Of a DNA stretch of 64,000 nucleotides, positions 1-64,000 are shown in pieces (the stretch's first letter is position 1; the number at the start of each line of letters is the position of its first letter). The stretch covers positions 1,488,001 through 1,552,000 of the forward strand of contig NZ_BAFN01000001.1 in NCBI RefSeq assembly GCF_000949635.1, read 5' to 3'. Source of the DNA: Candidatus Brocadia sinica JPN1 (GTDB lineage Bacteria; Planctomycetota; Brocadiia; Brocadiales; Brocadiaceae). The notes beneath the pieces were generated by a model that searched no databases, was not told the origin of the DNA, and saw only the letters and a list, made by a program, of their open reading frames with translations. A program made the translations under genes and the position numbers.

Positions 1-2154
1 GGTCGCGAAGGTGTAAGTAATTCCTCCGTCACCCGAGAGCATGACCGTGGCCCCATGGGCTGGCCCATCTGGGATGACGTCGAGGCTTATGCTCCCGAAG
101 TGCTGGTTCACCAGGTCGCTCGTGCCAGGGTCATGAGCCTCATACGTGCCGGTCAGGATCGTCCCCACGGGGAATTTACCGCAGTCTATAGCCGGAACGG
201 GGTTGCCGTTGAACTCGGCGCCGGTGATGGTCAAGGTAACCGGGGCGTATGGCTGAAGTGCAATATTTGCCGCAGGAACTGACGATGGGGCGGTGTTGTC
301 AACGCGTACCCTGATTACCTGGGCGCCGGGATAGAATGTGGGAGGACTGACATTCGGATCCTTCGCCTCCATCCTGATTTCCCATTCTCCCTCCATTGAT
401 GCGTTCGTCAGCCACCTGGCGAGTTTATCTACCAGCAGGAAGCGGGTGGAGGGAGCCGTGTGGTCTTCCAGGTACTCATACCAGCCCTCGCCAAGGCCAT
501 CCGCATCGTCGGTGGCCGTGAGGTTGAGGTTAAATATCGTGTCTCCAGGCGATTCCTCCAACTGTACTGCACCCACGAATTTTGTGACATCAACGTCAAC
601 CGTGTTGGTAAGCGGATGCCAGGTGTCAATACCGTCGTCTTTTCGTACCAGGATTCTGTACTTTAGCGGCAAAGCCCCGCCGCCAAAAGAATCAGGCAGG
701 GTGCCCGCAATACGTCCGGTGATGGTAATACCACCTCCAAAGGGGCTCAAGTTCACTGAAAAGATACCAATCTCCGCATCGCCTGTAGCCAGCCCGGTTG
801 CTGGATCAATGTCATCAACCGAGATGTCGCCAACGGTCTCGATAACCGGGGTACGTGCCTCCGCCTTTCCGTGCCGTAACTGGATAAGGCACTCCTCGCG
901 GTTTCCCCAGACCGGGACATAGTTCGGGTTTGCGGGGGGAGGTGGGGTCTCCCAGGATAGAATGGCGCGTAGACGGACGACCTTCGGCCCGGCCTCACAG
1001 GGCACTAGATATTGGGTGAAGTCTTTTTTGAGAAAAACAGCATACTGGACGTCCTCCGGCGGGATGGTCTGGAGGTCGTGGACCTGTACGGTGGCCGTGC
1101 CCATATAGATGAAACCACTGCCGTCTCCGAAGTCGATCCAGAAGGCTACGTACTCCGTTGACCCCTTGCCGCATAGCCCGCCGGAATAACCGTAAGGCCT
1201 TTTGACCGTGAGTACCGCCTCCAGCAGATCACGCTTGGAGCGAAGCCCGATGCACTTTAGCTCTTCAAAGCTGGTGTCTCCGTCCGTTACGACCTGAAGT
1301 TTGCCGAAAAGATCCGCGATTTCATTCGCGTTGAGTCCAAGGGACGCTAAAGGGCTGTCCCCGTTTGCTGTGACTAAGGCTGAGGTTGTTGTCTTAGCTG
1401 CCAGGAGCTTCTGTGCCTCTGCGAAGCCGAACCGGTGGACTGGCACGCCCTTGTCCGCATAGAGCGCCTTCCTCTGTGACAACGTTGGCGTCGCCAAAGG
1501 AGCGGCTTTGACCTTTATATTTGGGTCCAGGCCGGCAATAATTGGGCCAATCGGGTCGGGGATCTTGACCTGAAGGTTTTCCAGCCCTTTTGGCACATCA
1601 CCCACGAAGAAAGAGTACTTGGGATGAATCTGTACCTGGACGGTCATGACGTTCCCATAGACCGGCGTCCAATTGGGTTGATTTGCCGGCGGCGGCGTGT
1701 CCCAGGAAAGGATGGCCCGCACCCTGACAATGTTCTCGGTGGAGCAAAGCCTCTTGAACGGGGTGAAGTCCTTCCTCACGGCGTAACAGAGGGGCTTTTC
1801 TCCGGGGATGTTATGGACTCTCACGCTGTCCATTCCCACATCGTGCCAGACCCCGTTGTCGAATATGTCTACGTAGAATCGGACATACTCAAATGACCCC
1901 GGGCTGCAGATATCGCCTCCGTATCCAAACTCCTGCTTAACGTGGAGCGCGGCTTCCAGACGGTTGGATGGAGGGTTTAGCCCTACGCACATAAGCTCTT
2001 CGTAAGTCGTAATGCCTTGCAATAATTTGACTGGCTTATATGGACTCAGCTCCAGGTTGCCGAAGTAGTTGGGGTTTTGCAGGATCAGCGAACGAAACTG
2101 TGCCCGCTCTCGTTCTAATGTTGGTATATTTTCTGAAGTTCCACAAGTTTTCAT
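1..2154 (-). CDS. large protein with two internal repeats, partial (C-terminus beyond window)
   Basis: An open frame runs from ATG at 2154 to the window edge with no stop, so at least 718 residues are encoded. The ATG has a strong Shine-Dalgarno (GGAGGAG, 2157-2167). Two homologous segments of about 130 residues are visible: roughly residues 48-178 (opening TYEELMCVGL, closing near ILSWDTPPPANQPN) and 291-428 (SFEELKCIGL ... ILSWETPPPPANPN). Each carries a matching Y/F-x-V/I-D-F/I strand and a conserved cysteine pair. The later part looks like beta-sandwich repeats, with aspartate-rich DVDVTKF and DDADGLGEGWYEYL stretches. No signal peptide is seen. The family is not recognised. It is the last visible gene of the riboswitch-controlled minus-strand cluster and is more G+C-rich than the housekeeping genes. 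Structural or adhesive roles are only guesses. Confidence 0.85.
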   Translation of the reverse strand, partial: MKTCGTSENIPTLERERAQFRSLILQNPNYFGNLELSPYKPVKLLQGITTYEELMCVGLNPPSNRLEAALHVKQEFGYGGDICSPGSFEYVRFYVDIFDNGVWHDVGMDSVRVHNIPGEKPLCYAVRKDFTPFKRLCSTENIVRVRAILSWDTPPPANQPNWTPVYGNVMTVQVQIHPKYSFFVGDVPKGLENLQVKIPDPIGPIIAGLDPNIKVKAAPLATPTLSQRKALYADKGVPVHRFGFAEAQKLLAAKTTTSALVTANGDSPLASLGLNANEIADLFGKLQVVTDGDTSFEELKCIGLRSKRDLLEAVLTVKRPYGYSGGLCGKGSTEYVAFWIDFGDGSGFIYMGTATVQVHDLQTIPPEDVQYAVFLKKDFTQYLVPCEAGPKVVRLRAILSWETPPPPANPNYVPVWGNREECLIQLRHGKAEARTPVIETVGDISVDDIDPATGLATGDAEIGIFSVNLSPFGGGITITGRIAGTLPDSFGGGALPLKYRILVRKDDGIDTWHPLTNTVDVDVTKFVGAVQLEESPGDTIFNLNLTATDDADGLGEGWYEYLEDHTAPSTRFLLVDKLARWLTNASMEGEWEIRMEAKDPNVSPPTFYPGAQVIRVRVDNTAPSSVPAANIALQPYAPVTLTITGAEFNGNPVPAIDCGKFPVGTILTGTYEAHDPGTSDLVNQHFGSISLDVIPDGPAHGATVMLSGDGGITYTFAT

Positions 2155-2460
2155 CACTATCTCCTCCTTTGTTAAGCGGATGATTTTGCACCCACGTCTT
2201 TACTGACCATGGTAAGACCGCATCGAACCGATGCGGTTAGATCCACGGTTGTAACGCGTAAAATGTGGATCGTTCGGCTAAGCAATATTTCCGGAATAAA
2301 TCACAAAAGCATTCGTTTGCATTCACCTCCTTTCATAAGGCAAGAAGAGCCAAGACGGCGCATAAGGCGATTTTGACGAAGCATAGCAAAGGCGGCAACC
2401 CTGAGTTGGGCGAAGTTGTTCAGCTATCAACCGCACGCTAGGCGCCTTTTCTGATATTCT
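2155..2460 (-). other. long leader between riboswitch terminator and repeat-protein gene
   Basis: About 300 bases separate the riboswitch terminator from the ATG at 2154. The stretch contains a 9-bp hairpin (ACCGCATCG / CGATGCGGT, 2217-2237) and the possible 27-codon frame at 2301-2384. A G+C-rich segment at about 2340-2450 contains short inverted repeats (for example AGGCGCCTT). No other gene is recognisable. The length and structure suggest additional post-transcriptional control, but this is inference. Confidence 0.5.
2301..2384 (-). CDS. possible 27-aa leader peptide
   Basis: A short frame starts with MLRQNRLMRRLGSS and ends in MLL, lying in the leader of the repeat-protein gene. It is basic and contains a KGGECKR stretch; the GGAGGTGAA encoding GGE also looks like a Shine-Dalgarno for a nested 14-codon frame starting MQTNAF. 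There is no clear ribosome-binding site before its own ATG and no recognised homolog, so it may simply be structured leader RNA. Confidence 0.2.
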   Translation of the reverse strand: MLRQNRLMRRLGSSCLMKGGECKRMLL

Positions 2461-2517
2461 TAAAACAAAGAAGCCTTACTGCAAAGTTTTTACTAAACAT
2501 CTTCGGCAGTAAGGCTA
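2461..2517 (-). terminator. intrinsic terminator of riboswitch copy 1
   Basis: An 11-bp perfect stem (AGCCTTACTGC / GCAGTAAGGCT at 2473-2483 and 2507-2517) is followed on the minus strand by TCTTTGTTTTAAG. It sits just downstream of the c-di-GMP-I aptamer and is the likely expression platform. The same stem recurs at 5622-5670 after the second aptamer. Confidence 0.8.
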
Positions 2518-2531
2518 TCTTTTTCACTAAA

Positions 2532-2618
2532 GGATAAGGATCGTCTTTAACTACATCCTTGTATGTTGAAAGACCCTTTACATTGCGCCCCCTGATTACT
2601 CAGGGTTTGCCTTTATCG
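2532..2618 (-). ncRNA. c-di-GMP-I (GEMM-I) riboswitch aptamer, copy 1
   Basis: Read on the minus strand, the element has the GEMM-I landmarks in order: a P1 strand GATAAAGG running into GGCAAACC, a hairpin CCTGA-GTAA-TCAGG with a GNRA tetraloop, then a core GGGCGCAATG (consensus GGACGCAAAG), GGGTCTTT ... AAGGATGTAG ... AAAGAC, and the closing CCTTATCC that pairs with the 5' strand. It is about 87 nt long. The core has two substitutions from consensus (A to G and A to T). It lies downstream of the caspase gene and upstream of the repeat-protein gene, so it probably tunes the latter. Confidence 0.85.
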
Positions 2619-2702
2619 TATGTCTTTGTTTATTTCATTACCATCTACGTCTTCATGTAGTGCTCCACAGGTTGGCGTTAATGACAAGAAACACACGGCC
2701 AG

Positions 2703-3539
2703 TTAAATGGTAAATGGTTTCTGTTTTTCAAAGGCGCGGTTGATCTCACCCACCCGGAAATAGTTTGGCGTTTGGTCGGGTGGCATGCGGTTGACGATGG
2801 CGCGGCGAAAGGCCCGGTATCCCTTTTTAAATTTTCCTTCATTCCAGACCTGTAACAAATTAGCAGTAAACAATCCGTTAAACGTACCATCGGCTGACAA
2901 TTGATTGTCCTGACAGCCGGATATGAGGATTACGGAGGCATTGACTGCATCACGTGATTCCTTTAATTGAGGATCTTTTAAGATAGGATCATAAAATTTT
3001 TTGTTGTCACGATACGTGCGTACCGCCACTTCCATCGGCATGAAACGATACCGAATTTCCGGAGAGATTCCCTTTAAGCCCATTGTCCTCATGGCAGACT
3101 GATAATAAGCAAGCTTCGTTACCGTGCCACTGTGACAACTATCAGAAAAGACCAGGATACGCACACCCTGCGCAAATTTACCAAGCAAGGAGTAAATTTC
3201 GTCATCAACCAGTTCTCCATCATAGAGGCACCACGTTTCATCCTGTGCATCAGCTTCATCGCTGTTCAGGTCGGGGAGTTGGCCGCCGTGACCTGAATAG
3301 CTCAGCATAAAGATATCGCCGGATGTTAAAGTGCTGGCCGCCTTGTTGATTCCATCGATGACATTTGCCCGGGTGGCTTCTTTGGTGAGCAGGGTTTTTA
3401 CGTCAAACCCTTTTGATCTTGCAATCTCCGCCATGTCTTTGGCGTCCGCTTCGCAGGCATTGAGTTCTCCCGACCATCCGCCATAGTGCGCCGGGCTAAC
3501 GGCATTTAATCCCGTGGTTAAAGCAATCCCTTTTGACAT
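2703..3539 (-). CDS. caspase-family (C14) cysteine peptidase
   Basis: A 278-residue protein made of one caspase/metacaspase fold. The catalytic dyad is visible: His84 in SYSGHGGQ and Cys135 in FSDSCHSG, each at the end of a hydrophobic strand (GDIFML; VRILVF). An acidic stretch (DLNSDEADAQDE, 90-101) sits where caspases usually place substrate-binding and activation loops. There is no signal peptide, so a cytoplasmic location is expected. The start is well supported by AAAGGAGGACTT before ATG. Bacterial relatives (orthocaspases) often cleave after basic residues and some act in stress or defence; the substrate here is unknown. The gene lies between the exported C39-like protein and riboswitch copy 1, inside the c-di-GMP-linked cluster. 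Confidence 0.9.
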   Translation of the reverse strand: MSKGIALTTGLNAVSPAHYGGWSGELNACEADAKDMAEIARSKGFDVKTLLTKEATRANVIDGINKAASTLTSGDIFMLSYSGHGGQLPDLNSDEADAQDETWCLYDGELVDDEIYSLLGKFAQGVRILVFSDSCHSGTVTKLAYYQSAMRTMGLKGISPEIRYRFMPMEVAVRTYRDNKKFYDPILKDPQLKESRDAVNASVILISGCQDNQLSADGTFNGLFTANLLQVWNEGKFKKGYRAFRRAIVNRMPPDQTPNYFRVGEINRAFEKQKPFTI

Positions 3540-3606
3540 AAAGTCCTCCTTTTTGGTTAAGTTTGTAGGTAAGGGTCTGTTGCAAAATAACTATAAAAAC
3601 TCCTGC

Positions 3607-3630
3607 GGGTTCAAGTTGTAACTTGAACCC
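3607..3630 (-). terminator. hairpin downstream of the C39-like gene
   Basis: A perfect 11-bp stem (GGGTTCAAGTT / AACTTGAACCC) lies 48 bases past the stop of the 3678-4940 gene. On the minus strand it is followed by GCAGGAGTTTTTA, giving a weak U tract. It may be a terminator or an RNA-stabilising hairpin between that gene and the caspase gene. Confidence 0.5.
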
Positions 3631-3677
3631 CACGTTTTATATTATAGTAAGGGTAATGCGGATGTCGATAATGGTTA

Positions 3678-4940
3678 TCATCGTGGTTTCTTCTTTGATG
3701 ATTCTGACAGTACAAAACGAATTTCTCGGTTTTTCGATCCTAAGTTGAGGATTCCATCGCCGTCGATATCTTTGATGTGTTGGCGAACCTTCTCAAGGCC
3801 TTCTTCGTCATTCGGATCATTATTGGTTTGCAACCTATCGTGGAGATAGCCAATCCAGGGCCGACCCTTTGTTTTTCCACACTCAAAGACACGAACGGCA
3901 TGTCCGCCAGTGGGATTACCGTTATTGTCATCATAAGAAAAAACCAATTCCACATCTTCCCCTTTTTTAATCTCGTCACAGATAAATTTAAAGGTTACTT
4001 TAGCACCTCTATCTTTAGATTTAATCCCGCTGCTTCTGAAGTCACCGTTAGGAAGCGCTTCATCGGGTGGGTTTCCATAGCCACGTCCCTGGTGTTTGTG
4101 GATGAGCTTATTCTTCAAACCATTCTTTTTTAAATAAGAAAACTTTCCTTTCAGCATAGGTGTAAACCATACACCGTCGCCATCATTGCGTGCTGGTGCG
4201 CGGCGATCGGCCTCCATATCCAACTGTCCCACCAATGAATCATCACCCTTCAAACCGGGTTTATGGTCGTGGGGAACGTTGACTCCGAATCTGTCTTCCA
4301 AGTACTGGAGACTGTTTGCAATCGACATGGGAAAGCACTGATTCTTGGCCGTTTGTACATTCACAGCGTTTGGCTGTGTGTGTTTCGTGTTTTTTCCTCT
4401 GGGTCTGAACTGTATCAGATTAGGTGGTGGTGCTTCGCCGATCACCGCAGTCTGAGAATCGCCAGCGCCTTCGGCGTTCCAAAGTGCAACCCCAACATCA
4501 AAGTCGCCTCTTTCACCGTCGGAAAAATCGTCTTGCGGACTAGAAGCAAACTCTATGTGAGCGCTTAGTTCACTAACATCCGTAGGGGTACTGAGACCAA
4601 GGCTGAAGTATGTTGTGACTGTACCGTAGTTCACGTCAACAGGTAGATTCTGAACAACCCATCCAGCATCGGAGAAGATATTGAGAAAGCCGCTGGATAT
4701 ATCAGTTGAAGAGGACAGAAGCTCTGGATTTGCACTGACGCGGCCCCAATCTGAATTTTCCTGGGTTACAGCAGAAAAGACGAAATCCACTTGCTCAAAG
4801 TTAACACCCTGTCCGGGCCCCACGGTAATGCCATCCGCATTAGCGAGGGTTACCGTGGTATTGGCGGTGAAGATCCAAAGTCCGATTAACACCGGTAATA
4901 TCGTTGTGATCCTCTTTGTTACCGTGAACCTTTTTTTCAT
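3678..4940 (-). CDS. exported protein with predicted papain/C39-like peptidase domain
   Basis: A 420-residue protein with an N-terminal signal peptide (KKR start, hydrophobic 11-33, cut near TLANA). Residues about 35-170 look like an extracellular beta domain containing a D-x-D-x-G pattern. The C-terminal half has a cysteine-peptidase-like layout: Cys202 in NQCFPMSIANSLQYL at the start of a helix, His347 in GGHAVRVF and Asp368 in GYLHD. This matches C39/papain-like families by order and spacing only. A calcium-loop-like DIDGDGILN follows at 391-399. Shine-Dalgarno AAGGAGGG precedes ATG. It is probably exported across the inner membrane. The peptidase assignment is inference from motifs and could also describe an inactive fold. 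Confidence 0.75.
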   Translation of the reverse strand: MKKRFTVTKRITTILPVLIGLWIFTANTTVTLANADGITVGPGQGVNFEQVDFVFSAVTQENSDWGRVSANPELLSSSTDISSGFLNIFSDAGWVVQNLPVDVNYGTVTTYFSLGLSTPTDVSELSAHIEFASSPQDDFSDGERGDFDVGVALWNAEGAGDSQTAVIGEAPPPNLIQFRPRGKNTKHTQPNAVNVQTAKNQCFPMSIANSLQYLEDRFGVNVPHDHKPGLKGDDSLVGQLDMEADRRAPARNDGDGVWFTPMLKGKFSYLKKNGLKNKLIHKHQGRGYGNPPDEALPNGDFRSSGIKSKDRGAKVTFKFICDEIKKGEDVELVFSYDDNNGNPTGGHAVRVFECGKTKGRPWIGYLHDRLQTNNDPNDEEGLEKVRQHIKDIDGDGILNLGSKNREIRFVLSESSKKKPR

Positions 4941-4958
4941 TGTCTGTTCCCTCCTTAA

Positions 4959-5024
4959 CTAATTATGAGTGTCCTGCAAGGCTTGAAAAGCCTTGCAAAT
5001 AGCCGTATTCCAGCCTTTTTTCAT
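4959..5024 (-). CDS. 21-codon small ORF with strong ribosome-binding site
   Basis: The frame MKKGWNTAICKAFQALQDTH plus one further Asn and a stop is preceded by TAAGGAGGA eight bases before ATG, a better site than many real genes nearby. It lies between the LNPQPLPPG gene and the C39-like gene. A perfect 9-bp hairpin (4976-4996) is embedded in its coding sequence. It may be a small peptide or a translational leader for the next gene. Confidence 0.4.
   Translation of the reverse strand: MKKGWNTAICKAFQALQDTHN
4976..4996 (-). terminator. hairpin between LNPQPLPPG gene and C39-like gene
   Basis: GCAAGGCTT and AAGCCTTGC form a perfect 9-bp stem with a 3-base loop. No U tract follows, so it is more likely an attenuating or processing hairpin than a complete terminator. 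It overlaps the 21-codon frame. Confidence 0.4.
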
Positions 5025-5094
5025 CTTTAAAATCCTCCTTACATCTGGTATACTATTGCTTAGCCACTTGGGTGGCCTGGTGCCACAGTAATCA

Positions 5095-5457
5095 TCAATC
5101 ATCGACAAACTCGCGAATCTGCGATCCGATTGCCGTGGTTATCCTTTTTGACTGCTCTGTATTGCCCGACACCTCGGCGAGCTGATATTGTGTTACCGCT
5201 CGATCAATTACCGCGCGCGAAAGGAACGCAGCATACCAGGGCTGCGGTCCTGGTCCATAGCGCCAGGGATCAGGGTGAGGGCTAGCTCCGGGTGGGAGTG
5301 GCTGCGGGTTCAGCAGCGCCCATGACAAGTCGCGGAGAGCTTGGGCAACCGGACCGATAGTACCATACTGCCCCCATGGATCATCGGGGTTTGGATAAGG
5401 CACGGCATCGAGCAAATTAACCAATGCGGTTTTCGTGAGAGTGATGTTTTCATTCAT
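5095..5457 (-). CDS. LNPQPLPPG-motif protein
   Basis: A 120-residue protein with a central LLNPQPLPPGASPHPDPWRYGPGPQPW segment (about 48-75), rich in proline, tryptophan and glycine and flanked by helical ends. The LNPQPLPPG motif recurs in small uncharacterised bacterial proteins; no function is known to me. The frame is open 13 codons further upstream, but ATG at 5457 is chosen because CGGAGAA lies eight bases before it and the upstream ATG has no such site. No signal peptide is seen. It is the first gene after riboswitch copy 2 and its terminator, so its expression is probably c-di-GMP dependent. Confidence 0.75.
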   Translation of the reverse strand: MNENITLTKTALVNLLDAVPYPNPDDPWGQYGTIGPVAQALRDLSWALLNPQPLPPGASPHPDPWRYGPGPQPWYAAFLSRAVIDRAVTQYQLAEVSGNTEQSKRITTAIGSQIREFVDD

Positions 5458-5610
5458 GGTTTGATTTCTCCGTTTGTTTTTCCTGCCGAACAGCATTACG
5501 TAGGTATACGAAAAGTTGCAACATAATACGGCTTAGTACCGATAATACGCTTAGTGGTAACTTGTTATAGCCCTATTTGGTCATATAACTAAACCCCTTT
5601 TTTTACCCGT

Positions 5611-5670
5611 TAAAATAAAAAAGCCTTACTGCAAAGATATTTTATGGAAAACATCTTCGGCAGTAAGGCT
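5611..5670 (-). terminator. intrinsic terminator of riboswitch copy 2
   Basis: Stem AGCCTTACTGC / GCAGTAAGGCT (5622-5632, 5660-5670) is followed on the minus strand by TTTTTTATTTTAA, a strong U tract. It lies 15 bases past the aptamer, as expected for a transcription-terminating expression platform. Confidence 0.88.
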
Positions 5671-5685
5671 ATCTTTTTCGCTAAA

Positions 5686-5772
5686 GGATAAGGCGCGTCT
5701 TTAACTACATCCTTGTACGTTGAAAGACCCTTTACTTTGCGTCCCCTGATTACTCAGGGTTTGCCCTTATCG
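5686..5772 (-). ncRNA. c-di-GMP-I (GEMM-I) riboswitch aptamer, copy 2
   Basis: On the minus strand: P1 GATAAGG, then GGGCAAACC, a CCTGA-GTAA-TCAGG hairpin with GNRA tetraloop, the exact core GGACGCAAAG, GGGTCTTT ... AAGGATGTAG ... AAAGAC, and CCTTATC closing P1. All main GEMM-I consensus elements are present. The family binds cyclic di-GMP (a variant binds cGAMP). The element with its terminator shares roughly 170 bp with copy 1, implying duplication. The regulated gene is the LNPQPLPPG gene and possibly the whole cluster. Confidence 0.92.
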
Positions 5773-5826
5773 TATGTTTTTGTTTATTCCTTCACTTTGT
5801 AAGACCAGCATTATCACATGCGATTC

Positions 5827-5854
5827 AAAATAACACGATATCGTTAGATGTCAA
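5827..5854 (-). promoter_or_regulatory. sigma70-type promoter for the riboswitch cluster
   Basis: On the minus strand a perfect TTGACA (5849-5854) is separated by 16 bases from TATTTT (5827-5832). Transcription would start about 50 bases before the riboswitch aptamer. It is divergent from the nadC promoter. Confidence 0.6.
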
Positions 5855-5874
5855 GAAAAAAATAATGATTGATA

Positions 5875-5903
5875 TTGAGTTCTCTTTGAAACACTCATAT
5901 AAT
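5875..5903 (+). promoter_or_regulatory. sigma70-type promoter for nadC
   Basis: TTGAGT (5875-5880) and a perfect TATAAT (5898-5903) are spaced by 17 bases, about 60 bases before the nadC start. Confidence 0.6.
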
Positions 5904-5964
5904 AGAGATGAAACAAGGATTAACGAGGTGTTGACAGACAAAAAATAAAAGATGGGTAGTTGTC

Positions 5965-6876
5965 GTGAACAGAAAAAATAAAATTGAATGTGAGAAGATA
6001 GATGCCCTTATTCAACTTGCTATTCAGGAAGATATTTTTACCGGGGATATTACGACTGAAAATCTCATTCCGGAAAACTTGATTGTAGAAGGAGCATTTA
6101 TAGCAAAAGAAAGCGGTGTTGTTGCCGGGTTGCCCGTTGTTGAACATTTTTTCTCTAAACTCGACAAGAACGTTTTTTTTAAACAATTGGTGAAGGAAGG
6201 AGTCTTCATTCATAAGGGTGAGACCATTGCTGTAGTAAATGGCAGATCGAAGGGTTTACTCTCTGGTGAGCGTATTGCCTTAAACTTTCTTCAGAGACTT
6301 TCTGGGATAGCAACTCTAACGGCGCAGTTTATTGAACGTATCAAACCTTTAAATACCTTCATAATGGATACGAGGAAGACCATTCCCGGATGGCGATATC
6401 TGGAAAAATATGCAGTGGCAGTGGGTGGTGGGGTTAATCACAGGATGGGCCTCTACGACCAGGTGCTGATAAAGGACAACCATCTGGATATAATAAAAAA
6501 CAAAGTATTATTTAACATATCTTCTCATGATAGTATTATTGAAAAAGCCGTGTCTTTTTTAAAACAACGAATAAAGAAGGGTATTTTGATCGAGGTAGAA
6601 ACGAGGACGCTGGAAGAAGTAAAGAATGCTCTTACAGCAGGAGTTGATATCATACTGTTTGATAATATGAACATCCAGCTATTGAATGATGCGGTAAAAT
6701 TGGTTAAAGAGTGGAAATATAATGAGGGAAAACGTCCGCCACTTACCGAGGCATCCGGAAATATTACCCTGGAAAATGTACATCTTGTGGCACAAACGGG
6801 TGTAGACAGAATTTCTATTGGCGCTCTTACCCATTCGGCGATGGCTCTGGATATTTCCTTAGAGATATCTATATAA
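5965..6876 (+). CDS. nadC: nicotinate-nucleotide pyrophosphorylase (quinolinate phosphoribosyltransferase)
   Basis: NadC converts quinolinate and PRPP to nicotinate mononucleotide, CO2 and pyrophosphate in de novo NAD synthesis. The 303-residue product shows the family hallmarks: GDITTENL near the N-terminus, SGERIALNFLQRLSGIAT, the catalytic-loop sequence DTRKTIPGWRYLEKYAV, GGGVNHRMGLYDQVLIKDNH, then EVETRTLEE, ILFDNM and the C-terminal ISIGALTHS. The start is GTG, with no strong Shine-Dalgarno. A short extra segment after KDNHLD is slightly longer than usual. The gene stands alone behind its own promoter, back to back with the riboswitch cluster. Confidence 0.96.
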   Translation: MNRKNKIECEKIDALIQLAIQEDIFTGDITTENLIPENLIVEGAFIAKESGVVAGLPVVEHFFSKLDKNVFFKQLVKEGVFIHKGETIAVVNGRSKGLLSGERIALNFLQRLSGIATLTAQFIERIKPLNTFIMDTRKTIPGWRYLEKYAVAVGGGVNHRMGLYDQVLIKDNHLDIIKNKVLFNISSHDSIIEKAVSFLKQRIKKGILIEVETRTLEEVKNALTAGVDIILFDNMNIQLLNDAVKLVKEWKYNEGKRPPLTEASGNITLENVHLVAQTGVDRISIGALTHSAMALDISLEISI

Positions 6877-7069
6877 AATTGTTTGCTCGAATTTTTTCAA
6901 AAAATGTTTGAATCCGAGAGAGTTGTTCAATAGAATCTACAATTTTGTAAAATTGTTCATAATTTTTCCGATTTTCTGTGAACTCTGCGTTCTGGTTCGA
7001 AAATAAGGCCTGACAAATAAGTGTAAGCATAAATATACCAATACCATAGGACAGAAATTGCATTTTCAT
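6869..7069 (-). CDS. hypothetical 66-aa membrane-anchored ORF (doubtful)
   Basis: The frame has one hydrophobic segment (residues 5-23) and a polar tail. Its ATG falls in the first 53-bp repeat and no Shine-Dalgarno precedes it. It overlaps the nadC stop on the other strand by 8 bases. It may be a real small protein or a chance frame. Confidence 0.2.
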   Translation of the reverse strand: MKMQFLSYGIGIFMLTLICQALFSNQNAEFTENRKNYEQFYKIVDSIEQLSRIQTFFEKIRANNFI

Positions 7070-7114
7070 CGTTTCAGGGTGTTGCTAGCGCAACATGATG
7101 ACTGGTTCGAAAAT
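7062..7114. repeat. 53-bp imperfect repeat, copy A
   Basis: Begins ATTTTCAT and ends GAAAAT, with GGGTG and CATGATGACTG inside. It matches copy B at 7150-7202 at 41 of 53 positions. Confidence 0.6.
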
Positions 7115-7149
7115 TCAAAATTAAGTGTTGACCACTCAAAGGCTTATGG

Positions 7150-7202
7150 ATTTTCATAGTTTCTGGGTGCAGCAAGAGTGGCATGATGACTGTTATGAAA
7201 AT
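7150..7202. repeat. 53-bp imperfect repeat, copy B
   Basis: Same length as copy A, bounded by a perfect 8-bp inverted pair, ATTTTCAT and ATGAAAAT. It sits directly before kdsB and may be a small intergenic repeat family. Confidence 0.6.
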
Positions 7203-7228
7203 ATGGAACTGAATACTTACGTGGTTGG

Positions 7229-9581
<2,353 letters not shown>

Positions 9582-9634
9582 AAGTGGTCATGGAAGACGT
9601 CTTGTGTTTTTGTCGAAGTATTCGTTGTGAATAA

Positions 9635-10501
9635 TTAAAGCTGAATCCCCAGGGTGTTTGCAATCCGACTAAATTCCTCGTTGGTATGAAATGCAATCAT
9701 AATCCTCCCCCTGCCATTCCTTTCTTTGATGGTAACCTTTGTCCCCAAAAACCTTCGGAATCGGTCTTCCAGATCTTCGATGTGGGGGGTAGATGGCCTT
9801 TTTGTAGCAGTAGGGTTGAGTTTGGCCCGTTTTTTTTCTGCCGAAACCATCTCTTCTATCTCCCGAACCGATAACCCTTCCTCGGCTATGCGTTCATAGA
9901 GCTGTATCTGTACTTCCTTGTCCTGAATGGCTAATAATGCCCGTGCATGTCCCATGGTTAATGTTCCACGTGAAACATCATCCTGGATTTTTTGTGGCAA
10001 GTCCAGTAGCCGGAGATAATTGGTTACAGAGCTGCGGTCTTTTCCCATGGCCTTTGCGACCTGTTCCTGGGTAAGTCCGAACCTGGCGATCAGTTCTTCG
10101 AATCCTTTGGCCTTTTCGATGGGATTGAGATCTTCCCTTTGGATGTTTTCTATCAAGGCGATTTCCAGAATATTTGCACCATCGGCATGCCGGACGATTG
10201 CGGGTATCTCTTTCAGCCCAAGTTGTTTTGCCGCCCGCCAGCGTCGTTCTCCCGCAATGAGCATGTATCCGTGTGGGAGTGGTCTTACGATGACTGGTTG
10301 TAAAATGCCGTGTTTTCTGACGGATTCCACAAGTCCCCGCATCTCTTCTTCGTTGAAGAGGTCGCGCGGCTGAAGATCGTTGGGTTGAATATCTTCGGGA
10401 TTAAGTCGTACGATTACGTCTTGTCCTCCGTCGGCTTCTATGCCAATAACTCCGCCAAGGAGTGATTGCAGGCTGCGGCTGAGTTTTTCCTTTTTAGACA
10501 T
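9635..10501 (-). CDS. parB: chromosome partitioning protein ParB
   Basis: A 288-residue ParB/Spo0J protein. The N-terminal CTPase domain contains GERRWRAAK (the GERRxR motif) and ENIQREDLNP; a helix-turn-helix follows (LTQEQVAKAMGKDRSSVTNYLRLL), then a C-terminal dimerisation domain. It binds parS and spreads as a CTP-dependent clamp to segregate the origin region. Shine-Dalgarno AAAGGAG precedes ATG. The gene contains one near-consensus parS site within its own sequence and a perfect site lies about 90 bases upstream. No parA is visible on either side, although parA usually neighbours parB. Confidence 0.96.
   Translation of the reverse strand: MSKKEKLSRSLQSLLGGVIGIEADGGQDVIVRLNPEDIQPNDLQPRDLFNEEEMRGLVESVRKHGILQPVIVRPLPHGYMLIAGERRWRAAKQLGLKEIPAIVRHADGANILEIALIENIQREDLNPIEKAKGFEELIARFGLTQEQVAKAMGKDRSSVTNYLRLLDLPQKIQDDVSRGTLTMGHARALLAIQDKEVQIQLYERIAEEGLSVREIEEMVSAEKKRAKLNPTATKRPSTPHIEDLEDRFRRFLGTKVTIKERNGRGRIMIAFHTNEEFSRIANTLGIQL
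9962..9977. promoter_or_regulatory. parS site (one mismatch) inside parB
   Basis: TGTTCCACGTGAAACA differs from the bacterial parS consensus TGTTTCACGTGAAACA at one position. It lies in the parB coding sequence, which is common for parS. Confidence 0.85.
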
Positions 10502-10586
10502 GGTCTTGACTCCTTTTTCTGGTGGGTTTTCAATTGCATTTCCTGGTTAGGAATGCTAGTATTTAACACACTTTTCCAGGAAAAGA

Positions 10587-10602
10587 TGTTTCACGTGAAA
10601 CA
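10587..10602. promoter_or_regulatory. parS site (perfect)
   Basis: TGTTTCACGTGAAACA is an exact match to the palindromic parS consensus. It lies in the divergent spacer between parB and the ABC-2 permease gene, where bound ParB could also influence both promoters. Confidence 0.95.
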
Positions 10603-10647
10603 TTCCAAATTAGTGTATGAGATTTTTTTGAATTTGCAAGGGTTTTT

Positions 10648-11451
10648 ATGAACAGATGCGTATTTGCCATTGCAGGGAATACTGGAAGAGAAATTGTCCG
10701 GCAGACAATATTTTATTTGATTGGATGTGGCGGAATATTGTTTATATTACTCTCTTTTTCCTTTACTTTATTTGCTTTTGGTGAGGAAACGCGTATGATA
10801 AAGGAGATGGGGATATCAACGATCACGATTTGCTGTTTGTGTCTCGCATCGTTGAGCGCCGCAAATACGATATCCAAAGAAATAGAAAAAGGCACTATCA
10901 TGACCTTGTTGTCCAAGCCCGTAGATAAGGGATCTGTTCTCTTTGGTAAATTTTTAGGGATACTGCTGGCTGTCTCGTCGGTATTTGTGTTGATGAGTCT
11001 TATCCTGACTGTTTCGTTGTGCGTAAAGGAGTCTCTCGATTGTCAGGCAGGCGTATTGACGGCATTTAAACGAGTAGGGTATTTAACGGTTTTTCAGCTG
11101 ATATTTGCATTTTTGCAGGTTGCCATAATGTGTGCCATAGCAACAGCAGGCTCTGTATACCTGCCTGTGATAGCTAACCTGAGTTGTTGTATGGTTATCT
11201 ACGTTCTTGGGAATGTTATAAATTCTTTCCAGGATATGCTTTATATGAATGGGGATGGAACCCGATGGTGTCTCGCGTTTTTTGGTGTATTTTTCCCAAA
11301 TCTTGAGGAATTCAGCGCTGTTGGAGTGGAAAATAAGCTTGGGTCGTTGAGTATACATCACTTGGTATTGTTGATGATATACGCAGTGTTGTATACTCTG
11401 TTTGTTCTTGTATTAACATTCGTGCTTTTCAATCGTAAAGAATGTCGTTGA
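10648..11451 (+). CDS. ABC-2 type transporter permease
   Basis: A 267-residue integral membrane protein with about six hydrophobic segments (near 20-45, 55-75, 100-127, 140-175, 178-192, 240-260). The ABC-2 signature is the loop ANTISKEIEKGTIMTLLSKPVDKGSVLFGKFLG, matching the coupling-helix region of NosY/GldF-type permeases. The cognate ATPase would normally be adjacent but none is present in this window, so the complex partner must be encoded elsewhere. Its substrate is unknown. ATG is preceded by AAGGG. Confidence 0.85.
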   Translation: MNRCVFAIAGNTGREIVRQTIFYLIGCGGILFILLSFSFTLFAFGEETRMIKEMGISTITICCLCLASLSAANTISKEIEKGTIMTLLSKPVDKGSVLFGKFLGILLAVSSVFVLMSLILTVSLCVKESLDCQAGVLTAFKRVGYLTVFQLIFAFLQVAIMCAIATAGSVYLPVIANLSCCMVIYVLGNVINSFQDMLYMNGDGTRWCLAFFGVFFPNLEEFSAVGVENKLGSLSIHHLVLLMIYAVLYTLFVLVLTFVLFNRKECR

Positions 11452-11487
11452 GTTGCGTATCTCTCTAATAGTAGAAAGGACTTGTTG

Positions 11488-12207
11488 TTGATATATGGAG
11501 TAATAGGGGACGTACATAGTAACTATGAAGCATTAACGGCAGTTGTTAATGAATTGCGAGAGGAGCGCGTTGATAAAATATTGTGTACGGGAGATATTAT
11601 CGGTTATGCCGCCGAACCGATAAAATGTATAGACTTAATACGCGAATTAAACTGTATTGTCGTGGCGGGAAACCATGACTATGCAGCGGTGGGAAAATTT
11701 CCAGCAGATTATTTCCATAACGATGCAAGGGCAGCAATTTTGTGGACGGCAAAGTATCTCACGGCTGAGTATGTAGAATTCCTGAAAAATTTGCCTTTAG
11801 TTATAGAGCTAAACGATATTACCCTTGTGCATGCCTCTTTGAATCACCCGGAATTTTTTGATTATATTACAACTGGGGTTGATGCACAACTTAATTTAGA
11901 TATCCTAAGAACACAGATTTGTTTTTATGGGCATAGCCATGTTCCTTTAGCCATTTTTGGAGAGAATGGAAGCCTTCGTGTGGATAGAGGGGGTGTTTTT
12001 GATTTAAATAACGTCGAGAAGGCGCTTATCAATGTGGGAAGTGTAGGACAACCACGAGATTGGGACATTAGGGCATCTTATGCTATTTATGATGATGAAA
12101 AAAAGGTTGCACAGATTAAACGCGCTAAATATAATATCCACGATGCTGTAAATAAAATCTATATGGCAGGGTTACCGGAAATAAACGCCTTGCGCCTCAT
12201 GGGATAA
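11488..12207 (+). CDS. metallophosphoesterase (calcineurin-like, YfcE/MJ0936 type)
   Basis: About 239 residues carrying the dimetal phosphoesterase motifs in order: GDVHSN, GDIIGYA, GNHDYA, HASL, and FYGHSHVP with a trailing NVGSVGQPRD. The family hydrolyses phosphodiesters or cyclic nucleotides; the substrate is not predictable. Three TTG codons in a row occur at 11482-11490. The last is chosen because AGAAAGGA lies seven bases before it; no ATG is available. It converges on serA. Confidence 0.9.
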   Translation: MIYGVIGDVHSNYEALTAVVNELREERVDKILCTGDIIGYAAEPIKCIDLIRELNCIVVAGNHDYAAVGKFPADYFHNDARAAILWTAKYLTAEYVEFLKNLPLVIELNDITLVHASLNHPEFFDYITTGVDAQLNLDILRTQICFYGHSHVPLAIFGENGSLRVDRGGVFDLNNVEKALINVGSVGQPRDWDIRASYAIYDDEKKVAQIKRAKYNIHDAVNKIYMAGLPEINALRLMG

Positions 12208-12293
12208 GCGCTTTCGGCGCCTATGCTTGTCCTAAGTCCTCCCAGATAATTGCTTGTATTTTCCGTTTGATTTATGATCTCCCTTCTCTGGGT

Positions 12294-13874
12294 TTAAAGG
12301 TGTATTAAATATGCCTCCTCTATGTGGTCAAGTTGTTCTATCTCCCTGATGCAGTCTTGAGGTACTGCGGCATCTACGTTTATAATCGTGATGGCATTAC
12401 CACCGGTCTCCCTCCGGCCAAACGTCATGTGGGCAATATTAATCTTTTTGTCACCAAGAACTCGACCAATATTTCCAATTAAACCTGGTTTATCCTTACC
12501 AAAGAGGATAAACATGTGTTCGTCGAGTACTGCCTCGACGCCGTACCCGTTGATATCCACAATCCTTGGTTCATTTTTTCCGAAGACCGTCCCTGATATG
12601 GCAGTTTCACCGTTAGCGCTTTTTATCTTTGCGCTAATGAGGCTCGTGAAATCGCTCACACCACTGCTGGTGGTAATATTGACCTGGATACCTCGTTCTG
12701 CGATAAGATGTGGCGCACTGACGAGGTTTACACCATCTTCGAGGGCGGGCTTGAGCAATCCAACCATGAAACTATCCGTAACAAGGCAAATATTCTTCTT
12801 TGTGATTTCTCCCGTATAAACGAGATCCACAGACTGAATACCTCCGGCGGCGAGTTGGATGAGGAGAGAACCCATCTTTTCCGCCAATGCTATATAGGGT
12901 TTCAGAGTGTTAAATTCTTCAATGTTATACGGGGGGAGGTTTACTGCATTTCGAAATCCCTTTCCCGTAAGGGCGTCGGCCATTTGTTCCGCCGCTTCTA
13001 CAGCAACAGCAAATTGAGCTTCTTCCGTAGATGCCCCCAGGTGCGGCGTCGCAATTACTTGGTCTAGTTCCAGGAGCTTATTGCCTGCGGGTGGTTCTAC
13101 GTCAAATACATCAAGGGCTGCCCCCGCAACGTGGCCGCTCTTTATGGCATTGTAAAGATCTTCTTCGGAAAGAATTCCGCCCCGCGCACAATTGATAATA
13201 CGAACTCCCGGTTTCATTATCGAAAATTCCTTTTGTGTAATAAGGTTTTTTGTCTCGCTGTTAAAAGGGACATGAATCGTAATATAATCGGCTTGAGCGA
13301 GTAATTCTCTAAGATTTTTTGCAATGTGTATGCTGTATTGAGATGTAATTTCAGGAGAGATGAAAGGGTCGTAACCAATTACCTTCATCTCTACAGCAAC
13401 AGCGCGTTTTGCAACCTGTCTTCCTACCCGGCCAAGTCCGATGATACCAAGAGTCTTTCCGGCAATTTGGATGCCGGTAAACTTCTTTCTTTCCCACTTT
13501 CCCGCCTTTACTGATGCGCAGGCTTGGGGGACAAAACGTGAAAGGGAAAAGAGCAATGCCACGGTATGTTCGGCAGTTGAAGTTATATTTCCTTCCGGCG
13601 TATTCATGACCACAATGCCTTTTTTGGTGGCTGCTGGCACGTCTACGTTATCAACGCCAACGCCGGCCCGGCAAATGGCTTTTAGTTTCTCAACTTTTTC
13701 CAGCAAAGATGCGGTAATTTTTGTCCCACTGCGCAATATAATTCCATCGCAGTTTGTCATTATAGTCTTTAACTCATCTGCTTTTATGCCGGGTTTGTTT
13801 AACGCTCTAATCCCGGCCTTTTCAAGTATTTCAATGCATATGTCTGGAAGTTCATCTGCAATTAAAACCTGCAT
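12294..13874 (-). CDS. serA: D-3-phosphoglycerate dehydrogenase
   Basis: First step of serine synthesis: oxidation of 3-phosphoglycerate to phosphohydroxypyruvate with NAD. The 526-residue length fits the long (type I) form with an intervening domain and a C-terminal ACT domain (about 455-526, beginning MFILFGKDKPGLIG) that usually mediates serine feedback. Visible motifs are the Rossmann loop LGIIGLGRVGRQ, the catalytic Arg in NCARGGI, Glu in DVFDVEPP and His in TPHLGAST. The frame is open 32 codons further upstream, but ATG at 13874 is chosen: it has GAGAAAGGA before it and gives the family N-terminus VLIADE, while the extension is hydrophobic and lies at the promoter. Confidence 0.95.
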   Translation of the reverse strand: MQVLIADELPDICIEILEKAGIRALNKPGIKADELKTIMTNCDGIILRSGTKITASLLEKVEKLKAICRAGVGVDNVDVPAATKKGIVVMNTPEGNITSTAEHTVALLFSLSRFVPQACASVKAGKWERKKFTGIQIAGKTLGIIGLGRVGRQVAKRAVAVEMKVIGYDPFISPEITSQYSIHIAKNLRELLAQADYITIHVPFNSETKNLITQKEFSIMKPGVRIINCARGGILSEEDLYNAIKSGHVAGAALDVFDVEPPAGNKLLELDQVIATPHLGASTEEAQFAVAVEAAEQMADALTGKGFRNAVNLPPYNIEEFNTLKPYIALAEKMGSLLIQLAAGGIQSVDLVYTGEITKKNICLVTDSFMVGLLKPALEDGVNLVSAPHLIAERGIQVNITTSSGVSDFTSLISAKIKSANGETAISGTVFGKNEPRIVDINGYGVEAVLDEHMFILFGKDKPGLIGNIGRVLGDKKINIAHMTFGRRETGGNAITIINVDAAVPQDCIREIEQLDHIEEAYLIHL

Positions 13875-13926
13875 AGTGTCCTTTCTCACAAAATAGTGTC
13901 TTTTCACAGTAATGATAAAAAAAGCA

Positions 13927-13955
13927 ATTATAACAATTTTATTCTTTAAAATCAA
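13927..13955 (-). promoter_or_regulatory. sigma70-type promoter for serA
   Basis: On the minus strand, TTGATT (13950-13955) and a perfect TATAAT (13927-13932) are spaced by 17 bases, placing the start about 45 bases before serA ATG. Confidence 0.6.
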
Positions 13956-13991
13956 TTTCAAACTCTGCATTGCTAAGGTGTAGATAAATAT

Positions 13992-14020
13992 TTGCGGTGG
14001 ATAAGATTTTTTGCTAAACT
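13992..14020 (+). promoter_or_regulatory. possible promoter for the 14069 gene
   Basis: TTGCGG (13992-13997) and TAAACT (14015-14020) are spaced by 17 bases; a moderate match in the divergent spacer. Confidence 0.35.
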
Positions 14021-14068
14021 ACTTACCATCTATTTAGAACCATACGTTTTTAAGATGGAGTACTATTC

Positions 14069-15151
14069 ATGAAAGGTATACTTTCCGTTATTGTAAGCAT
14101 AGTTTTATTCTTCGCCATTTTCAATGCAGGGAATGCTTATGGACAAGGAGGAGAGCAGGAAGTCATGAAGGAGTTTGATGATTTTCAAAAGTCACTTTCG
14201 AACTGGATGAAAAACCTGGATAACCTGGGGGCACAATTTACTGCACTTCAAAAAAGTATGGGTGATAGTATGACCCCTTTGAAAGAGTACGAGAAGGTGA
14301 TAAAAGGGAATGAAGAAAAATTGAATTCAATCGTGTCCAGATTAGAGGCTATAGAGAGGACTTCGTCTGTGGCAGATGTCAAAGGGTTGCTGGATTCGTT
14401 TGGCAAGACCCTTGATATCTTAAAAAAACTACTGTCAGATCTTGCGAAGCGGGTTGAGGATCAGGAAGTAAAAACTGCTGTGCTTGAGAAAAGATACCAG
14501 GAAGCACAAAGGCCCTTGGAACCCATTAAAAAGGCCATCGATGATTTAAATAAATTAGTGACAGACAAATTGGGTGAACAAGAGAAGAGGATTGCAACCG
14601 CTGAAGAAAGTTTGAAAACACGGGTGGCTTCCTTGGATTCCTCGGTAAAAACCTTTGAAGGACAATTGAAGACTATTTCAGATTTGGAAACGAGGATAAA
14701 AAAAGTGGAAAAAGGAGGGGTTGGTGTTGCGGGGACAGTGACTACAGAGGCACCACCAACCGTGCCAGTTCAAGTACCTGCTGGAACCGAAACCGTGAAG
14801 GTTGCAGAGGGTACGGAAACAGTGGAAGTAGTAAAGGAACATGTTCCTACACCAGAAGAAGAGGGTTTTCAAGAGATAGGAGACGGATTTTATGTACGAA
14901 ACGTGAGACTTCTTCCCTTTGGGTCATCTTCACAGATCAAAGGCGAGATAAAAAATTTGTCGGATAAAGACCGGAGCATCGCAACATTTGCAATTCGGGT
15001 TTTTAACGTCTCTGATACACTTTTATTTACTCAGGATTTTTCAATCAAGACTTTTAAGAAGGGTGACGCTAAGACTTTCAATGAAATCGTCTCCGGATAT
15101 TCACCTCTGGAGATTGCCAGGTATGAAATTGTCACAAAGAGGAGATACTAA
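14069..15151 (+). CDS. exported coiled-coil protein with C-terminal FxLYD-like domain
   Basis: A 360-residue protein with a signal peptide (hydrophobic 4-18, cleavage near NAGNAYG). Residues about 28-215 form long heptad-rich coiled coils (SWMKNLDNLGAQFTALQ, VADVKGLLDSFGKTLDIL and following). A Pro/Thr/Val-rich linker lies around 222-260, and a C-terminal beta domain of about 85 residues (DGFYVRNVRLLPFGSSS to the end) resembles FxLYD-type domains. The likely location is the periplasm. No specific function is recognised. The next gene follows after 3 bases, so the two are probably co-transcribed. Confidence 0.75.
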   Translation: MKGILSVIVSIVLFFAIFNAGNAYGQGGEQEVMKEFDDFQKSLSNWMKNLDNLGAQFTALQKSMGDSMTPLKEYEKVIKGNEEKLNSIVSRLEAIERTSSVADVKGLLDSFGKTLDILKKLLSDLAKRVEDQEVKTAVLEKRYQEAQRPLEPIKKAIDDLNKLVTDKLGEQEKRIATAEESLKTRVASLDSSVKTFEGQLKTISDLETRIKKVEKGGVGVAGTVTTEAPPTVPVQVPAGTETVKVAEGTETVEVVKEHVPTPEEEGFQEIGDGFYVRNVRLLPFGSSSQIKGEIKNLSDKDRSIATFAIRVFNVSDTLLFTQDFSIKTFKKGDAKTFNEIVSGYSPLEIARYEIVTKRRY

Positions 15152-15154
15152 AAG

Positions 15155-15958
15155 GTGATTATGAAAAAAGGTTTTACAATGTTGTTTATACTATTTTGGG
15201 GTATTCTTTTAGCAGGCGAACTGAAGGCAGAGGAAGAGAAGTATCCAGACATGGTCTATGTGCCATCTGGCGAATTCGTTATGGGTGACAATACGCGGTA
15301 TAATTGGACTTTCCTGCTGGCGTATAATATTTATGATGGACCGGAACATACGGTCTATTTGGACAGCTTTTATATTGATATATACGAAGTGACCAATGAA
15401 CAGTATAAAAAATTCGTTGAGGAGACTGGATACCATAGACCAAATTGCTGGAATGATGCCCGGTTCAATCGGCCAAATTATCCTGTTGTAGGCGTTACCT
15501 GGGAGGATGCTGCTGCATATGCAAAATGGGCCGGGAAAAGGTTGCCAACTGAAGCCGAATGGGAAAAAGCGGCACGAGGCACGGACAAGCGTTTATGGCC
15601 GTGGGGAAATAAATTTGATAAAGAGAAATGCACTGTGTGGGAATCTGATTACAGAGAGGGTGGTCTGAGAGGGACAACCCCTGTGGGAAAATATGAGAAA
15701 TCGAAAAGCCCCTATGGATGTTTCGACATGGCTGGAAATGCCTGGGAATGGTGTGCAGACTATTATGATCAAAATTATTATTCTGTATCCCCGCCCAAAA
15801 ATCCTTCTGGCCCAGATTCTGGCTTACAGAGGGTTATTCGCGGGGGCAGTTTTCTTTACTTCGGACATTATGCGCGATGTGCCGCCCGTTATCGGGTGCC
15901 ATGGTATGCGCAAAGTCCACAAATTGGATTTCGCTGCGCAAAAACGGCTGAAAAATAA
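15155..15958 (+). CDS. SUMF1/FGE-sulfatase domain protein, probably non-catalytic
   Basis: A 267-residue exported protein: signal peptide (LFILFWGILLAG), then one SUMF1-type C-lectin-like domain with MVYVPSGEFVMGD, TNEQYKKFVEETGY, VTWEDAAAYAKWAGKRLPTEAEWEKAARG, DMAGNAWEWCADYY and VIRGGSFLYF. True formylglycine-generating enzymes have two catalytic cysteines in the RGGS region; here these positions read Tyr and Ala (RGGSFLYFGHYARCAARYR), so oxidase activity is unlikely. The usual alternatives are structural or binding roles. GTG at 15155 has GGAGA nine bases before it; ATG at 15161 is the alternative. Confidence 0.88.
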   Translation: MIMKKGFTMLFILFWGILLAGELKAEEEKYPDMVYVPSGEFVMGDNTRYNWTFLLAYNIYDGPEHTVYLDSFYIDIYEVTNEQYKKFVEETGYHRPNCWNDARFNRPNYPVVGVTWEDAAAYAKWAGKRLPTEAEWEKAARGTDKRLWPWGNKFDKEKCTVWESDYREGGLRGTTPVGKYEKSKSPYGCFDMAGNAWEWCADYYDQNYYSVSPPKNPSGPDSGLQRVIRGGSFLYFGHYARCAARYRVPWYAQSPQIGFRCAKTAEK

Positions 15959-15990
15959 AACTGCTGATGAAACAGAAGGCCTTGTTTCGA

Positions 15991-16668
15991 TTATAGTACT
16001 TTCTCGAAATGAACCTTCGTTTCCCCTCCTTCTTGCACTAAAGATTCTAAAAATAAATCCACTTGAAGAGTGGGGTATTTTTCTATCAATAGCATCCTTG
16101 CTTTTCTTAAATCGGCTGTGTGAGTTTCGAATTCAGCAATTTCTGATCCAAAAGATGCCGAACCACCATATGCGCCGCAATCCCTGTGGCTAATAACTAC
16201 AACCCGGTTTATGAGATGAAGTCTTACGGAGAGAGCAAATTTGCTAAAAAGCAGCGCCCGTGTTTCCGGGTTTACAAGGTTATAAATACTTCCTGGTATA
16301 GAAATATGGTCATAATTGTCCTTCAGTCCTAACGTATCATTTATAAACTTCTGGTTTGCAACGGCAAAGCGATAGTCAATACAGGTAATTACTAAGGTAT
16401 CACAATCAGATCTTGCTGCCGCTGGTTGTACTGCGATAGCTATCTGTTGATTATCCACCAAGAGGTCAGATGAAGATGTTTTATTAGATGCACAACCAAT
16501 AGGGATTGCTAAAAATGCAGTAAAAGCAAGACAAATTGCCATCCCATTTTTTTTAACAATAAAAAGACCCATTTTTAAACCGATGTGCTTTTGTTTGCGT
16601 GCATTTCCTACTTCTGCCGGGCTGTCTGCCGGCCTCTCGGCTGCCTTTTCTTTTGAAAATTTTTGCAT
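15991..16668 (-). CDS. exported beta-carbonic-anhydrase-like protein, copy 1
   Basis: A 225-residue protein. A hydrophobic segment (about 44-57) ends in a lipobox-like IPIGC, suggesting a membrane-anchored lipoprotein behind an unusually long polar N-terminus. The C-terminal domain keeps the beta-carbonic-anhydrase zinc pattern: Cys-x-Asp-x-Arg in TCIDYRF and His-x-x-Cys in SHRDCGAYGG. Beta-class enzymes interconvert CO2 and bicarbonate; this divergent family has not been assigned by me to a proven activity. ATG at 16668 has GAGGGAGA directly before it; a start at 16572 would give a conventional signal peptide but has no Shine-Dalgarno. It is a neighbour and clear paralog of the next gene. 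Confidence 0.75.
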   Translation of the reverse strand: MQKFSKEKAAERPADSPAEVGNARKQKHIGLKMGLFIVKKNGMAICLAFTAFLAIPIGCASNKTSSSDLLVDNQQIAIAVQPAAARSDCDTLVITCIDYRFAVANQKFINDTLGLKDNYDHISIPGSIYNLVNPETRALLFSKFALSVRLHLINRVVVISHRDCGAYGGSASFGSEIAEFETHTADLRKARMLLIEKYPTLQVDLFLESLVQEGGETKVHFEKVL

Positions 16669-16715
16669 GTCTCCCTCTTTTCTAATTCCACGGGCGCATC
16701 ACAGAAATGCAATGC

Positions 16716-17312
16716 TCACAATATTTGCTTAAAATTGTATATGCGTTGATGGTCTTTGGACAGTACCGTGGCATAATATAAATATACTTTTAGATGTGGA
16801 AATCTTAACCTCATGAGTCTTCGCGCCTTTTTTAAATCTTTGCAAATGGTTTTATACTCAACGAGTGGTTCTGAGAAGTTTTTAGATCCTCCATAGCCGA
16901 TACTGCAGTCTTGATGCCCTAGAATAACCACACGCTTTACGTGATGTAAACGGACAGAAACACCAAAGGTGTTTAAAACAAGGTTTCTCGTCCTTGAATC
17001 AAGCAAATTACGTATAGAACCCGGGATAGATATGTAGTCATAATTACCCTTTAATCCTAATCGGTTATTTATAAATTCTTGTGTTGCTGTTGTGAACCGA
17101 AAATCAGTGCAAGTAATTACTAACGCATCACACCAGTGGGTTTTTTTGTCAAAAAACGTTGAATACTTTACGGTTTTGTGTGTTTGTATTTCATCAGTTG
17201 ACTCATCAGTTGCCAGAGAGGTATTTGTTGTTGATAGAGTCACGATACATGACAGTAGCAGGGCAGTGATAAAACAACAGTTTCGTAGATTCTTTTGCAT
17301 GTATTGCATCAT
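16716..17312 (-). CDS. exported beta-carbonic-anhydrase-like protein, copy 2
   Basis: A 198-residue paralog with a signal peptide (hydrophobic 12-30, cut near TSLATDES) and no lipobox. It conserves TCTDFRF (Cys-x-Asp-x-Arg) and GHQDCSIGYGG (His-x-x-Cys). The body aligns with copy 1 through GLKxNYDxISIPGSIxNL and SVRLHxxxRVV. Only 47 bases separate the pair, so the two probably arose by local duplication and now occupy different envelope locations (lipoprotein and soluble periplasmic). Start could be any of three close ATG codons. Confidence 0.75.
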   Translation of the reverse strand: MMQYMQKNLRNCCFITALLLSCIVTLSTTNTSLATDESTDEIQTHKTVKYSTFFDKKTHWCDALVITCTDFRFTTATQEFINNRLGLKGNYDYISIPGSIRNLLDSRTRNLVLNTFGVSVRLHHVKRVVILGHQDCSIGYGGSKNFSEPLVEYKTICKDLKKARRLMRLRFPHLKVYLYYATVLSKDHQRIYNFKQIL

Positions 17313-17539
17313 ACGGTATTCTCGGTAAAATGTAGTTGAAGTTAAGAGGGACTTTAATAAAAGTAATTAATTTAGCGTGCATAAAGCAGCAAACCATATT
17401 CCAAATAAGAGATTGGCCATAAGTGTTTAACTTGCAATACGATAGCTGAAATGAGATGCTTTTGAAAGATTATGTGCGGGAAAAGAATGGCGCAAATAAA
17501 CCATTTTTGTGTCGTAAAAAATAAAAATCAAATACACGG
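17313..17539. other. A+T-rich spacer
   Basis: Spacer between the carbonic-anhydrase-like gene start and the SPFH gene stop, both on the minus strand. The promoter for the carbonic-anhydrase-like pair is expected here, but no convincing -35/-10 pair stands out and no RNA gene is seen. Confidence 0.4.
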
Positions 17540-18709
17540 TTATTTGGTTTTTCCTGTGTCCGTGCCCCTCGGCTGGTTTAACATTTCCTGGATTTGTTTG
17601 AACGTCTTTGTATCTACACGAAGCTTTCCTTTGATATCTGAAACCCCCAATCGTGTGGCCATATCATCGACATCGAGAAGATTTATATCAAGACTTGATA
17701 TATTCACATCTGCAAGGTTGACATTGCGGGCTGCTTCCAGTGCTACAATAATGTCTCCGCCCATGCCTGAAATTGCCTCTCTTCGCAACCGTTCTCCCTC
17801 TGCCTGCGATTGTTTAATTAAAAGATTTCCGTCTGCTTTCCGTTGCTGCTTGTAAAGGTCGCCTTCTGCCTTCTTCTGTATTAAATATTTGTCTGCCTCG
17901 GCGAGAAGTTCTATTGTCTTTTTTGTGGTTTCGGCATCAAGTACGGTGATTGATCTCTCCTTATCACCGGTAATCTTTTGGGCAATGGCTTCTGTGTCCG
18001 CATCGATCGTTTGAGTAATACCTCTTTGTTCGGCAGCAAGCGCCTTTGATTTGTTCAGAACGTTATCAAGTTCAGCTAATTTGATGTTTTTAATCTTTCT
18101 TTCCAGTTGCGGGTCAAATCGCAATTCTAAAATGAGCACATCAATTATGTCAACATGGCGGGGAACTAGTCTCTCCGTAAGCTGTATTTTAAATTCTGCT
18201 GCCCTCTTACGTTTTTCTTCCGGATTGTACAAATCTCGTTCCACCATTTTACCGAGCACACTTCTGGCGATATCGCGTGTCTCATTTTCTACGATGATCT
18301 TGTACCGTTCTCCAACGCCTATATCCTGACGCAGTTGCCACGCCTCTCCTCTTTTAATTTGATATTTAACGATTATATCGGCTGAGACATCGTAATCATC
18401 TGCGGTTCTGATAGCAGCTTCCTTCCGCTCGTCGTGTCCCAGGCGGGAAGGCTCTTTGGCAAGTTCGAGTGTTTGTACTGTGCTGTCATAAAGATCCCAT
18501 TGATCAATAGCAGTAACTGCCCTGTGCCATCCTGGTCCGTAATCCTTCTGCACGATACCTCGTTTTACACCCCATATGATTGTTCTTACACCAACTTGAT
18601 CGACGCCTACTTTAATAACAAAGAATTTTATACCAATGACAAACGCTGCAATAAATGCGACGATTCCAATAGGAATTATATATTTTGCGGTAATCTTGCC
18701 TATGTGCAT
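17540..18709 (-). CDS. SPFH/band 7 (prohibitin-like) membrane protein B
   Basis: About 389 residues: one N-terminal membrane segment (PIGIVAFIAAFVIGIKFFV), an SPFH domain (VGVDQVGVRT to the SVLGKM/LVPRHVDIIDVLILELRF region, about 28-190), then a charged coiled coil (200-330) rich in Lys, Glu and Ala, and a tail with GGDIIVALEAARN. SPFH proteins form large ring or cage scaffolds on membranes, often with proteases. ATG at 18709 is preferred (AGAGGTGAAA before it) over an in-frame TTG seven codons upstream. The partner gene encodes a protein of nearly equal length and lies 46 bases upstream; the arrangement resembles HflK/HflC-type pairs but no hflX/hflB neighbours are seen. Confidence 0.85.
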   Translation of the reverse strand: MHIGKITAKYIIPIGIVAFIAAFVIGIKFFVIKVGVDQVGVRTIIWGVKRGIVQKDYGPGWHRAVTAIDQWDLYDSTVQTLELAKEPSRLGHDERKEAAIRTADDYDVSADIIVKYQIKRGEAWQLRQDIGVGERYKIIVENETRDIARSVLGKMVERDLYNPEEKRKRAAEFKIQLTERLVPRHVDIIDVLILELRFDPQLERKIKNIKLAELDNVLNKSKALAAEQRGITQTIDADTEAIAQKITGDKERSITVLDAETTKKTIELLAEADKYLIQKKAEGDLYKQQRKADGNLLIKQSQAEGERLRREAISGMGGDIIVALEAARNVNLADVNISSLDINLLDVDDMATRLGVSDIKGKLRVDTKTFKQIQEMLNQPRGTDTGKTK

Positions 18710-18755
18710 TTTCACCTCTTTATTGATCAACGTTAATTGAAAATAGTAAACTTAA

Positions 18756-19946
18756 TCATGGAGATTTGTCCGGCCCAGGCTTTAACGGACTAACCAATGC
18801 TGCATCTGGAGGTTCTGGGAACATATAATCGATCTTGGGGGCATCTTCAATATATTTAAATCTCTGTATGCTTTGCGGTGTTTCAACACCCTGCCTGATA
18901 ATTGGGGTACTTCTGATAATTGCCTGTTTTAGACGTTTGGCATATTCCAATCTTACCAAATTCCTTCCCCCATCTCCTTCTCCCTCTAGTGCGTTGCGTA
19001 ATAAGCGGACACCTTCTGCTTCAGTCTTTAGTGTAGCAAGAATTGCTTCCGCATCTTTTGCAAGCCTTTCATACTCAGCATCAGCTTCAAACCTTGCTCG
19101 GATAAGATATGCATCGGCATCCTGTTTTTTGGCCTCTGCACTACCCCTTGCATCCATAATGCGTTTATCGCATTCCCCCCGAAATCTTGCTACTTCTACT
19201 TCCAGCTTTTTCGTTTCCTCAACAACAACCTTTCGCTGGTTTTCTCTTGCAGCGGAAGCCCTGGTTTTTTGTTCTTCAACCTCTTTGTCGGCTAATCTTC
19301 GTTCCTGGATCTTTTCAGCATATTCCCTATAATAACGATAGTCGCTTAAGTTTATGGATGTTACCAAAAAACCATGGGGTTCCAACATCTTGTTAATCTC
19401 GTCCCGTGCCTTTTGCGCCTTGACGTCACGTTTGGAAGCGATCGGAAACTCGTCCAGTGTTAATTCCCCATAACAATAATAACAAATGGTTCGAGCATAA
19501 TCGTAAAGCCATTTTTGTTTAAAGACATCTCCCACTCCGGTGTTCTGGACAACGTGTACAGCATAATCGGGGTTTAACATGTACTGTATTTGTAAATCTA
19601 ATACTACATCACCGCCATCAATTGATTTAACCGTTAATGGGTTGCCCTGCGGATGTTTTTCGTCAATTTCGGCTGAGGTCATTTTTAAAACCTGTTCGCG
19701 TTTATCTAATACGTAAATATCCTGAATGAATGGGTAATAAAGGACGGCGCCAGCCCTGTTTATTAATTTAATACCACCGGTAAGATTGTTTACAATTACA
19801 GCTACTTCGTCAGCGGCGATCTCTTTCCAGCTTAATTCCCTTCCACCATATATCCCACCAATTATTATGCCGATAATAATCAATGTTATGATTGCTTTTC
19901 TGTAAATATGGTAATGCGTGGTTTTTGGCTTAAAATACTTATCCAT
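18756..19946 (-). CDS. SPFH/band 7 (prohibitin-like) membrane protein A
   Basis: A 396-residue protein with a cytoplasmic N-terminus, one membrane helix (AIITLIIIGIIIGGIYGG, 18-36), an SPFH domain (ADEVAVIVNNLTGGIKLI to the YDYARTICYYCYGELT/INLSDYRYY region) and a long helical rod (about 215-330, EVEEQKTRASAAREN then AEAKKQDADAYLIRARFEADAEYE). AAAGGGTAATT precedes ATG. It probably forms a hetero-oligomer with the adjacent SPFH B protein. It is distinct from B in sequence, so the pair is an old duplication or two different family members. Confidence 0.85.
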   Translation of the reverse strand: MDKYFKPKTTHYHIYRKAIITLIIIGIIIGGIYGGRELSWKEIAADEVAVIVNNLTGGIKLINRAGAVLYYPFIQDIYVLDKREQVLKMTSAEIDEKHPQGNPLTVKSIDGGDVVLDLQIQYMLNPDYAVHVVQNTGVGDVFKQKWLYDYARTICYYCYGELTLDEFPIASKRDVKAQKARDEINKMLEPHGFLVTSINLSDYRYYREYAEKIQERRLADKEVEEQKTRASAARENQRKVVVEETKKLEVEVARFRGECDKRIMDARGSAEAKKQDADAYLIRARFEADAEYERLAKDAEAILATLKTEAEGVRLLRNALEGEGDGGRNLVRLEYAKRLKQAIIRSTPIIRQGVETPQSIQRFKYIEDAPKIDYMFPEPPDAALVSPLKPGPDKSP

Positions 19947-20490
19947 AATTACCCTTTTCTGCTTAAGATGTTTATTGCCGAAGTATTATAATTTTTTTCG
20001 TTTGTAAAAATTAGCTCAGCATTATAAAAGCAAGTCTTCGTAACGTCAATAAAAAAGTAAAAAAGAATAGTCGCTGGCATTGTAAAGGAATGCCATGTTT
20101 TAGTATTTGTAAATTAAGTTGTGATGAATCTCGTGGGAGTCGCCAGGTGCTTTGTTTGTAATATTTTTAGTGTGCCAGTTTGTATGAATTCGCAAAAGAT
20201 TATGCAGATTGTAAAGCAAATTTCATTATTGTAATGCGGGTGTAGTCGTGGTGATGTGTTAGGTTTTTGTTATGGTGTATCGATATCTGATTCTAAGTGT
20301 TATATATCACAAATACTAACGTTGGGTTTAGCTGCTCTCTGTGTTTTTGGAATAAAATTTGTTAATGCCAATCATATGTATAATATATGCTCATGCCAGT
20401 AGGTGTACAGATTTTGCGGATGCCTAATCGATAATATTTGGTGAAAACAAAGCGGTTTTATGAATGCCGGCAAAAATAAAATATATTTAC
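19947..20490. other. long A+T-rich intergenic region
   Basis: About 540 bases separating divergent transcripts. No coding frame with codon bias or ribosome-binding site, no tRNA and no known RNA motif is visible. One hairpin, GGCATT / AATGCC at 20076-20094, is present. The porin promoter begins at its right end. Confidence 0.5.
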
Positions 20491-20519
20491 TTGACATCGA
20501 TTTGTTTTGTTATTAAAAT
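20491..20519 (+). promoter_or_regulatory. strong sigma70-type promoter for the porin
   Basis: Perfect TTGACA (20491-20496), a 17-base spacer and TAAAAT (20514-20519). It implies a 5' leader of about 165 bases, including an isolated purine-rich AGGAGGAGGAGAAAGGAGG at 20571-20589 not followed by a useful start. Confidence 0.75.
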
Positions 20520-20689
20520 AGGCCGCTCGAATGTTTAGATAATTAGAAATATTTAGTAGGGTAAGAAACGAGGAGGAGGAGAAAGGAGGCCAAAATACCT
20601 TGGTTGACGTTTAATAGTGATTTAGGTTTTCTGGTTAATTGGTAGTACGTTGGGGTCCGAATTACATTAATCAATGGGAGGTGAATATA

Positions 20690-22339
20690 ATGAAACATAG
20701 ATTGTGGAAGACATGTATTGGTGGGTTTACTGCTGCCGTCTTCTGCGTTGTGACCGGCGCCCAGTCATTTGGGGCAGATGCCAAGTCGTTAGAGGACATG
20801 GAAAAAGAATTGAACGCGCTAAGGGCTTCTGTTTCGGCTTTAACAGAGCAGATCGAGACTGTCAAGCAGGAAAAAACGGTAGCTGCAGTATCTTCTGACA
20901 CGAAGGAGGATGTTGAAGCATTAAAAAACGAGGTTAGCACGTTAAAAGAAGAGATGAAGACTGCCGCACAAGCAGAGCAGGCAATAAAGGCAGAAGACAT
21001 CGCGGGTAATGTATATTCTGAATTTGCCAAGAAGGTGAAGTTGGGTGGGCAGATTAGAACGAGGGCAGAATATGCCAATGGTTTTTATCAGGTTCCAACA
21101 AGCAATGCAACCTTGGGTGGCGCAACGGGCATAGTTGGACGCGGGAAATCAACCGATGATGATTATGTGATGAATCAGACAAGGCTCTGGGCTGACGCCG
21201 ATGTGAATGAGCACTTGAGGGTATTTATCCAGCTTCAGGATGCAAGGGTGTTTGGCGCCGAAGGAACCACCGTTGGGTTTGCCAATCCTGGGGTAGAAAA
21301 CAGTATTTTCGATCTTCATCAAGGTTATTTTGATATAAAGCAACTTTTTGATCTTCCGCTGACTGTGAGAGTTGGTCGCCAAGAAATTATTTGGGGTGAC
21401 CACAGGGTTATTGGTAATTTTGTATGGTCAAATGTAGGCCGTGTATTCGACGGTGGCAGGATTATGTGGGATACCGATGCCATTCACGCTGAAACGTTTG
21501 CGGTAAAGGTGGATGAAGATGGACTTTTTGCCACAGACGGAGATGATAGCTCAGATGAAACTGCATATGCTGCCCAGTTGGCATTTAAAAAGCTAGTTCC
21601 TGGTGCATTGTTAGAATTGATGTACATCCATAAAAACGATCAGGATTCGTTAGCGAACGTTGCGACGGGAAGCGGTTATGCAGTGCCTGGCGACGGTCCC
21701 GTAGAAATCCATGACATCGGTGCAAGAATTGACGGAAAGGTTCCTAATCTTGAGGCTATAGATTATACGTTGGAATCACATGGTCAGTTTGGCGATTATG
21801 GCGATCAGAATCAAAAGGCATGGGCGTTTGCTGGTAGAGTCGGGTACACGTTTAAAGATTTGGCGTGGACGCCGCGTTTTGGTTTTGAATATGATTACGC
21901 GTCCGGTGATGATGATCAGGATGACAACGATCATGAAACCTTTGATAATCTTTATCCAACAAATCACTGGCAGGGTAACTATGGGTTTATTGATCTGCTT
22001 TCCTGGCAGAACATGCATGATTTCAGATGGAATGTTAAGGTGGTACCGACAAATAAGTTAACCGTGCAGGTAGACTACCACTATTATTTGCTTGCCCAAG
22101 AGGAAGACGGGTGGTATCTTGCTAATGGAACCTTAGCTGTCCCCAGACCTGGCGTAGGCTATGATGATGATAGCGATGATTTAGCTCAAGAAGTTGATCT
22201 GACCGTAAGTTATCAATTGTATAAAAATATTGGTATCCTTGCCGGCTATTCTTTCTTCAAGGCTGAGGACTGGATTAAGGATAACATAGATGACATTGAT
22301 ACGAGCTGGGGATACTTGCAGACTACAGTCACATTTTGA
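20690..22339 (+). CDS. alginate-export-type outer-membrane beta-barrel (porin)
   Basis: A 549-residue protein: signal peptide (MKHRLWKTCIGG ... cut near SFGADA), a periplasmic coiled coil (about 30-95, LEDMEKELNALRASVSALTEQ), then a beta-barrel. The barrel carries the alginate-export family pattern VRVGRQEIIWGDHRVIGN followed by W-S-N-V-G-R-V-FDGGRI, and ends in aromatic TTVTF, the usual outer-membrane C-terminal signature. Extracellular loops are Asp-rich (SGDDDQDDNDHE), suggesting cation interaction. ATG at 20690 is set by GGGAGGTGA. It has its own promoter and terminator and probably acts as a major substrate channel; alginate itself is not implied. Confidence 0.88.
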   Translation: MKHRLWKTCIGGFTAAVFCVVTGAQSFGADAKSLEDMEKELNALRASVSALTEQIETVKQEKTVAAVSSDTKEDVEALKNEVSTLKEEMKTAAQAEQAIKAEDIAGNVYSEFAKKVKLGGQIRTRAEYANGFYQVPTSNATLGGATGIVGRGKSTDDDYVMNQTRLWADADVNEHLRVFIQLQDARVFGAEGTTVGFANPGVENSIFDLHQGYFDIKQLFDLPLTVRVGRQEIIWGDHRVIGNFVWSNVGRVFDGGRIMWDTDAIHAETFAVKVDEDGLFATDGDDSSDETAYAAQLAFKKLVPGALLELMYIHKNDQDSLANVATGSGYAVPGDGPVEIHDIGARIDGKVPNLEAIDYTLESHGQFGDYGDQNQKAWAFAGRVGYTFKDLAWTPRFGFEYDYASGDDDQDDNDHETFDNLYPTNHWQGNYGFIDLLSWQNMHDFRWNVKVVPTNKLTVQVDYHYYLLAQEEDGWYLANGTLAVPRPGVGYDDDSDDLAQEVDLTVSYQLYKNIGILAGYSFFKAEDWIKDNIDDIDTSWGYLQTTVTF

Positions 22340-22412
22340 AGTGTGAAAGCTTGCCGATTGTTTCCTATCGGCAACAGTTGTTTAACGTTGTAGTCTTCTT
22401 GTTATAGTGCAT

Positions 22413-22446
22413 AATGGGTGTTGCCAAAGCAACACCCATTTTTTTT
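22413..22446 (+). terminator. intrinsic terminator after the porin gene
   Basis: Perfect 12-bp stem AATGGGTGTTGC / GCAACACCCATT with a CAAA loop, followed by a run of T. The earliest in-frame GTG of trpE lies inside it, which argues for the downstream trpE start. Confidence 0.93.
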
Positions 22447-22456
22447 GAAAGAATTA

Positions 22457-23953
22457 ATGGAAATGGGAAATCGATATTATCCAACCTTTGAAGAATTTAA
22501 ACGATTGTCTGAGAAAGGCAATGTTGTGCCCGTCTACAGACAATTGTTTGCAGATACCCTTACTCCGGTCTCTGCATTTCAAAAGATTTCAGATACTGAA
22601 TATGCCTTTTTGCTTGAAAGCGCAGCAGGTGGAGAAAAGATTTCCAGATATTCTTTCCTTGGTACAAATCCGTTTTTAGAATTTACCTGTTTTGGCCCTC
22701 GGGTTGAAATAAAACGGGGAAGCAAGGGTGAAGTAGTGCTGTACGCAAACGACCCTCTGTCGGTTCTACATAAGGAAATGAAGTCGTATACCCCCGTGCA
22801 GGTGGAAGGATTGCCTGATTTTTTCTGTTGCGGGGTAGGATATGTTGGATACGATACGATACGGTATTATGAGTCATTACCTAATATGCCGAAGAACGAT
22901 TTGTTGCTTCCAGACATTCAGATTATGTTTTATGACTCAGTAATCATATTCGATCAATTGACAAAAACCATTAAGGTCGTTTGTACTGCAAAAATTGGTG
23001 ATGGTTCTCTGGAAAACGTGTACGCCCAAACAATCAATAAAATTGACCGCATCATTGAAAAAGTACGAACACCGGTGATGTCATTAAGCGATGATATCGC
23101 AACAGAAAAGGAAGTTAGTATTTCGTTTTCTTCAAATTTTGAAAAACCAGATTTTCTCAGGGCGGTAGAACGATGCAAGGAATATATTCGTGCGGGTGAT
23201 GTTTTTCAGGTTGTTGTCTCACAACGATTTAAGACACAGACACATGCTGACCCATTTAATATTTACCGCGTTTTGCGTGTGATCAACCCTTCTCCATATA
23301 TGTTTTATCTGAAAATGAATAACCTGAAGCTTGTGGGGTCATCTCCAGAAGTTATGGTGAAGGTCGATGGACGGAAAATTATCGTAAGGCCTATTGCTGG
23401 CACAAGGAGAAGGGGAAAGGATGCTACAGAAGATACGTATTTTGCCCAAGAGTTGATTGCCGATCCCAAGGAGCGGGCAGAGCATATTATGCTTTTGGAT
23501 CTGGGGAGAAATGACGTGGGAAGGGTGTCGCGTTATGGCAGCGTGCATATTGATGAAAAGATGGTGATTGAAAAATATTCACACGTGATGCACATAACAT
23601 CCAGTGTGTGTGGAGAACTGGAGGAAGGGAAAAGCGCATTTGATTCTTTGAAGGCATGTCTGCCTGCAGGTACCCTTTCTGGGGCGCCTAAAATAAGGGC
23701 TATGCAGATTATTGATGAAATTGAGCCAACAAAGCGTGGGCCGTACGGGGGGGCAGTAGGATATTTTGATTTTTTTGGTAACATAAATACCTGCATAACG
23801 ATACGAACGATTCTGTTAAAGGGTAACGACGCATATATTCAGGCAGGGGCTGGAATTGTGGCAGATTCAGTACCTGAGCGGGAATATGAAGAGACCTTAA
23901 ATAAGGCAAAAGGATTGTTGAAGGCGATAGAAATTGCCGAAAAAATAACATGA
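22457..23953 (+). CDS. trpE: anthranilate synthase component I
   Basis: TrpE converts chorismate to anthranilate using ammonia from the TrpG glutaminase. The 498-residue protein contains the N-terminal tryptophan-binding region (LLESAAGGEKISRYSFLG), then the chorismate-binding domain: VVSQRF, NPSPYMFYL, GSSPE, RPIAGTRRRG, DLGRNDVGRVS, GTLSGAPKIRAM and QAGAGIVADS. ATG at 22457 or 22463 is the start; the upstream in-frame GTG falls in the porin terminator. No trpG or other trp genes follow, so the pathway is dispersed or the glutaminase is elsewhere. Confidence 0.95.
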   Translation: MEMGNRYYPTFEEFKRLSEKGNVVPVYRQLFADTLTPVSAFQKISDTEYAFLLESAAGGEKISRYSFLGTNPFLEFTCFGPRVEIKRGSKGEVVLYANDPLSVLHKEMKSYTPVQVEGLPDFFCCGVGYVGYDTIRYYESLPNMPKNDLLLPDIQIMFYDSVIIFDQLTKTIKVVCTAKIGDGSLENVYAQTINKIDRIIEKVRTPVMSLSDDIATEKEVSISFSSNFEKPDFLRAVERCKEYIRAGDVFQVVVSQRFKTQTHADPFNIYRVLRVINPSPYMFYLKMNNLKLVGSSPEVMVKVDGRKIIVRPIAGTRRRGKDATEDTYFAQELIADPKERAEHIMLLDLGRNDVGRVSRYGSVHIDEKMVIEKYSHVMHITSSVCGELEEGKSAFDSLKACLPAGTLSGAPKIRAMQIIDEIEPTKRGPYGGAVGYFDFFGNINTCITIRTILLKGNDAYIQAGAGIVADSVPEREYEETLNKAKGLLKAIEIAEKIT

Positions 23954-24102
23954 ACGACCAGAATTTAAAAGATCGAGCTGAAAAGAAGGTATCGGGCGTT
24001 TGATTGGTTGCAAGCATTTTTTTCCTGTTTAGATCTAGCGCCTCTGGCACATATCGCGTATACTCATACTAAGCACAAAATTACCTTCAGAGAGATATTT
24101 AA

Positions 24103-24261
24103 ATGAGCCTCGCTAAAATTTTACAAATCATAGGCATTATTGTGGTACTCGATGCCCTTTACTTTGGCATCGCGAAGGACTCTATGAAGCTGGAAGTCCT
24201 TCTTTTATTCATTGGTGGAATGATTTTCTATGTGGGACGTATCTTTGAAAAAAGGAAGTAG
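24103..24261 (+). CDS. small two-helix membrane protein (52 aa)
   Basis: The frame begins MSLAKILQIIGIIVVLDALY and ends in a basic RIFEKRK tail. It has two hydrophobic segments, about residues 5-21 and 31-45, separated by a charged turn (AKDSMKLE). CAGAGAGAT lies before ATG. Codon use is like its neighbours. No family is recognised. It lies between trpE and the convergent AMMECR1 gene, downstream of trpE on the same strand. Confidence 0.6.
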   Translation: MSLAKILQIIGIIVVLDALYFGIAKDSMKLEVLLLFIGGMIFYVGRIFEKRK

Positions 24262-24350
24262 CGTATCTCGTCGATGGATTGATGAATTATTGCACTACAA
24301 TAACATTTACTATCCTCGTTGCATATTTCAATAACAGACAAGGCGAAAGA

Positions 24351-24902
24351 TTATTTTTTTTCTTCGATTATTTCCGTCGTGAAGGTATAAATCTCTACAT
24401 CTTTCTGTTTCCAGGCGTTGGCGGGTAAACCAGCTTTGCTTGCACAGCAATGGGACAGAAATTCTTCTTTACTCCAGCCTGTTTCTGTTGCTACCTGAGG
24501 CAAGAAGCATCCTACGTGTAAGCCTTTTTTAATAAATACACCCTGTTTTCCAAGTTCAAAATCGAGTGGGTTGTCAATTAACTTTAGTGGGGATAAAACA
24601 GAGATCTCTATTTCCAGGTGGTTTAACTCCGATGGTTTGATCCGGTTGAATTCGAATCGAGGATCCTCTGTTGCCGAAGAAATTGCCATTTCAGAAACAG
24701 ATTGATAAAGAGGCATATCAGATACGAAACGACCAATACAACCGCGGAGTTGTCCGCAAGTTTTCAGGGTGACAAAAACACCCTGTCTTCCCTGAAGGTT
24801 TGCATGATCAGTGGAAAAGGTCGGCCTAGGTTTTTGTTTTACGGCAGCCTCAATGCTCTTTCGGGCGATGTCTAAAATAATTTTTTTGGTTTGTTCATCC
24901 AA
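24351..24902 (-). CDS. AMMECR1-domain protein (AmmeMemoRadiSam protein A)
   Basis: A 183-residue single-domain AMMECR1 protein: GVFVTLKTCGQLRGCIGR, ISSATEDPRF, HLEIEISVLSPLKLI and VATETGWSKEEFLSHCC. The family is typically linked to a MEMO-domain protein and a radical SAM enzyme; its biochemical role is not settled. The start is TTG with a poor ribosome-binding site, so the true N-terminus may differ. It follows the fused MEMO-AMMECR1 gene on the same strand and is a paralog of that protein's C-terminal domain. Confidence 0.9.
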   Translation of the reverse strand: MDEQTKKIILDIARKSIEAAVKQKPRPTFSTDHANLQGRQGVFVTLKTCGQLRGCIGRFVSDMPLYQSVSEMAISSATEDPRFEFNRIKPSELNHLEIEISVLSPLKLIDNPLDFELGKQGVFIKKGLHVGCFLPQVATETGWSKEEFLSHCCASKAGLPANAWKQKDVEIYTFTTEIIEEKK

Positions 24903-24970
24903 GGGAATTAGTATTTTCAGTAATTAAAACATGATGTAAAACAAAAAATCAGTTTTAAAAGAAGTAGAGT

Positions 24971-26565
24971 TCAGGTTCTGTCCCCTTCATGAAATACGTC
25001 TGCGGTAAAAATATAAAATTCCATACCATCCTCTTTCCAAGCATCGCGTGATAACCCTGCTTTTTGACAAAGGTGGCACAATGTTTCAGCCCTCCCCCAT
25101 CCTTGTTCTACGGCAACCTGTGGAAGAAATACGGCGCTGGCAGGTCCTTTTCGAATAATAATTCCATCTTTGCCAACCATGAATTCAACCGGATCATGTA
25201 TCTTTTCCAGGGGGCTCAAAACTGAAATCTCTATAGTTATATCAGAGACTTCCTTGGCGTCGACAGGGGGAAATCTCCTGTCATTCGAAGATGAGTTAAT
25301 TGTGTTTTCAATAACGCCCTGAAAGAGAGATGTCCTGGGGAGTATGTGCCCAATACAACCACGCAGTTCGCCGGATTTTTTTAATGTTACGAAAACCCCG
25401 TATTTTTCTTTTAATCTCAGGGGTAATTTGTCGGTTACATGGTCAAGTTTTTGAGAAGTACCTGTTTTTGTGTAGGTCTCCAGGGTATTCCGGGCCAGAG
25501 ATAGTAAGAGCACCTTTTCTTCGCTGGTTAAAAGGGATTGTTGGCTGATGGACGTTTTTTCCTGCGGAAGCGGAATATGTAACCCTGATTTGACTTCCGA
25601 AGACTTTGTGAATAAAATGGATGCATAGCTTACAGAAAAAGAAAAGTCCCTGGATTGGTGTCCGGAGGTATCGTAGTTTAGAATCTCTCCTGATGCATTA
25701 TCAGGTAATAATTTCAAAAGCAATTCGATCGGCATAATTCCACAAGCGTTTATCCCAGTTTCTTTTCGGTAGGTTTTGAGTCCTTCAAAATCTTTATTCA
25801 GAATTTTGTCAAATGCACCATAGTCTAGGGCCTTAATATTTTTTTCGATATCTTTTCTGAAAGGAATGTAACCGTATCCTTCACCGTAATGGGTAAAATC
25901 AGAACTTACCACCACAATAGTTTTATCATCTATCAGCGGTTGCAAAGCATTTGCAACCCGTTCAAAGTCATCCTCAATCAATATACCGACCATAATAGGC
26001 ACTAATTTAAAAGTGTTGAGGGCCATTTGCAGGAAAGGTAATTGAGTTTCCATGGAATGTTCTCCCTGGTAAGCGCCTTCATAAGAACCAAAAAGGATTG
26101 CTGGTTTGCGCGAGACATTTGACGATGAGTCTTTGGAAGTATCAAGGAGTTGTTTACATGCATCCAGATCTATAGGAATGAGACCTAAAGGGGTTTTAAT
26201 GTTTTTTGCATTAAGAATGGAGACGCCCCGAAATCGTTTGCCGCTTCGAAAATGACTGGGTGAAAGAATAATGACTCTAGTAAATCCTGAATCCTTGAGA
26301 GCGTTATATCCATAAGCTGCTACTTGACCCGAGTATTGGTATCCCGCATGTGGTGAAATCAATGCAAAGGGTTTTTTTTTTGTGTTCGATAGGAAACGTT
26401 TTTAAAAAAGGCATTTATTTGATCTTTCAGAGCAATTTCGTTGCCGGGATAAAAGCGCCCCGCTACCTGTGGCTCCCACACCTGTCCCGGTTCCGTTTGG
26501 GCAAGTAATACAGATGAGGTTAATAGGGCAATTGAGAGAATGCCGAATGTGCGTGATGTTTTCAT
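24971..26565 (-). CDS. exported MEMO1-AMMECR1 fusion, reading frame broken at A10
   Basis: Two frames make one protein. The first begins MKTSRTFGILSIALL (signal peptide; AAGGGAATA before ATG at 26565) and carries the MEMO N-terminus PQVAGRFYPGNE. The second continues with LISPHAGYQYSGQVAAYG, HSMETQLPFLQ and SSDFTHYG (MEMO domain), a linker, then a C-terminal AMMECR1 domain (VFVTLKKSGELRGCIGH) to the stop at 24971. They are joined at ten consecutive A residues (T10 on the plus strand, 26372-26381); one extra A restores a 531-residue protein. MEMO resembles class III ring-opening dioxygenases with a metal site. The signal peptide would place the pair outside the cytoplasm, which is unusual for this family. 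Sequencing error is the simplest cause of the break. Confidence 0.85.
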
Positions 26566-26578
26566 AAGTATATTCCCT

Positions 26579-27208
26579 TTATTTGAATAATTTGACGACA
26601 AAGAAGCCCGCAATCAGTAATACTACAAATACAATAGATATGATGTTAAAGTACTTATCTATGAATTCCTTAATTTTCGGTCCAAAAAGATAAACAAGTC
26701 CGGCCACAATGAAAAACCTTCCCGACCGACTGACTGTCGAGGCTATGATGAATGTCCACAGATTGATCTTGCATACTCCTGCTGCAATGGTAAAGAGTTT
26801 GTAGGGAATAGGTGTGAATCCAGCGACAGATACAGCGGCAAATGCGTTGGCGTTATATTTCTCTTTGACAAAGTTAAATTTGTCCATAATGCCATAAAAA
26901 TTAAGTATTGGTAATCCTACATATTCAAAGAATTGGTATCCGATAAAATAACCAAAACAACCGCCTGAGATAGAGCCAACCGAACAAATTGCTGCGTATT
27001 TGAAAGATTTTCTGGGAATCGAGAATGCGAGTGCCATCAAGAGCACATCTGGTGGTATCGGAAAAAAAGAGGATTCGCAAAAAGCCAATGCAAAAAGGGC
27101 GATCGATCCATAGGGGGTATGGGCCCAGTGCAACGTCCAGTCGTAAAGCCTTCGGTGTAGCCCGGCTTTTTTGGCAAGGGATAATCCAACTTGCTCGGTA
27201 TGATTCAT
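26579..27208 (-). CDS. DedA-like VTT/SNARE-associated membrane protein (YqaA type)
   Basis: A 209-residue inner-membrane protein with four or more hydrophobic segments. The VTT-domain pattern is visible: FCESSFFPIPPDVLLMALAF, GGCFGYFIGYQ, and the conserved AGFTPIPYKLFTIAAGV with S-R-x-x-R-F-F near 155-162. DedA-family proteins act in lipid translocation (for example undecaprenyl phosphate or phosphatidylethanolamine flipping); the substrate here is unknown. AAGGAG precedes ATG. The MEMO-AMMECR1 gene begins 13 bases after the stop, suggesting one operon. Confidence 0.9.
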   Translation of the reverse strand: MNHTEQVGLSLAKKAGLHRRLYDWTLHWAHTPYGSIALFALAFCESSFFPIPPDVLLMALAFSIPRKSFKYAAICSVGSISGGCFGYFIGYQFFEYVGLPILNFYGIMDKFNFVKEKYNANAFAAVSVAGFTPIPYKLFTIAAGVCKINLWTFIIASTVSRSGRFFIVAGLVYLFGPKIKEFIDKYFNIISIVFVVLLIAGFFVVKLFK

Positions 27209-27398
27209 AAAAACTCCTTATATTTATTGTTTCAAAAATTACAGAACACAGATTTTTATCGGTCGAACGAGTAAAAAATGATTCGATATTTTTCCAAAAA
27301 AATATCATAGCACAAATTGCCTTTTCAGTCACTAAATTTTCAGCATATTGTCGGGCAGAAGTCAAGCGAAATCTAACTAAGGCTGTAAGAGTTTTGAT

Positions 27399-27426
27399 TT
27401 GACAATACAAAGCTTTTCGCTATAAT
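27399..27426 (+). promoter_or_regulatory. sigma70-type promoter for ilvD
   Basis: Perfect TTGACA (27399-27404), 16-base spacer and perfect TATAAT (27421-27426). Transcription would start about 55 bases before the preferred ilvD start. Confidence 0.85.
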
Positions 27427-27488
27427 GAAAAGGCTTAATATTACATATTGGGAATAGCTTGCATCTGATAAGAAAGGTAAATACGTAC

Positions 27489-29147
27489 TTGCGAAGTGAC
27501 AAAATTACTAAGGGGCTTGAACGCGTTCCGGCTCGAGCACTTTTGTATGCAACGGGTTTAAGCAGAGAAGATTTGGGTAAGCCGTTCATTGGAATTGCTA
27601 GCAGTTTTACAGATCTTATTCCTGGCCATGTGCACATGCGACCGCTTGAAAGGGCAATCGAAAAAGGAATCCATGCGGGTGGCGGCGTTAGCTTTATTTT
27701 TGGTGTTCCAGGTATTTGTGATGGGATTGCGATGGGTCATGCTGGTATGCGTTATTCCCTTGCATCAAGAGATCTTATTGCCGATATCATTGAGTGCGTA
27801 GTGAGTGCCCACTGTTTGGATGGGTTGGTAATGCTGACTAATTGTGACAAGATTACTCCGGGTATGTTGATGGGGGCTGCCAGGCTGGATATCCCTGGGA
27901 TAGTTGTGACTGCTGGTCCGATGATTTCTGGGCGCTATGGTAAACAGAAGTTGTCGTTAGTGAAAGATACCTTTGAGGCGGTTGGAAGAAGGCGCAAAGG
28001 AGAGATTAGTGATGAAGAACTGTCTTGCCTGGAGATGGATGCTTGTCCCGGGCCTGGCTCATGTCAGGGTCTCTACACCGCTAATACTATGGCCTGTGTA
28101 TCTGAGGCATTGGGGATGTCGTTACCAAGATGTGCCGCGTCTCTGGCAGTTTCTTCAGAAAAAGAACGGATTGCTTATAAGAGCGGACAGCAGGTGGTTG
28201 AATTGGTTAGAAAAGGCATTACTGCCAGGAAGGTTATGACTCGGGAAGCGTTTGAGAATGCCATAATGGTTGACATGGCACTCGGTGGTTCTACCAATTC
28301 CTGTTTACATATACCGGCAATTGCTAAAGAGGCAGGGGTGGAGGTCGATTTAAAGTTGTGTGATTCCATCAGTGCGAGGACTCCTCACATAACAAGCTTG
28401 CAGCCAGGGGGAGAATATTTATTAGAGGACCTGTATTATGCAGGGGGTATTCCTGCGGTCATGAAACGTTTGTGTGACGGCTTGAATGACTGTGCTACGG
28501 TTAGTGGTTTAAGTGTAAAAGAAATTGCAGAGGCAGCAGAAGTTTATGATGAGGATGTTATCAGAACAAAAGAAGATGCGTATCATAAGGAAGGTGGAAT
28601 TGCTGTCTTGTATGGAAGTTTATCACCTGATGGCGCCGTGGTTAAGCAGACCGCCGTATCCGAGAAGATGATGAAGTTTAAGGGTGTGGCGAAGGTATTC
28701 GATAGCGAAGAAACTGCAATGGCGGCCATTATGGGTTCACAGATCAATAGTGGTATGGTTGTGGTGATACGTTATGAAGGGCCGCGCGGGGGGCCGGGAA
28801 TGAGAGAGATGTTGTCTCCTACCGCTGCACTTGTTGGTATGGGTTTGGGAGAATCTGTGGCGTTGATTACGGATGGGCGTTTTTCGGGCGGTACACAGGG
28901 ACCGTGTATCGGACATGTATCCCCAGAAGCTATGGTTGGTGGCCCTCTCGCATTGGTAGAAGATGGAGACGAAATAATTATAGACATTCCCGGGCGAAGA
29001 ATGGATCTGAATGTTCCGGAAAAAGTGCTCGTAAAACGTAAGGCAAAATGGGTACCGCCCAGGCCGAAGGTGATGCAGGGGTTGTTGGCGAGATATGCAA
29101 AATGTGTAACCTCTGCTGACAAAGGAGCGGTATTGACGGTAGAATAA
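27489..29147 (+). CDS. ilvD: dihydroxy-acid dehydratase
   Basis: Iron-sulfur dehydratase of valine, leucine and isoleucine synthesis. The product (552 residues from the chosen start) shows [44 protein letters not shown] (cluster Cys), [18 protein letters not shown] (second Cys motif), [22 protein letters not shown] and [22 protein letters not shown] at 27489 yields the family-typical N-terminus MRSDKITKG and has AAAGG upstream; a TTG at 27459 would add ten residues. No ilvBHC genes are adjacent. Its promoter is clear. Confidence 0.95.
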
Positions 29148-29195
29148 AAAGGTCGTGCGGGAGTTTTATATACGTAAATCTCCTGAAGTGGATGC

Positions 29196-29269
29196 TACCC
29201 GGTGGTGTAATGGTAACACTAGAGATTTTGGTTCTCTCATTGGAGGTTCGAGTCCTCCCCGGGTAGCCA
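29196..29269 (+). tRNA. tRNA-Gln (anticodon TTG)
   Basis: A 74-nt cloverleaf: acceptor TACCCGG / CCGGGTA, D-arm with TGGTAACAC, anticodon stem AGAGA / TCTCT around the loop TTTTGGT (anticodon TTG), T-arm GGAGG-TTCGAGT-CCTCC, discriminator G and an encoded CCA end. Confidence 0.96.
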
Positions 29270-29328
29270 TTGTATTTTATATAGGGAAAAAATAACGCTC
29301 GGCGGTTTTGTGTCTTTTTTTGAAGAAG

Positions 29329-30315
29329 ATGAAAATGGGAAAAACCACAGCGGTTATTCTTGCGGCAGGAAAGGGAACGCGTATGCGATCCCCGATTCCC
29401 AAGGTGCTGCACGAAGTGTGTGGAACGACCCTTTTGGGATGTGTTATTGAGGCTGTACAAGAGGCAGGGATTTCGCAGATAGTTGTAGTCGTAGGAAACA
29501 AAAAGGACGCAGTAAAAGATAGCCTTCGAGGGGTGCCGGTTAAAATTGTAGAACAGCAGGAGCAATTGGGAACGGCGCATGCCGTAATGGCTGTAAGGCA
29601 TTTTCTTTCCGATATGAGCGGTGTTGTTACGGTGTTAAATGGGGATGCTCCTCTTGTAAAGCCACAGACAGTGAAAAGGTTGGTTGCTGTGCATGCTGAG
29701 ACTAATGCAGATGTGGCGTTGTTGACCGCCTGTTTGAATAGACCGCAAGGATATGGTCGGGTGTGTAGGGATGCTCGTGGATATATAAATGGAATTATCG
29801 AAGAGAGTGAGGCAAGTGCAGACGAATTAAAGATTAGAGAAATCAATGTCGGTATGTATGTATTCAGAGTACCTTCCCTTTTGGAAGGTCTGGATGCTAT
29901 TGCGCCCCATAATAAAAAAGGCGAGTTATATTTGACTGATATTATCTCGATCTTTTACGATAAAGGGAAGAAGATTGTGGGGCTTGAAGGTATAGATACT
30001 ACTGAGGTCTTGGGAATAAATACCCAGCGGGAGTTAGCTGAGGTAAATCGAATAAGACATGATGAAATAGTGCATTTTTTTATGGATAAAGGCGTGACCA
30101 TTGTAGACCCCGCAAGTACGTTTATTGAAAACCATGTCGAAATTGGGGAGGGAACGAAGGTGTATCCCTTTACCTATATTTGCAAAAACGTGGTCGTTGG
30201 TCATCGGTGTCGTATTGGGCCTTTTGCATATTTAAAGTCTGGTATAAGGATAGAAAATGATACAGATGTCTGTAATATGCTGGAGAAAAGTAGGGCTTTT
30301 TTCTGTGAGAGATAG
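29329..30315 (+). CDS. GlmU-like UDP-GlcNAc pyrophosphorylase, short form
   Basis: A 328-residue protein. The N-terminal uridylyltransferase domain is complete: VILAAGKGTRMRSPIPKVLHEV, EQQEQLGTAHAV, LNGDAPLV, QGYGRV, EINVGMYVF and NKKGELYLTDII. The left-handed beta-helix starts (IENHVEIGEGTKVYPFTYI) but stops after a few coils, and the C-terminal acetyltransferase half of bifunctional GlmU (usually about 450 residues) is missing. The stop is clean and prs follows 9 bases later, so this looks like a natural short form; acetylation would need another enzyme. ATG at 29329 or 29335 is the likely start. Confidence 0.9.
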   Translation: MKMGKTTAVILAAGKGTRMRSPIPKVLHEVCGTTLLGCVIEAVQEAGISQIVVVVGNKKDAVKDSLRGVPVKIVEQQEQLGTAHAVMAVRHFLSDMSGVVTVLNGDAPLVKPQTVKRLVAVHAETNADVALLTACLNRPQGYGRVCRDARGYINGIIEESEASADELKIREINVGMYVFRVPSLLEGLDAIAPHNKKGELYLTDIISIFYDKGKKIVGLEGIDTTEVLGINTQRELAEVNRIRHDEIVHFFMDKGVTIVDPASTFIENHVEIGEGTKVYPFTYICKNVVVGHRCRIGPFAYLKSGIRIENDTDVCNMLEKSRAFFCER

Positions 30316-30324
30316 AAAAATAAC

Positions 30325-31296
30325 ATGGATAAAAAAAGAAAACTGGATGAAATAAACCATTTAAAGATTTTTTCAGGAAATGCAAATCCTGCTCTGGCAA
30401 GGAGAATTTGTGACCACCTGTCGATTCCAGTTGGAAATGCCTATGTTGGTCGTTTCCCCGATGGAGAAATTGACCTGAAAGTAAATGAAGATGTTCGTGG
30501 TGCTGATGTGTTTTTAGTACAACCGACATGTCCTCCTGTTAATGAGAATTTGACGGAACTGCTTGTATTTATAGATTGTCTCAAGAGGGCATCGGCTGCA
30601 CGGATTACGGCCGTATTGCCGTATTATGGATACGCAAGAAAAGACAGAAAAGACGAGGGGCGCGTGCCCATAACGGCAAAATTGGTAGCGAATCTTATCA
30701 CCGAAGCGGGTGCCGACCGTGTGCTTACCGTGGACTTGCACGCGGCTCAAATTCAGGGATTCTTTGATATTCCGGTTGACCACTTGCTGGCTTTTCCTGT
30801 ACTTTCAAAATATTTTGAAAGGTTAAAATCAGAGGATCTGGTGGTGGTGACGCCCGATGTCGGAGGTATAAAACTGGCCAGAAATTATTCAAAGAAATTA
30901 GAGATCAAGATGGCGATTGTGGATAAGCGAAGGGTAGGGCCGGAAGAGACTGAAGTTGGATTTGTAATAGGTGATGTAGCCAATAAAAATGTTGTAATGA
31001 TTGATGATTTGATAGCCACGGGGGGTTCAATTGCTCAGGCTGCAAACGTCCTGAAAGAAAAGGGTGCCAGGGATATTTATGTGGGTGCCACCCACCCTGT
31101 GTTTTGTGGTGCCGCAGTGGAAAAATTATCGGTCGCACCGATTAAGGAAATTGTAGTAACAGATACGATACCCCTTAACGAAAAAGCGAAAGGATTAGAT
31201 AGTAAAATAAAAGTATTATCTATTTCCGGGCTTTTAGGAGATGCGATTATGAGAATTCACCGTCACGAATCGGTGAGTTCTCTCTTTGTTTATTAA
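30325..31296 (+). CDS. prs: ribose-phosphate pyrophosphokinase (PRPP synthetase)
   Basis: Makes PRPP from ribose 5-phosphate and ATP. The 323-residue protein carries IFSGNANPALARRI, GRFPDGEIDLKV, YYGYARKDRK, the catalytic loop, VLTVDLHAAQIQGFFDIPVDHL, and the PRPP-binding signature VVMIDDLIATGGSIAQAA. Length and motif order are normal for class I enzymes. It heads the prs-rplY-pth gene order common in bacteria. Confidence 0.97.
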   Translation: MDKKRKLDEINHLKIFSGNANPALARRICDHLSIPVGNAYVGRFPDGEIDLKVNEDVRGADVFLVQPTCPPVNENLTELLVFIDCLKRASAARITAVLPYYGYARKDRKDEGRVPITAKLVANLITEAGADRVLTVDLHAAQIQGFFDIPVDHLLAFPVLSKYFERLKSEDLVVVTPDVGGIKLARNYSKKLEIKMAIVDKRRVGPEETEVGFVIGDVANKNVVMIDDLIATGGSIAQAANVLKEKGARDIYVGATHPVFCGAAVEKLSVAPIKEIVVTDTIPLNEKAKGLDSKIKVLSISGLLGDAIMRIHRHESVSSLFVY

Positions 31297-31319
31297 TTTA
31301 TATTTTTGGAGTGTGATAG

Positions 31320-31964
31320 ATGGCGATTTTCGATTTAAAAGCGGAAAAAAGAACAACGAAGGGAAGTAAAGGAGTTAAAAAACTAAGAATGGTTGGAGAA
31401 ATTCCAGCTATGTTATATGGTCATAAACAAGATAATGTAATGCTTTGTCTGAAGGAAGATGAATTTACGCGTATATTGCACACCGGAACAAGGATGATCC
31501 GTTTAACATATGACAAGAAGAAGGAATCGGCACTTATAAAAGAGGTGCAATATGATAATCTTACAGACCGTGTACTTCATGTGGATTTTTCGCGTATCGA
31601 TCTGGATGAAAAGGTAAAGCTGCGAGTGCCAATTGAGCTGGCTGGGGAATCGGTTGGCGTGAAAGAAGGTGGCGTATTGACCCATGTCATGAAGGATATA
31701 GAAATAGAATGTCTTCCAACTGCAATACCAGAAAAGATAAAAGTAAATATATCAGAATTAGGTTTAGGCAAGGCTATCCATGTTAAAGAATTATCTGCGA
31801 TGGAGGGTATACAGTATACGTCGGATGCTGAGGCAGTTGTTGTATCTATTCATCAGGTTGTGGAGAGAAAAGCCCTGCCTGAAGAGGAACTGCTGGCAGA
31901 GCCTGAAGTTATCGCCAAGAAACCGAAAGAGGGAGAAGAAGCAGAGCCGGAGAAAAAGGTTTAG
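31320..31964 (+). CDS. rplY: 50S ribosomal protein L25 (Ctc/TL5 type)
   Basis: A 214-residue long-form L25: N-terminal 5S rRNA-binding barrel (GVKKLRMVGEIPAMLYG, RMIRLTY, VLHVDFSRIDLDEKVKLRVPI) plus the C-terminal TL5 domain (VGVKEGGVLTHVMKDIEIECLPTAIPEKI). The tail (from EEELLAEP) is an acidic, lysine-rich extension. GGAG precedes ATG. It is 23 bases after prs. Confidence 0.95.
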   Translation: MAIFDLKAEKRTTKGSKGVKKLRMVGEIPAMLYGHKQDNVMLCLKEDEFTRILHTGTRMIRLTYDKKKESALIKEVQYDNLTDRVLHVDFSRIDLDEKVKLRVPIELAGESVGVKEGGVLTHVMKDIEIECLPTAIPEKIKVNISELGLGKAIHVKELSAMEGIQYTSDAEAVVVSIHQVVERKALPEEELLAEPEVIAKKPKEGEEAEPEKKV

Positions 31965-31975
31965 TGTGTGTCTGA

Positions 31976-32530
31976 ATGAAAATTATTGTTGGACTGGGCA
32001 ATCCTGGAGAAAAGTATTTAAAGACGAGGCATAATTTTGGCTTTATGATAATTGACCGACTAGCGCAGCAGCTTGAAATGGTGTGTAATCAGAAAAAATT
32101 TCAGTCTTTCTTTTGTAAGAAGACTGTGGAACAGGAAGAGGTTGTACTTTTAAAGCCGCAAACATTTATGAACCTGAGCGGGAGTGCTGTGAGGGAAGCA
32201 GTGGATATGTATAAATGTGCATTACAAAACCTCATGGTTGTATGTGATGATTTAGATTTACCTTTGGGAAAAATACGCATCAGGCGCAACGGTGGTTGCG
32301 GAGGGCATCGGGGTTTGGAATCCATCGCTGCTGGTTTGGGAACCACAGGTTTTTCCCGATTGAAGGTTGGGATAGGACGCCCTGCCGTGGGAGATCCAGG
32401 CAACTATGTGCTTTCCGTGTTTTCATGGAAAGAGGAAGTAATAGCGTTGGAAATCACCGAAAAGGCTTGTCTTGCCCTGAAATCTTGGATTTTTGAAGGG
32501 ATCGAGGCGTGTATGAACAAATTTAATTAA
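31976..32530 (+). CDS. pth: peptidyl-tRNA hydrolase
   Basis: Recycles peptidyl-tRNA. The 184-residue protein has the Pth core: VGLGNPGEKYLKTRHNFGFMIID with catalytic His20, KPQTFMNLSGSAVREA, VVCDDLDLPLGKIRIRRNGGCGGHRGLESI (catalytic Asp and substrate loop) and LKVGIGRP. It follows rplY by 11 bases. Confidence 0.97.
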   Translation: MKIIVGLGNPGEKYLKTRHNFGFMIIDRLAQQLEMVCNQKKFQSFFCKKTVEQEEVVLLKPQTFMNLSGSAVREAVDMYKCALQNLMVVCDDLDLPLGKIRIRRNGGCGGHRGLESIAAGLGTTGFSRLKVGIGRPAVGDPGNYVLSVFSWKEEVIALEITEKACLALKSWIFEGIEACMNKFN

Positions 32531-32612
32531 AACGGGCCTTTTGTTGTTTCTCTGTAGAGGTAGAAAGAATTTTTGAGTTTTCGTAAAATATTAAAAGTAG
32601 GAGGATAAGAAT

Positions 32613-33035
32613 TTGAGGATGTATGAAGGATTGTTTTTAATCGATAATGCACATGCCAATATGGAATGGGATACTGTAGTCAAACATATCCATGATATTC
32701 TGCAAAAGAACGGTGCGGAGATCCTGAAAACTGAAAAATGGGGTGAAAAAAAGTTGGCATACAAGGTCAGTGGGCATAAGCGTGGAACATACCTGCTGAT
32801 CCATTTTAATGCAAAAAATACAGCTATAGCACTGATCAAAAGAGATTTTCAGCTTTCTGATTATATTGTTCGTTCCCTTATTGTAAAAGATGATAAGATT
32901 GAAGAGTTGTCTCAAATAGGTGTAATCGAAACAGTAGTAACAGCGGAAAAGGATGCCAGCAAAATGCCTGAAAGTGCAGGTGCTGATGTATCGGAAAAGA
33001 ATGATGTGTCTGTAAATATTGCAGATAAAGGATAG
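32613..33035 (+). CDS. rpsF: 30S ribosomal protein S6
   Basis: A 140-residue S6 with the core YEGLFLIDN, KTEKWGEKKLAYKVSGHKRGTYLLIHF and DYIVRSLIVKDD, plus an acidic C-terminal extension. TTG at 32613 is chosen because AGGAGGA lies eight bases before it; ATG at 32619 is slightly too far. It begins the rpsF-ssb-rpsR-rplI-dnaB run. Confidence 0.95.
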   Translation: MRMYEGLFLIDNAHANMEWDTVVKHIHDILQKNGAEILKTEKWGEKKLAYKVSGHKRGTYLLIHFNAKNTAIALIKRDFQLSDYIVRSLIVKDDKIEELSQIGVIETVVTAEKDASKMPESAGADVSEKNDVSVNIADKG

Positions 33036-33143
33036 AATTTTAAAGACGCAGGCCGTACTTATGGGTTCATAACGTCTGAATGACGGTTTATAAATGCATC
33101 TTATAAAGGGGTAGATAAAAAGTTTTTTCAAAAGGAGCAAAGT

Positions 33144-33584
33144 ATGGCAAGCCTTAACAAAGTCTTTCTCATGGGAAATCTCACTCGGGACCCGGAACTG
33201 AGATATACCCCTGCGGGATTGGCGGTTGCAAGTTTCGGAATTGCGATTAACAGGGCGTGGACTGCTAAAACTGGAGAACAAAAGGAAGAAGTATGTTATG
33301 TCGATATCAATATCTTCGGGCGCAGGGCGGAGGTTGTTGGTGAGTATTTCAGTAAGGGAAATCCGATTTTCATTGAGGGGCGCTTGCAGTTTAATCAATG
33401 GGAAACCAAAGACGGGCAAAAGCGGAGTACGCTTCGTGTCGTTGCGGATAATTTCCAATTCATCGGAGGAGTGGCCAAGCGTCCCGAGGAAGGGATGGGT
33501 GCCTTATCGAAAGAAGGCAAGTCACCGGAGGGAGCACCTGAAGATATTAATCTTGATATTAATAATGAAGAAATACCATTTTAG
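33144..33584 (+). CDS. ssb: single-stranded DNA-binding protein
   Basis: A 146-residue SSB with one OB fold (LNKVFLMGNLTRDPELRYTPAGLAVASFGIAIN, VDINIFGRRAEVVGEYFSKG, IEGRLQFNQWE, RVVADNFQF), a Glu/Gly/Pro linker and the acidic tip ending EEIPF that recruits replication and repair partners. AAAGGAG precedes ATG. Its place between rpsF and rpsR is conserved in bacteria. Confidence 0.96.
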   Translation: MASLNKVFLMGNLTRDPELRYTPAGLAVASFGIAINRAWTAKTGEQKEEVCYVDINIFGRRAEVVGEYFSKGNPIFIEGRLQFNQWETKDGQKRSTLRVVADNFQFIGGVAKRPEEGMGALSKEGKSPEGAPEDINLDINNEEIPF

Positions 33585-33621
33585 AATTGTTTTGTAGAAT
33601 TTTCAAATAGGATGGAGAATT

Positions 33622-33843
33622 ATGAGTAAAAAAAGATTTAATAAAACAAGCAAATGCCGGTTTTGCAGGATGGGAATCGAGGAGGTAGATTACAAAGATA
33701 CGCAAAATTTACAAAAACTTACAACAACACAGGGAAAACTTTTTTCGAGAAAGCGTTCCGGGAATTGTGCCCATCATCAGCATTCGGTGAAGACTTCTAT
33801 TAAAAGGGCGAGATTTATGGCGTTGCTTCCATATGTGACTTAG
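33622..33843 (+). CDS. rpsR: 30S ribosomal protein S18, cysteine-rich form
   Basis: A 73-residue S18 with SKCRFCRMGIEEVDYKD, LFSRKRSGNCAHHQHSVKTSIKRARFMALLPY. Cys-x-x-Cys near the N-terminus with a later Cys-x-His-His suggests a zinc-binding (C+) form rather than the zinc-free paralog. It assembles beside S6 on the 30S platform. Confidence 0.95.
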   Translation: MSKKRFNKTSKCRFCRMGIEEVDYKDTQNLQKLTTTQGKLFSRKRSGNCAHHQHSVKTSIKRARFMALLPYVT

Positions 33844-33855
33844 GAGGGGATAATA

Positions 33856-34317
33856 ATGGAATTGTTGCTGAAAAAAAATGTAGATAAGCTTGGTATGATT
33901 GGCGATGTTGTAAAGGTGAAGGAGGGCTATGCCAGGAATTACTTGTTGCCAAAAGGGTTGGCGACTACGGTTTCTCCTGCTAACCTAAAACAGATAGAAA
34001 AAGAAAAAATAAAGATGGAGTTGCAGTTAAAGGAAGAAAGAGTACGGCTGCAGGGGGTATTGGAGAAAATTTCTGCTGCCTCTTGTACGATTTCAGCAAA
34101 GGCAAATGAAGAAGGCAGACTCTTTGGTTCTGTTGCGGCTGCTCAGATTGCGGATGCATTAGCAAAAGAAGGATACCCGGTGGACAAGGAAATGATAAAA
34201 CTAGATAGCCCAATAAAAGACTGTGGGGTGTTCAATGTTACAATTGCTTTGAATCCGGAATTGCAAACGAAGTGTAAAGTGTCAGTGGTAAAAGAGGATG
34301 TAGGTCAGCCAGAATAG
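33856..34317 (+). CDS. rplI: 50S ribosomal protein L9
   Basis: A 153-residue L9: N-terminal MELLLKKNVDKLGMIGDVVKVKEGYARNYLLPKGLA, a long central helix (LKQIEKEKIKMELQLKEERVRLQ) and a C-terminal domain with EEGRLFGSVAAAQIADAL and IKDCGVFNVTIAL. AGGAGGGGA precedes ATG. It ends 27 bases before dnaB. Confidence 0.96.
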   Translation: MELLLKKNVDKLGMIGDVVKVKEGYARNYLLPKGLATTVSPANLKQIEKEKIKMELQLKEERVRLQGVLEKISAASCTISAKANEEGRLFGSVAAAQIADALAKEGYPVDKEMIKLDSPIKDCGVFNVTIALNPELQTKCKVSVVKEDVGQPE

Positions 34318-34344
34318 GCATAGTTTCCCTTGAAGGAAGTGACG

Positions 34345-35682
34345 ATGGTTGTTGAGTCTATACTTGAGCGCACGTTGCCGCAGAGCATTGAGGCCGAGAT
34401 GAGTGTCCTGGGTGCGATGTTGCTGGATAATGAGATTATTAGCCTTGTTATACCAATAGTGAATAAGAAGAGCTTTTATAAAACGGCTCATCAGGAATTG
34501 TATCAGACAATAGTGGAGGTTTATGATAAGGGGCAAACGGTTGATCTTGTCGTTCTCAGAGAAGAACTGAAAAAGCGTTCATTGTTGGAGAAGGTTGGTG
34601 GTGTAGAATATTTAATGGATCTAGAGGAGGCCGTCCCCACAATAGGGAATGTAGAATTTTACGCGAATATAGTACGTGAAAAAGCCATCAAAAGGAATCT
34701 CATCGAAGTTGCAGCAACTATCCAAAAACAGGCCTTTGATGAAGGCTGCGATACCGGGAACCTGCTTGATAACTCAGAAAGGGCTATCTTTGATATCACC
34801 CAGAAGAAGTTCAATACCGCATCCACAAAACTAAACGAAATCCTCAAAGAAACATTTAGCCGCATTGAAAATCTCCATGACAGACAAAACAGATTAACAG
34901 GATTATCGACCGGTTTCTACGATCTGGATGATCTTACGTGTGGCCTGCAGGCATCGGAGCTCATTATTGTTGCAGCAAGGCCAAGCATGGGCAAGACAAG
35001 TCTTGCACTGAATATAATCGAACACGTGGGGGTGGTAGACAAGAAACCCGCCGTACTGTTTTCCCTGGAAATGTCAGCGCAGCAGGTAGCACAAAATATG
35101 CTTTGTTCCCATGCACGGATAGATGCGCACAAATTGAGAAAGGGTTTTTTAGAGGATAAGCAATGGAGTGATCTCTCGTATGGACTGGGATCGCTTTCAG
35201 AGTCGCCTATTTTTATCGACGATACGCCAGGTCTTACCGTATTGGAGTTACGTGCAAAGGCACGGAGATTGAAAGCTCAGTTTGATATCCAATTGGTTGC
35301 AGTGGACTATTTACAGTTAATGGAATCCTCGCGCGCGGAAAATCGACAACAAGAAATTTCCATAATATCACGCGGTTTGAAATCACTTGCCAGGGAATTG
35401 TCGATACCGGTAATTGTCGTATCTCAGTTAAACAGATCCGTGGAGTCCCGGGAGGGCCATAGGCCAAGGATGTCTGACTTGCGCGAGTCTGGGTCAATTG
35501 AGCAGGACGCGGATGTTGTTATCCTTTTGCACAGGGAGGATTATTACGATCCAGAAAAGAAGGATGGTACGGCAGAACTCATTATTGCCAAGCAGCGTAA
35601 CGGGCCTATAGGTGTGGTAAAATTGGCATTTCTTTCGCACTTCATGCGTTTTGAAAATTTAGCCTCCATGGGTAACAAATGA
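34345..35682 (+). CDS. dnaB: replicative DNA helicase
   Basis: A 445-residue DnaB. The N-terminal domain (PQSIEAEMSVLGAMLLDNE) is followed by the RecA-like motor: ARPSMGKTSLALNI (Walker A), VLFSLEMSAQQ, VAVDYLQLM (Walker B), SQLNRSVESREGHRPRMSDLRESGSIEQDAD and IAKQRNGPIG. No intein is present. ATG at 34345 is chosen with AAGGA seven bases before it, rather than the in-frame TTG at 34330. The stop overlaps the bamA start (ATGA). Confidence 0.96.
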   Translation: MVVESILERTLPQSIEAEMSVLGAMLLDNEIISLVIPIVNKKSFYKTAHQELYQTIVEVYDKGQTVDLVVLREELKKRSLLEKVGGVEYLMDLEEAVPTIGNVEFYANIVREKAIKRNLIEVAATIQKQAFDEGCDTGNLLDNSERAIFDITQKKFNTASTKLNEILKETFSRIENLHDRQNRLTGLSTGFYDLDDLTCGLQASELIIVAARPSMGKTSLALNIIEHVGVVDKKPAVLFSLEMSAQQVAQNMLCSHARIDAHKLRKGFLEDKQWSDLSYGLGSLSESPIFIDDTPGLTVLELRAKARRLKAQFDIQLVAVDYLQLMESSRAENRQQEISIISRGLKSLARELSIPVIVVSQLNRSVESREGHRPRMSDLRESGSIEQDADVVILLHREDYYDPEKKDGTAELIIAKQRNGPIGVVKLAFLSHFMRFENLASMGNK

Positions 35683-38057
35683 AGTTTCGCAAGGTTTTAT
35701 TGCAGGCTGCGAGTTTAATCGTAGTGCTTGTTATAACCTTGTGTTTTTGGCATACGGGAGTTCTTTCGGCGGTCACGCAAGAAAAGACGACTCGGATTAT
35801 TAAAAAGATTGAAATCAAAGGAAATCACCGGATTAGCACGGCCGCAATAAAAAGCAGTATCCGGGTAAAAGAGGGTGATCCTTATGATCCGCAGATGGTA
35901 AGCCAGGATGTAGATGCGATTTGGTCGTTAGGGTTCTTTGACAACATAGAAGTGTCGCTTGAAGAGATACCCGCAGGGTTAAAGCTGGTATTTCTTATAA
36001 CTGAACGGACTGTAATTGATGAAATACAGTTCCAGGGCAATACGCGGATCAAGACCAAGAAACTGAAGAAGCAAATTGAGATAAAGCAGGGAGACTATTT
36101 AAAACAGTATCTTCTGAAATTTGATGAAGATAAAATCAAAGAACTTTACATCAAGAAGTGTTTCTATAGAGTGCAGGTGCATGCGGAAACTAAAGTTGTT
36201 AATGGGAAAACGGTGGTGATTTTCAATATTGACGAAGGTACCAAGGTTCGCATTGCCAGGATAGCATTTAAGGGAAATAAAGGTTTAAAACGAAGAAAAC
36301 TCCTGAAGCAGATGGAAACCAGGCAAAAGCATTTCCCAACCTTTATCTTTCCTGGCCGGTTTGATCAAAGGAAGTTCCAATCCGATATTGACAAGGTGAA
36401 AGAATTTTATATGAATAACGGATGGTTAGACGTCGATGTTGGCTGGGAAATAGCGTACAGTGATGATGATAGCAAGATGTACATCACTATTCATATAAAA
36501 GAAGGTGAAAGGTACTATGTGGAGAGCTTGCAGGTAAATGGGGCAGCCCTGTTTACGGAAGAAGAATTAAAACAAAAATTGAAATTGCAGGAGGGAGGGC
36601 CTTTCTTTTTGGACGCCGTTGAAAAAGACACCTACCAGATCCGCTTAACTTATGGGGAACAAGGGTACATTACAACCGCTGTGAAAGAGAAACATACCTT
36701 TAGTTCGGAAGGCGCAAAGGTAAACGTTTCTTTCACGATAGATGAAAAAGATAGGCATTATATTGAAAAGATCAAAATAACAGGAAATGATAAGACGAGA
36801 GATAATGTTATCCGGCGGCAGTTGACGTTTTATCCCGGTGAAAAGTTAGATACAGAGAAGATACGTGATAGTCAGAGGCGTTTGGCTAATACAGGATATT
36901 TTGACATGGAATCGGGTATGCCGGCCGGGATTAATTTCGAACAGGGTTCTGAGCCAAATAAACAAAATATTCTGGTCGAGGTGAAAGAAGGAAGGACGGG
37001 AATGTTGCGGTTTGGTGGAGGTTATGGAGCAAACGTAGGGGCGTTCGGCGATGTTTCGTATACAGACAGGAATTTTGATGTTACTGATTTGCCGAAAAGC
37101 CTGAACGATTTCGTACAGGGTAACGCCTTTCGAGGTGCTGGCGAAATATTGACTTTGCGGTTTAGTCCGGGGTTTTACCGGACAGAAATTATGGCGTCTT
37201 TGACCAATCCTTCCGTATTCGACTCTCCTTATAGCGCAGGAATAAGTTTATTTGACTATCTCAGATGGTATCGTGAATATCAGCAGCAGATTATAGGATC
37301 GAGGGTTTCTGGAGGAAGAGAAATTCAAAGAGATTTTTTTGTGAGATTGAGTCCGGAATTTGATATTATAGATATTAATAGAAGGGACGATAAAGAAGAC
37401 ACTCCTCAGGACGTATTGGACGTTGAAGGGAGTCATTTGAAAGCCGGCGTTACTTTATCTGCAAATATAATCAGAATCGATAATATATTTATGCCTGCGA
37501 GAGGGTATGATGGGGAATCTTCAGTTGAAGTCGCCGGGTTGGATGTGGATATCGTTAAATATAAATTTCAGACAACAAAATACAATACGCTCTTTGAAAT
37601 TCCCAAATGGGGAAAACACGTTGTTGCCTATGGTGGCTCTTTTGGGGTTGTAGAATCGACTTCCGGGTCAGAAGTCCCTATATTTGAAAGATTTTTTGCC
37701 GGTGGTTACGGTTCTATCAGGGGATTTGAGTATAGGGGTGTTTCTCCAATCGATGAAAAAACCGATGATCAGATTGGTGGGAATGTATTGCTTTTGTTGA
37801 ATGCCGAATATCTGGTGCCTATATATAGAGATATTATTCGGGCGGCAGTTTTTGTTGATAGTGGAAAGGCTGATAAGTCAGTCAGTGATATCAGTTTTGA
37901 TCACTTCAGGTTATCCACAGGTCTTGGACTAAGATTGAGTATTCCTTTTCTTGGTCGTTCTACTATTTCACTTGATTACGGTATTCCTGTCATGAAAGAG
38001 GATGGGGATGAAACCCAGTCGTTTTCATTTAATTTTGGAGGAGGCAGTAGCTTTTAA
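35679..38057 (+). CDS. bamA: outer-membrane protein assembly factor BamA
   Basis: A 792-residue Omp85 protein with an N-terminal signal/anchor (about 5-25), five POTRA domains (about 40-430; repeated patterns such as IKKIEIKGNHRISTAAIKSSI, IDEIQFQGNTRIKTKKLKKQI and IEKIKITGNDKTRDNVIRRQL) and a C-terminal 16-strand barrel. The barrel carries FFAGGYGSIRGFEYRGVSP, the conserved loop 6 region, and ends in GGGSSF with terminal Phe. It folds outer-membrane proteins, so it directly supports a diderm cell plan. It overlaps dnaB by 4 bases; skp follows after 2. Confidence 0.96.
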   Translation: MKFRKVLLQAASLIVVLVITLCFWHTGVLSAVTQEKTTRIIKKIEIKGNHRISTAAIKSSIRVKEGDPYDPQMVSQDVDAIWSLGFFDNIEVSLEEIPAGLKLVFLITERTVIDEIQFQGNTRIKTKKLKKQIEIKQGDYLKQYLLKFDEDKIKELYIKKCFYRVQVHAETKVVNGKTVVIFNIDEGTKVRIARIAFKGNKGLKRRKLLKQMETRQKHFPTFIFPGRFDQRKFQSDIDKVKEFYMNNGWLDVDVGWEIAYSDDDSKMYITIHIKEGERYYVESLQVNGAALFTEEELKQKLKLQEGGPFFLDAVEKDTYQIRLTYGEQGYITTAVKEKHTFSSEGAKVNVSFTIDEKDRHYIEKIKITGNDKTRDNVIRRQLTFYPGEKLDTEKIRDSQRRLANTGYFDMESGMPAGINFEQGSEPNKQNILVEVKEGRTGMLRFGGGYGANVGAFGDVSYTDRNFDVTDLPKSLNDFVQGNAFRGAGEILTLRFSPGFYRTEIMASLTNPSVFDSPYSAGISLFDYLRWYREYQQQIIGSRVSGGREIQRDFFVRLSPEFDIIDINRRDDKEDTPQDVLDVEGSHLKAGVTLSANIIRIDNIFMPARGYDGESSVEVAGLDVDIVKYKFQTTKYNTLFEIPKWGKHVVAYGGSFGVVESTSGSEVPIFERFFAGGYGSIRGFEYRGVSPIDEKTDDQIGGNVLLLLNAEYLVPIYRDIIRAAVFVDSGKADKSVSDISFDHFRLSTGLGLRLSIPFLGRSTISLDYGIPVMKEDGDETQSFSFNFGGGSSF

Positions 38058-38059
38058 TT

Positions 38060-38712
38060 ATGGAATTAGAAAAACCGGTAAAGAAGATTGGCAAAAAAAC
38101 AATGATTCTTTTTGCCATAGCAAGTCTTGCATGTTTGTACCTGTTCTCATTGAATAGTATACAAGCAAAAGAACCTGGCGTAGCCAGTTCTTCTTCAAAA
38201 AGTTTGAAAGTGGGAGTCGTTGATTTGAATACGGTATTTGAGAAGTATGAAAAAAGGAAGATGTTTGACGCCCAGCTCAAAGAGCAGGAAAAGCAGTACC
38301 AGAAAATTGTTAATGACAAAAAGAAAGAGCTTGTGAGTTTGAGCGAGAAAATACAATTGCTGGATTTGGGAAGTGATGCCAGAAAAAAGATGAAGAGACC
38401 TTTGAAAAAAAGAATATGGAATTGGAGTCATACGCAAAGTTTGCAGAAAAGAGTCTCATGAAAAAGTACAAGGATTATTTTGAAAGCCTCTATACGGAAG
38501 TTTGTAAGGAAGTGGAAGATATTGGCAAGCGCGAACAATATGATCTCATTATTAAAAAGGAAGAGCCGGAACTGCAGAGCGGAGGGATCAGTGAATTGCA
38601 GTTTAAGGTAGGAATAAAAACAGTCTTATACCATTCCACTGAGGTCGATATTACCACCCAGGTAATTGATAACTTGAACAAGAAATATTCAGCAGCGAGC
38701 AAGGGAAAGTAG
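38060..38712 (+). CDS. skp: OmpH/Skp-family periplasmic chaperone, frame broken at A6
   Basis: Two overlapping frames make one OmpH/Skp protein. The first has a membrane segment/signal (MILFAIASLACLYLFSL) and LKVGVVDLNTVFEKYEKRK; the second continues MELESYAKFAEKSLMKKYKDYFESLYTEVCKEVEDIGKREQYDLII to the stop at 38712. Adding one A to the run of six at 38383-38388 joins them as ARKKDEETFEKKNMELES, a natural coiled coil giving 217 residues. Skp escorts outer-membrane proteins to BamA. The gene sits between bamA and lpxC, so a working copy is expected; a missed base is the simplest explanation. Confidence 0.88.
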
Positions 38713-38715
38713 TTT

Positions 38716-39570
38716 GTGGGCAGTACACAAAAGACAATTCAGCGAGAGGTCGAGTGCGCAGGTGTGGGGATGTTTCGTGGGGGAGCTACAAAACTCCGCT
38801 TTAAACCAGCACCGTTAAACTCGGGCATTCATTTTGTTCGTGTAGATTTGCCTAATCGACCGCTGGTGCCAGCACACGTACATGCCTTATCTAGCAATTA
38901 TAAACGCATATTTTTAAAAAATAAAGAAGCGGAGGTTGAGAGCGTAGAACATTTAATGGCAGCCTTGGCAGGGTTAGGGATCGATAACATCGAAATCGAG
39001 ATAAACGGCCAGGAAATTCCGGCAGGGGATGGAAGCGCCAAACTATTTGTGGAAATTCTCAAAAAGGCAGGTATTGCTGAACTGGGTGGTAAAAAGAAGA
39101 CTTTTACTGTAAAATCTCCGATTGTCGTGAGTAGCGGAAGCGCAAGTGTTATGGCAATGCCTTGTGAAAAAGGCTTACTATTATCATACACGCTGGATTT
39201 TAACGGCTCTTTTATAAGGCAACAAACGTATGATATCGAGTTTACGGAAGAAAATTTCTGCAAAGAGATTGCACCAGCAAGGACATTTGGTTTAAGTACC
39301 TATGTTGAAGAGTTCAAAAAACTTGGCTTAGGAAAAGGGGTTACGGATGACAATAGCATTATTGTGCATGAAGACGGAAAGTTGACAAAGCCGATTTCTA
39401 TGAAGCCCGCCGAATTGAGATTTCCTAATGAATTTGTAAGGCACAAAATTTTAGACCTCATAGGAGACCTTTATCTGGCCAATGTATTCATTCAAGGGCG
39501 AATTGTTGCAAACAGGTCTGGCCATTCGCTGAACGTTCAGCTAGCAGAGAAGATTGTAGGAGCAGCATAA
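38716..39570 (+). CDS. lpxC: UDP-3-O-acyl-N-acetylglucosamine deacetylase
   Basis: Committed step of lipid A synthesis; a zinc amidase. The 284-residue product shows ECAGVGMFRGG, the zinc motif SVEHLMAALAGLGID, EIPAGDGSA, ARTFG, the second zinc and catalytic region FVRHKILDLIGDLYL and the C-terminal RSGHSLN. The start is GTG. It is a single-domain enzyme with no fused FabZ. It is 3 bases after the skp stop; lpxA follows. Confidence 0.95.
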   Translation: MGSTQKTIQREVECAGVGMFRGGATKLRFKPAPLNSGIHFVRVDLPNRPLVPAHVHALSSNYKRIFLKNKEAEVESVEHLMAALAGLGIDNIEIEINGQEIPAGDGSAKLFVEILKKAGIAELGGKKKTFTVKSPIVVSSGSASVMAMPCEKGLLLSYTLDFNGSFIRQQTYDIEFTEENFCKEIAPARTFGLSTYVEEFKKLGLGKGVTDDNSIIVHEDGKLTKPISMKPAELRFPNEFVRHKILDLIGDLYLANVFIQGRIVANRSGHSLNVQLAEKIVGAA

Positions 39571-39635
39571 TTCGGCTGAACAGTGAATGATGATAATATC
39601 GAGAAAACATGGGAAACATACAAGGGGAAAGCGAG

Positions 39636-40454
39636 ATGAAAATTCATAAGTCGGCAATCGTGCACCCCAACGCAGTTTTGGGCAAAGAAGTCGAAGTAGG
39701 GCCTTTTTCTATAATAGGTGCGGACGTTACAGTCGGGGATGGGACAGTTATAAAAAATCACGTTACTGTGGTTGGAAATACTATCTTGGGAAGAAATAAT
39801 GTCATCTATCCCAATGCCGTTTTGGGTGCAGAACCGCAGGACCTTAAATATCATGGTGAGCGTACTTTGCTTGTGCTGGGGGATCACAACGTGGTGCGGG
39901 AAGGCGTAACCATTAATATAGGTACAGCGGGTGGCGGAGAAAAAACAGTTATAGGTGATAACAATTTTTTCATGGCATGTGCACACATTGCCCACGACTG
40001 CATAATAGAGGATAACGTCCTTTTGGCGAATGGAGTGTTACTGGGCGGCCATGTTGTGATAGAAAGAGGTGCCAAGCTCATGGGGCTTGTTGGTATACAA
40101 CCGTTTGTGACCATCGGGAGGCATGCATATGTGGGAGGTCATACTCGGATTGTTCAAGATGTTCCTCCGTATGTAATTATTGAAGGTCATCCGGCAAAGA
40201 TACGTCAGGTAAATGTTATTGGATTGGAGAGAGATGGCTTTTCAAAAGAACAGATTGGTGAAATCAAAGAAGCATTTATGACGTTATTTCGCTCTCGCGA
40301 ATTGAATAAAAGCAAGGCCCTGGAAGAATTGGAAAGTAAAAAAGACATTTCTCCTGAAGTTAAGTATCTTATCGCATTTTTGAGAAATATGGACAAGGGT
40401 AAGTTCGGAAGGTATCGGGAATCTTTTCGATATTCGATGGTAGCGACAACGTAA
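39636..40454 (+). CDS. lpxA: acyl-ACP--UDP-N-acetylglucosamine O-acyltransferase
   Basis: First lipid A step. The 272-residue protein is a left-handed beta-helix of hexapeptide repeats (IVHPNAVLGKEVEVGPFSIIGADV), with the catalytic His in ACAHIAHDCIIEDNVLLANGV, HVVIERGAKLMGLVGIQPFVTIG and a helical C-terminus (LERDGFSKEQIGEIKEAF). ATG at 39636 is preferred over 39609 because AAGGGG sits eight bases before it and it gives the family N-terminus. lpxD and fabZ are not adjacent. Confidence 0.95.
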   Translation: MKIHKSAIVHPNAVLGKEVEVGPFSIIGADVTVGDGTVIKNHVTVVGNTILGRNNVIYPNAVLGAEPQDLKYHGERTLLVLGDHNVVREGVTINIGTAGGGEKTVIGDNNFFMACAHIAHDCIIEDNVLLANGVLLGGHVVIERGAKLMGLVGIQPFVTIGRHAYVGGHTRIVQDVPPYVIIEGHPAKIRQVNVIGLERDGFSKEQIGEIKEAFMTLFRSRELNKSKALEELESKKDISPEVKYLIAFLRNMDKGKFGRYRESFRYSMVATT

Positions 40455-40456
40455 AT

Positions 40457-41485
40457 ATGTCCAGATTAAAGGTTGCAGTAGTCGGTGTTGGCCATCTTGG
40501 AAAGGAACATGCAAGGGTCTATGCAGAGTTGCCTGGAGTAGAGCTGATTGGAGTAGTCGATATACAGCGGAAACAGGCAGAAAAAATAGCCCAGCAGTAC
40601 AACACACAATGTTTCACAAATCATAGGGAAATAATCGATAAAGTTGCAGCAGTAAGCATTGCGGTACCCACAAAGTCGCATTACATCATAGCAAAAGAAT
40701 TCCTGAAACACGGAGTTCATGTTATGATCGAAAAACCTATGACGGGGACGGTATTAGAGGCAAGAGAATTAATAGGTATTAGCAAGGCAAATAGATTGGT
40801 GCTTCAAGTGGGATATATAGAACGATTCAATCCTGCAATAGCCGCAATTAAAAAACTTTCAATTAATCCAAGGTTTATAGAGTGTCATCGGCTAAGTCCG
40901 TTTACCTTTCGTTCTGCTGACATTGGTGTTGTGCTGGATTTGATGATACATGATCTTGATATTATCCTGCACATAACAGGTTCGAAGGTAAAGAAATTCG
41001 ATGCCGTGGGAGTGAATGTTATTTCGGATAAAGAGGATATTGCTAATGTCCGCATTCAATTTCAGAACGGATGTGTGGCAAATGTAACCGCAAGCCGGGT
41101 ATCGCTTGCATCCATGCGTAAGATGAGGTTATTTTCGCAGGATTCATATATTTCTATTGATTATCAGAAAAAGGATGCATTAATATATAAAAAATCGCCA
41201 GAATTAACATTGAAGGCGTTGAACATTTCCGAAATGGATGTTTCGACTATTGCTGATTTGAAAAGTTATGTATTTGGTGATCTCTTAAAGGTAGAACATA
41301 TAAAGATGGATGATTATGAACCACTGAAGAAGGAACTTGAATCTTTTGTGAATTGCATTGTGGAGCATAAAGAGCCTGTTGTTTCCGGCGAGGAAGGCTT
41401 AAAGGCTATTGAGGTCGCAAATGATATTTTGTGCGAGATAGAGAAAAATCTTAAACTCGCTTACAATAGTGGGTATGGAGGATAA
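40457..41485 (+). CDS. Gfo/Idh/MocA-family oxidoreductase, possible GnnA-like
   Basis: A 342-residue NAD(P)-dependent sugar dehydrogenase: Rossmann VAVVGVGHLGKEHARVY, AVSIAVPTKSHY, the catalytic-type EKPMTG (Lys), LQVGYIERFNPA, and VLDLMIHDLDIIL with the family His-Asp. It starts 2 bases after lpxA. In some bacteria a GnnA dehydrogenase next to lpxA works with the aminotransferase GnnB to make UDP-GlcNAc3N for amide-linked lipid A. No GnnB-like gene follows here, so that role is an inference from context. Confidence 0.85.
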   Translation: MSRLKVAVVGVGHLGKEHARVYAELPGVELIGVVDIQRKQAEKIAQQYNTQCFTNHREIIDKVAAVSIAVPTKSHYIIAKEFLKHGVHVMIEKPMTGTVLEARELIGISKANRLVLQVGYIERFNPAIAAIKKLSINPRFIECHRLSPFTFRSADIGVVLDLMIHDLDIILHITGSKVKKFDAVGVNVISDKEDIANVRIQFQNGCVANVTASRVSLASMRKMRLFSQDSYISIDYQKKDALIYKKSPELTLKALNISEMDVSTIADLKSYVFGDLLKVEHIKMDDYEPLKKELESFVNCIVEHKEPVVSGEEGLKAIEVANDILCEIEKNLKLAYNSGYGG

Positions 41486-41488
41486 AAT

Positions 41489-42730
41489 ATGACATCATTT
41501 GATTTTTTACATATTGATGCCGAAATTGTTCAAGGTAAGGTTGTAGGGAAGGCAGGGGGGGTGCTTGGCAAGATGTTGCAACCCTATGTGGACCAGTTTT
41601 TTGAAAAGATTAATTCCCTGAAGGTAATTGCCCGGGTTAACGGTATGCAGGTGTACAACCTTTACAATCCGCCTTTTCCCAGCCAGGCGGGTATGCGGTT
41701 TCTCGAGAGAAAGTTGAGAATGATGTTGTATAAGATGGCATTTCCCGTCACAGCGAATCTGGCGATAACGCACAAATGCCAGTGTCAATGTATCCATTGT
41801 AGTGCAGACCCATTTATAGATCCTACCAAAAAAGAACTCACCGTGGAGGAAATAAAAACCGTAGTGGATGGGGCATTAGATCTTGGTGCAAGTCTGATTA
41901 TCTACGTGGGTGGAGAGCCGCTGCTTCGGGAAGAACTCTATGATCTCATTAACTATGTTGATAAAACTAGGGCTATCCCGATGATATTTACCAACGGATT
42001 GCTCCTGACAGAAGAAAATGTTCAAAAACTCGCTAAGGCAGGTTTGTTTTCCTTAAACATCTCTATAGATAGTAGTGAACCTGAATTGCATAATGAGTTC
42101 AGGGCTGTACCAGGATGTTATCAAAAGGCGTTTGAAGGAGCCGAGCGTTGCCGAAAGGCTGGTATCTTGACCGGGATTTCCACGTATGCAACGAGCGAGA
42201 GTATCAAGACAGGAAAGGTGGAAAAGCTCTTAAAGATTGCTCAAGAACAGGGATTTTCAGAAGTCACAATTTTTGATTGCATACCGTCCGGCCGATTCTT
42301 AAAAGACACGTCAAAAATACTAACTGCAGAAGACCGGAAACAATTGATTGCCCTTACGAAGAGATATCATGAGATGGACCATCTTATGGGAATAAATTGT
42401 ATGTCTATTATTAATTCACCAAGGGGCGTGGGTTGTTATGGAGCCCAATCACAATTCTATATGACTGCATACGGTGACATCAACCCTTGTGATTTTAACC
42501 CGATCAACTTTGGGAATGTGCGTGAAATGTCCATCCAGGATATATGGAAAAAGATGGTAACGCATCCGGATTTCAGCAAGAGATATCCCACTTGTCGTAT
42601 GCAGAGCAAGGCATACAGGAAAAAATATATTGATCCACTTCCCAAAAATGTGCGGCTGCCCGTAAAAATAGAAGATATTGCACCGGTTGAATTAGTTGAT
42701 CTGGAGACAACCCTTGCAGGAGTAAGCTAA
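41489..42730 (+). CDS. radical SAM protein with SPASM-like C-terminus
   Basis: A 413-residue enzyme. The [4Fe-4S]-SAM motif is Cys-x3-Cys-x2-Cys in HKCQCQCIHC, flanked by YVGGEPLLREELY and SLNISIDSSEPE. The C-terminal region has several cysteines (GVGCYG, INPCDFNPINFGN, YPTCRMQ), the layout of a SPASM/twitch auxiliary cluster domain. Residues 1-90 form an unusual N-terminal helical extension. SPASM proteins modify peptides or heme-like cofactors (for example the NirJ class). It lies 3 bases after the Gfo/Idh/MocA gene and before the DUF1858-cupin-DUF2249-HAO-like group. Substrate not predictable. Confidence 0.88.
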   Translation: MTSFDFLHIDAEIVQGKVVGKAGGVLGKMLQPYVDQFFEKINSLKVIARVNGMQVYNLYNPPFPSQAGMRFLERKLRMMLYKMAFPVTANLAITHKCQCQCIHCSADPFIDPTKKELTVEEIKTVVDGALDLGASLIIYVGGEPLLREELYDLINYVDKTRAIPMIFTNGLLLTEENVQKLAKAGLFSLNISIDSSEPELHNEFRAVPGCYQKAFEGAERCRKAGILTGISTYATSESIKTGKVEKLLKIAQEQGFSEVTIFDCIPSGRFLKDTSKILTAEDRKQLIALTKRYHEMDHLMGINCMSIINSPRGVGCYGAQSQFYMTAYGDINPCDFNPINFGNVREMSIQDIWKKMVTHPDFSKRYPTCRMQSKAYRKKYIDPLPKNVRLPVKIEDIAPVELVDLETTLAGVS

Positions 42731-42823
42731 TGATTCGTTTCCTGAATCACTTTACTTAAATACAATCATTAAATAATTTTTCTTATTTCAGCGTTCTTTC
42801 ATCTTTTTTATGGGAGGGAAATT

Positions 42824-43054
42824 ATGGGCAGTGAGGTTCTTATCACGAAGAAAATGAGTACGGGAGAAGTGACGAAGAAATATCCTGCAACAAAGGCGGT
42901 TTTTACAAAGTATTTTGGAAAAGGATGTTTCGATTGTCCTTCCTTTGGTACGGAGGATATAAATCTTGCATGCATGATGCATAATACCGATGTTGATAAA
43001 TTCGTTAAAGAGTTGAACGAAGCTGCAAAACAAGAGGCTGGCAAGACTTCATGA
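42824..43054 (+). CDS. DUF1858-type redox-disulfide protein
   Basis: A 76-residue protein built on a DUF1858 (hybrid-cluster-protein-associated, ScdA_N-like) domain: VTKKYPATKAVFTKYFGKGCFDCPSFGTEDINLACMMHN. The Cys-x-x-Cys plus downstream Cys and His is the family pattern. GGGAGG lies before ATG. Related domains are often linked to nitric oxide or iron-sulfur repair. It is followed by a cupin and a DUF2249 protein. Confidence 0.85.
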   Translation: MGSEVLITKKMSTGEVTKKYPATKAVFTKYFGKGCFDCPSFGTEDINLACMMHNTDVDKFVKELNEAAKQEAGKTS

Positions 43055-43166
43055 ATAGAATGTCAAAGATTGATTTAACATTGTTCTTGTGAAGTGGGAA
43101 ACTTCATAATTGTCATTACGCAACAAGATTCAGTATCAAGAAAATTTGAGGAGGCTATAAAAACAT

Positions 43167-43469
43167 TTGGAACCAATCGATATAGAGAAAAAGATACAGT
43201 TTAATAAAGATCACTTTATTCCAAACATTCTTTATGCTTCGCCAAAGGTAAAAATACCGTTGATTTGTATGGAACCTGGCCAAGAAATACCACCGCATGG
43301 GGGACACAGTATTGGTATCTTTTATGTAATAGAAGGTAAGGGAATATTTACACTAAACGATCAGAAGATTGACATGAAAAAAAATATGATCTTTGTCGCC
43401 CCTGAAGGAGCTTCCAGAGGAATGAAGTGTGTGGAAAGAATGGTTGTTTTAGCCATTAGTCTCGGGTAA
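43167..43469 (+). CDS. small cupin-domain protein
   Basis: A 100-residue single cupin barrel: PLICMEPGQEIPPHGGHSIGIFYVIEGKGIFTL, with the metal-binding His-x3-His pattern (PHGGH), then KNMIFVAPEGASRGMKC. It starts with TTG after GAGGAGG. Cupins of this size bind metals or small molecules; the function is unknown. It is in a row of three small genes before the octaheme cytochrome. Confidence 0.85.
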   Translation: MEPIDIEKKIQFNKDHFIPNILYASPKVKIPLICMEPGQEIPPHGGHSIGIFYVIEGKGIFTLNDQKIDMKKNMIFVAPEGASRGMKCVERMVVLAISLG

Positions 43470-43501
43470 TGAACAATGAATTAATTTAACAAGGAATGAT
43501 C

Positions 43502-43738
43502 ATGAGTAAAACACAGCCTGTCATATTAGATGTGAGAAATATTGTGCCCCGTGAAAGACACCCAAAGATATTTAATACCTTTGATAGTCTGAAAAAGGGA
43601 GAGATTATGGTCTTAATAAACGACCACGACCCGAAACCTTTGAAATATCAATTGGAGGCAGAACGGAGCGGGCAATTGGACTGGAAATATGTTGAACAAG
43701 GGCCGGAAGTTTGGAAGGTAGAAATAGCAAAAAAATAA
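43502..43738 (+). CDS. DUF2249-domain protein
   Basis: A 78-residue protein: VILDVRNIVPRERHPKIFNTFDSLKKGEIMVLINDHDPKPLKYQLEAE, the DUF2249 signature. Such domains are frequent beside nitric oxide- and nitrite-related genes. ATG at 43502 is preferred over 43496 because AAGGA lies six bases before it. Confidence 0.85.
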   Translation: MSKTQPVILDVRNIVPRERHPKIFNTFDSLKKGEIMVLINDHDPKPLKYQLEAERSGQLDWKYVEQGPEVWKVEIAKK

Positions 43739-43819
43739 CAAGAACTGTATGACTATTGAGATAAATTTTTGGCATAATCGTTTTAACAAAACATTATTGA
43801 ATAAAAAGGAGAGAAGGAT

Positions 43820-45469
43820 ATGAGCAAGGGGATAAAATTTATTATCTCTATGAGTATACTCACCCTGTTTGGCTGTATCCAGTTTGGTTGCGAACAGGCG
43901 GCTGTGAAAAAAGCAGAAGTCGTTACCATCAAACAGGGAGAAGAAAAGGAAATTTCTGCGAAGCCGAAAGAAGAGGTGAGGACAGAGATCCCCGCTCCTG
44001 GTCCCGCAAAGAAAGAGGTGACTGCGTCTCATCCAAAGGATAAGAGGACAATTCAACAAATTATTTCAGAGATAACAGGTGAAAAGATTGGTTCAGACAA
44101 CTCTGGTGACTTGTACCACGGAGGTTTAACGGCAACCTACACAGGTCCGGAAGAAACGTTACCTGGCGAAGGTAAGTTTGGGAAGCTGTTTGGGTTTTTA
44201 CCCATTATCCGATGGTATGATCCTGATCATTACTACACGCCAAATATGAATGTCTCCGGAGAGTTTAAACACGAAGAATGTATTATGTGTCACACAGTAC
44301 AGACACCAGGTATCGTTGCGCAATGGAAAAAGAGTAAACATGCATCCACCGAAAAGGGTGTTGTTGGGTGTGACAAGTGCCATGGAAATAATCACCAGCA
44401 GCTGTATATGCCTTCCTGGAAGCATTGTGGTGAGTGTCATCCGGAACAAAAAAATGGTCACCGTGCTGGCAAGATCGGTTCACACACGCATGCATTCCAT
44501 GTGAGTGTAGTGGAAACCCCGTGGCAGATAGCAAAGCCGGCTGCAGAGGTGACGGCATGCGCCACATGCCATGGTATAGCTGAGAATCGGTGTGATGGAT
44601 GTCATACAAGACACGATTTTTCCGTGGCAGAAGCCCGAAAACCCAATAACTGTGGTATCTGCCATACAGGCCTCGATCATTATGAATACGAAATGTATAA
44701 GGAGTCGTACCATGGGATGATCTATGAGACCGAGCAACATACATGGGACTGGACAAAACCCATGAAACCAGCTAATTATAAAACTCCAACCTGTGCATAT
44801 TGCCATATGAAGGATGGTGAACATAATGCTCAAAAAGCCTCTACCATAAACAGCCATATGGGTACATCGCTTGTAGACCGGGGAGCACCCAAATTTAAGG
44901 AAGCTCGGCAAAATTGGATTAATACCTGCAAGGGTTGCCATTCACCCAGATTTGCATCTGACCAGTTCGAGGCTATGGATGAAGCTGTGAAAGTAAGTTT
45001 TACCAAGTGGCGTGAGGCCATGAAGATCGTGGTCGATCTTTACAACGATGGCATGCTGGATCCTATGCCGAGTGATCTGGCTCCGGACTATGCAGGACAT
45101 TATACCTTCAGTCTGCTCGGTGGTGAGGGCAGGATGTACAACGTTTCTGATGTAGAACGTACTGCCTTTGAAATGCTGGTCTATATAACCAATGCCGTAT
45201 ATAAGGCCATGGCTCACGGGGCTATGTACGGCGCTACCTACGGGAAAGGCGCCTTCTTACAGGACCGTTGGCTTGTTCAGATTAAGGCTGAGGCCAGCAG
45301 ACTGAGGAGACTCAAGGCGCTGGAGGATCAGGTAGGTATCCAACATAAGGCATATGACTTCTGGAAACATGGCGAATATACGGATCTGCTCTTGGGATGG
45401 AAGAGGAAGCCAGGAGACGTAGACAAGTCTGCATGTAACCATGAGGGTGAAAACTGCCTCGTTGAATAA
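43820..45469 (+). CDS. octaheme c-type cytochrome of the hydroxylamine oxidoreductase family
   Basis: A 549-residue lipoprotein-type exported protein. The signal sequence ends in an LFGC lipobox (about residue 19), a charged linker follows, then eight CxxCH heme-binding motifs: CIMCH, CDKCH, CGECH, CATCH, CDGCH, CGICH, CAYCH and CKGCH. The helical C-terminus (DLAPDYAGHYTFSLLGG, ERTAFEMLVYITNAVYKAMAH) matches HAO-type proteins. In anammox bacteria such enzymes oxidise or reduce hydroxylamine, hydrazine or nitric oxide. Whether this one has the cross-linked tyrosine that favours oxidation cannot be told here. It is 81 bases after the DUF2249 gene and ends in a strong terminator. Confidence 0.92.
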   Translation: MSKGIKFIISMSILTLFGCIQFGCEQAAVKKAEVVTIKQGEEKEISAKPKEEVRTEIPAPGPAKKEVTASHPKDKRTIQQIISEITGEKIGSDNSGDLYHGGLTATYTGPEETLPGEGKFGKLFGFLPIIRWYDPDHYYTPNMNVSGEFKHEECIMCHTVQTPGIVAQWKKSKHASTEKGVVGCDKCHGNNHQQLYMPSWKHCGECHPEQKNGHRAGKIGSHTHAFHVSVVETPWQIAKPAAEVTACATCHGIAENRCDGCHTRHDFSVAEARKPNNCGICHTGLDHYEYEMYKESYHGMIYETEQHTWDWTKPMKPANYKTPTCAYCHMKDGEHNAQKASTINSHMGTSLVDRGAPKFKEARQNWINTCKGCHSPRFASDQFEAMDEAVKVSFTKWREAMKIVVDLYNDGMLDPMPSDLAPDYAGHYTFSLLGGEGRMYNVSDVERTAFEMLVYITNAVYKAMAHGAMYGATYGKGAFLQDRWLVQIKAEASRLRRLKALEDQVGIQHKAYDFWKHGEYTDLLLGWKRKPGDVDKSACNHEGENCLVE

Positions 45470-45502
45470 TTTTTCAAAAGAGTGGGTTTTTAGAAAATCA
45501 AC

Positions 45503-45540
45503 AAAAAGGCTTAATCCGTTTTTTTGGATTAAGCCTTTTT
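45503..45540 (+). terminator. intrinsic terminator after the octaheme cytochrome gene
   Basis: Perfect 15-bp stem AAAAAGGCTTAATCC / GGATTAAGCCTTTTT with a T-rich loop and T tract. Because of flanking A and T runs it may work in both directions, also ending the DUF4926 gene. Confidence 0.93.
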
Positions 45541-45581
45541 CTTTTTAAATGAAAGATTAAAATAAAGCGATATCTTTTTAA

Positions 45582-45812
45582 TCAAGAGACAGTAAGTTCT
45601 CTAACATGTGTGATGTCCCTTTTACTAACTGTTCGTATTTGAGATGAAAGCAAAGTTACAACAGCAACCGTTCTGCCGTCAAGTGTCATAAATTCGACTT
45701 CAAATGCTTCACCTTGACGATGAATATGAACAACCGTACCGACATCGCCAGCCTGTAAACCATCCTCCGGTAGATCTTTCAACAAAACAATTCGATCGTG
45801 CTCTTTTATCAT
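45582..45812 (-). CDS. DUF4926-domain protein
   Basis: A 76-residue beta-rich protein: IKEHDRIVLLKDLPEDGLQAGDVGTVVHIHRQGEAFEVEF, the DUF4926 signature. These small proteins often lie near toxin-antitoxin modules; the function is unknown. GGAGAGGAAACC precedes ATG. It is the first of a short minus-strand group of accessory genes. Confidence 0.85.
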   Translation of the reverse strand: MIKEHDRIVLLKDLPEDGLQAGDVGTVVHIHRQGEAFEVEFMTLDGRTVAVVTLLSSQIRTVSKRDITHVRELTVS

Positions 45813-45920
45813 GGTTTCCTCTCCAGATACAGAAAATACTTATAACATCAAAGCTCACCTGTCGCTATGGAGAGCCAGCGGAATAATAGTCGGGAGGAGC
45901 GACTTGTTAGAAGTCAATTA

Positions 45921-46148
45921 TCACGATACTTTCAATAACAACAACTTGACATCTTTCGTTAATGATACTTTTTTGAAATAAAAAGCAGGATAAATATAAT
46001 CTTCTCCACTTTCATCAATAATTCTTATATCTCCATCATCCTCTACCGCTTTGTCTGGGATAACTTGATATAATTTATGCAATTCCAAGGAAGCTTGATA
46101 GCCTTCGTTGTTAATGCAAACTACAAATTTAGTTTTATTAATATTCAT
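45921..46148 (-). CDS. small conserved protein of unknown function (75 aa)
   Basis: Residues NEGYQASLELHKLYQVIPDKA and IRIIDESGEDYIYPAFYF match a small-protein pattern that is widespread in bacteria but not assigned a function by me. ATG at 46148 is chosen with AGAGGT about ten bases before it; the frame is open further upstream but the extension is unlike the family. It is near DUF4926 and antitoxin-like remains. Confidence 0.7.
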   Translation of the reverse strand: MNINKTKFVVCINNEGYQASLELHKLYQVIPDKAVEDDGDIRIIDESGEDYIYPAFYFKKVSLTKDVKLLLLKVS

Positions 46149-46222
46149 TTTATAAATACCTCTTTCTTTTAATTTCTTTTTTGCCAATTCCATGTGCTTC
46201 ATACCAATGTAATTCCGCCATT

Positions 46223-46326
46223 TTATTTCTGCCATGTGCGAATACGATGTTCCAATTCCTCGTAGGATGCATCGTCAGGTTGTGATTGAATTGCTTCAGT
46301 CATTCTTTTTTTTTGACTGTTGCCAT
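46223..46326 (-). CDS. short antitoxin-like ORF, frame broken at A9
   Basis: MATVKKK, then after one missing base MTEAIQSQPDDASYEELEH and a stop at 46223. The break is at nine consecutive A residues (T9 on the plus strand, 46306-46314). Adding one A gives 34 residues. The AIQSQPDDASYEE segment recalls short bacterial antitoxins, but the protein would be truncated at the C-terminus. It may be a remnant of a toxin-antitoxin module. Confidence 0.35.
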
Positions 46327-46442
46327 TGGTTTTCTTCCTTTGTGTTTCACTGGGTGTAACGCCAAAAATCAGCAGCGAGTGTAAGAGTCGGCTGGATTTA
46401 GTTCTTAAACGGCCCTATTTCTTAATGACCTCGACGGACTTG

Positions 46443-47260
46443 TTATCTTTGTTCAAAATATACGTCAACCAATAATCTGAAATTGCTTAGCTTGTCCTCG
46501 CTCGGAGCATCCATAATTAAGGCAATAACATTGATTTGATGCTGAAGGTGTCGTGCCAGTTGTCCAAAGAGTCTGCCATAATCACTTTGCTGAGGATCTT
46601 TCTTGATCTCCACTGCATATTTTTTGTTTACCAATAAATCGAAATTGCTTTCTCCAAATTCCTCGTTGAGTTCATACCCTACTTTTTCTAAATGTTTTCG
46701 TAGTTCTATTTTGTATTCTCCCTCACTATTCCTTCGTCGGGCGGGCGACCACATTCTAATATCATCTATTATCTTTTGGAATTCGCGATCGTTCTTATCC
46801 ATTTTTGATTTCGATTGATCGGTTAAACAATTGATATATTCCAATACTTTCTTATAGCGGTCCATACCTTCTTGTTCTGCCCAAGTCTTAAACTTCAATG
46901 GGAATTCTGACCATTTGATAAAGTGAGGGGGCTTTTCTAATCCTGAGATAGATGGCTTTAGTCCATGGTGTATCCAATGGGAGGACGAAGGCAATTTCCC
47001 CAACTCCATTGCTAAAGCCCCTACTGCTGCATGATTTTTTCCAAAGGCGTTCTCTCCAAATTCAGTTTATTTGTGCTGTTGCCACATTCGATCTGTAATT
47101 TGGAGTATGCGTCGTCGCCGTAAACCCTTATCAGCTTTCTATAATTAAAGCCAGCGAATTCGAGATACTCTTTTACAGTAGGGATTCTATGATGAGTTTC
47201 CTTGTATTCTCTGTACTTTTGGATGCAGTACTCTTTTGATATCTCAGATTGGGTTTTCAT
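46443..47260 (-). CDS. nuclease-like hypothetical protein, frame broken at A6
   Basis: Two frames of one gene. The first (start 47260, AAAGGGACG before ATG) has HRIPTVKEYLEFAGFNYRKLIRVYGDDAY; the second continues at about 47038 with AMELGKLPSSSHWIHHGLKPSI, a similar P-x3-x-W/Y repeat, and ends with GESNFDLLVNKKYAVEIKKDP, a PD-(D/E)xK-type nuclease motif (Asp, then Glu-x-Lys). One A added to the A6 at 47035-47040 joins them as PLEKNHAAVGALAMELGK, giving 272 residues. The protein may be a homing or restriction-related endonuclease. The family is not recognised. Confidence 0.65.
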
Positions 47261-47382
47261 CTTTCGTCCCTTTAACATGTATCCTTATTCAATAATTGTC
47301 GGCATTTTCTAACACTGGATTGTTGATGTCAGGCACAAATCGGCAGAATTTAGGTAAAAATTACAGATTCTGAAACGATCTG

Positions 47383-48570
47383 CTAGCTGCCCAAAAATTT
47401 CTCAAACCGGTCTATCCCTTTTTCAATATTTCCCATGGAGGTTGCATAGGAAATCCTGATGTATTCATCAGACCCAAAGGGGGCGCCGGGGACAAAGGCA
47501 ACATGTGCCTTTTCGAGTAACAGGTTTACTAAATCAAAAGAGTTTGTGACGGACTGTCCGCCAATCTTCTTTTTGTACAAATCAGACACATTGGGGAAGG
47601 CATAAAAGGCCCCTTGCGGAAGTAAACACGACACCCCTTTTATGGCATTGAGCCGCTCAACGGTATATTTTCTTCGTCTATCAAATTCACGTACCATCAT
47701 TCCCACAGAATCCTGACTGCCTTTCAGCGCCTCTACACCTGCCAGTTGGGTAATAGAGTTGGCTCCGGAAGTTGTATGGTCCTGTATATTGGTTGCTGCC
47801 TTAATGATTTCTTCGGGACCTGCGGCATAACCTAAACGCCAGCCCGTCATGGAATATACCTTTGAAAAACCGTTTATCGTAACGACCTTTTTATAACATT
47901 CCTCATGAAATGATGCCGGGCTGAAATGTTTGGCGCCGTCGTATAATATCTTTTCGTAAATTTCATCGGAGATGACGTAAAGTCCTTTTTCTACGGCAAA
48001 GCTTACGATTTCCTGAAGTTCCTCTTTGGTATAAACCATACCCGTTGGATTACTGGGACTGTTCATAAAGAGTAATTTTGACCTTGGTGTGATTGCCCTG
48101 GCTAGGGATTCCTTGGTAATCTTGAAATGTTCCTTGTCTGTAGTCTTCAGAAATACGGGGGTTGCACCTGCCATGACCACCATTTCCGGATAACTTACCC
48201 AATAGGGAGTTGGAATGATAGCTTCGTCTCCGGTGTCACATAAAACGAGGACAATATTCAGAATGGCTTGTTTTGCCCCGGCAGATACGATAATCTGTGA
48301 GGGATTATATTTTAAGTGATTTTCCTTGAAAAGTTTTTCGCAAATGGCTTCCTTTAATACCGGTGCACCTGCGGTAGGGGTGTATTTCGTGTAGCCGTCT
48401 TTAATTGCCTTGATGGCTGCATTTTTCACATTTTCAGGTGTATCGAAGTCAGGTTCTCCTGCGCCAAAGCCAACTACATCGATGCCTTTTACCGCTAGTT
48501 GTTTGGCCTTGGCGGTGATGGCAAGCGTTGCCGATGTCTTTACCTCCCTGGCAATCCTGGATAACGCCAT
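47383..48570 (-). CDS. class I pyridoxal-phosphate aminotransferase (aspartate-type)
   Basis: A 395-residue aminotransferase close to prokaryotic AspC type Ib: GFGAGEPDFDTPENVK, SAGAKQAILNI, PTPYWVSYPEM, MNSPSNPTGMVYTK, SDEIYEKILY, the PLP-lysine motif INGFSKVYSMTGWRLGY, and C-terminal YIRISYATS with the substrate Arg. Likely aspartate/2-oxoglutarate transamination, though prephenate activity occurs in relatives. ATG at 48570 is chosen with AAGGAGA upstream. It is monocistronic. Confidence 0.93.
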   Translation of the reverse strand: MALSRIAREVKTSATLAITAKAKQLAVKGIDVVGFGAGEPDFDTPENVKNAAIKAIKDGYTKYTPTAGAPVLKEAICEKLFKENHLKYNPSQIIVSAGAKQAILNIVLVLCDTGDEAIIPTPYWVSYPEMVVMAGATPVFLKTTDKEHFKITKESLARAITPRSKLLFMNSPSNPTGMVYTKEELQEIVSFAVEKGLYVISDEIYEKILYDGAKHFSPASFHEECYKKVVTINGFSKVYSMTGWRLGYAAGPEEIIKAATNIQDHTTSGANSITQLAGVEALKGSQDSVGMMVREFDRRRKYTVERLNAIKGVSCLLPQGAFYAFPNVSDLYKKKIGGQSVTNSFDLVNLLLEKAHVAFVPGAPFGSDEYIRISYATSMGNIEKGIDRFEKFLGS

Positions 48571-48701
48571 ATACAAATGTCTCCTTTTCTAATAATATTC
48601 TTTTTTCCTGTAAATAAAATAATCTCAGAGAAGCTGAGGCCCTGAGAATTGAAATTAAAATACTATCGAGGCAAAGCCTCAGACCAATGAAAAACATTTG
48701 G

Positions 48702-48795
48702 AACCACAGATTTCGCAGATTACACAGATTCTGGATTATTGAATTTCACCAGATTATTGAGATTTTCATCTGTGACATCTGTGCAATCTGTGGTT
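48702..48795. repeat. palindromic intergenic repeat (ACCACAGATT type)
   Basis: Ends AACCACAGATT and AATCTGTGGTT are inverted repeats around internal CAGATTACACAGATT / ATCTGTGACATCTGTG copies. The 94-bp element forms one long hairpin. Similar CAGATT repeats are scattered in many environmental genomes; it contains no gene. Confidence 0.8.
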
Positions 48796-48806
48796 TAAGA
48801 CATTGC

Positions 48807-50213
48807 TTATTCTAAAAACATTTTACCTGGATTTAATATACCCTTGGGATCCAGCAGGTGTTTAATATCTTTCATAATTTGCAACTCTTGTGGTGGTACC
48901 TCAAGTGACAAAAATCTTGATTTTACATTTCCTATTCCGTGTTCTCCGGAAATAGTTCCACCAAGTTTAACGGTATTACGGAGGATTTCCTCAATCATCC
49001 TTTCTGCCAGTAACCGTTGCTGCTCCCCTTCGTGGTACATAACATTTACGTGAATATTGCCATCCCCAATATGCCCGAAGGAAGCAACTTTTAAGGAAGG
49101 ATATCGTTTGTTGATATCGTTTATTCTGTGCAACATTTCTAATATCTGGCTCCGTGGAACGCAGATGTCTTCATTGATTTTATAAGGTGCTATATGATAA
49201 AGTGCGGGTGATATGGCGCGCCTTACTTCCCAGAGTGCGTCCCGTTCCTGAGGATTTTTTGCGGAGCTAACCATCAGTGCATGATTTTCTGTAACAATTT
49301 TTTCTATGAGAGAAACTTCTGTTTTAACACTGGTATCGTTTCCATCAATATCTATGAGCAAAATGGCATTCACTTCAGCAGGGATTTGAATTTCCTGCTT
49401 ATATCCCTTAATACAGGCAATACTTGATTTGTCAATAAATTCAAGTGCCCGGGGCAAGAGACTATTGGAGATGATCTGGTTTGCGGCTAAAACCGCATCC
49501 TGCGGCTCTGCAAAAAAGACTAAAAGTGTTTCAGCCTTTTCCGGGAGTGGAAGCAGTTTTACTGTGATCTGCGTAAAAATGCCCAGCGTACCCTCTGAAC
49601 CAACAAACAGACGGGTGAGATCATAACCCGTAACGCTCTTCAAGGTCTTGCGACCCGTATGGATGATACTTCCATCGGCAAGGACAACCTCCAGTGATAG
49701 AATATAATCTCGTGTAACACCATATTTTAGACCCGTGATTCCGCCTGAACATTCAGCCACATTGCCGCCTATGGTAGAGAATGGGGCGCTGGCAGGGTCT
49801 GGTGGATAAAAGAGTTTGTATTTAGCTACCTCCTTTTGTAGTGTTTGGGTGACCACTCCCGGTTCCACGGTAGCTGTGAGGTCTTCAGGAATGATCTCCA
49901 GTATGTGATTCATTTGGGTGAAATCTAATACAATCCCCCCTTTTACCGGTACAGCTCCACCGGTAAGCCCTGAGCCTGCACCCCTGGGATAAACAGGTAT
50001 TTCATGCTCATTTGCAAACTGTAATGTGCTGGAAACGTGTCGGGTAGATTGTGGCCGTACAACAACGTCTGGCACATATTTTTGTTTGGAGCCATCGTAT
50101 GAATAACATATCCGGTCTTCCAGTGCGTGAAGCACATTTTCTCTTCCGATGAGCCGATGCAGCTCTTCTATTAATGCAGTCGTTTTTGGCTTTTTAATTG
50201 TAACAGCATCCAT
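48807..50213 (-). CDS. glcD: FAD-linked oxidase, GlcD/D-lactate dehydrogenase type
   Basis: A 468-residue FAD_binding_4/FAD-oxidase C protein: VVVRPQSTRHVSSTLQFANEHEIPVYPRGAGSGLTGGAVPVKGGIVLDF (FAD-binding), SAPFSTIGGNVAECSGGITGLKYGVT, VGSEGTLGIFTQI and C-terminal GHIGDGNIHVNV and SGEHGIGNVK (metal and substrate region). It oxidises glycolate or D-2-hydroxyacids, usually with GlcE/GlcF partners, none of which are adjacent. No Shine-Dalgarno precedes ATG, so the start is provisional. Confidence 0.92.
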   Translation of the reverse strand: MDAVTIKKPKTTALIEELHRLIGRENVLHALEDRICYSYDGSKQKYVPDVVVRPQSTRHVSSTLQFANEHEIPVYPRGAGSGLTGGAVPVKGGIVLDFTQMNHILEIIPEDLTATVEPGVVTQTLQKEVAKYKLFYPPDPASAPFSTIGGNVAECSGGITGLKYGVTRDYILSLEVVLADGSIIHTGRKTLKSVTGYDLTRLFVGSEGTLGIFTQITVKLLPLPEKAETLLVFFAEPQDAVLAANQIISNSLLPRALEFIDKSSIACIKGYKQEIQIPAEVNAILLIDIDGNDTSVKTEVSLIEKIVTENHALMVSSAKNPQERDALWEVRRAISPALYHIAPYKINEDICVPRSQILEMLHRINDINKRYPSLKVASFGHIGDGNIHVNVMYHEGEQQRLLAERMIEEILRNTVKLGGTISGEHGIGNVKSRFLSLEVPPQELQIMKDIKHLLDPKGILNPGKMFLE

Positions 50214-51070
50214 TGAATAGTTTGTATAGTCTGGAAAATAGCCTTGCTCTTTTAATTCCCTATCAGAAGGAATGGATTTTCTTCCTTTGTAGGCAAAGGC
50301 TTATGGGTGTTTACTTTATTAAATTTGGAGAAATAAGTCAAATCCTTTTCCACTTACAAATATACTCAAGATGCTCATAAAATGTGAATTTTAAATTGAT
50401 AACAGGGTGGCACGGACAAACTCTGTTTGTCCGTGTTGAACTTGCACAACATTGTTTATGAATCATCCATTTGAAATTTGGATAGACAATACAAGTCTGA
50501 CCATTGCAGGCACAAAACATTATGCAGTATTACAAAAACACGGACAAGCATAGCTTGTACGTGCCACCCGTTAGATTATGGTTACTATATATCAAGTTTG
50601 TAAATCACAAATTGTGAGCCTCTTAGGTATAACACGGAATTACCATAACTTTTGACATTTAAAACCGCAGGATTGTTTTCTAATTTAATTGGTTACAGAT
50701 ATATATGAATTTGTGCATGGAGATGTTATCTTTTCTCCCCGGTAAAGGAAAAGATAAAAGTAAAAGAGAGGTCAGATTCGTAGGATTAATAAAGTAAAAA
50801 CAAAGGGGGAGCTATTTAGAATAAAATAATAGGTAACATTTTAGCCGTTTGAAAATTGTTTTTAAATAAACCGCCACCGCTTGTTCCCAAACCATGTGCT
50901 GAACTTGTTGAAGCATCCGTTTGGAAACACAATTACAGAGAAACTGAGTTTCTTGTCCAGTACACTCCCAAACAGGATTTTGGGAGCGAGCAGCTAAAAA
51001 ATTAGGTTTTACCGCCTGTGTAGCGTGAACTTCAGTTCGCAGGACATCGATATAAAGGCCTCTGGAACGG
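50214..51070. other. long intergenic region with palindromic elements
   Basis: About 850 bases between glcD and mnmA, both on the minus strand. It holds the MITE-like element at 50405-50569 and, at about 50890-51000, short inverted fragments (AGAAACT / AGTTTCT; CCCAAA / TTTGGG) typical of dispersed repeats. No coding frame with a ribosome-binding site and no known RNA was seen. Confidence 0.5.
50405..50569. mobile_element. 165-bp MITE-like element
   Basis: The ends are inverted repeats of about 30 bp beginning GGGTGGCACG, and each end is itself a hairpin: CACGGACAAAC / GTTTGTCCGTG (50411-50435) and CACGGACAAGC / GCTTGTACGTG (50539-50563). There is no transposase. The structure is that of a non-autonomous palindromic element. 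Confidence 0.6.
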
Positions 51071-52156
51071 CTAAATATTTTCCACGTTTTTTCTTTCTAT
51101 CCATCCCCCACCGACGACTGCATCATTATCATAAAAAACAACTGCTTGCCCTGGCGTAATAGCCCTCTGTGGTTCTTCGAACACGACACGTACCTTATCT
51201 GGTTTGTAAGGATAAACGGTAGCGTGTGCCGGGACGTGATTGTATCGTATCTTCACCTGTACTTTCAACGGTGTATCAAGTTTATCAAGAGGTATCCAAT
51301 TTAGATCTGATGCCATCAATTCGTCTTCCAGAAGTTCGTCATCGGTGCCAATCACAACAGTATTTTCCCGTGGATTAATATCGACCACATATCGTGGTGT
51401 TCCCAGGGCAACACCGAGTCCCTTACGTTGTCCAATGGTAAAGAATGGTGCTCCGGGGTGTTCTCCTAAAATATTTCCCTGGGTATCTTTGATAGGTCCT
51501 GGAGTTATACAATTTCCGAACCTTTCGTATAAAAGGGTGTGATAGTTATTATCCAGGACGAAACAGATATCCTGGCTTTCCGGTTTGTCCTTGGTTTTTA
51601 AATTTAAGTTCTTGGCCACTTCGCGAACAGACTCCTTATTTATCGTACCTAATGGAAAGAGGGTTCTCGAGAGTTGTTCCTGAGTTAATGAAAACAACAC
51701 ATAGGATTGATCTTTACGGGCATCAATGCCTTTTTTCAGGATATACCTGTCCTTTGACCTTTCCACCCTTGCATAGTGTCCGGTTGCGATAAAATCGGCA
51801 TTTAGCATCCTTGCAAAATCCAACAACCGGCCAAATTTGAGTTCCTGATTGCAGAGAATACACGGGTTGGGCGTTCTGCCATTGAGGTATTCGGTGCAAA
51901 AGGTATCGATGATGCGATTAAAGGCGTCCTTAAAGTTTAAGACATGGAATTGAATACCCAGCTGATCTGCGACACTTCTGGCATCATTTGCATCCTCAAG
52001 GCTACAGCAGACTTTTGTCTTGGTTATGGAGTCAAGTTTGTCAATACCCAGACGCATGAATAGGCCGATGACCTCATAGCCCTGTTCGACTAGAAAATGT
52101 GCGGCAACACTGCTGTCAACGCCACCGCTCATGGCAATAACAACTTTTGTCTTCAT
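51071..52156 (-). CDS. mnmA: tRNA-specific 2-thiouridylase
   Basis: Thiolates U34 of tRNA for Lys, Glu and Gln. The 361-residue protein has the PP-loop VVIAMSGGVDSSVAAHFL, NPCILCNQELKFG (catalytic Cys), ATGHYARVE, KDQSYVLFSL, and the second Cys region PESQDICFV, then FFTIGQRKGLGVALG. It begins 4 bases after the M50 protease stop. The wobble-Gln tRNA in this window (anticodon TTG) is a natural substrate. Confidence 0.96.
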   Translation of the reverse strand: MKTKVVIAMSGGVDSSVAAHFLVEQGYEVIGLFMRLGIDKLDSITKTKVCCSLEDANDARSVADQLGIQFHVLNFKDAFNRIIDTFCTEYLNGRTPNPCILCNQELKFGRLLDFARMLNADFIATGHYARVERSKDRYILKKGIDARKDQSYVLFSLTQEQLSRTLFPLGTINKESVREVAKNLNLKTKDKPESQDICFVLDNNYHTLLYERFGNCITPGPIKDTQGNILGEHPGAPFFTIGQRKGLGVALGTPRYVVDINPRENTVVIGTDDELLEDELMASDLNWIPLDKLDTPLKVQVKIRYNHVPAHATVYPYKPDKVRVVFEEPQRAITPGQAVVFYDNDAVVGGGWIERKNVENI

Positions 52157-52160
52157 TTAA

Positions 52161-52976
52161 TTATAATTTAAGTGGCACTGGGGTAAAGGATACGAAAAAT
52201 ATGATAAACAGGATAATGCCGAGTATCCTACGTTTGGGGTCGAGTGTGGTGTGTTCGTCTATAGGGGCGGGGTGTCGGAATCCAAAAAGCAAAAGCAATA
52301 CGGCAAAGACCATCCATCCCGGATACAGCAATATGGCAATTACACAAAAAATAAGAATACCTATCGTATAAACAATTTTACTTTTTTTACCCAACAAGGC
52401 GTACATGATGTGCCCGCCGTCAAGCTGTCCGATCGGCAGTAGATTGAGCGCTGTAACAAACAAACCCGCCCACCCGGCAAAGGCAACAGGGTGAAGATAG
52501 ATATCCATACCTTCAGGGAGATTTCCCAATACGAGTTTGGCAATAAATGAGAACAGAATCGGTTCTCCGAGTCCGAGGTATTGGGAGGAATCGCTGGGTA
52601 CGGGACGCACATCAGAGAGGAAGAGTCCAATAATGATTGCCGGAATGGAAAATAAAAGTCCAATCAGGGGGCCAGTTGCACCAATGTCGAATAAAGCCCT
52701 TTTGTCCGGTATAAGCCCCTTCATCTTGATCACTGCCCCAAAGGTGCCAAAGGGCGGAAACGGAAGGGGGAGAAAATAGGGCATCGTGGCTGCAACATGA
52801 TACTTTCGGCACATGAAAAAGTGTCCCAATTCATGAGAAAGAAGAATCGTCATTATGGTAATGGAGTACCATAATCCATTAACATAATACGTGGTCAAAA
52901 ACGTTGCAATAAAGAGCAAGACATGGATGCGAGCCTTGCCAAAGAAGTTTGCTGGATTGAATTCTTCTAGTGACAT
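52161..52976 (-). CDS. site-2 protease family (M50) membrane metallopeptidase
   Basis: A 271-residue integral membrane protein with about six helices. The zinc motif is HELGH in ILLSHELGHFFMCR, and the second ligand region is the late GQLDGGHIMYALLG with Asp. Cytosolic loops between are short, without a PDZ domain, unlike RseP. The family cleaves membrane-spanning substrates in regulated proteolysis. It is transcribed with mnmA. Confidence 0.92.
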   Translation of the reverse strand: MSLEEFNPANFFGKARIHVLLFIATFLTTYYVNGLWYSITIMTILLSHELGHFFMCRKYHVAATMPYFLPLPFPPFGTFGAVIKMKGLIPDKRALFDIGATGPLIGLLFSIPAIIIGLFLSDVRPVPSDSSQYLGLGEPILFSFIAKLVLGNLPEGMDIYLHPVAFAGWAGLFVTALNLLPIGQLDGGHIMYALLGKKSKIVYTIGILIFCVIAILLYPGWMVFAVLLLLFGFRHPAPIDEHTTLDPKRRILGIILFIIFFVSFTPVPLKL

Positions 52977-53418
52977 TTGATTATTTGTTTCGAAATTGTT
53001 TTGTAATAAATTTAACAGGGAATTTCAGATGTACTCTTTGTCATTCCCACGCAAGTGGAAATCCAGAGGTCTAGATTCCTACTTTTACAGGAATGACAAT
53101 CTTTGCTAGTTCAATCGTCCTCAATTGAATCGAAATGTTTCGGTTCAGGCTACAAGCCTAAACCAGCAGAGAAGTAAGATGTTCCGTAATTTAAGAATGT
53201 TATCAGAAAAAGACATCAAATTCAAACGGTATTTGAATGCTTTCTAAATGAGGTGGTCTTTGAAAGCATAATGATAAAATTTGATTCGTTATAGAGATAA
53301 TTTCTCTGATTTCCAATATAATTCTGCTGCTTTCTTGCTTGACATCCGCCATATCGTAAGAATAATATGCTTGTAATTATAGAATAAAGATAAAAATCAA
53401 TGTTAGGGCGAGAAGAGA
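52977..53418. other. intergenic region before a transferred gene
   Basis: About 440 A+T-rich bases. It contains the palindromic element at 53040-53097 and otherwise nothing recognisable. Confidence 0.5.
53040..53097. repeat. GTCATTCC-type palindromic repeat
   Basis: GTCATTCC at the left and GGAATGAC at the right bound a 58-bp element with a partial stem (GGAAATCC / GGATT-like). It resembles the dispersed GTCATTCC repeats found in many bacterial genomes. Confidence 0.7.
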
Positions 53419-54189
53419 ATGAGAGAAAAATATAAGCCAGTTGCCTTGAAGAATGCGCCCATGGAGTATGCGCCAAGCAATGAACTCGGCGTTGTCTTTC
53501 TCTTTGCGCATGTCGCGCGCCTGCTCCAATTTCGGATTGAGGAAATACGCCCCCAATTTCCGGACTGCACTGCCTACCGGCGAATGGGAGACTCGGAGAA
53601 GAAAGCCAGAATAGAGTTCGAGTTCAGATCAAGCAGTTTTAAGGTACATGGTCATGATCAGGCTAAATGCGATGTGATTGTGTGCTGGCATCATGACTGG
53701 CCAGATGTCCCCGGCTCGATTGAGGTCATCGAACTGAAGCGACATTTTGGAGTTGCCCGAAAAGTCTGGATCCAACAGGCAATCAAGAGTCAACAGGAAT
53801 ATCTCGACGAGCATGATCGCATGGAATGGGCACTGTCAAAACGAGCAACCCCCGGAGACTTATTGCTGATGTACAAGTGCGCTCCAGTTTCCGCCATTAC
53901 GGATGTATTCGTGTTTTCAGGAAACGACATTGCGCGGGGTGGCGCAGGATGGCGCGAAGGGGATGCATATTTCGGCGAGATACGCAGAATTTGCCACCTT
54001 GGATCACCGGTATTCCTCGACGATCTTCGGAAGCATAGGGTGCTCAAAACAGCATCGTTTGTCCGCCGCAATATGCAAGGTGTCGGCTTGCTGGCAACGG
54101 AATACTGGCCATACTTGTATGATATGATTCTGGAGCGAAACCCAGCGGCGAGCAAGAAACTAAATCAGCTAAGACCAGACAAACTATAG
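53419..54189 (+). CDS. hypothetical protein with restriction-endonuclease-like N-terminus
   Basis: A 256-residue protein. Residues about 60-115 (EFEFRSSSFKVHGHDQAKCDVIVCWHHDWPDVP, then SIEVIELK) have the ordering of a PD-(D/E)xK-type fold: Glu, Asp and Glu-x-Lys after beta strands. The second half (GDLLLMYKCAPVSAITDVFVFSGND) suggests a small beta domain of EVE/PUA kind. Base composition is richer in G+C than its neighbours (53521-53580 is 55% G+C), so it was probably acquired. No Shine-Dalgarno is evident. The function is not assigned. Confidence 0.7.
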   Translation: MREKYKPVALKNAPMEYAPSNELGVVFLFAHVARLLQFRIEEIRPQFPDCTAYRRMGDSEKKARIEFEFRSSSFKVHGHDQAKCDVIVCWHHDWPDVPGSIEVIELKRHFGVARKVWIQQAIKSQQEYLDEHDRMEWALSKRATPGDLLLMYKCAPVSAITDVFVFSGNDIARGGAGWREGDAYFGEIRRICHLGSPVFLDDLRKHRVLKTASFVRRNMQGVGLLATEYWPYLYDMILERNPAASKKLNQLRPDKL

Positions 54190-54508
54190 GAGAATGCCCA
54201 ACCAAGGTGTGCAGGCGACGCTGTACCCGGGCGTTATGTAAAAAATCATGACTGCCAGGTAGCCAGGTAGGGTAGGCACCGCCTATCAAAAATTGAGCAA
54301 TCGGGGTGGATTCTGCATGAAGGATATGTTCTCGTGAAAACGGGAATTGGATCGAAATGGTTTTGACAAAATAATCGGTAATTGGCGTGGTGCGTGTACG
54401 ACATCCAACGTTAAATATTCGGTTGTCTGTCGCTTTGGAACTGTGAGATTGATTTTGGCGGGCAATGCCCTGCCCTACCTGATTCTAGAATATTTTATGG
54501 AGATAAAT
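54190..54508. other. intergenic debris with repeat fragments
   Basis: Contains short inverted fragments (GGTAGGGTAGGCACCGCC, GGCGGGCAATGCCCTGCC) resembling dispersed repeats. No HigB-type toxin frame was found before the broken HigA gene, so the toxin has been lost or lies elsewhere. Confidence 0.5.
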
Positions 54509-54831
54509 ATGGTTTGCATACCAACACATAGAGAGCCAACCCATCCTGGGGAGATGTCCTTAAAGAATTTTTAATCCCTGTGAGTATCACCTAGCGGGAA
54601 TTGGCAAAGGAAATTCATGTTCCATACCAGGGGATTAATGAAATCATCAACAAACGCCGTGGTGTGACACCCAGTACAGCTTTACGACTTGCAAAATTCT
54701 TTGGGGTTTTAGAAGATTTTTGGATGAATCTGCAACTCAGATGGGATATATACAAAGCGAAACTTCATGAGGCAAAAGAATTAAAGACAATTAGATCCCT
54801 CAGGATGAATGGGTCATTGGTACATTCGTAA
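54509..54831 (+). pseudogene. broken HigA-type antitoxin (XRE helix-turn-helix)
   Basis: Starts MVCIPTHREPTHPGEMSLKNF with GGAG upstream, then a one-base loss in a T tract (54568-54572) stops the frame. The correct frame continues as LIPVSIT, hits an in-frame TAG (54592-54594, where Gln is usual), then RELAKEIHVPYQGINEIINKRRGVTPSTALRLAKFFG, the HigA DNA-binding domain. Adding one T restores the first break but not the amber stop. HigA normally represses higBA and neutralises HigB, which is absent here. Confidence 0.85.
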
Positions 54832-55308
54832 ATTTAACCATGAGATGTCCAACACGTCAGTGCGGTGAAATCGAACCACACGGTGCTTTTTAGCCTTTTG
54901 ATAGTTTGAAGTCTGCAAATCAGTTTTTGCTTCATTTCTTCCGTTTTAGTTCCAGCTTGTTCAATTTGCCTTTTTTCTTCCTTGCGCTTTCTGCGGTCTT
55001 CTTTCTTCTTTTTAAAACAAATCTATATTTGTTTTGAATGAGGGTACTCTGGCTAACCATTTCATATTGAAAATCAGTTGATAATTGCTTCCTGTGTGCT
55101 ATAATTTCATTTTGAAATGGTGTCGTCTTCAATTTTAAATATGATATTTACCGCAGAGTACGCAAAGGACGCAGGGAAGACTTTAAAATTAAAAACTTGT
55201 TCCAGACAGGTTCAGGAATTAAAGTTTTTTCTTAAAAATCTCTGCGAATTCTGCGCTCTTTGCGGTGAGATGAACTATTACTAATTAATATTTGGGAGAT
55301 TGATATAC
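54832..55308. other. intergenic region upstream of argG
   Basis: About 480 bases, including the ACCGCAGAG-type palindrome at 55150-55266. A low-complexity lysine-rich frame on the minus strand (54932-55132) has no ribosome-binding site and was not accepted. Otherwise nothing is recognised. Confidence 0.5.
55150..55266. repeat. palindromic intergenic repeat (ACCGCAGAG type)
   Basis: ACCGCAGAGTACGCAAAGGACGCAG at the left pairs loosely with CTGCGCTCTTTGCGGT at the right. The 117-bp element is of the same general class as the repeat at 48702 but of different sequence. It lies 43 bases before argG. Confidence 0.75.
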
Positions 55309-56601
55309 ATGTCTGAACAACGGAAAAAGGTGGTGCTGGCCTACTCGGGCGGTTTGGATACCTCGGTGGCAATCAAGTGGATTCCCGAAAAATATAACAT
55401 GGATGTTATTACAGTGACCATTGATCTTGGCGCCGTAAAGGACCTGGATGCCATCCGGGAAAAGGCTTTAAAGATTGGGGCTAAAAAGGCGATTGTCATT
55501 GATGCAAAGGATACGTTTGTCAAATATTTTATCTTTCCAGCATTGCAGGCGGGTGCCTTATACGAGGGTGTTTATCCGTTGGCAACGGCCTTAGGGAGAC
55601 CACTGATTGCAAAATTGTTGGCAGATGTGGCACATGAAGAAAAGGCAGATGCCGTGGCACATGGTTGTACAGGGAAAGGGAATGACCAGGTACGTCTGGA
55701 TGTATCCTTGCAGGTATTGAATCCTAAGTTGCAAATCATTGCCCCGGTACGTGAGTGGAAGATGACGCGTGATGAAGAGATCAGATATGCCGAGGAACAT
55801 AATATTCCGGTAGAGGCAAAGATCAAGAGTCCGTACAGTACGGATGAAAATCTCTGGGGGAGAAGCATTGAGTGTGGGATACTGGAAGACCCTTGGGCTG
55901 AACCACCGGAGGAAGTCTACAAATGGACAAAGAATGCAAATGATGCCCCGGATGCACCTGAATACATGGAGATTCATTTTGAAAAGGGGGTCCCTGTGGC
56001 TATTAACGACGAAGAAATGGATGGGGTTACCATTATCAATACCTTGAATGCGAGGGGTGGAAAGCACGGTGTTGGCCGTATTGATCATTTAGAGAACCGA
56101 CTGGTAGGTATTAAGTCTAGGGAGATTTATGAATCTCCAGCTGCTATCATATTACACACGGCCCACAAGTCGTTGGAAGGTATGATTATGACAAAAGATG
56201 CCTTGCGGTTTAAGGATATTGTCTCTTCGCACTATGCGGATTTGATTTATAATGGACTCTGGTTTTCTGCCTTTCACCAGGATCTGGTAGCGTATGTGTT
56301 AAGCAGTCAGAGGCTTATGAAGGGGACGATCCGCATGAAATTAACAAAAGGGACATGCACCGTTGTGGGACGTAAATCACCGATGTCCCTTTATAGCGAA
56401 AAATTGGCCACGTATCAGAAAGAAGATACCTTTGATCACAGCGCCTCTCTTGGGTTTATTAAGATATATGGTTTACCGGTAAAGATACAGGCCCAAAAGC
56501 AAATGGATGTTTTAGCAGGGAGGGAGGCATTACATCTGGATTCAATCATGCCGCCGAAGGTTAAATCTCTAGGCAAGGCAGAGGGGGATAAAAAAAGGTG
56601 A
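55309..56601 (+). CDS. argG: argininosuccinate synthase
   Basis: Joins citrulline and aspartate with ATP. The 430-residue protein contains the PP-loop VVLAYSGGLDTSVAIKW, YPLATALGRPLIAKLL, AHGCTGKGNDQVRLDVS, IKSPYSTDENLWGRSIECGILEDP and VGRIDHLENRLVGIKSREIYE. ATG at 55309 is chosen with GGGAGA upstream; an in-frame TTG at 55300 is too close to it. It is followed after 4 bases by the radical SAM gene. Confidence 0.96.
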   Translation: MSEQRKKVVLAYSGGLDTSVAIKWIPEKYNMDVITVTIDLGAVKDLDAIREKALKIGAKKAIVIDAKDTFVKYFIFPALQAGALYEGVYPLATALGRPLIAKLLADVAHEEKADAVAHGCTGKGNDQVRLDVSLQVLNPKLQIIAPVREWKMTRDEEIRYAEEHNIPVEAKIKSPYSTDENLWGRSIECGILEDPWAEPPEEVYKWTKNANDAPDAPEYMEIHFEKGVPVAINDEEMDGVTIINTLNARGGKHGVGRIDHLENRLVGIKSREIYESPAAIILHTAHKSLEGMIMTKDALRFKDIVSSHYADLIYNGLWFSAFHQDLVAYVLSSQRLMKGTIRMKLTKGTCTVVGRKSPMSLYSEKLATYQKEDTFDHSASLGFIKIYGLPVKIQAQKQMDVLAGREALHLDSIMPPKVKSLGKAEGDKKR

Positions 56602-56605
56602 AGTA

Positions 56606-58369
56606 ATGAAAATACTGCTCATATTCCCACCGTCGTGGCACCCTTCACAGCCCTACCTCAGTTTACCCTCTTTAACGGCTTTTTTAAGACAAAGCGGTGT
56701 ATGTGACGTCGTCCAGAGAGATATTAACATTGAGTTACTGGATGTTCTCCTTACGGAAAAGACTTGTGGTGAATTTTATCAGAGGATTGTTGATAAATTA
56801 AGACGCATGGATACTATGAGAGCGGCGCCCCACTGGGGAGCTGCTCCTGGTGAACGTGAAAAACGCCAGGCCCTGGTTCATGCAGTGGAAACAATTCCTG
56901 ATATTATGAAAAAGGTAGAATCTGCGAAACGTACCTTAAGGTCAGAGGGTTTTTACGATCTCGATCGGTACATTGAAAGTATTAATGTTGTTAATGAAGT
57001 TCTCGGGATCATATCAACCCTGTACTATCCCTCATCGCTGACCGCGCTCAACAACGATATGCGGTATTCTGTGTATTCCTCTCAGGAAATTTTTAAGGCA
57101 CTGGATAATGAGGAAGAAAATATCTTCCTTAATCTTTATAAAGACTATTTTCTTCCTTCTATCCTGGAGTTCTCTCCAAAATTAGTGGGTATTTCCATTA
57201 CCAGCACTTCTCAGATCATTCCGGGGCTCACCCTTGCAAAACTGATAAAGGACCGCAACAAAGAGGTTCACATTACCATAGGAGGAAGTGTTTTTACGAA
57301 GCTCATTGAAAATTTGAAGAAGGTGGATAGCCTCTTTTCGATTGTGGATAGCTTTGTTGTTTTTGAAGGCGAGCATGCCTTGCTGGAACTTGCAGGGCAG
57401 GTCGATGGTAAGAGGGATTTTAAAAAGGTACCCAATCTGATTTATCGGGAAAACAACGCCACCAGGATCAATGAGCCATTTTATGCGGAAGACCTGAATA
57501 GGCTTCCTACGCCCGACTTTGATGGGCTTCCCCTGAGGCTTTACCATGCCCCTGCATCCGTCCTTCCCGTGCAAACATCAAGGGGGTGTTATTACAGGAA
57601 ATGTGCCTTTTGTAACCTGCATCTTGACCATAGGAATTTTCGATTGCGGAAGGCGGATTTACTCCTGGAAGATATCAATAAACTCTCGCAAAAATACCAT
57701 ACGCCATATTTTTTCTTTACTGACGAATCCGTTCCCGTCAATCAATTGCGGGAGATATCTCAAGGCCTGCTGGAAAACAAATGGGATATAAAATGGATGG
57801 GAGGGGTGCGATTTGAAAATGCCCTTAATGATGACGCGCTGGGGAAGATGTATAAATCCGGATGTCAAAAATTGGTTTTTGGCCTGGAATCATACAATCA
57901 ACGTGTGTTGGATTTAATGAAAAAGGGGATAAAGGCGGACATTGTGAAAAGGATATTGGATGGATGCCTGAAAGTAGGCATAGCATTCCACCTCTATATA
58001 ATTATTGGATTTCCAACTGAAACCGAAAAAGAGGCATTGGAGACACTTGATTTTGTACTCAGGAAAGAATATCTGGATTCGCCGGGTTTTTCCTGCCTGC
58101 CGTCCCTTTTTGGAATGGAAAAGGATTCTCCGATTACTCAAAATCCCTCGGAATACGGGCTGGCGAGCATCATGGCGCCCGGAGGAGAGGATTTGGGATT
58201 AGGTTATTTTTACGAAGTAGTGCAGGGCATGTCGCCGGAAGAAGCTGAGAGGATGTATCAATACGTTATCAGTCAATTAAGTGAGAGTCTCTGCCCCTTT
58301 CCGTATAATTATTCAATGTCCGATGGGCTGTTATATATTACTCACAATAAAGGAAAATGTTTTCATTAA
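56606..58369 (+). CDS. B12-binding-domain radical SAM protein
   Basis: A 587-residue protein. The N-terminal cobalamin-binding-like region (LLIFPPSWHPSQPYLSLPSLTAFLR ... ITIGGSVF) is followed by a radical SAM domain with SRGCYYRKCAFCNL, giving Cys-x4-Cys-x2-Cys rather than the canonical x3 spacing. FTDESV, GVRFENALND and VFGLESYNQRVLDLMKKG follow. Class B radical SAM enzymes methylate or rearrange substrates; no substrate is known here. It overlaps the histidine kinase by 13 bases and follows argG, so the four genes may be one transcript. Confidence 0.9.
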   Translation: MKILLIFPPSWHPSQPYLSLPSLTAFLRQSGVCDVVQRDINIELLDVLLTEKTCGEFYQRIVDKLRRMDTMRAAPHWGAAPGEREKRQALVHAVETIPDIMKKVESAKRTLRSEGFYDLDRYIESINVVNEVLGIISTLYYPSSLTALNNDMRYSVYSSQEIFKALDNEEENIFLNLYKDYFLPSILEFSPKLVGISITSTSQIIPGLTLAKLIKDRNKEVHITIGGSVFTKLIENLKKVDSLFSIVDSFVVFEGEHALLELAGQVDGKRDFKKVPNLIYRENNATRINEPFYAEDLNRLPTPDFDGLPLRLYHAPASVLPVQTSRGCYYRKCAFCNLHLDHRNFRLRKADLLLEDINKLSQKYHTPYFFFTDESVPVNQLREISQGLLENKWDIKWMGGVRFENALNDDALGKMYKSGCQKLVFGLESYNQRVLDLMKKGIKADIVKRILDGCLKVGIAFHLYIIIGFPTETEKEALETLDFVLRKEYLDSPGFSCLPSLFGMEKDSPITQNPSEYGLASIMAPGGEDLGLGYFYEVVQGMSPEEAERMYQYVISQLSESLCPFPYNYSMSDGLLYITHNKGKCFH

Positions 58370-61300
58370 AGTCTATTAAAAACAAGCTCATACTGATACT
58401 TTTAGTATGTTCATTTACGCCATTACTGTTGTTGCGTTTTATGGCCTTCCCCAAGGCACAAAAGGATCTGGAAGAGGCCTTGATACGAAACTTGGAGGGG
58501 GTAAAGCAAAAACAGACAGAAATTGTAAAAATGTGGTTTGGCGAAAGGAAGCATGACGCAAAGATTGTCAGTAAAAATGTCTCTGCCGTATGGGAACGAA
58601 GTGTGGATGGCAGGAGCAGGGATTTTTCAAAGCTCTATGAATATATCGAGATGATTAAAACAGAGTACGGGTATAAATCCGTATATATTATCTCACGGGA
58701 TGGCACAGTGCTTGTGTCCACAGAGAGGGAACAGGTGGGTTCTAACATTATGAGCCATGATTATTGCAGAGAGGCGTTGAATGGACGTATTTTTATATCC
58801 AGAATTCAACGTCTTCTTCCGGGCGAAGGCGAGAACAAAAAGGGTGATGGTGACGAACCGATGATGTTTATATCAGCTCCGCTCATTGGTTCTGACAACC
58901 TTATGTTCGGGGCGGTTATTCTCAAGGTAACAACATTACCACTCAGCGAAATTATGAAAAGTGCGAAACTGGGAAAGACAGGGGAAACCTTTCTCATCAA
59001 CAGAGAGGGCTTTATGCTCACGGAGTCGAGATTTGTTGATGCGATAAAAAAGGCTGGCCTGGTTTACCAAAGGACGGCATTAGAGTTAAGGGTGGTAAAT
59101 CCCCATACAGGAAAACTCACAGATGGCGCTCAAAAATGTCTGAACGGTAAAGACGGATACGATATGGAAGGTTATATAAATTACGATGGCAGGAAGGTGC
59201 TGGGGGCATGGTGCTGGATTCCGGAGCATAATTGTGGTTTACTTGCGCAGATCAATATCAAGGAAGGGTATGGGGCGGCTTACAGCTTGAAAAGATTTGT
59301 TCTTTCAATGCTGCTGGTGTTGGCTTTCCCATTGCTCCTGGCCGCATTTTACTTCGGCAAACGGATTTCAGATCCCATCCTCAATATAACAGAGGTAACG
59401 AAAAAAATCACCAGCGGAGATCTGGGACAACGGGTAAAAGGGAGTGGCAAAAAAGATGAAATTAGTGAATTGTCGCAGTCGTTTAATATTATGGCGGAAT
59501 CTTTAGAGGAAAAAACGGTCAAATTAAAGAATTATACGATTGATCTTGAAAATACCGTAAAAGAGAGAACCCTTAAGCTGCAGGAGACAACGAATTTTTT
59601 AAATAGTATTTTGGCTGGTTCAACGGAATATTCAATTATTGCGCAGGATTTGAATGGAAATATCCTTGCGTTTAATGCGGGAGCAAGCCTGATTTATGGC
59701 TATGGACCGGAAGAAGTGATTGGAATAGCCAATGTGAGAGATCTTCATACTGCCGAAGATGTGCAGTTAGGGAAGGTGGAGTATATTCTGGATGTGGCGC
59801 GGAGAACGGGCCGATATGAGGGAGAGGTTGTAAGAAGGAGGAAAAACGGCGAGATATTTCCTGTTCATGTCACTTTTACATTACGACGCAATGAAAATGG
59901 GTATCCAATCGGGTTTGTAGTAATATCAAAAGACATTACAAAAGAGAAATTGGTGGCGCTTGAAAAAGAAATTGTAAATAATGTCAATAAGGTAATTGCA
60001 TCGGGTTTAGAGATTAAAGAAGTTTATAAAAATATTTACCTTGAACTGAAACGCATGATCGATTTTACCTGGTTCGGTGTCGCGAGTCTCATCGATGGGA
60101 CAGAAATTACGGAGAATTTCAATATTGTTGAGGGGGAATTATTATCCACTGATTGGTTCGCAAGCTGTCAGTCTCCATTTCATGCAACGGCACAGGGTAT
60201 TGCCATGAAGAAGGGCGTGCCCGTTGTTGTTGCAGATACGGTTGGGGGAGAATATCAGTTTGATCGGGAATTATGCGAGAAGGGTATACATGCATATTTG
60301 TGTTTTCCATTGAAATTAAAAGGAATTACCACGGGAGCTATTACGCTGGGGAGCAAAAAAAAAGATGCTTTTACGGAGGTGCATTTTGGATTATTGAATC
60401 AAATTACACCACAATTAGCTATTGCCATCGAAAATACAAGACTTTTCCTGTCGATAAGGGAATCAGAAAAGAAATATCGGGATCTGGTGGAAAACGCGCC
60501 GGAAATGATCCATGAAATCAGTCTCGAAGGGAAATTTATTAACGTAAATAAGACGGAATTGAATAAATTGGGGTATTCAATAGAAGAGATGAGGCAGATG
60601 ACGCTTGAAGATATTGTGCCAGGTGAATGCCGCGAGGAAATAAAGAGACATATGAAACGGATCAAAGAAACCGGGAGCAGTGAATTAGAAACGGTATTTC
60701 TGGCAAAATCAGGAAAGGAAATCAATGTCGAGATTAACGGAACAGGTCTTTATAATACCAAAACGGGCGAAAGTATTTGTGTGAGGGCATTTGTAAGGGA
60801 TATTACAGAAAGGAAAAAGATGGAGGAGCAGGTACGGAGATCTGAAAAATTGGCCTCAATGGGTGAACTTGCCGCGGCAATTGCACATGAGATCAGAAAT
60901 CCCCTTGGTGCGATCTGCAACTCGGTGGGAATTCTGGACACCCATTTGAAACTGACGGGGCAGGATAAGAATCTCCTGGAGATGATCGTTGGGCAATCTG
61001 AAAGATTGGATAGGATTATCAGCGATTTCTTAACCTTTGCGCATCCGCGTGAACCTTCCTTTTCTCTTCAGGATATTCGGGAAGTAGTTAAAAATACCAT
61101 TTTCCTGTTAGAGCAGGATAGCCGATGTACTGACCAGATCGAGATAAAGGAGATTTATGAAAGCATATTGCCGAAGGTATATATTGATACGGATTTAATC
61201 CACCAGGTATTGTGGAATTTGTTTATAAATTCTCTGCAGGCTATGCCAAATGGGGGACAGATCAGGATAATGGTAAGGAAAACTAGTCTCTTTTTACGAG

Positions 61301-61554
61301 ATGCTGTGGAGATTGTGATATCAGATACTGGGGGAGGTATACCTGCCCATGAGTTGGATAAAATATTTGAACCTTTTTATACGACGAAATCAGAAGGCAC
61401 AGGCTTGGGTCTCTCAGTGGTCCAGCGTATTATTGATGACCACGGGGGAACTATTGATGCGAAGAGTAAAGAGGGCAAGGGGACAACCTTTTATATTAAG
61501 TTGCCTGTCGGAAATGAAAAATTGGCAATCCAGAGTACCTTTTTAATGGGATGA
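58357..61554 (+). CDS. multi-domain sensor histidine kinase (Cache, HAMP, PAS, GAF, PAS)
   Basis: A 1065-residue membrane kinase. A first TM (LILILLVCSFTPLLLLRFMAF) precedes a periplasmic dCache-like sensor (about 40-300: SVYIISRDGTVLVSTEREQVG, GETFLINREGFMLTESRF) and a second TM (LSMLLVLAFPLLLAAFYF). Then come HAMP (ISDPILNITEVTKKITSGDLGQRV), PAS (SILAGSTEYSIIAQDLNGNIL), GAF (IYLELKRMIDFTWFGVAS), a second PAS (DLVENAPEMIHEISLEGKF), HisKA with phospho-His in AAIAHEIRNPLGAI, and HATPase (LWNLFINSLQAM, SDTGGGIPAHE, GTGLGLSVVQRI). It probably phosphorylates the NtrC-type regulator 10 bases downstream. The signal is unknown. Confidence 0.94.
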   Translation: MFSLKSIKNKLILILLVCSFTPLLLLRFMAFPKAQKDLEEALIRNLEGVKQKQTEIVKMWFGERKHDAKIVSKNVSAVWERSVDGRSRDFSKLYEYIEMIKTEYGYKSVYIISRDGTVLVSTEREQVGSNIMSHDYCREALNGRIFISRIQRLLPGEGENKKGDGDEPMMFISAPLIGSDNLMFGAVILKVTTLPLSEIMKSAKLGKTGETFLINREGFMLTESRFVDAIKKAGLVYQRTALELRVVNPHTGKLTDGAQKCLNGKDGYDMEGYINYDGRKVLGAWCWIPEHNCGLLAQINIKEGYGAAYSLKRFVLSMLLVLAFPLLLAAFYFGKRISDPILNITEVTKKITSGDLGQRVKGSGKKDEISELSQSFNIMAESLEEKTVKLKNYTIDLENTVKERTLKLQETTNFLNSILAGSTEYSIIAQDLNGNILAFNAGASLIYGYGPEEVIGIANVRDLHTAEDVQLGKVEYILDVARRTGRYEGEVVRRRKNGEIFPVHVTFTLRRNENGYPIGFVVISKDITKEKLVALEKEIVNNVNKVIASGLEIKEVYKNIYLELKRMIDFTWFGVASLIDGTEITENFNIVEGELLSTDWFASCQSPFHATAQGIAMKKGVPVVVADTVGGEYQFDRELCEKGIHAYLCFPLKLKGITTGAITLGSKKKDAFTEVHFGLLNQITPQLAIAIENTRLFLSIRESEKKYRDLVENAPEMIHEISLEGKFINVNKTELNKLGYSIEEMRQMTLEDIVPGECREEIKRHMKRIKETGSSELETVFLAKSGKEINVEINGTGLYNTKTGESICVRAFVRDITERKKMEEQVRRSEKLASMGELAAAIAHEIRNPLGAICNSVGILDTHLKLTGQDKNLLEMIVGQSERLDRIISDFLTFAHPREPSFSLQDIREVVKNTIFLLEQDSRCTDQIEIKEIYESILPKVYIDTDLIHQVLWNLFINSLQAMPNGGQIRIMVRKTSLFLRDAVEIVISDTGGGIPAHELDKIFEPFYTTKSEGTGLGLSVVQRIIDDHGGTIDAKSKEGKGTTFYIKLPVGNEKLAIQSTFLMG

Positions 61555-61564
61555 TGTAAGAGTT

Positions 61565-62971
61565 ATGGAAAACGGTAAAATCCTTGTTGTGGAAGATCAA
61601 GATGCCATGAGAGAATCCCTCGTGATTGCTTTTAGAGATGAAGGATATCAGGTTGAAGGCGTTGCAAGCGGGGAAGAGGCCATTCAAAAATTGGATAGTC
61701 ATAATGTATATGACCTGGTAGTTACAGATTTAAAGATGAAAAAGGTTGACGGTCTGGAAGTGCTCAAGGCGGTAAAAGCTGCAAATCCATCCACGGAAGT
61801 GGTGCTGATTACTGCTTATGGTACTATTAGCACGGCAGTTCAGGCAATTCGGGATGGGGCATACGATTATGTGACGAAACCCTTTCGTCACCAGGAAATC
61901 TTGAAAGTTGCAAAAAAAGCGATTGAAAAGAAGAGCTTGAAGGACAGGGTCAGGTACCTCGAAGGAGAAATTAGAGATAAATATAAATTTGAGGGTATTG
62001 TGGGTAATTCTAATGCCATGCTGGAAGTGCTAAAAATAACTTCACATGTATGTCGTACTGAAAGTACAGTCCTGATAACGGGGGAGAGTGGGACAGGAAA
62101 AGAGCTCATTGCGAGGGCTATTCATTACAATAGTCTTCGAAAAGACGGCCCGTTTGTTGTAATCAATTGTGGTGCGTTACCGGAAAATTTGCAGGAAAGT
62201 GAACTATTTGGGCATATGCGAGGGGCATTTACGGGGGCTGTGAAAGATAAGGTTGGGTTATTTCTGCAGGCTCAAAAGGGGACGATTTTATTAGACGAGA
62301 TTGGTGAGACTTCGCCGTCAACACAGGTAAAACTCCTGAGGTTCTTACAGGATGGGGAGATCCGCCCGGTTGGTGGAAACAAAGCCATATATGTAGATGT
62401 AAGAATTATTGCGGCCACCAATGAAAATTTAGAAAAAGCCGTTGAGTCGGGGAAATTCAGAAAAGATCTCTTTTATCGAATTAATGTGATACGTATTCAT
62501 CTTCCTCCCTTGAGAGAACGGAGGGAAGATGTCCCGCTTTTGGTAGAATATTTTTTGGAAGAAATTTTAGAAAAACTGAAAAAGGGAAAAAGGGTATTTT
62601 CCAAAGAATCAATGCGGGCGTTGGTGAACTATGATTGGCCTGGTAATATCAGAGAGCTTCAGAACATAATAGAGCGGGCTGTTACTTTGTCTAAGAACGA
62701 GATAATAAATGCAGACGAACTTCCGCTTCCTGTAGAGGAATTTGCTGCACTTGCCAGAGATCCTCTGGAAGATCAGAAGAGGAAATCGTTCATTGTAACA
62801 ACGCTCGCAGAACAGGAAAAAAATGCAATCATTGAGGCACTGAATAAATACGGCGGAAATCAAACAAGAGTTTCTCAAATACTTGGGATATCAACAACAA
62901 CTCTTTGGAGAAAGATCAAAAAATATCGGATTAAACCACAGCACGAAATTTCGGACACCATTGGCACATAA
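61565..62971 (+). CDS. sigma54-dependent NtrC-family response regulator
   Basis: A 468-residue regulator. Receiver domain: VVEDQDAMRES, phospho-acceptor Asp55 in VVTDLKM, and Lys in YDYVTKPF. AAA+ domain: Walker A GESGTGKELIARAIHY, the sigma54-contact GAFTGA loop, Walker B ILLDEIGE, and RIIAATN with arginine fingers. A Fis-type helix-turn-helix closes the protein (KYGGNQTRVSQILGISTTTLWRKIKKY). It activates sigma54 promoters when phosphorylated, presumably by the adjacent kinase. Its terminator follows at 63078. Confidence 0.96.
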   Translation: MENGKILVVEDQDAMRESLVIAFRDEGYQVEGVASGEEAIQKLDSHNVYDLVVTDLKMKKVDGLEVLKAVKAANPSTEVVLITAYGTISTAVQAIRDGAYDYVTKPFRHQEILKVAKKAIEKKSLKDRVRYLEGEIRDKYKFEGIVGNSNAMLEVLKITSHVCRTESTVLITGESGTGKELIARAIHYNSLRKDGPFVVINCGALPENLQESELFGHMRGAFTGAVKDKVGLFLQAQKGTILLDEIGETSPSTQVKLLRFLQDGEIRPVGGNKAIYVDVRIIAATNENLEKAVESGKFRKDLFYRINVIRIHLPPLRERREDVPLLVEYFLEEILEKLKKGKRVFSKESMRALVNYDWPGNIRELQNIIERAVTLSKNEIINADELPLPVEEFAALARDPLEDQKRKSFIVTTLAEQEKNAIIEALNKYGGNQTRVSQILGISTTTLWRKIKKYRIKPQHEISDTIGT

Positions 62972-63335
62972 TTTCATCCTGAAACTATTGTTGCATAATG
63001 GAATGTTTTTGTGAACGGGTAAAGCCCGAATAATAGAAATACAAAAGAATATTGTTGTTTTAATAAGATATTGATTCAATGCCACTTATATGAAATATAG
63101 GTGGCATTTTGTTTTTGATGAGAAGTTGGTATATCTTTCGTTATGATAAATAAACGGAAATTTCACTTTCCAGTTATGTGAGGATAAACAGGTACCACAG
63201 ATGTTTAAGAGGAAGAAAACTGCCAGGGTTAAAAAAGTTATAGACGTTAAGTTTGAGGTAAAGGAAGATTTTGAAGAAGCTAAAGGGAGTTTTTTGTCGC
63301 GTTTTAAAGGGTATTCAAATAGGGAGAATAGAAAC
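62972..63335. other. spacer between NtrC-type gene and HPP gene
   Basis: Contains the terminator at 63078-63112. The region 63201-63335 is an open frame in phase with the HPP gene but rich in Lys and Glu, and is left as possible 5' extension because a better start is seen at 63336. Confidence 0.5.
63078..63112 (+). terminator. intrinsic terminator after the NtrC-type gene
   Basis: Near-perfect stem AATGCCACTTATAT / ATATAGGTGGCATT (one mismatch) followed by TTGTTTTT. It ends the argG to NtrC transcription unit. Confidence 0.85.
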
Positions 63336-63872
63336 ATGCCGATAATGGACGAGATAAGTAAGATTAGTACGTTTATAAAAAAGTTACCCAGATCGCCCCA
63401 ACCTGCGATCCCTGCGCGGGAGGTATGGCTTTCTTTATGGGGTGCGTTTTTGGGGGTGGGATTTACAGCGTTGCTCGCGTATCTCTGGAAGTGCCCGACG
63501 CTATTGGGGCCATTTGGCGCAAGCGCCGTATTGATTTATGGCGCTTATAAAGCGCCACTCGCACAGCCGAGAAATGTATTACTCGGCCATTTTCTTGCAG
63601 CATGCATTGGTGTAACGATACATGATTTTTTTGGCACTGCGTTCTGGTCTATTGCGCTTGGTGTTGCCCTCGCACTTGTGCTTATGACGGTTACCTATTC
63701 GATCCATCCGCCAGCAGGTGCAACGGCGTATGTGGCCGTTCAGACCGGGGGGTTAGGTGTTGGATATATGTATATCTTGAATCCCGTTATTTTGGGCGCT
63801 TTTATTTTGATATTAATTGGTGTCATTTTTAATAAGATGGGGAAAAGGGATTATCCGACACATTGGTGGTAA
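63336..63872 (+). CDS. HPP-family integral membrane protein
   Basis: About 178 residues with four hydrophobic helices (LWGAFLGVGFTALLAYLW; LLGPFGASAVLIYG; LGHFLAACIGVTIHDFFG and following; ALVLMTVTYSIHPPAGATA, holding the HPP signature; and a last NPVILGAFILILIGVIFNK). Some HPP proteins are nitrite transporters in chloroplasts and cyanobacteria; the same role here is only suggested. ATG at 63336 is chosen (GGGAGA eight bases before) although the frame is open to 63201, which would add 45 polar residues. It is downstream of the NtrC-type terminator. Confidence 0.85.
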   Translation: MPIMDEISKISTFIKKLPRSPQPAIPAREVWLSLWGAFLGVGFTALLAYLWKCPTLLGPFGASAVLIYGAYKAPLAQPRNVLLGHFLAACIGVTIHDFFGTAFWSIALGVALALVLMTVTYSIHPPAGATAYVAVQTGGLGVGYMYILNPVILGAFILILIGVIFNKMGKRDYPTHWW

Positions 63873-63947
63873 TAGTATGAGCGACACAATGGATGGGCAC
63901 TTATTCATGGATTTGGGGAAGTAATTTGTTAAATTACGGAGAAAACT

Positions 63948-64000
63948 ATGTATATCTCGATTAAAAATCGGCTTATTTTTTTGCTAATCGTATTCACGTT
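63948..64000 (+). CDS. membrane protein N-terminus, partial (runs off window)
   Basis: ATG at 63948 with GGAG upstream begins MYISIKNRLIFLLIVFT, a basic then hydrophobic start like that of membrane-bound histidine kinases or chemoreceptors. Only 17 codons are visible, so the identity is open. Confidence 0.6.
   Translation, partial: MYISIKNRLIFLLIVFT

Follow-up and report, generated by a model that had tools for sequence, protein, structure and literature searches.

We were curious to know whether the genes behind two riboswitches at the start of a 64,000-nucleotide stretch of the Candidatus Brocadia sinica JPN1 genome (the window) work together as one system. A first-pass annotation had described five consecutive frames here as a candidate undescribed system, made up of a caspase, a C39-like peptidase, an LNPQPLPPG protein, a 21-codon peptide and a giant protein with two repeats. 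We regard it as rather probable that the locus is instead a c-di-GMP-controlled, modular accessory island centred on a metacaspase and embedded in a very large c-di-GMP-I regulon of Ca. Brocadia, and its neighbouring genes would be a changeable set, mostly of proteins without assigned function, rather than one fixed machine.

Table 1. Features of the caspase locus (window positions unless preceded by G000:C1).
Feature	Position	Strand	Remarks
EPAH-repeat protein P0006	G000:C1:1484584-1485297	-	same strand, beyond window edge
B12 radical-SAM protein P0005	G000:C1:1485672-1487450	-	same strand, beyond window edge
Giant two-repeat protein P0007	1..2154	-	part in window; stop about 200 bp outside, G000:C1:~1487800
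Terminator of riboswitch B	2464..2518	-	5' arm common to aptamer 3' strand
Riboswitch B, c-di-GMP-I aptamer	2502..2621	-	RF01051, 57.2 bits (gathering cut-off 35)
Caspase, bacterial metacaspase of GSU0716 (3BIJ) type	2703..3539	-	278 aa; Pfam Peptidase_C14 and PDB match
Insertion of about 1.94 kb in caspase leader	3573..5511		relative to L035, L037 and L070; holds LNPQ gene and P0002
Promoter-like site upstream of caspase	3641..3668	-	TCGACA-16-TATAAT, 11/12; consensus match only
P0002, secreted predicted cysteine peptidase	3678..4940	-	420 aa; signal-bearing; C202/H347/D368
21-codon frame, C-terminal remnant of LNPQ gene	4959..5024	-	frame ...DDYCGTRPPKWLSNSIPDVRRILKMKKGW...
7-bp tandem duplication splitting LNPQ gene	5090..5103	-	(GATGATT)x2
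LNPQPLPPG protein, N-terminal part	5095..5457	-	120 aa, cut off by frameshift
Terminator of riboswitch A	5616..5671	-	5' arm = aptamer 3' strand (AGCCTTACTGC / GCAGTAAGGCT + T6)
Riboswitch A, c-di-GMP-I aptamer	5655..5774	-	RF03167, 65.2 bits (gathering cut-off 59)
Promoter-like site upstream of riboswitch A	5827..5854	-	TTGACA-16-TATTTT, 10/12, TG before -10; consensus match only

A metacaspase behind a c-di-GMP-I riboswitch

Judged by its sequence, the caspase is a GSU0716-type metacaspase (family C14) and a predicted protease with the caspase p20 fold and a His/Cys dyad. It matches Pfam Peptidase_C14 (PF00656) at 7.8e-28 and, over its full length, the solved structure PDB 3BIJ at 1.8e-118; with GSU0716 itself, a bacterial metacaspase or orthocaspase, it shares 64% full-length identity, the catalytic His and Cys and a single-domain layout without extra modules. 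The caspase assignment and dyad of the first-pass annotation were borne out, with His84 kept in 35 of 36 relatives and Cys135 in all 36. The Brocadia caspase differs in sitting behind a c-di-GMP-I riboswitch; none was found at the six non-Brocadia caspase loci examined. Three other Brocadia genomes (L035, L037 and L070) carry the caspase directly behind the switch at the same nadC-adjacent site, and the caspase riboswitch in other Brocadia is orthologous to riboswitch A (88-89% identity). Conserved c-di-GMP riboswitch control of the caspase within Brocadia is thus supported. The gene itself is patchy: across 11 Brocadia genomes there are five intact copies and one that is clearly decayed. Given this and its decay in G209, it is dispensable. 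The caspase of B. pituitae lies at a different site without a riboswitch directly upstream. Besides, the start of this genome's second caspase-domain gene lies no more than about 50 nt from a c-di-GMP-I aptamer. Caspases of other types in the family show no systematic adjacency to riboswitches.

Two switches and their predicted direction

Both aptamers lie above their Rfam gathering cut-offs, confirming the riboswitches noted at two points. Riboswitch B is a paralogue of riboswitch A (83% identity, above the 99th percentile of within-genome riboswitch identity), and as part of the island reading we take it as probable that riboswitch A represents the ancestral switch of the caspase, with riboswitch B as the paralogue heading the giant gene P0007. 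In the ligand-free fold of A and B, the downstream arm pairs with the aptamer 3' strand, so that the expression platform conflicts with the aptamer; genome-wide, this strand doubles as terminator 5' arm in 51 of the 55 aptamers, and the expression platforms are nearly identical among the riboswitches. In the GEMM-I riboswitch of pilM in Geobacter metallireducens, which has a mutually exclusive terminator, the aptamer 3' strand likewise supplies the 5' portion of an intrinsic terminator (PMC9262584). As this is a published ON switch, c-di-GMP should turn transcription on here as well, and the switches should respond to this ligand in vivo. The pilM riboswitch binds cGAMP, whereas aptamers A and B, aligned by eye, carry a G at the ligand-selective position, as c-di-GMP binders do; a G20A exchange in the aptamer gives cGAMP binding (PMC6274999).

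According to this model, transcription would initiate 5' of the riboswitch. When c-di-GMP is absent, the aptamer 3' strand would pair downstream, the terminator would form and RNA polymerase would halt; when it is present, the folded aptamer would retain its 3' strand and the downstream genes would be transcribed. A single transcript of all five proposed genes is argued against, because riboswitch B has its own terminator and a promoter-like site precedes the caspase, a site that could also allow bypass of riboswitch A.

The LNPQPLPPG gene and the predicted peptidase lie in one insertion

The LNPQ gene and P0002 lie together in an insertion in the caspase leader, which no other sampled genome has. 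Annotated at first as separate genes, the frames of the LNPQPLPPG protein and the 21-codon peptide are halves of one gene broken by a 7-bp tandem duplication, and LNPQ is a pseudogene. Its protein was found in none of 21 whole genomes with caspase, using a profile (A2) built from two sequences, with which distant members could therefore be missed. LNPQPLPPG was also rejected as part of a caspase system, as the Pseudomonadota homologues (L125-L127) are lone genes with no caspase nearby; no caspase is found among the annotated genes of the Thiothrix plasmid with an LNPQ homologue either, and a literature search for LNPQPLPP returned nothing. A common origin of the LNPQ and EPAH proteins was not accepted, the only match being a short PxPDPW stretch (E=0.003 in a single comparison).

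Homologues of P0002 occur only in two f81 genomes, in the same order. Cys202, His347 and Asp368 are invariant across three sequences (P0002 and two distant homologues, 43-53% identity), among more than 100 invariant columns. Searches against Pfam, NCBIfam and PDB sequences gave no match, either with the single sequence or with a profile. P0002 has a C...H...D order comparable to that of the papain-like C70 and C39_2 families (PF12385, PF13529), but matches neither; Peptidase C39/C39_2 and C70 were rejected as assignments, with an hhalign probability of 0.2% for its profile against the C70 pair. AlphaFold2 models of P0002 and the giant protein, made without an alignment, had a pLDDT of 32 and were discarded as uninformative. 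Of the proposed C39-like peptidase, the signal and the conserved C/H/D pattern remain, but the C39 family has no support from family, structure-library or profile comparisons. In L070 and L143, a lipoprotein of the papain-like C70/C39_2 type lies close to the caspase.

These results bear directly on the proposal of a caspase, C39-like peptidase and LNPQPLPPG system that would mature and export peptides or act in cell death or defence. The frames, riboswitches and putative catalytic residues on which this proposal builds are present, but we consider it very improbable: LNPQ is broken, P0002 lacks support from any family or fold, the pair is confined to this insertion, and no exporter was found. 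Missing co-occurrence, which the first-pass annotation had itself named as refuting, had already largely refuted it, as no LNPQ, P0002, giant, rSAM or EPAH homologue lies beside a caspase outside Brocadia (0 of 33 loci by one count, 0 of 37 loci in GTDB genomes with flanks up to 10 kb). The five-gene system fails on the same grounds, and the gene-neighbourhood comparison upheld the riboswitch-caspase link in Brocadia and a related set in one other species, but not the proposed combination outside the genus. As to defence, the PADLOC caspase gave only a weak partial match of 38 bits, which fits a shared fold and no more, the EACC1-associated caspase model NF047832 scored 26.1 bits (cut-off 140), and no defence partner genes were recognised in the window or related loci. 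The orthocaspase MaOC1 adjoins a toxin-antitoxin module (PMC7935541) and likewise pairs a caspase homologue with a small accessory module, but the neighbours listed here include no recognised toxin-antitoxin gene.

Giant, radical-SAM and EPAH genes in two species

The two repeats of about 130 residues reported for P0007 were confirmed (43% identity, E=1e-35). The protein is not open-ended; its full length is 784 aa, or 785 if translation starts at an upstream GTG. Past the window edge it is followed by P0005 and P0006. P0005 matches B12-rSAM methyltransferase models, but below every curated cut-off: the best, HpnR, gives 107 bits (cut-off 650), and the RiPP C-methyltransferase TIGR03975 gives 78.5 bits (cut-off 281.9). 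One other Brocadia species (G209) combines a riboswitch, the decayed caspase, the giant, a papain-like lipoprotein, a B12 rSAM and an EPAH protein, the EPAH motif occurring four times in the EPAH proteins of both species. In both species, then, the giant, B12-rSAM and EPAH genes accompany a riboswitch and a caspase, and the two loci lie at different places on the chromosome. Between them, the adjacent rSAM and EPAH proteins are 88% and 85% identical with dN/dS of 0.07-0.08, and values of 0.03-0.10 for caspase, rSAM, EPAH and C70 genes reveal purifying selection. A further 390 genomes of the phylum lack the EPAH protein, and in 398 Pseudomonadota genomes it has four marginal matches only (E 0.006-0.05). 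G251 is a deltaproteobacterial genome with caspase, and none of 345 genomes in its phylum has the giant repeats; plasmid searches with giant and EPAH, as well as a PHROGs search, found nothing.

The conserved rSAM/EPAH pair, the fourfold motif and the methyltransferase matches might suggest a c-di-GMP-induced, RiPP-like or protein-modification pathway, in which the B12 rSAM would modify the four EPAH motifs and the caspase or papain-like peptidases would process the product. We find this decidedly unlikely, given that P0005 stays far under all curated cut-offs, a 237-aa substrate is atypical among RiPP precursors, neither a leader/core layout nor an exporter or recognition element turned up, and there are only two examples. 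Only a little less doubtful is a new c-di-GMP-induced system in which metacaspase, papain-like peptidase and B12 rSAM with its EPAH partner would act jointly, through modification and regulated proteolysis, on the cell envelope or on the EPAH and giant proteins during granule formation; if true, a bacterial caspase would be wired to a second messenger through RNA.

A stronger contender, which we place slightly short of probable, is that no system exists: individual genes without relation to each other would happen to stand behind members of a genome-wide regulon, and the riboswitch pair would be a duplication hot spot collecting acquired genes. The neighbours differ from each Brocadia caspase locus to the next, most relatives lack P0002, giant and EPAH, LNPQ is broken, no partner was found with the caspase outside the genus, and the G+C content of LNPQ and giant is 55-56% vs 43% for the window. 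Against it stand the retention of giant, B12-rSAM and EPAH with riboswitch and caspase in two species, the selection acting on rSAM and EPAH, and the pair of C70 and a 236/247-aa protein that two genomes share in the vicinity of the caspase. In the modular island that we prefer, different Brocadia species would have plugged different modules behind the switch: LNPQ with the predicted peptidase; the giant; the papain-like lipoprotein with the 236-247-aa protein; the B12 rSAM with the EPAH protein; and GLERELELY proteins.

The regulon and a probable role for the locus

This Ca. Brocadia genome holds 55 c-di-GMP-I aptamers above cut-off, Brocadia genomes have 19-56 matches each, and the regulon is unusually large; against these 55 near-uniform class I copies, the riboswitches predicted in C. 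difficile number 12 in class I and 4 in class II (PMC6200980). By a home-made heuristic, 31 of the 51 genes that come first after a riboswitch have signal-like N-termini vs 8 of 37 genes in a small, local background set (p=0.0004). A search of one literature library on c-di-GMP riboswitches in anammox bacteria yielded nothing relevant, and no paper on the Brocadia regulon.

In the sessile, granule-forming state, at high c-di-GMP, the likely role of the island would be controlled proteolysis together with remodelling of the envelope or of proteins. Few signals that activate bacterial caspases are known, and the sequence proposes the biofilm signal c-di-GMP as one, acting via an RNA switch on the caspase mRNA. 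In anammox sludge, c-di-GMP was correlated with EPS, according to work cited in PMC11224092. With about 55 c-di-GMP-I riboswitches in a genome and many putative secreted proteins behind them, the regulon of anammox Brocadia provides a concrete path by which c-di-GMP could lead to the formation of granules and biofilm.

The caspase locus

The window (positions 1488001-1552000 of contig C1 in the 4.08 Mb genome G000) originates from an anammox Brocadia, the closest named relatives of the caspase locus being Candidatus Brocadia. The first-pass annotation had placed riboswitches at two points of this locus, and both proved to be c-di-GMP-I aptamers, while the caspase, the predicted cysteine peptidase P0002, the LNPQPLPPG (LNPQ) frame and the giant repeat protein P0007 were likewise present as described there. 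The two repeats of about 130 residues in P0007 (784 aa, ending outside the window) share 43% identity. Two Brocadia species share a conserved leader ahead of the giant gene (window 2157-2450 and L143:10044-10350, a locus of genome G209), which includes a ribosome-binding site, a tiny frame (MQTNAFVIYSGNIA and MNDFMMYDGSIA, respectively, each followed by a stop) and a conserved hairpin, possibly representing a leader peptide or a further cis-RNA.

Features of the caspase locus in window coordinates
Feature	Position	Strand	Remark
c-di-GMP-I aptamer (riboswitch A)	5655-5774	minus	above Rfam cut-off
c-di-GMP-I aptamer (riboswitch B)	2502-2621	minus	above Rfam cut-off
caspase	2703-3539		
P0002	3678-4940		

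The caspase lacks a signal peptide and aligns end to end with the bacterial metacaspase GSU0716 (PDB 3BIJ; 64% identity, E=1.8e-118); as a member of this family, it presumably cleaves after Arg/Lys. Strong purifying selection (dN/dS 0.03-0.10) acts on the caspase, the B12 radical-SAM gene P0005, the EPAH protein P0006 and the papain-like lipoprotein. A second caspase-domain protein, a fusion whose N-terminal hydrolase-like part contains GKIIFVHGIGDSKSDYW, starts directly 3' of a c-di-GMP-I aptamer (G000:C1:703375-705227; L152:376-2228, minus strand), and thus both caspase-family genes found in G000 lie behind such riboswitches.

An insertion in the caspase leader

At loci L035, L037 and L070, pyrG-kdsB-nadC is followed by a riboswitch and, 143-371 bp on, by the caspase. 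The window represents the same site, with leader homology lost at ~5511 and regained at ~3572; the intervening ~1.94 kb, which holds the LNPQ gene and P0002, is an insertion relative to these three loci. Riboswitch A is orthologous to the Brocadia caspase riboswitch (88-89% identity; 91% for a further L037 copy), and riboswitch B is its closest relative within G000 (83%; 99th percentile of all pairs, 79%). A promoter-like site matching 11/12 consensus positions lies between P0002 and the caspase, so that read-through control of the caspase is not certain in this strain.

The LNPQ frame stops at ...REFVDD, and the coding sequence picks up again in the next frame with ...DDYCGTRPPKW...MKKGWNTAICKAFQALQDTHN. 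Seven base pairs duplicated in tandem, (GATGATT)x2 at 5090-5103, cause the break. A 170-aa homologue on a Thiothrix plasmid runs uninterrupted through ...DDWCGTRPPKWPFP..., and Pseudomonadota homologues carry LNPQPLPP, then DDWCPTRPK. The 21-codon peptide previously taken as a gene of its own is therefore the C-terminal end of the broken LNPQ gene. The duplication may itself be an assembly error.

Beyond this genome, P0002 was found in just two others, both from f81, a different family of the same order, where it forms part of proteins of ~1,200 aa. A riboswitch-led 564-aa protein after aptamer G000:C1:1091520-1091639 has a 'CGP..LEMKVGET'-type N-terminus, as do these two f81 homologues of P0002. 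This aptamer has AAAGACAAACC in place of the usual AAAGGCAAACC, and its ligand may hence differ.

Exchangeable modules inside Brocadia

The first-pass annotation regarded the genes as a candidate system; a related set recurs in part within Brocadia, and the proposal fails outside it. No set partner occurred at any of the non-Brocadia caspase loci covered (flanks up to 10 kb), the LNPQ protein was not found in 21 whole caspase-bearing genomes, and 0/6 non-Brocadia caspase loci had a riboswitch; in these samples there is no caspase system with these partners outside the genus.

Inside the genus, G209 carries at a different chromosomal site (L143) a one-strand row that runs from a riboswitch and a decayed caspase to the giant (48%), then a papain-like lipoprotein with a 236-aa protein, and finally a B12 radical-SAM gene (88%) and an EPAH protein (85%), the last two also following the giant gene in G000, just beyond the window edge. 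At L070, the caspase precedes a degenerate aptamer, a papain-like lipoprotein and a 247-aa protein (both of the L143 type), a small protein and another radical-SAM gene, and at L036 and L037 its neighbours are GLERELELY proteins. The locus thus looks like a switch-plus-caspase anchor with exchangeable modules; the modules could act jointly, or the anchor could be a hot spot that collects genes.

At L070:11003-14150, the small protein contains ...EYGTGPRPPHWWNIKH... (...GTGPRPPHWW...), the radical-SAM gene is SPASM-like and the degenerate aptamer lacks a terminator. Two tandem 'GLERELELYxGEEYE' proteins and two further unknown proteins (424/408 and 277/398 aa) adjoin the caspase at different sites in two Brocadia genomes (L036:3535-9659 and L037:5840-12474), and none of the three L036 proteins tested matched Pfam. 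The 237-aa EPAH protein (G000:C1:1484584-1485297; L002:14584-15297, minus strand) has four motifs (WVEPAHP, WMEPAHF, WQEPAHW and VMEPAHF); of the 392 genomes covered in this phylum, G000 and G209 alone were found to encode it. Short intergenic G/C-run inverted repeats (CCCCCTTA...GGGGG type) surround the radical-SAM gene (L002:15340-15660 and 17560-17680) and resemble dispersed repeats in the L037 caspase leader.

A genome-wide c-di-GMP-I riboswitch set

Genome-wide, 55 c-di-GMP-I aptamers exceed the cut-off in G000, whereas 16 c-di-GMP riboswitches are predicted in C. difficile (PMC6200980). Matches per genome number 19-56 in Brocadia, 1-28 in other genera of the family and 0 in one other family. 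The platform sequence is nearly invariant (GAYAGCCTTACTGCCGAAGATGTTT...GCAGTAAGGCTTTTTT), and in 51 of the 55 the ligand-free minimum-energy fold has the final 22 bases of the aptamer paired to the downstream arm of a terminator. This mutually exclusive aptamer/terminator layout is shared with the pilM cGAMP riboswitch, an ON switch (PMC9262584). Signal-like N-termini, called by our own heuristic, were more frequent among first genes downstream (31/51) than in a small background (8/37; p=0.0004).

The analysis shows the RNA anatomy, the synteny and the selection, and c-di-GMP ON control of the caspase and the modules is the most likely mode of action. As to ligand direction, caspase substrates and cellular role, we infer that high c-di-GMP in sessile or granular growth would keep the aptamer folded and prevent termination, so that the caspase is switched on together with the modules that follow; its role might then be protein turnover or regulated death within granules, with the envelope as the place where secreted peptidases would work. 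The 55-copy riboswitch set with its near-invariant shared-strand terminator is probably weightier than the caspase-locus finding.
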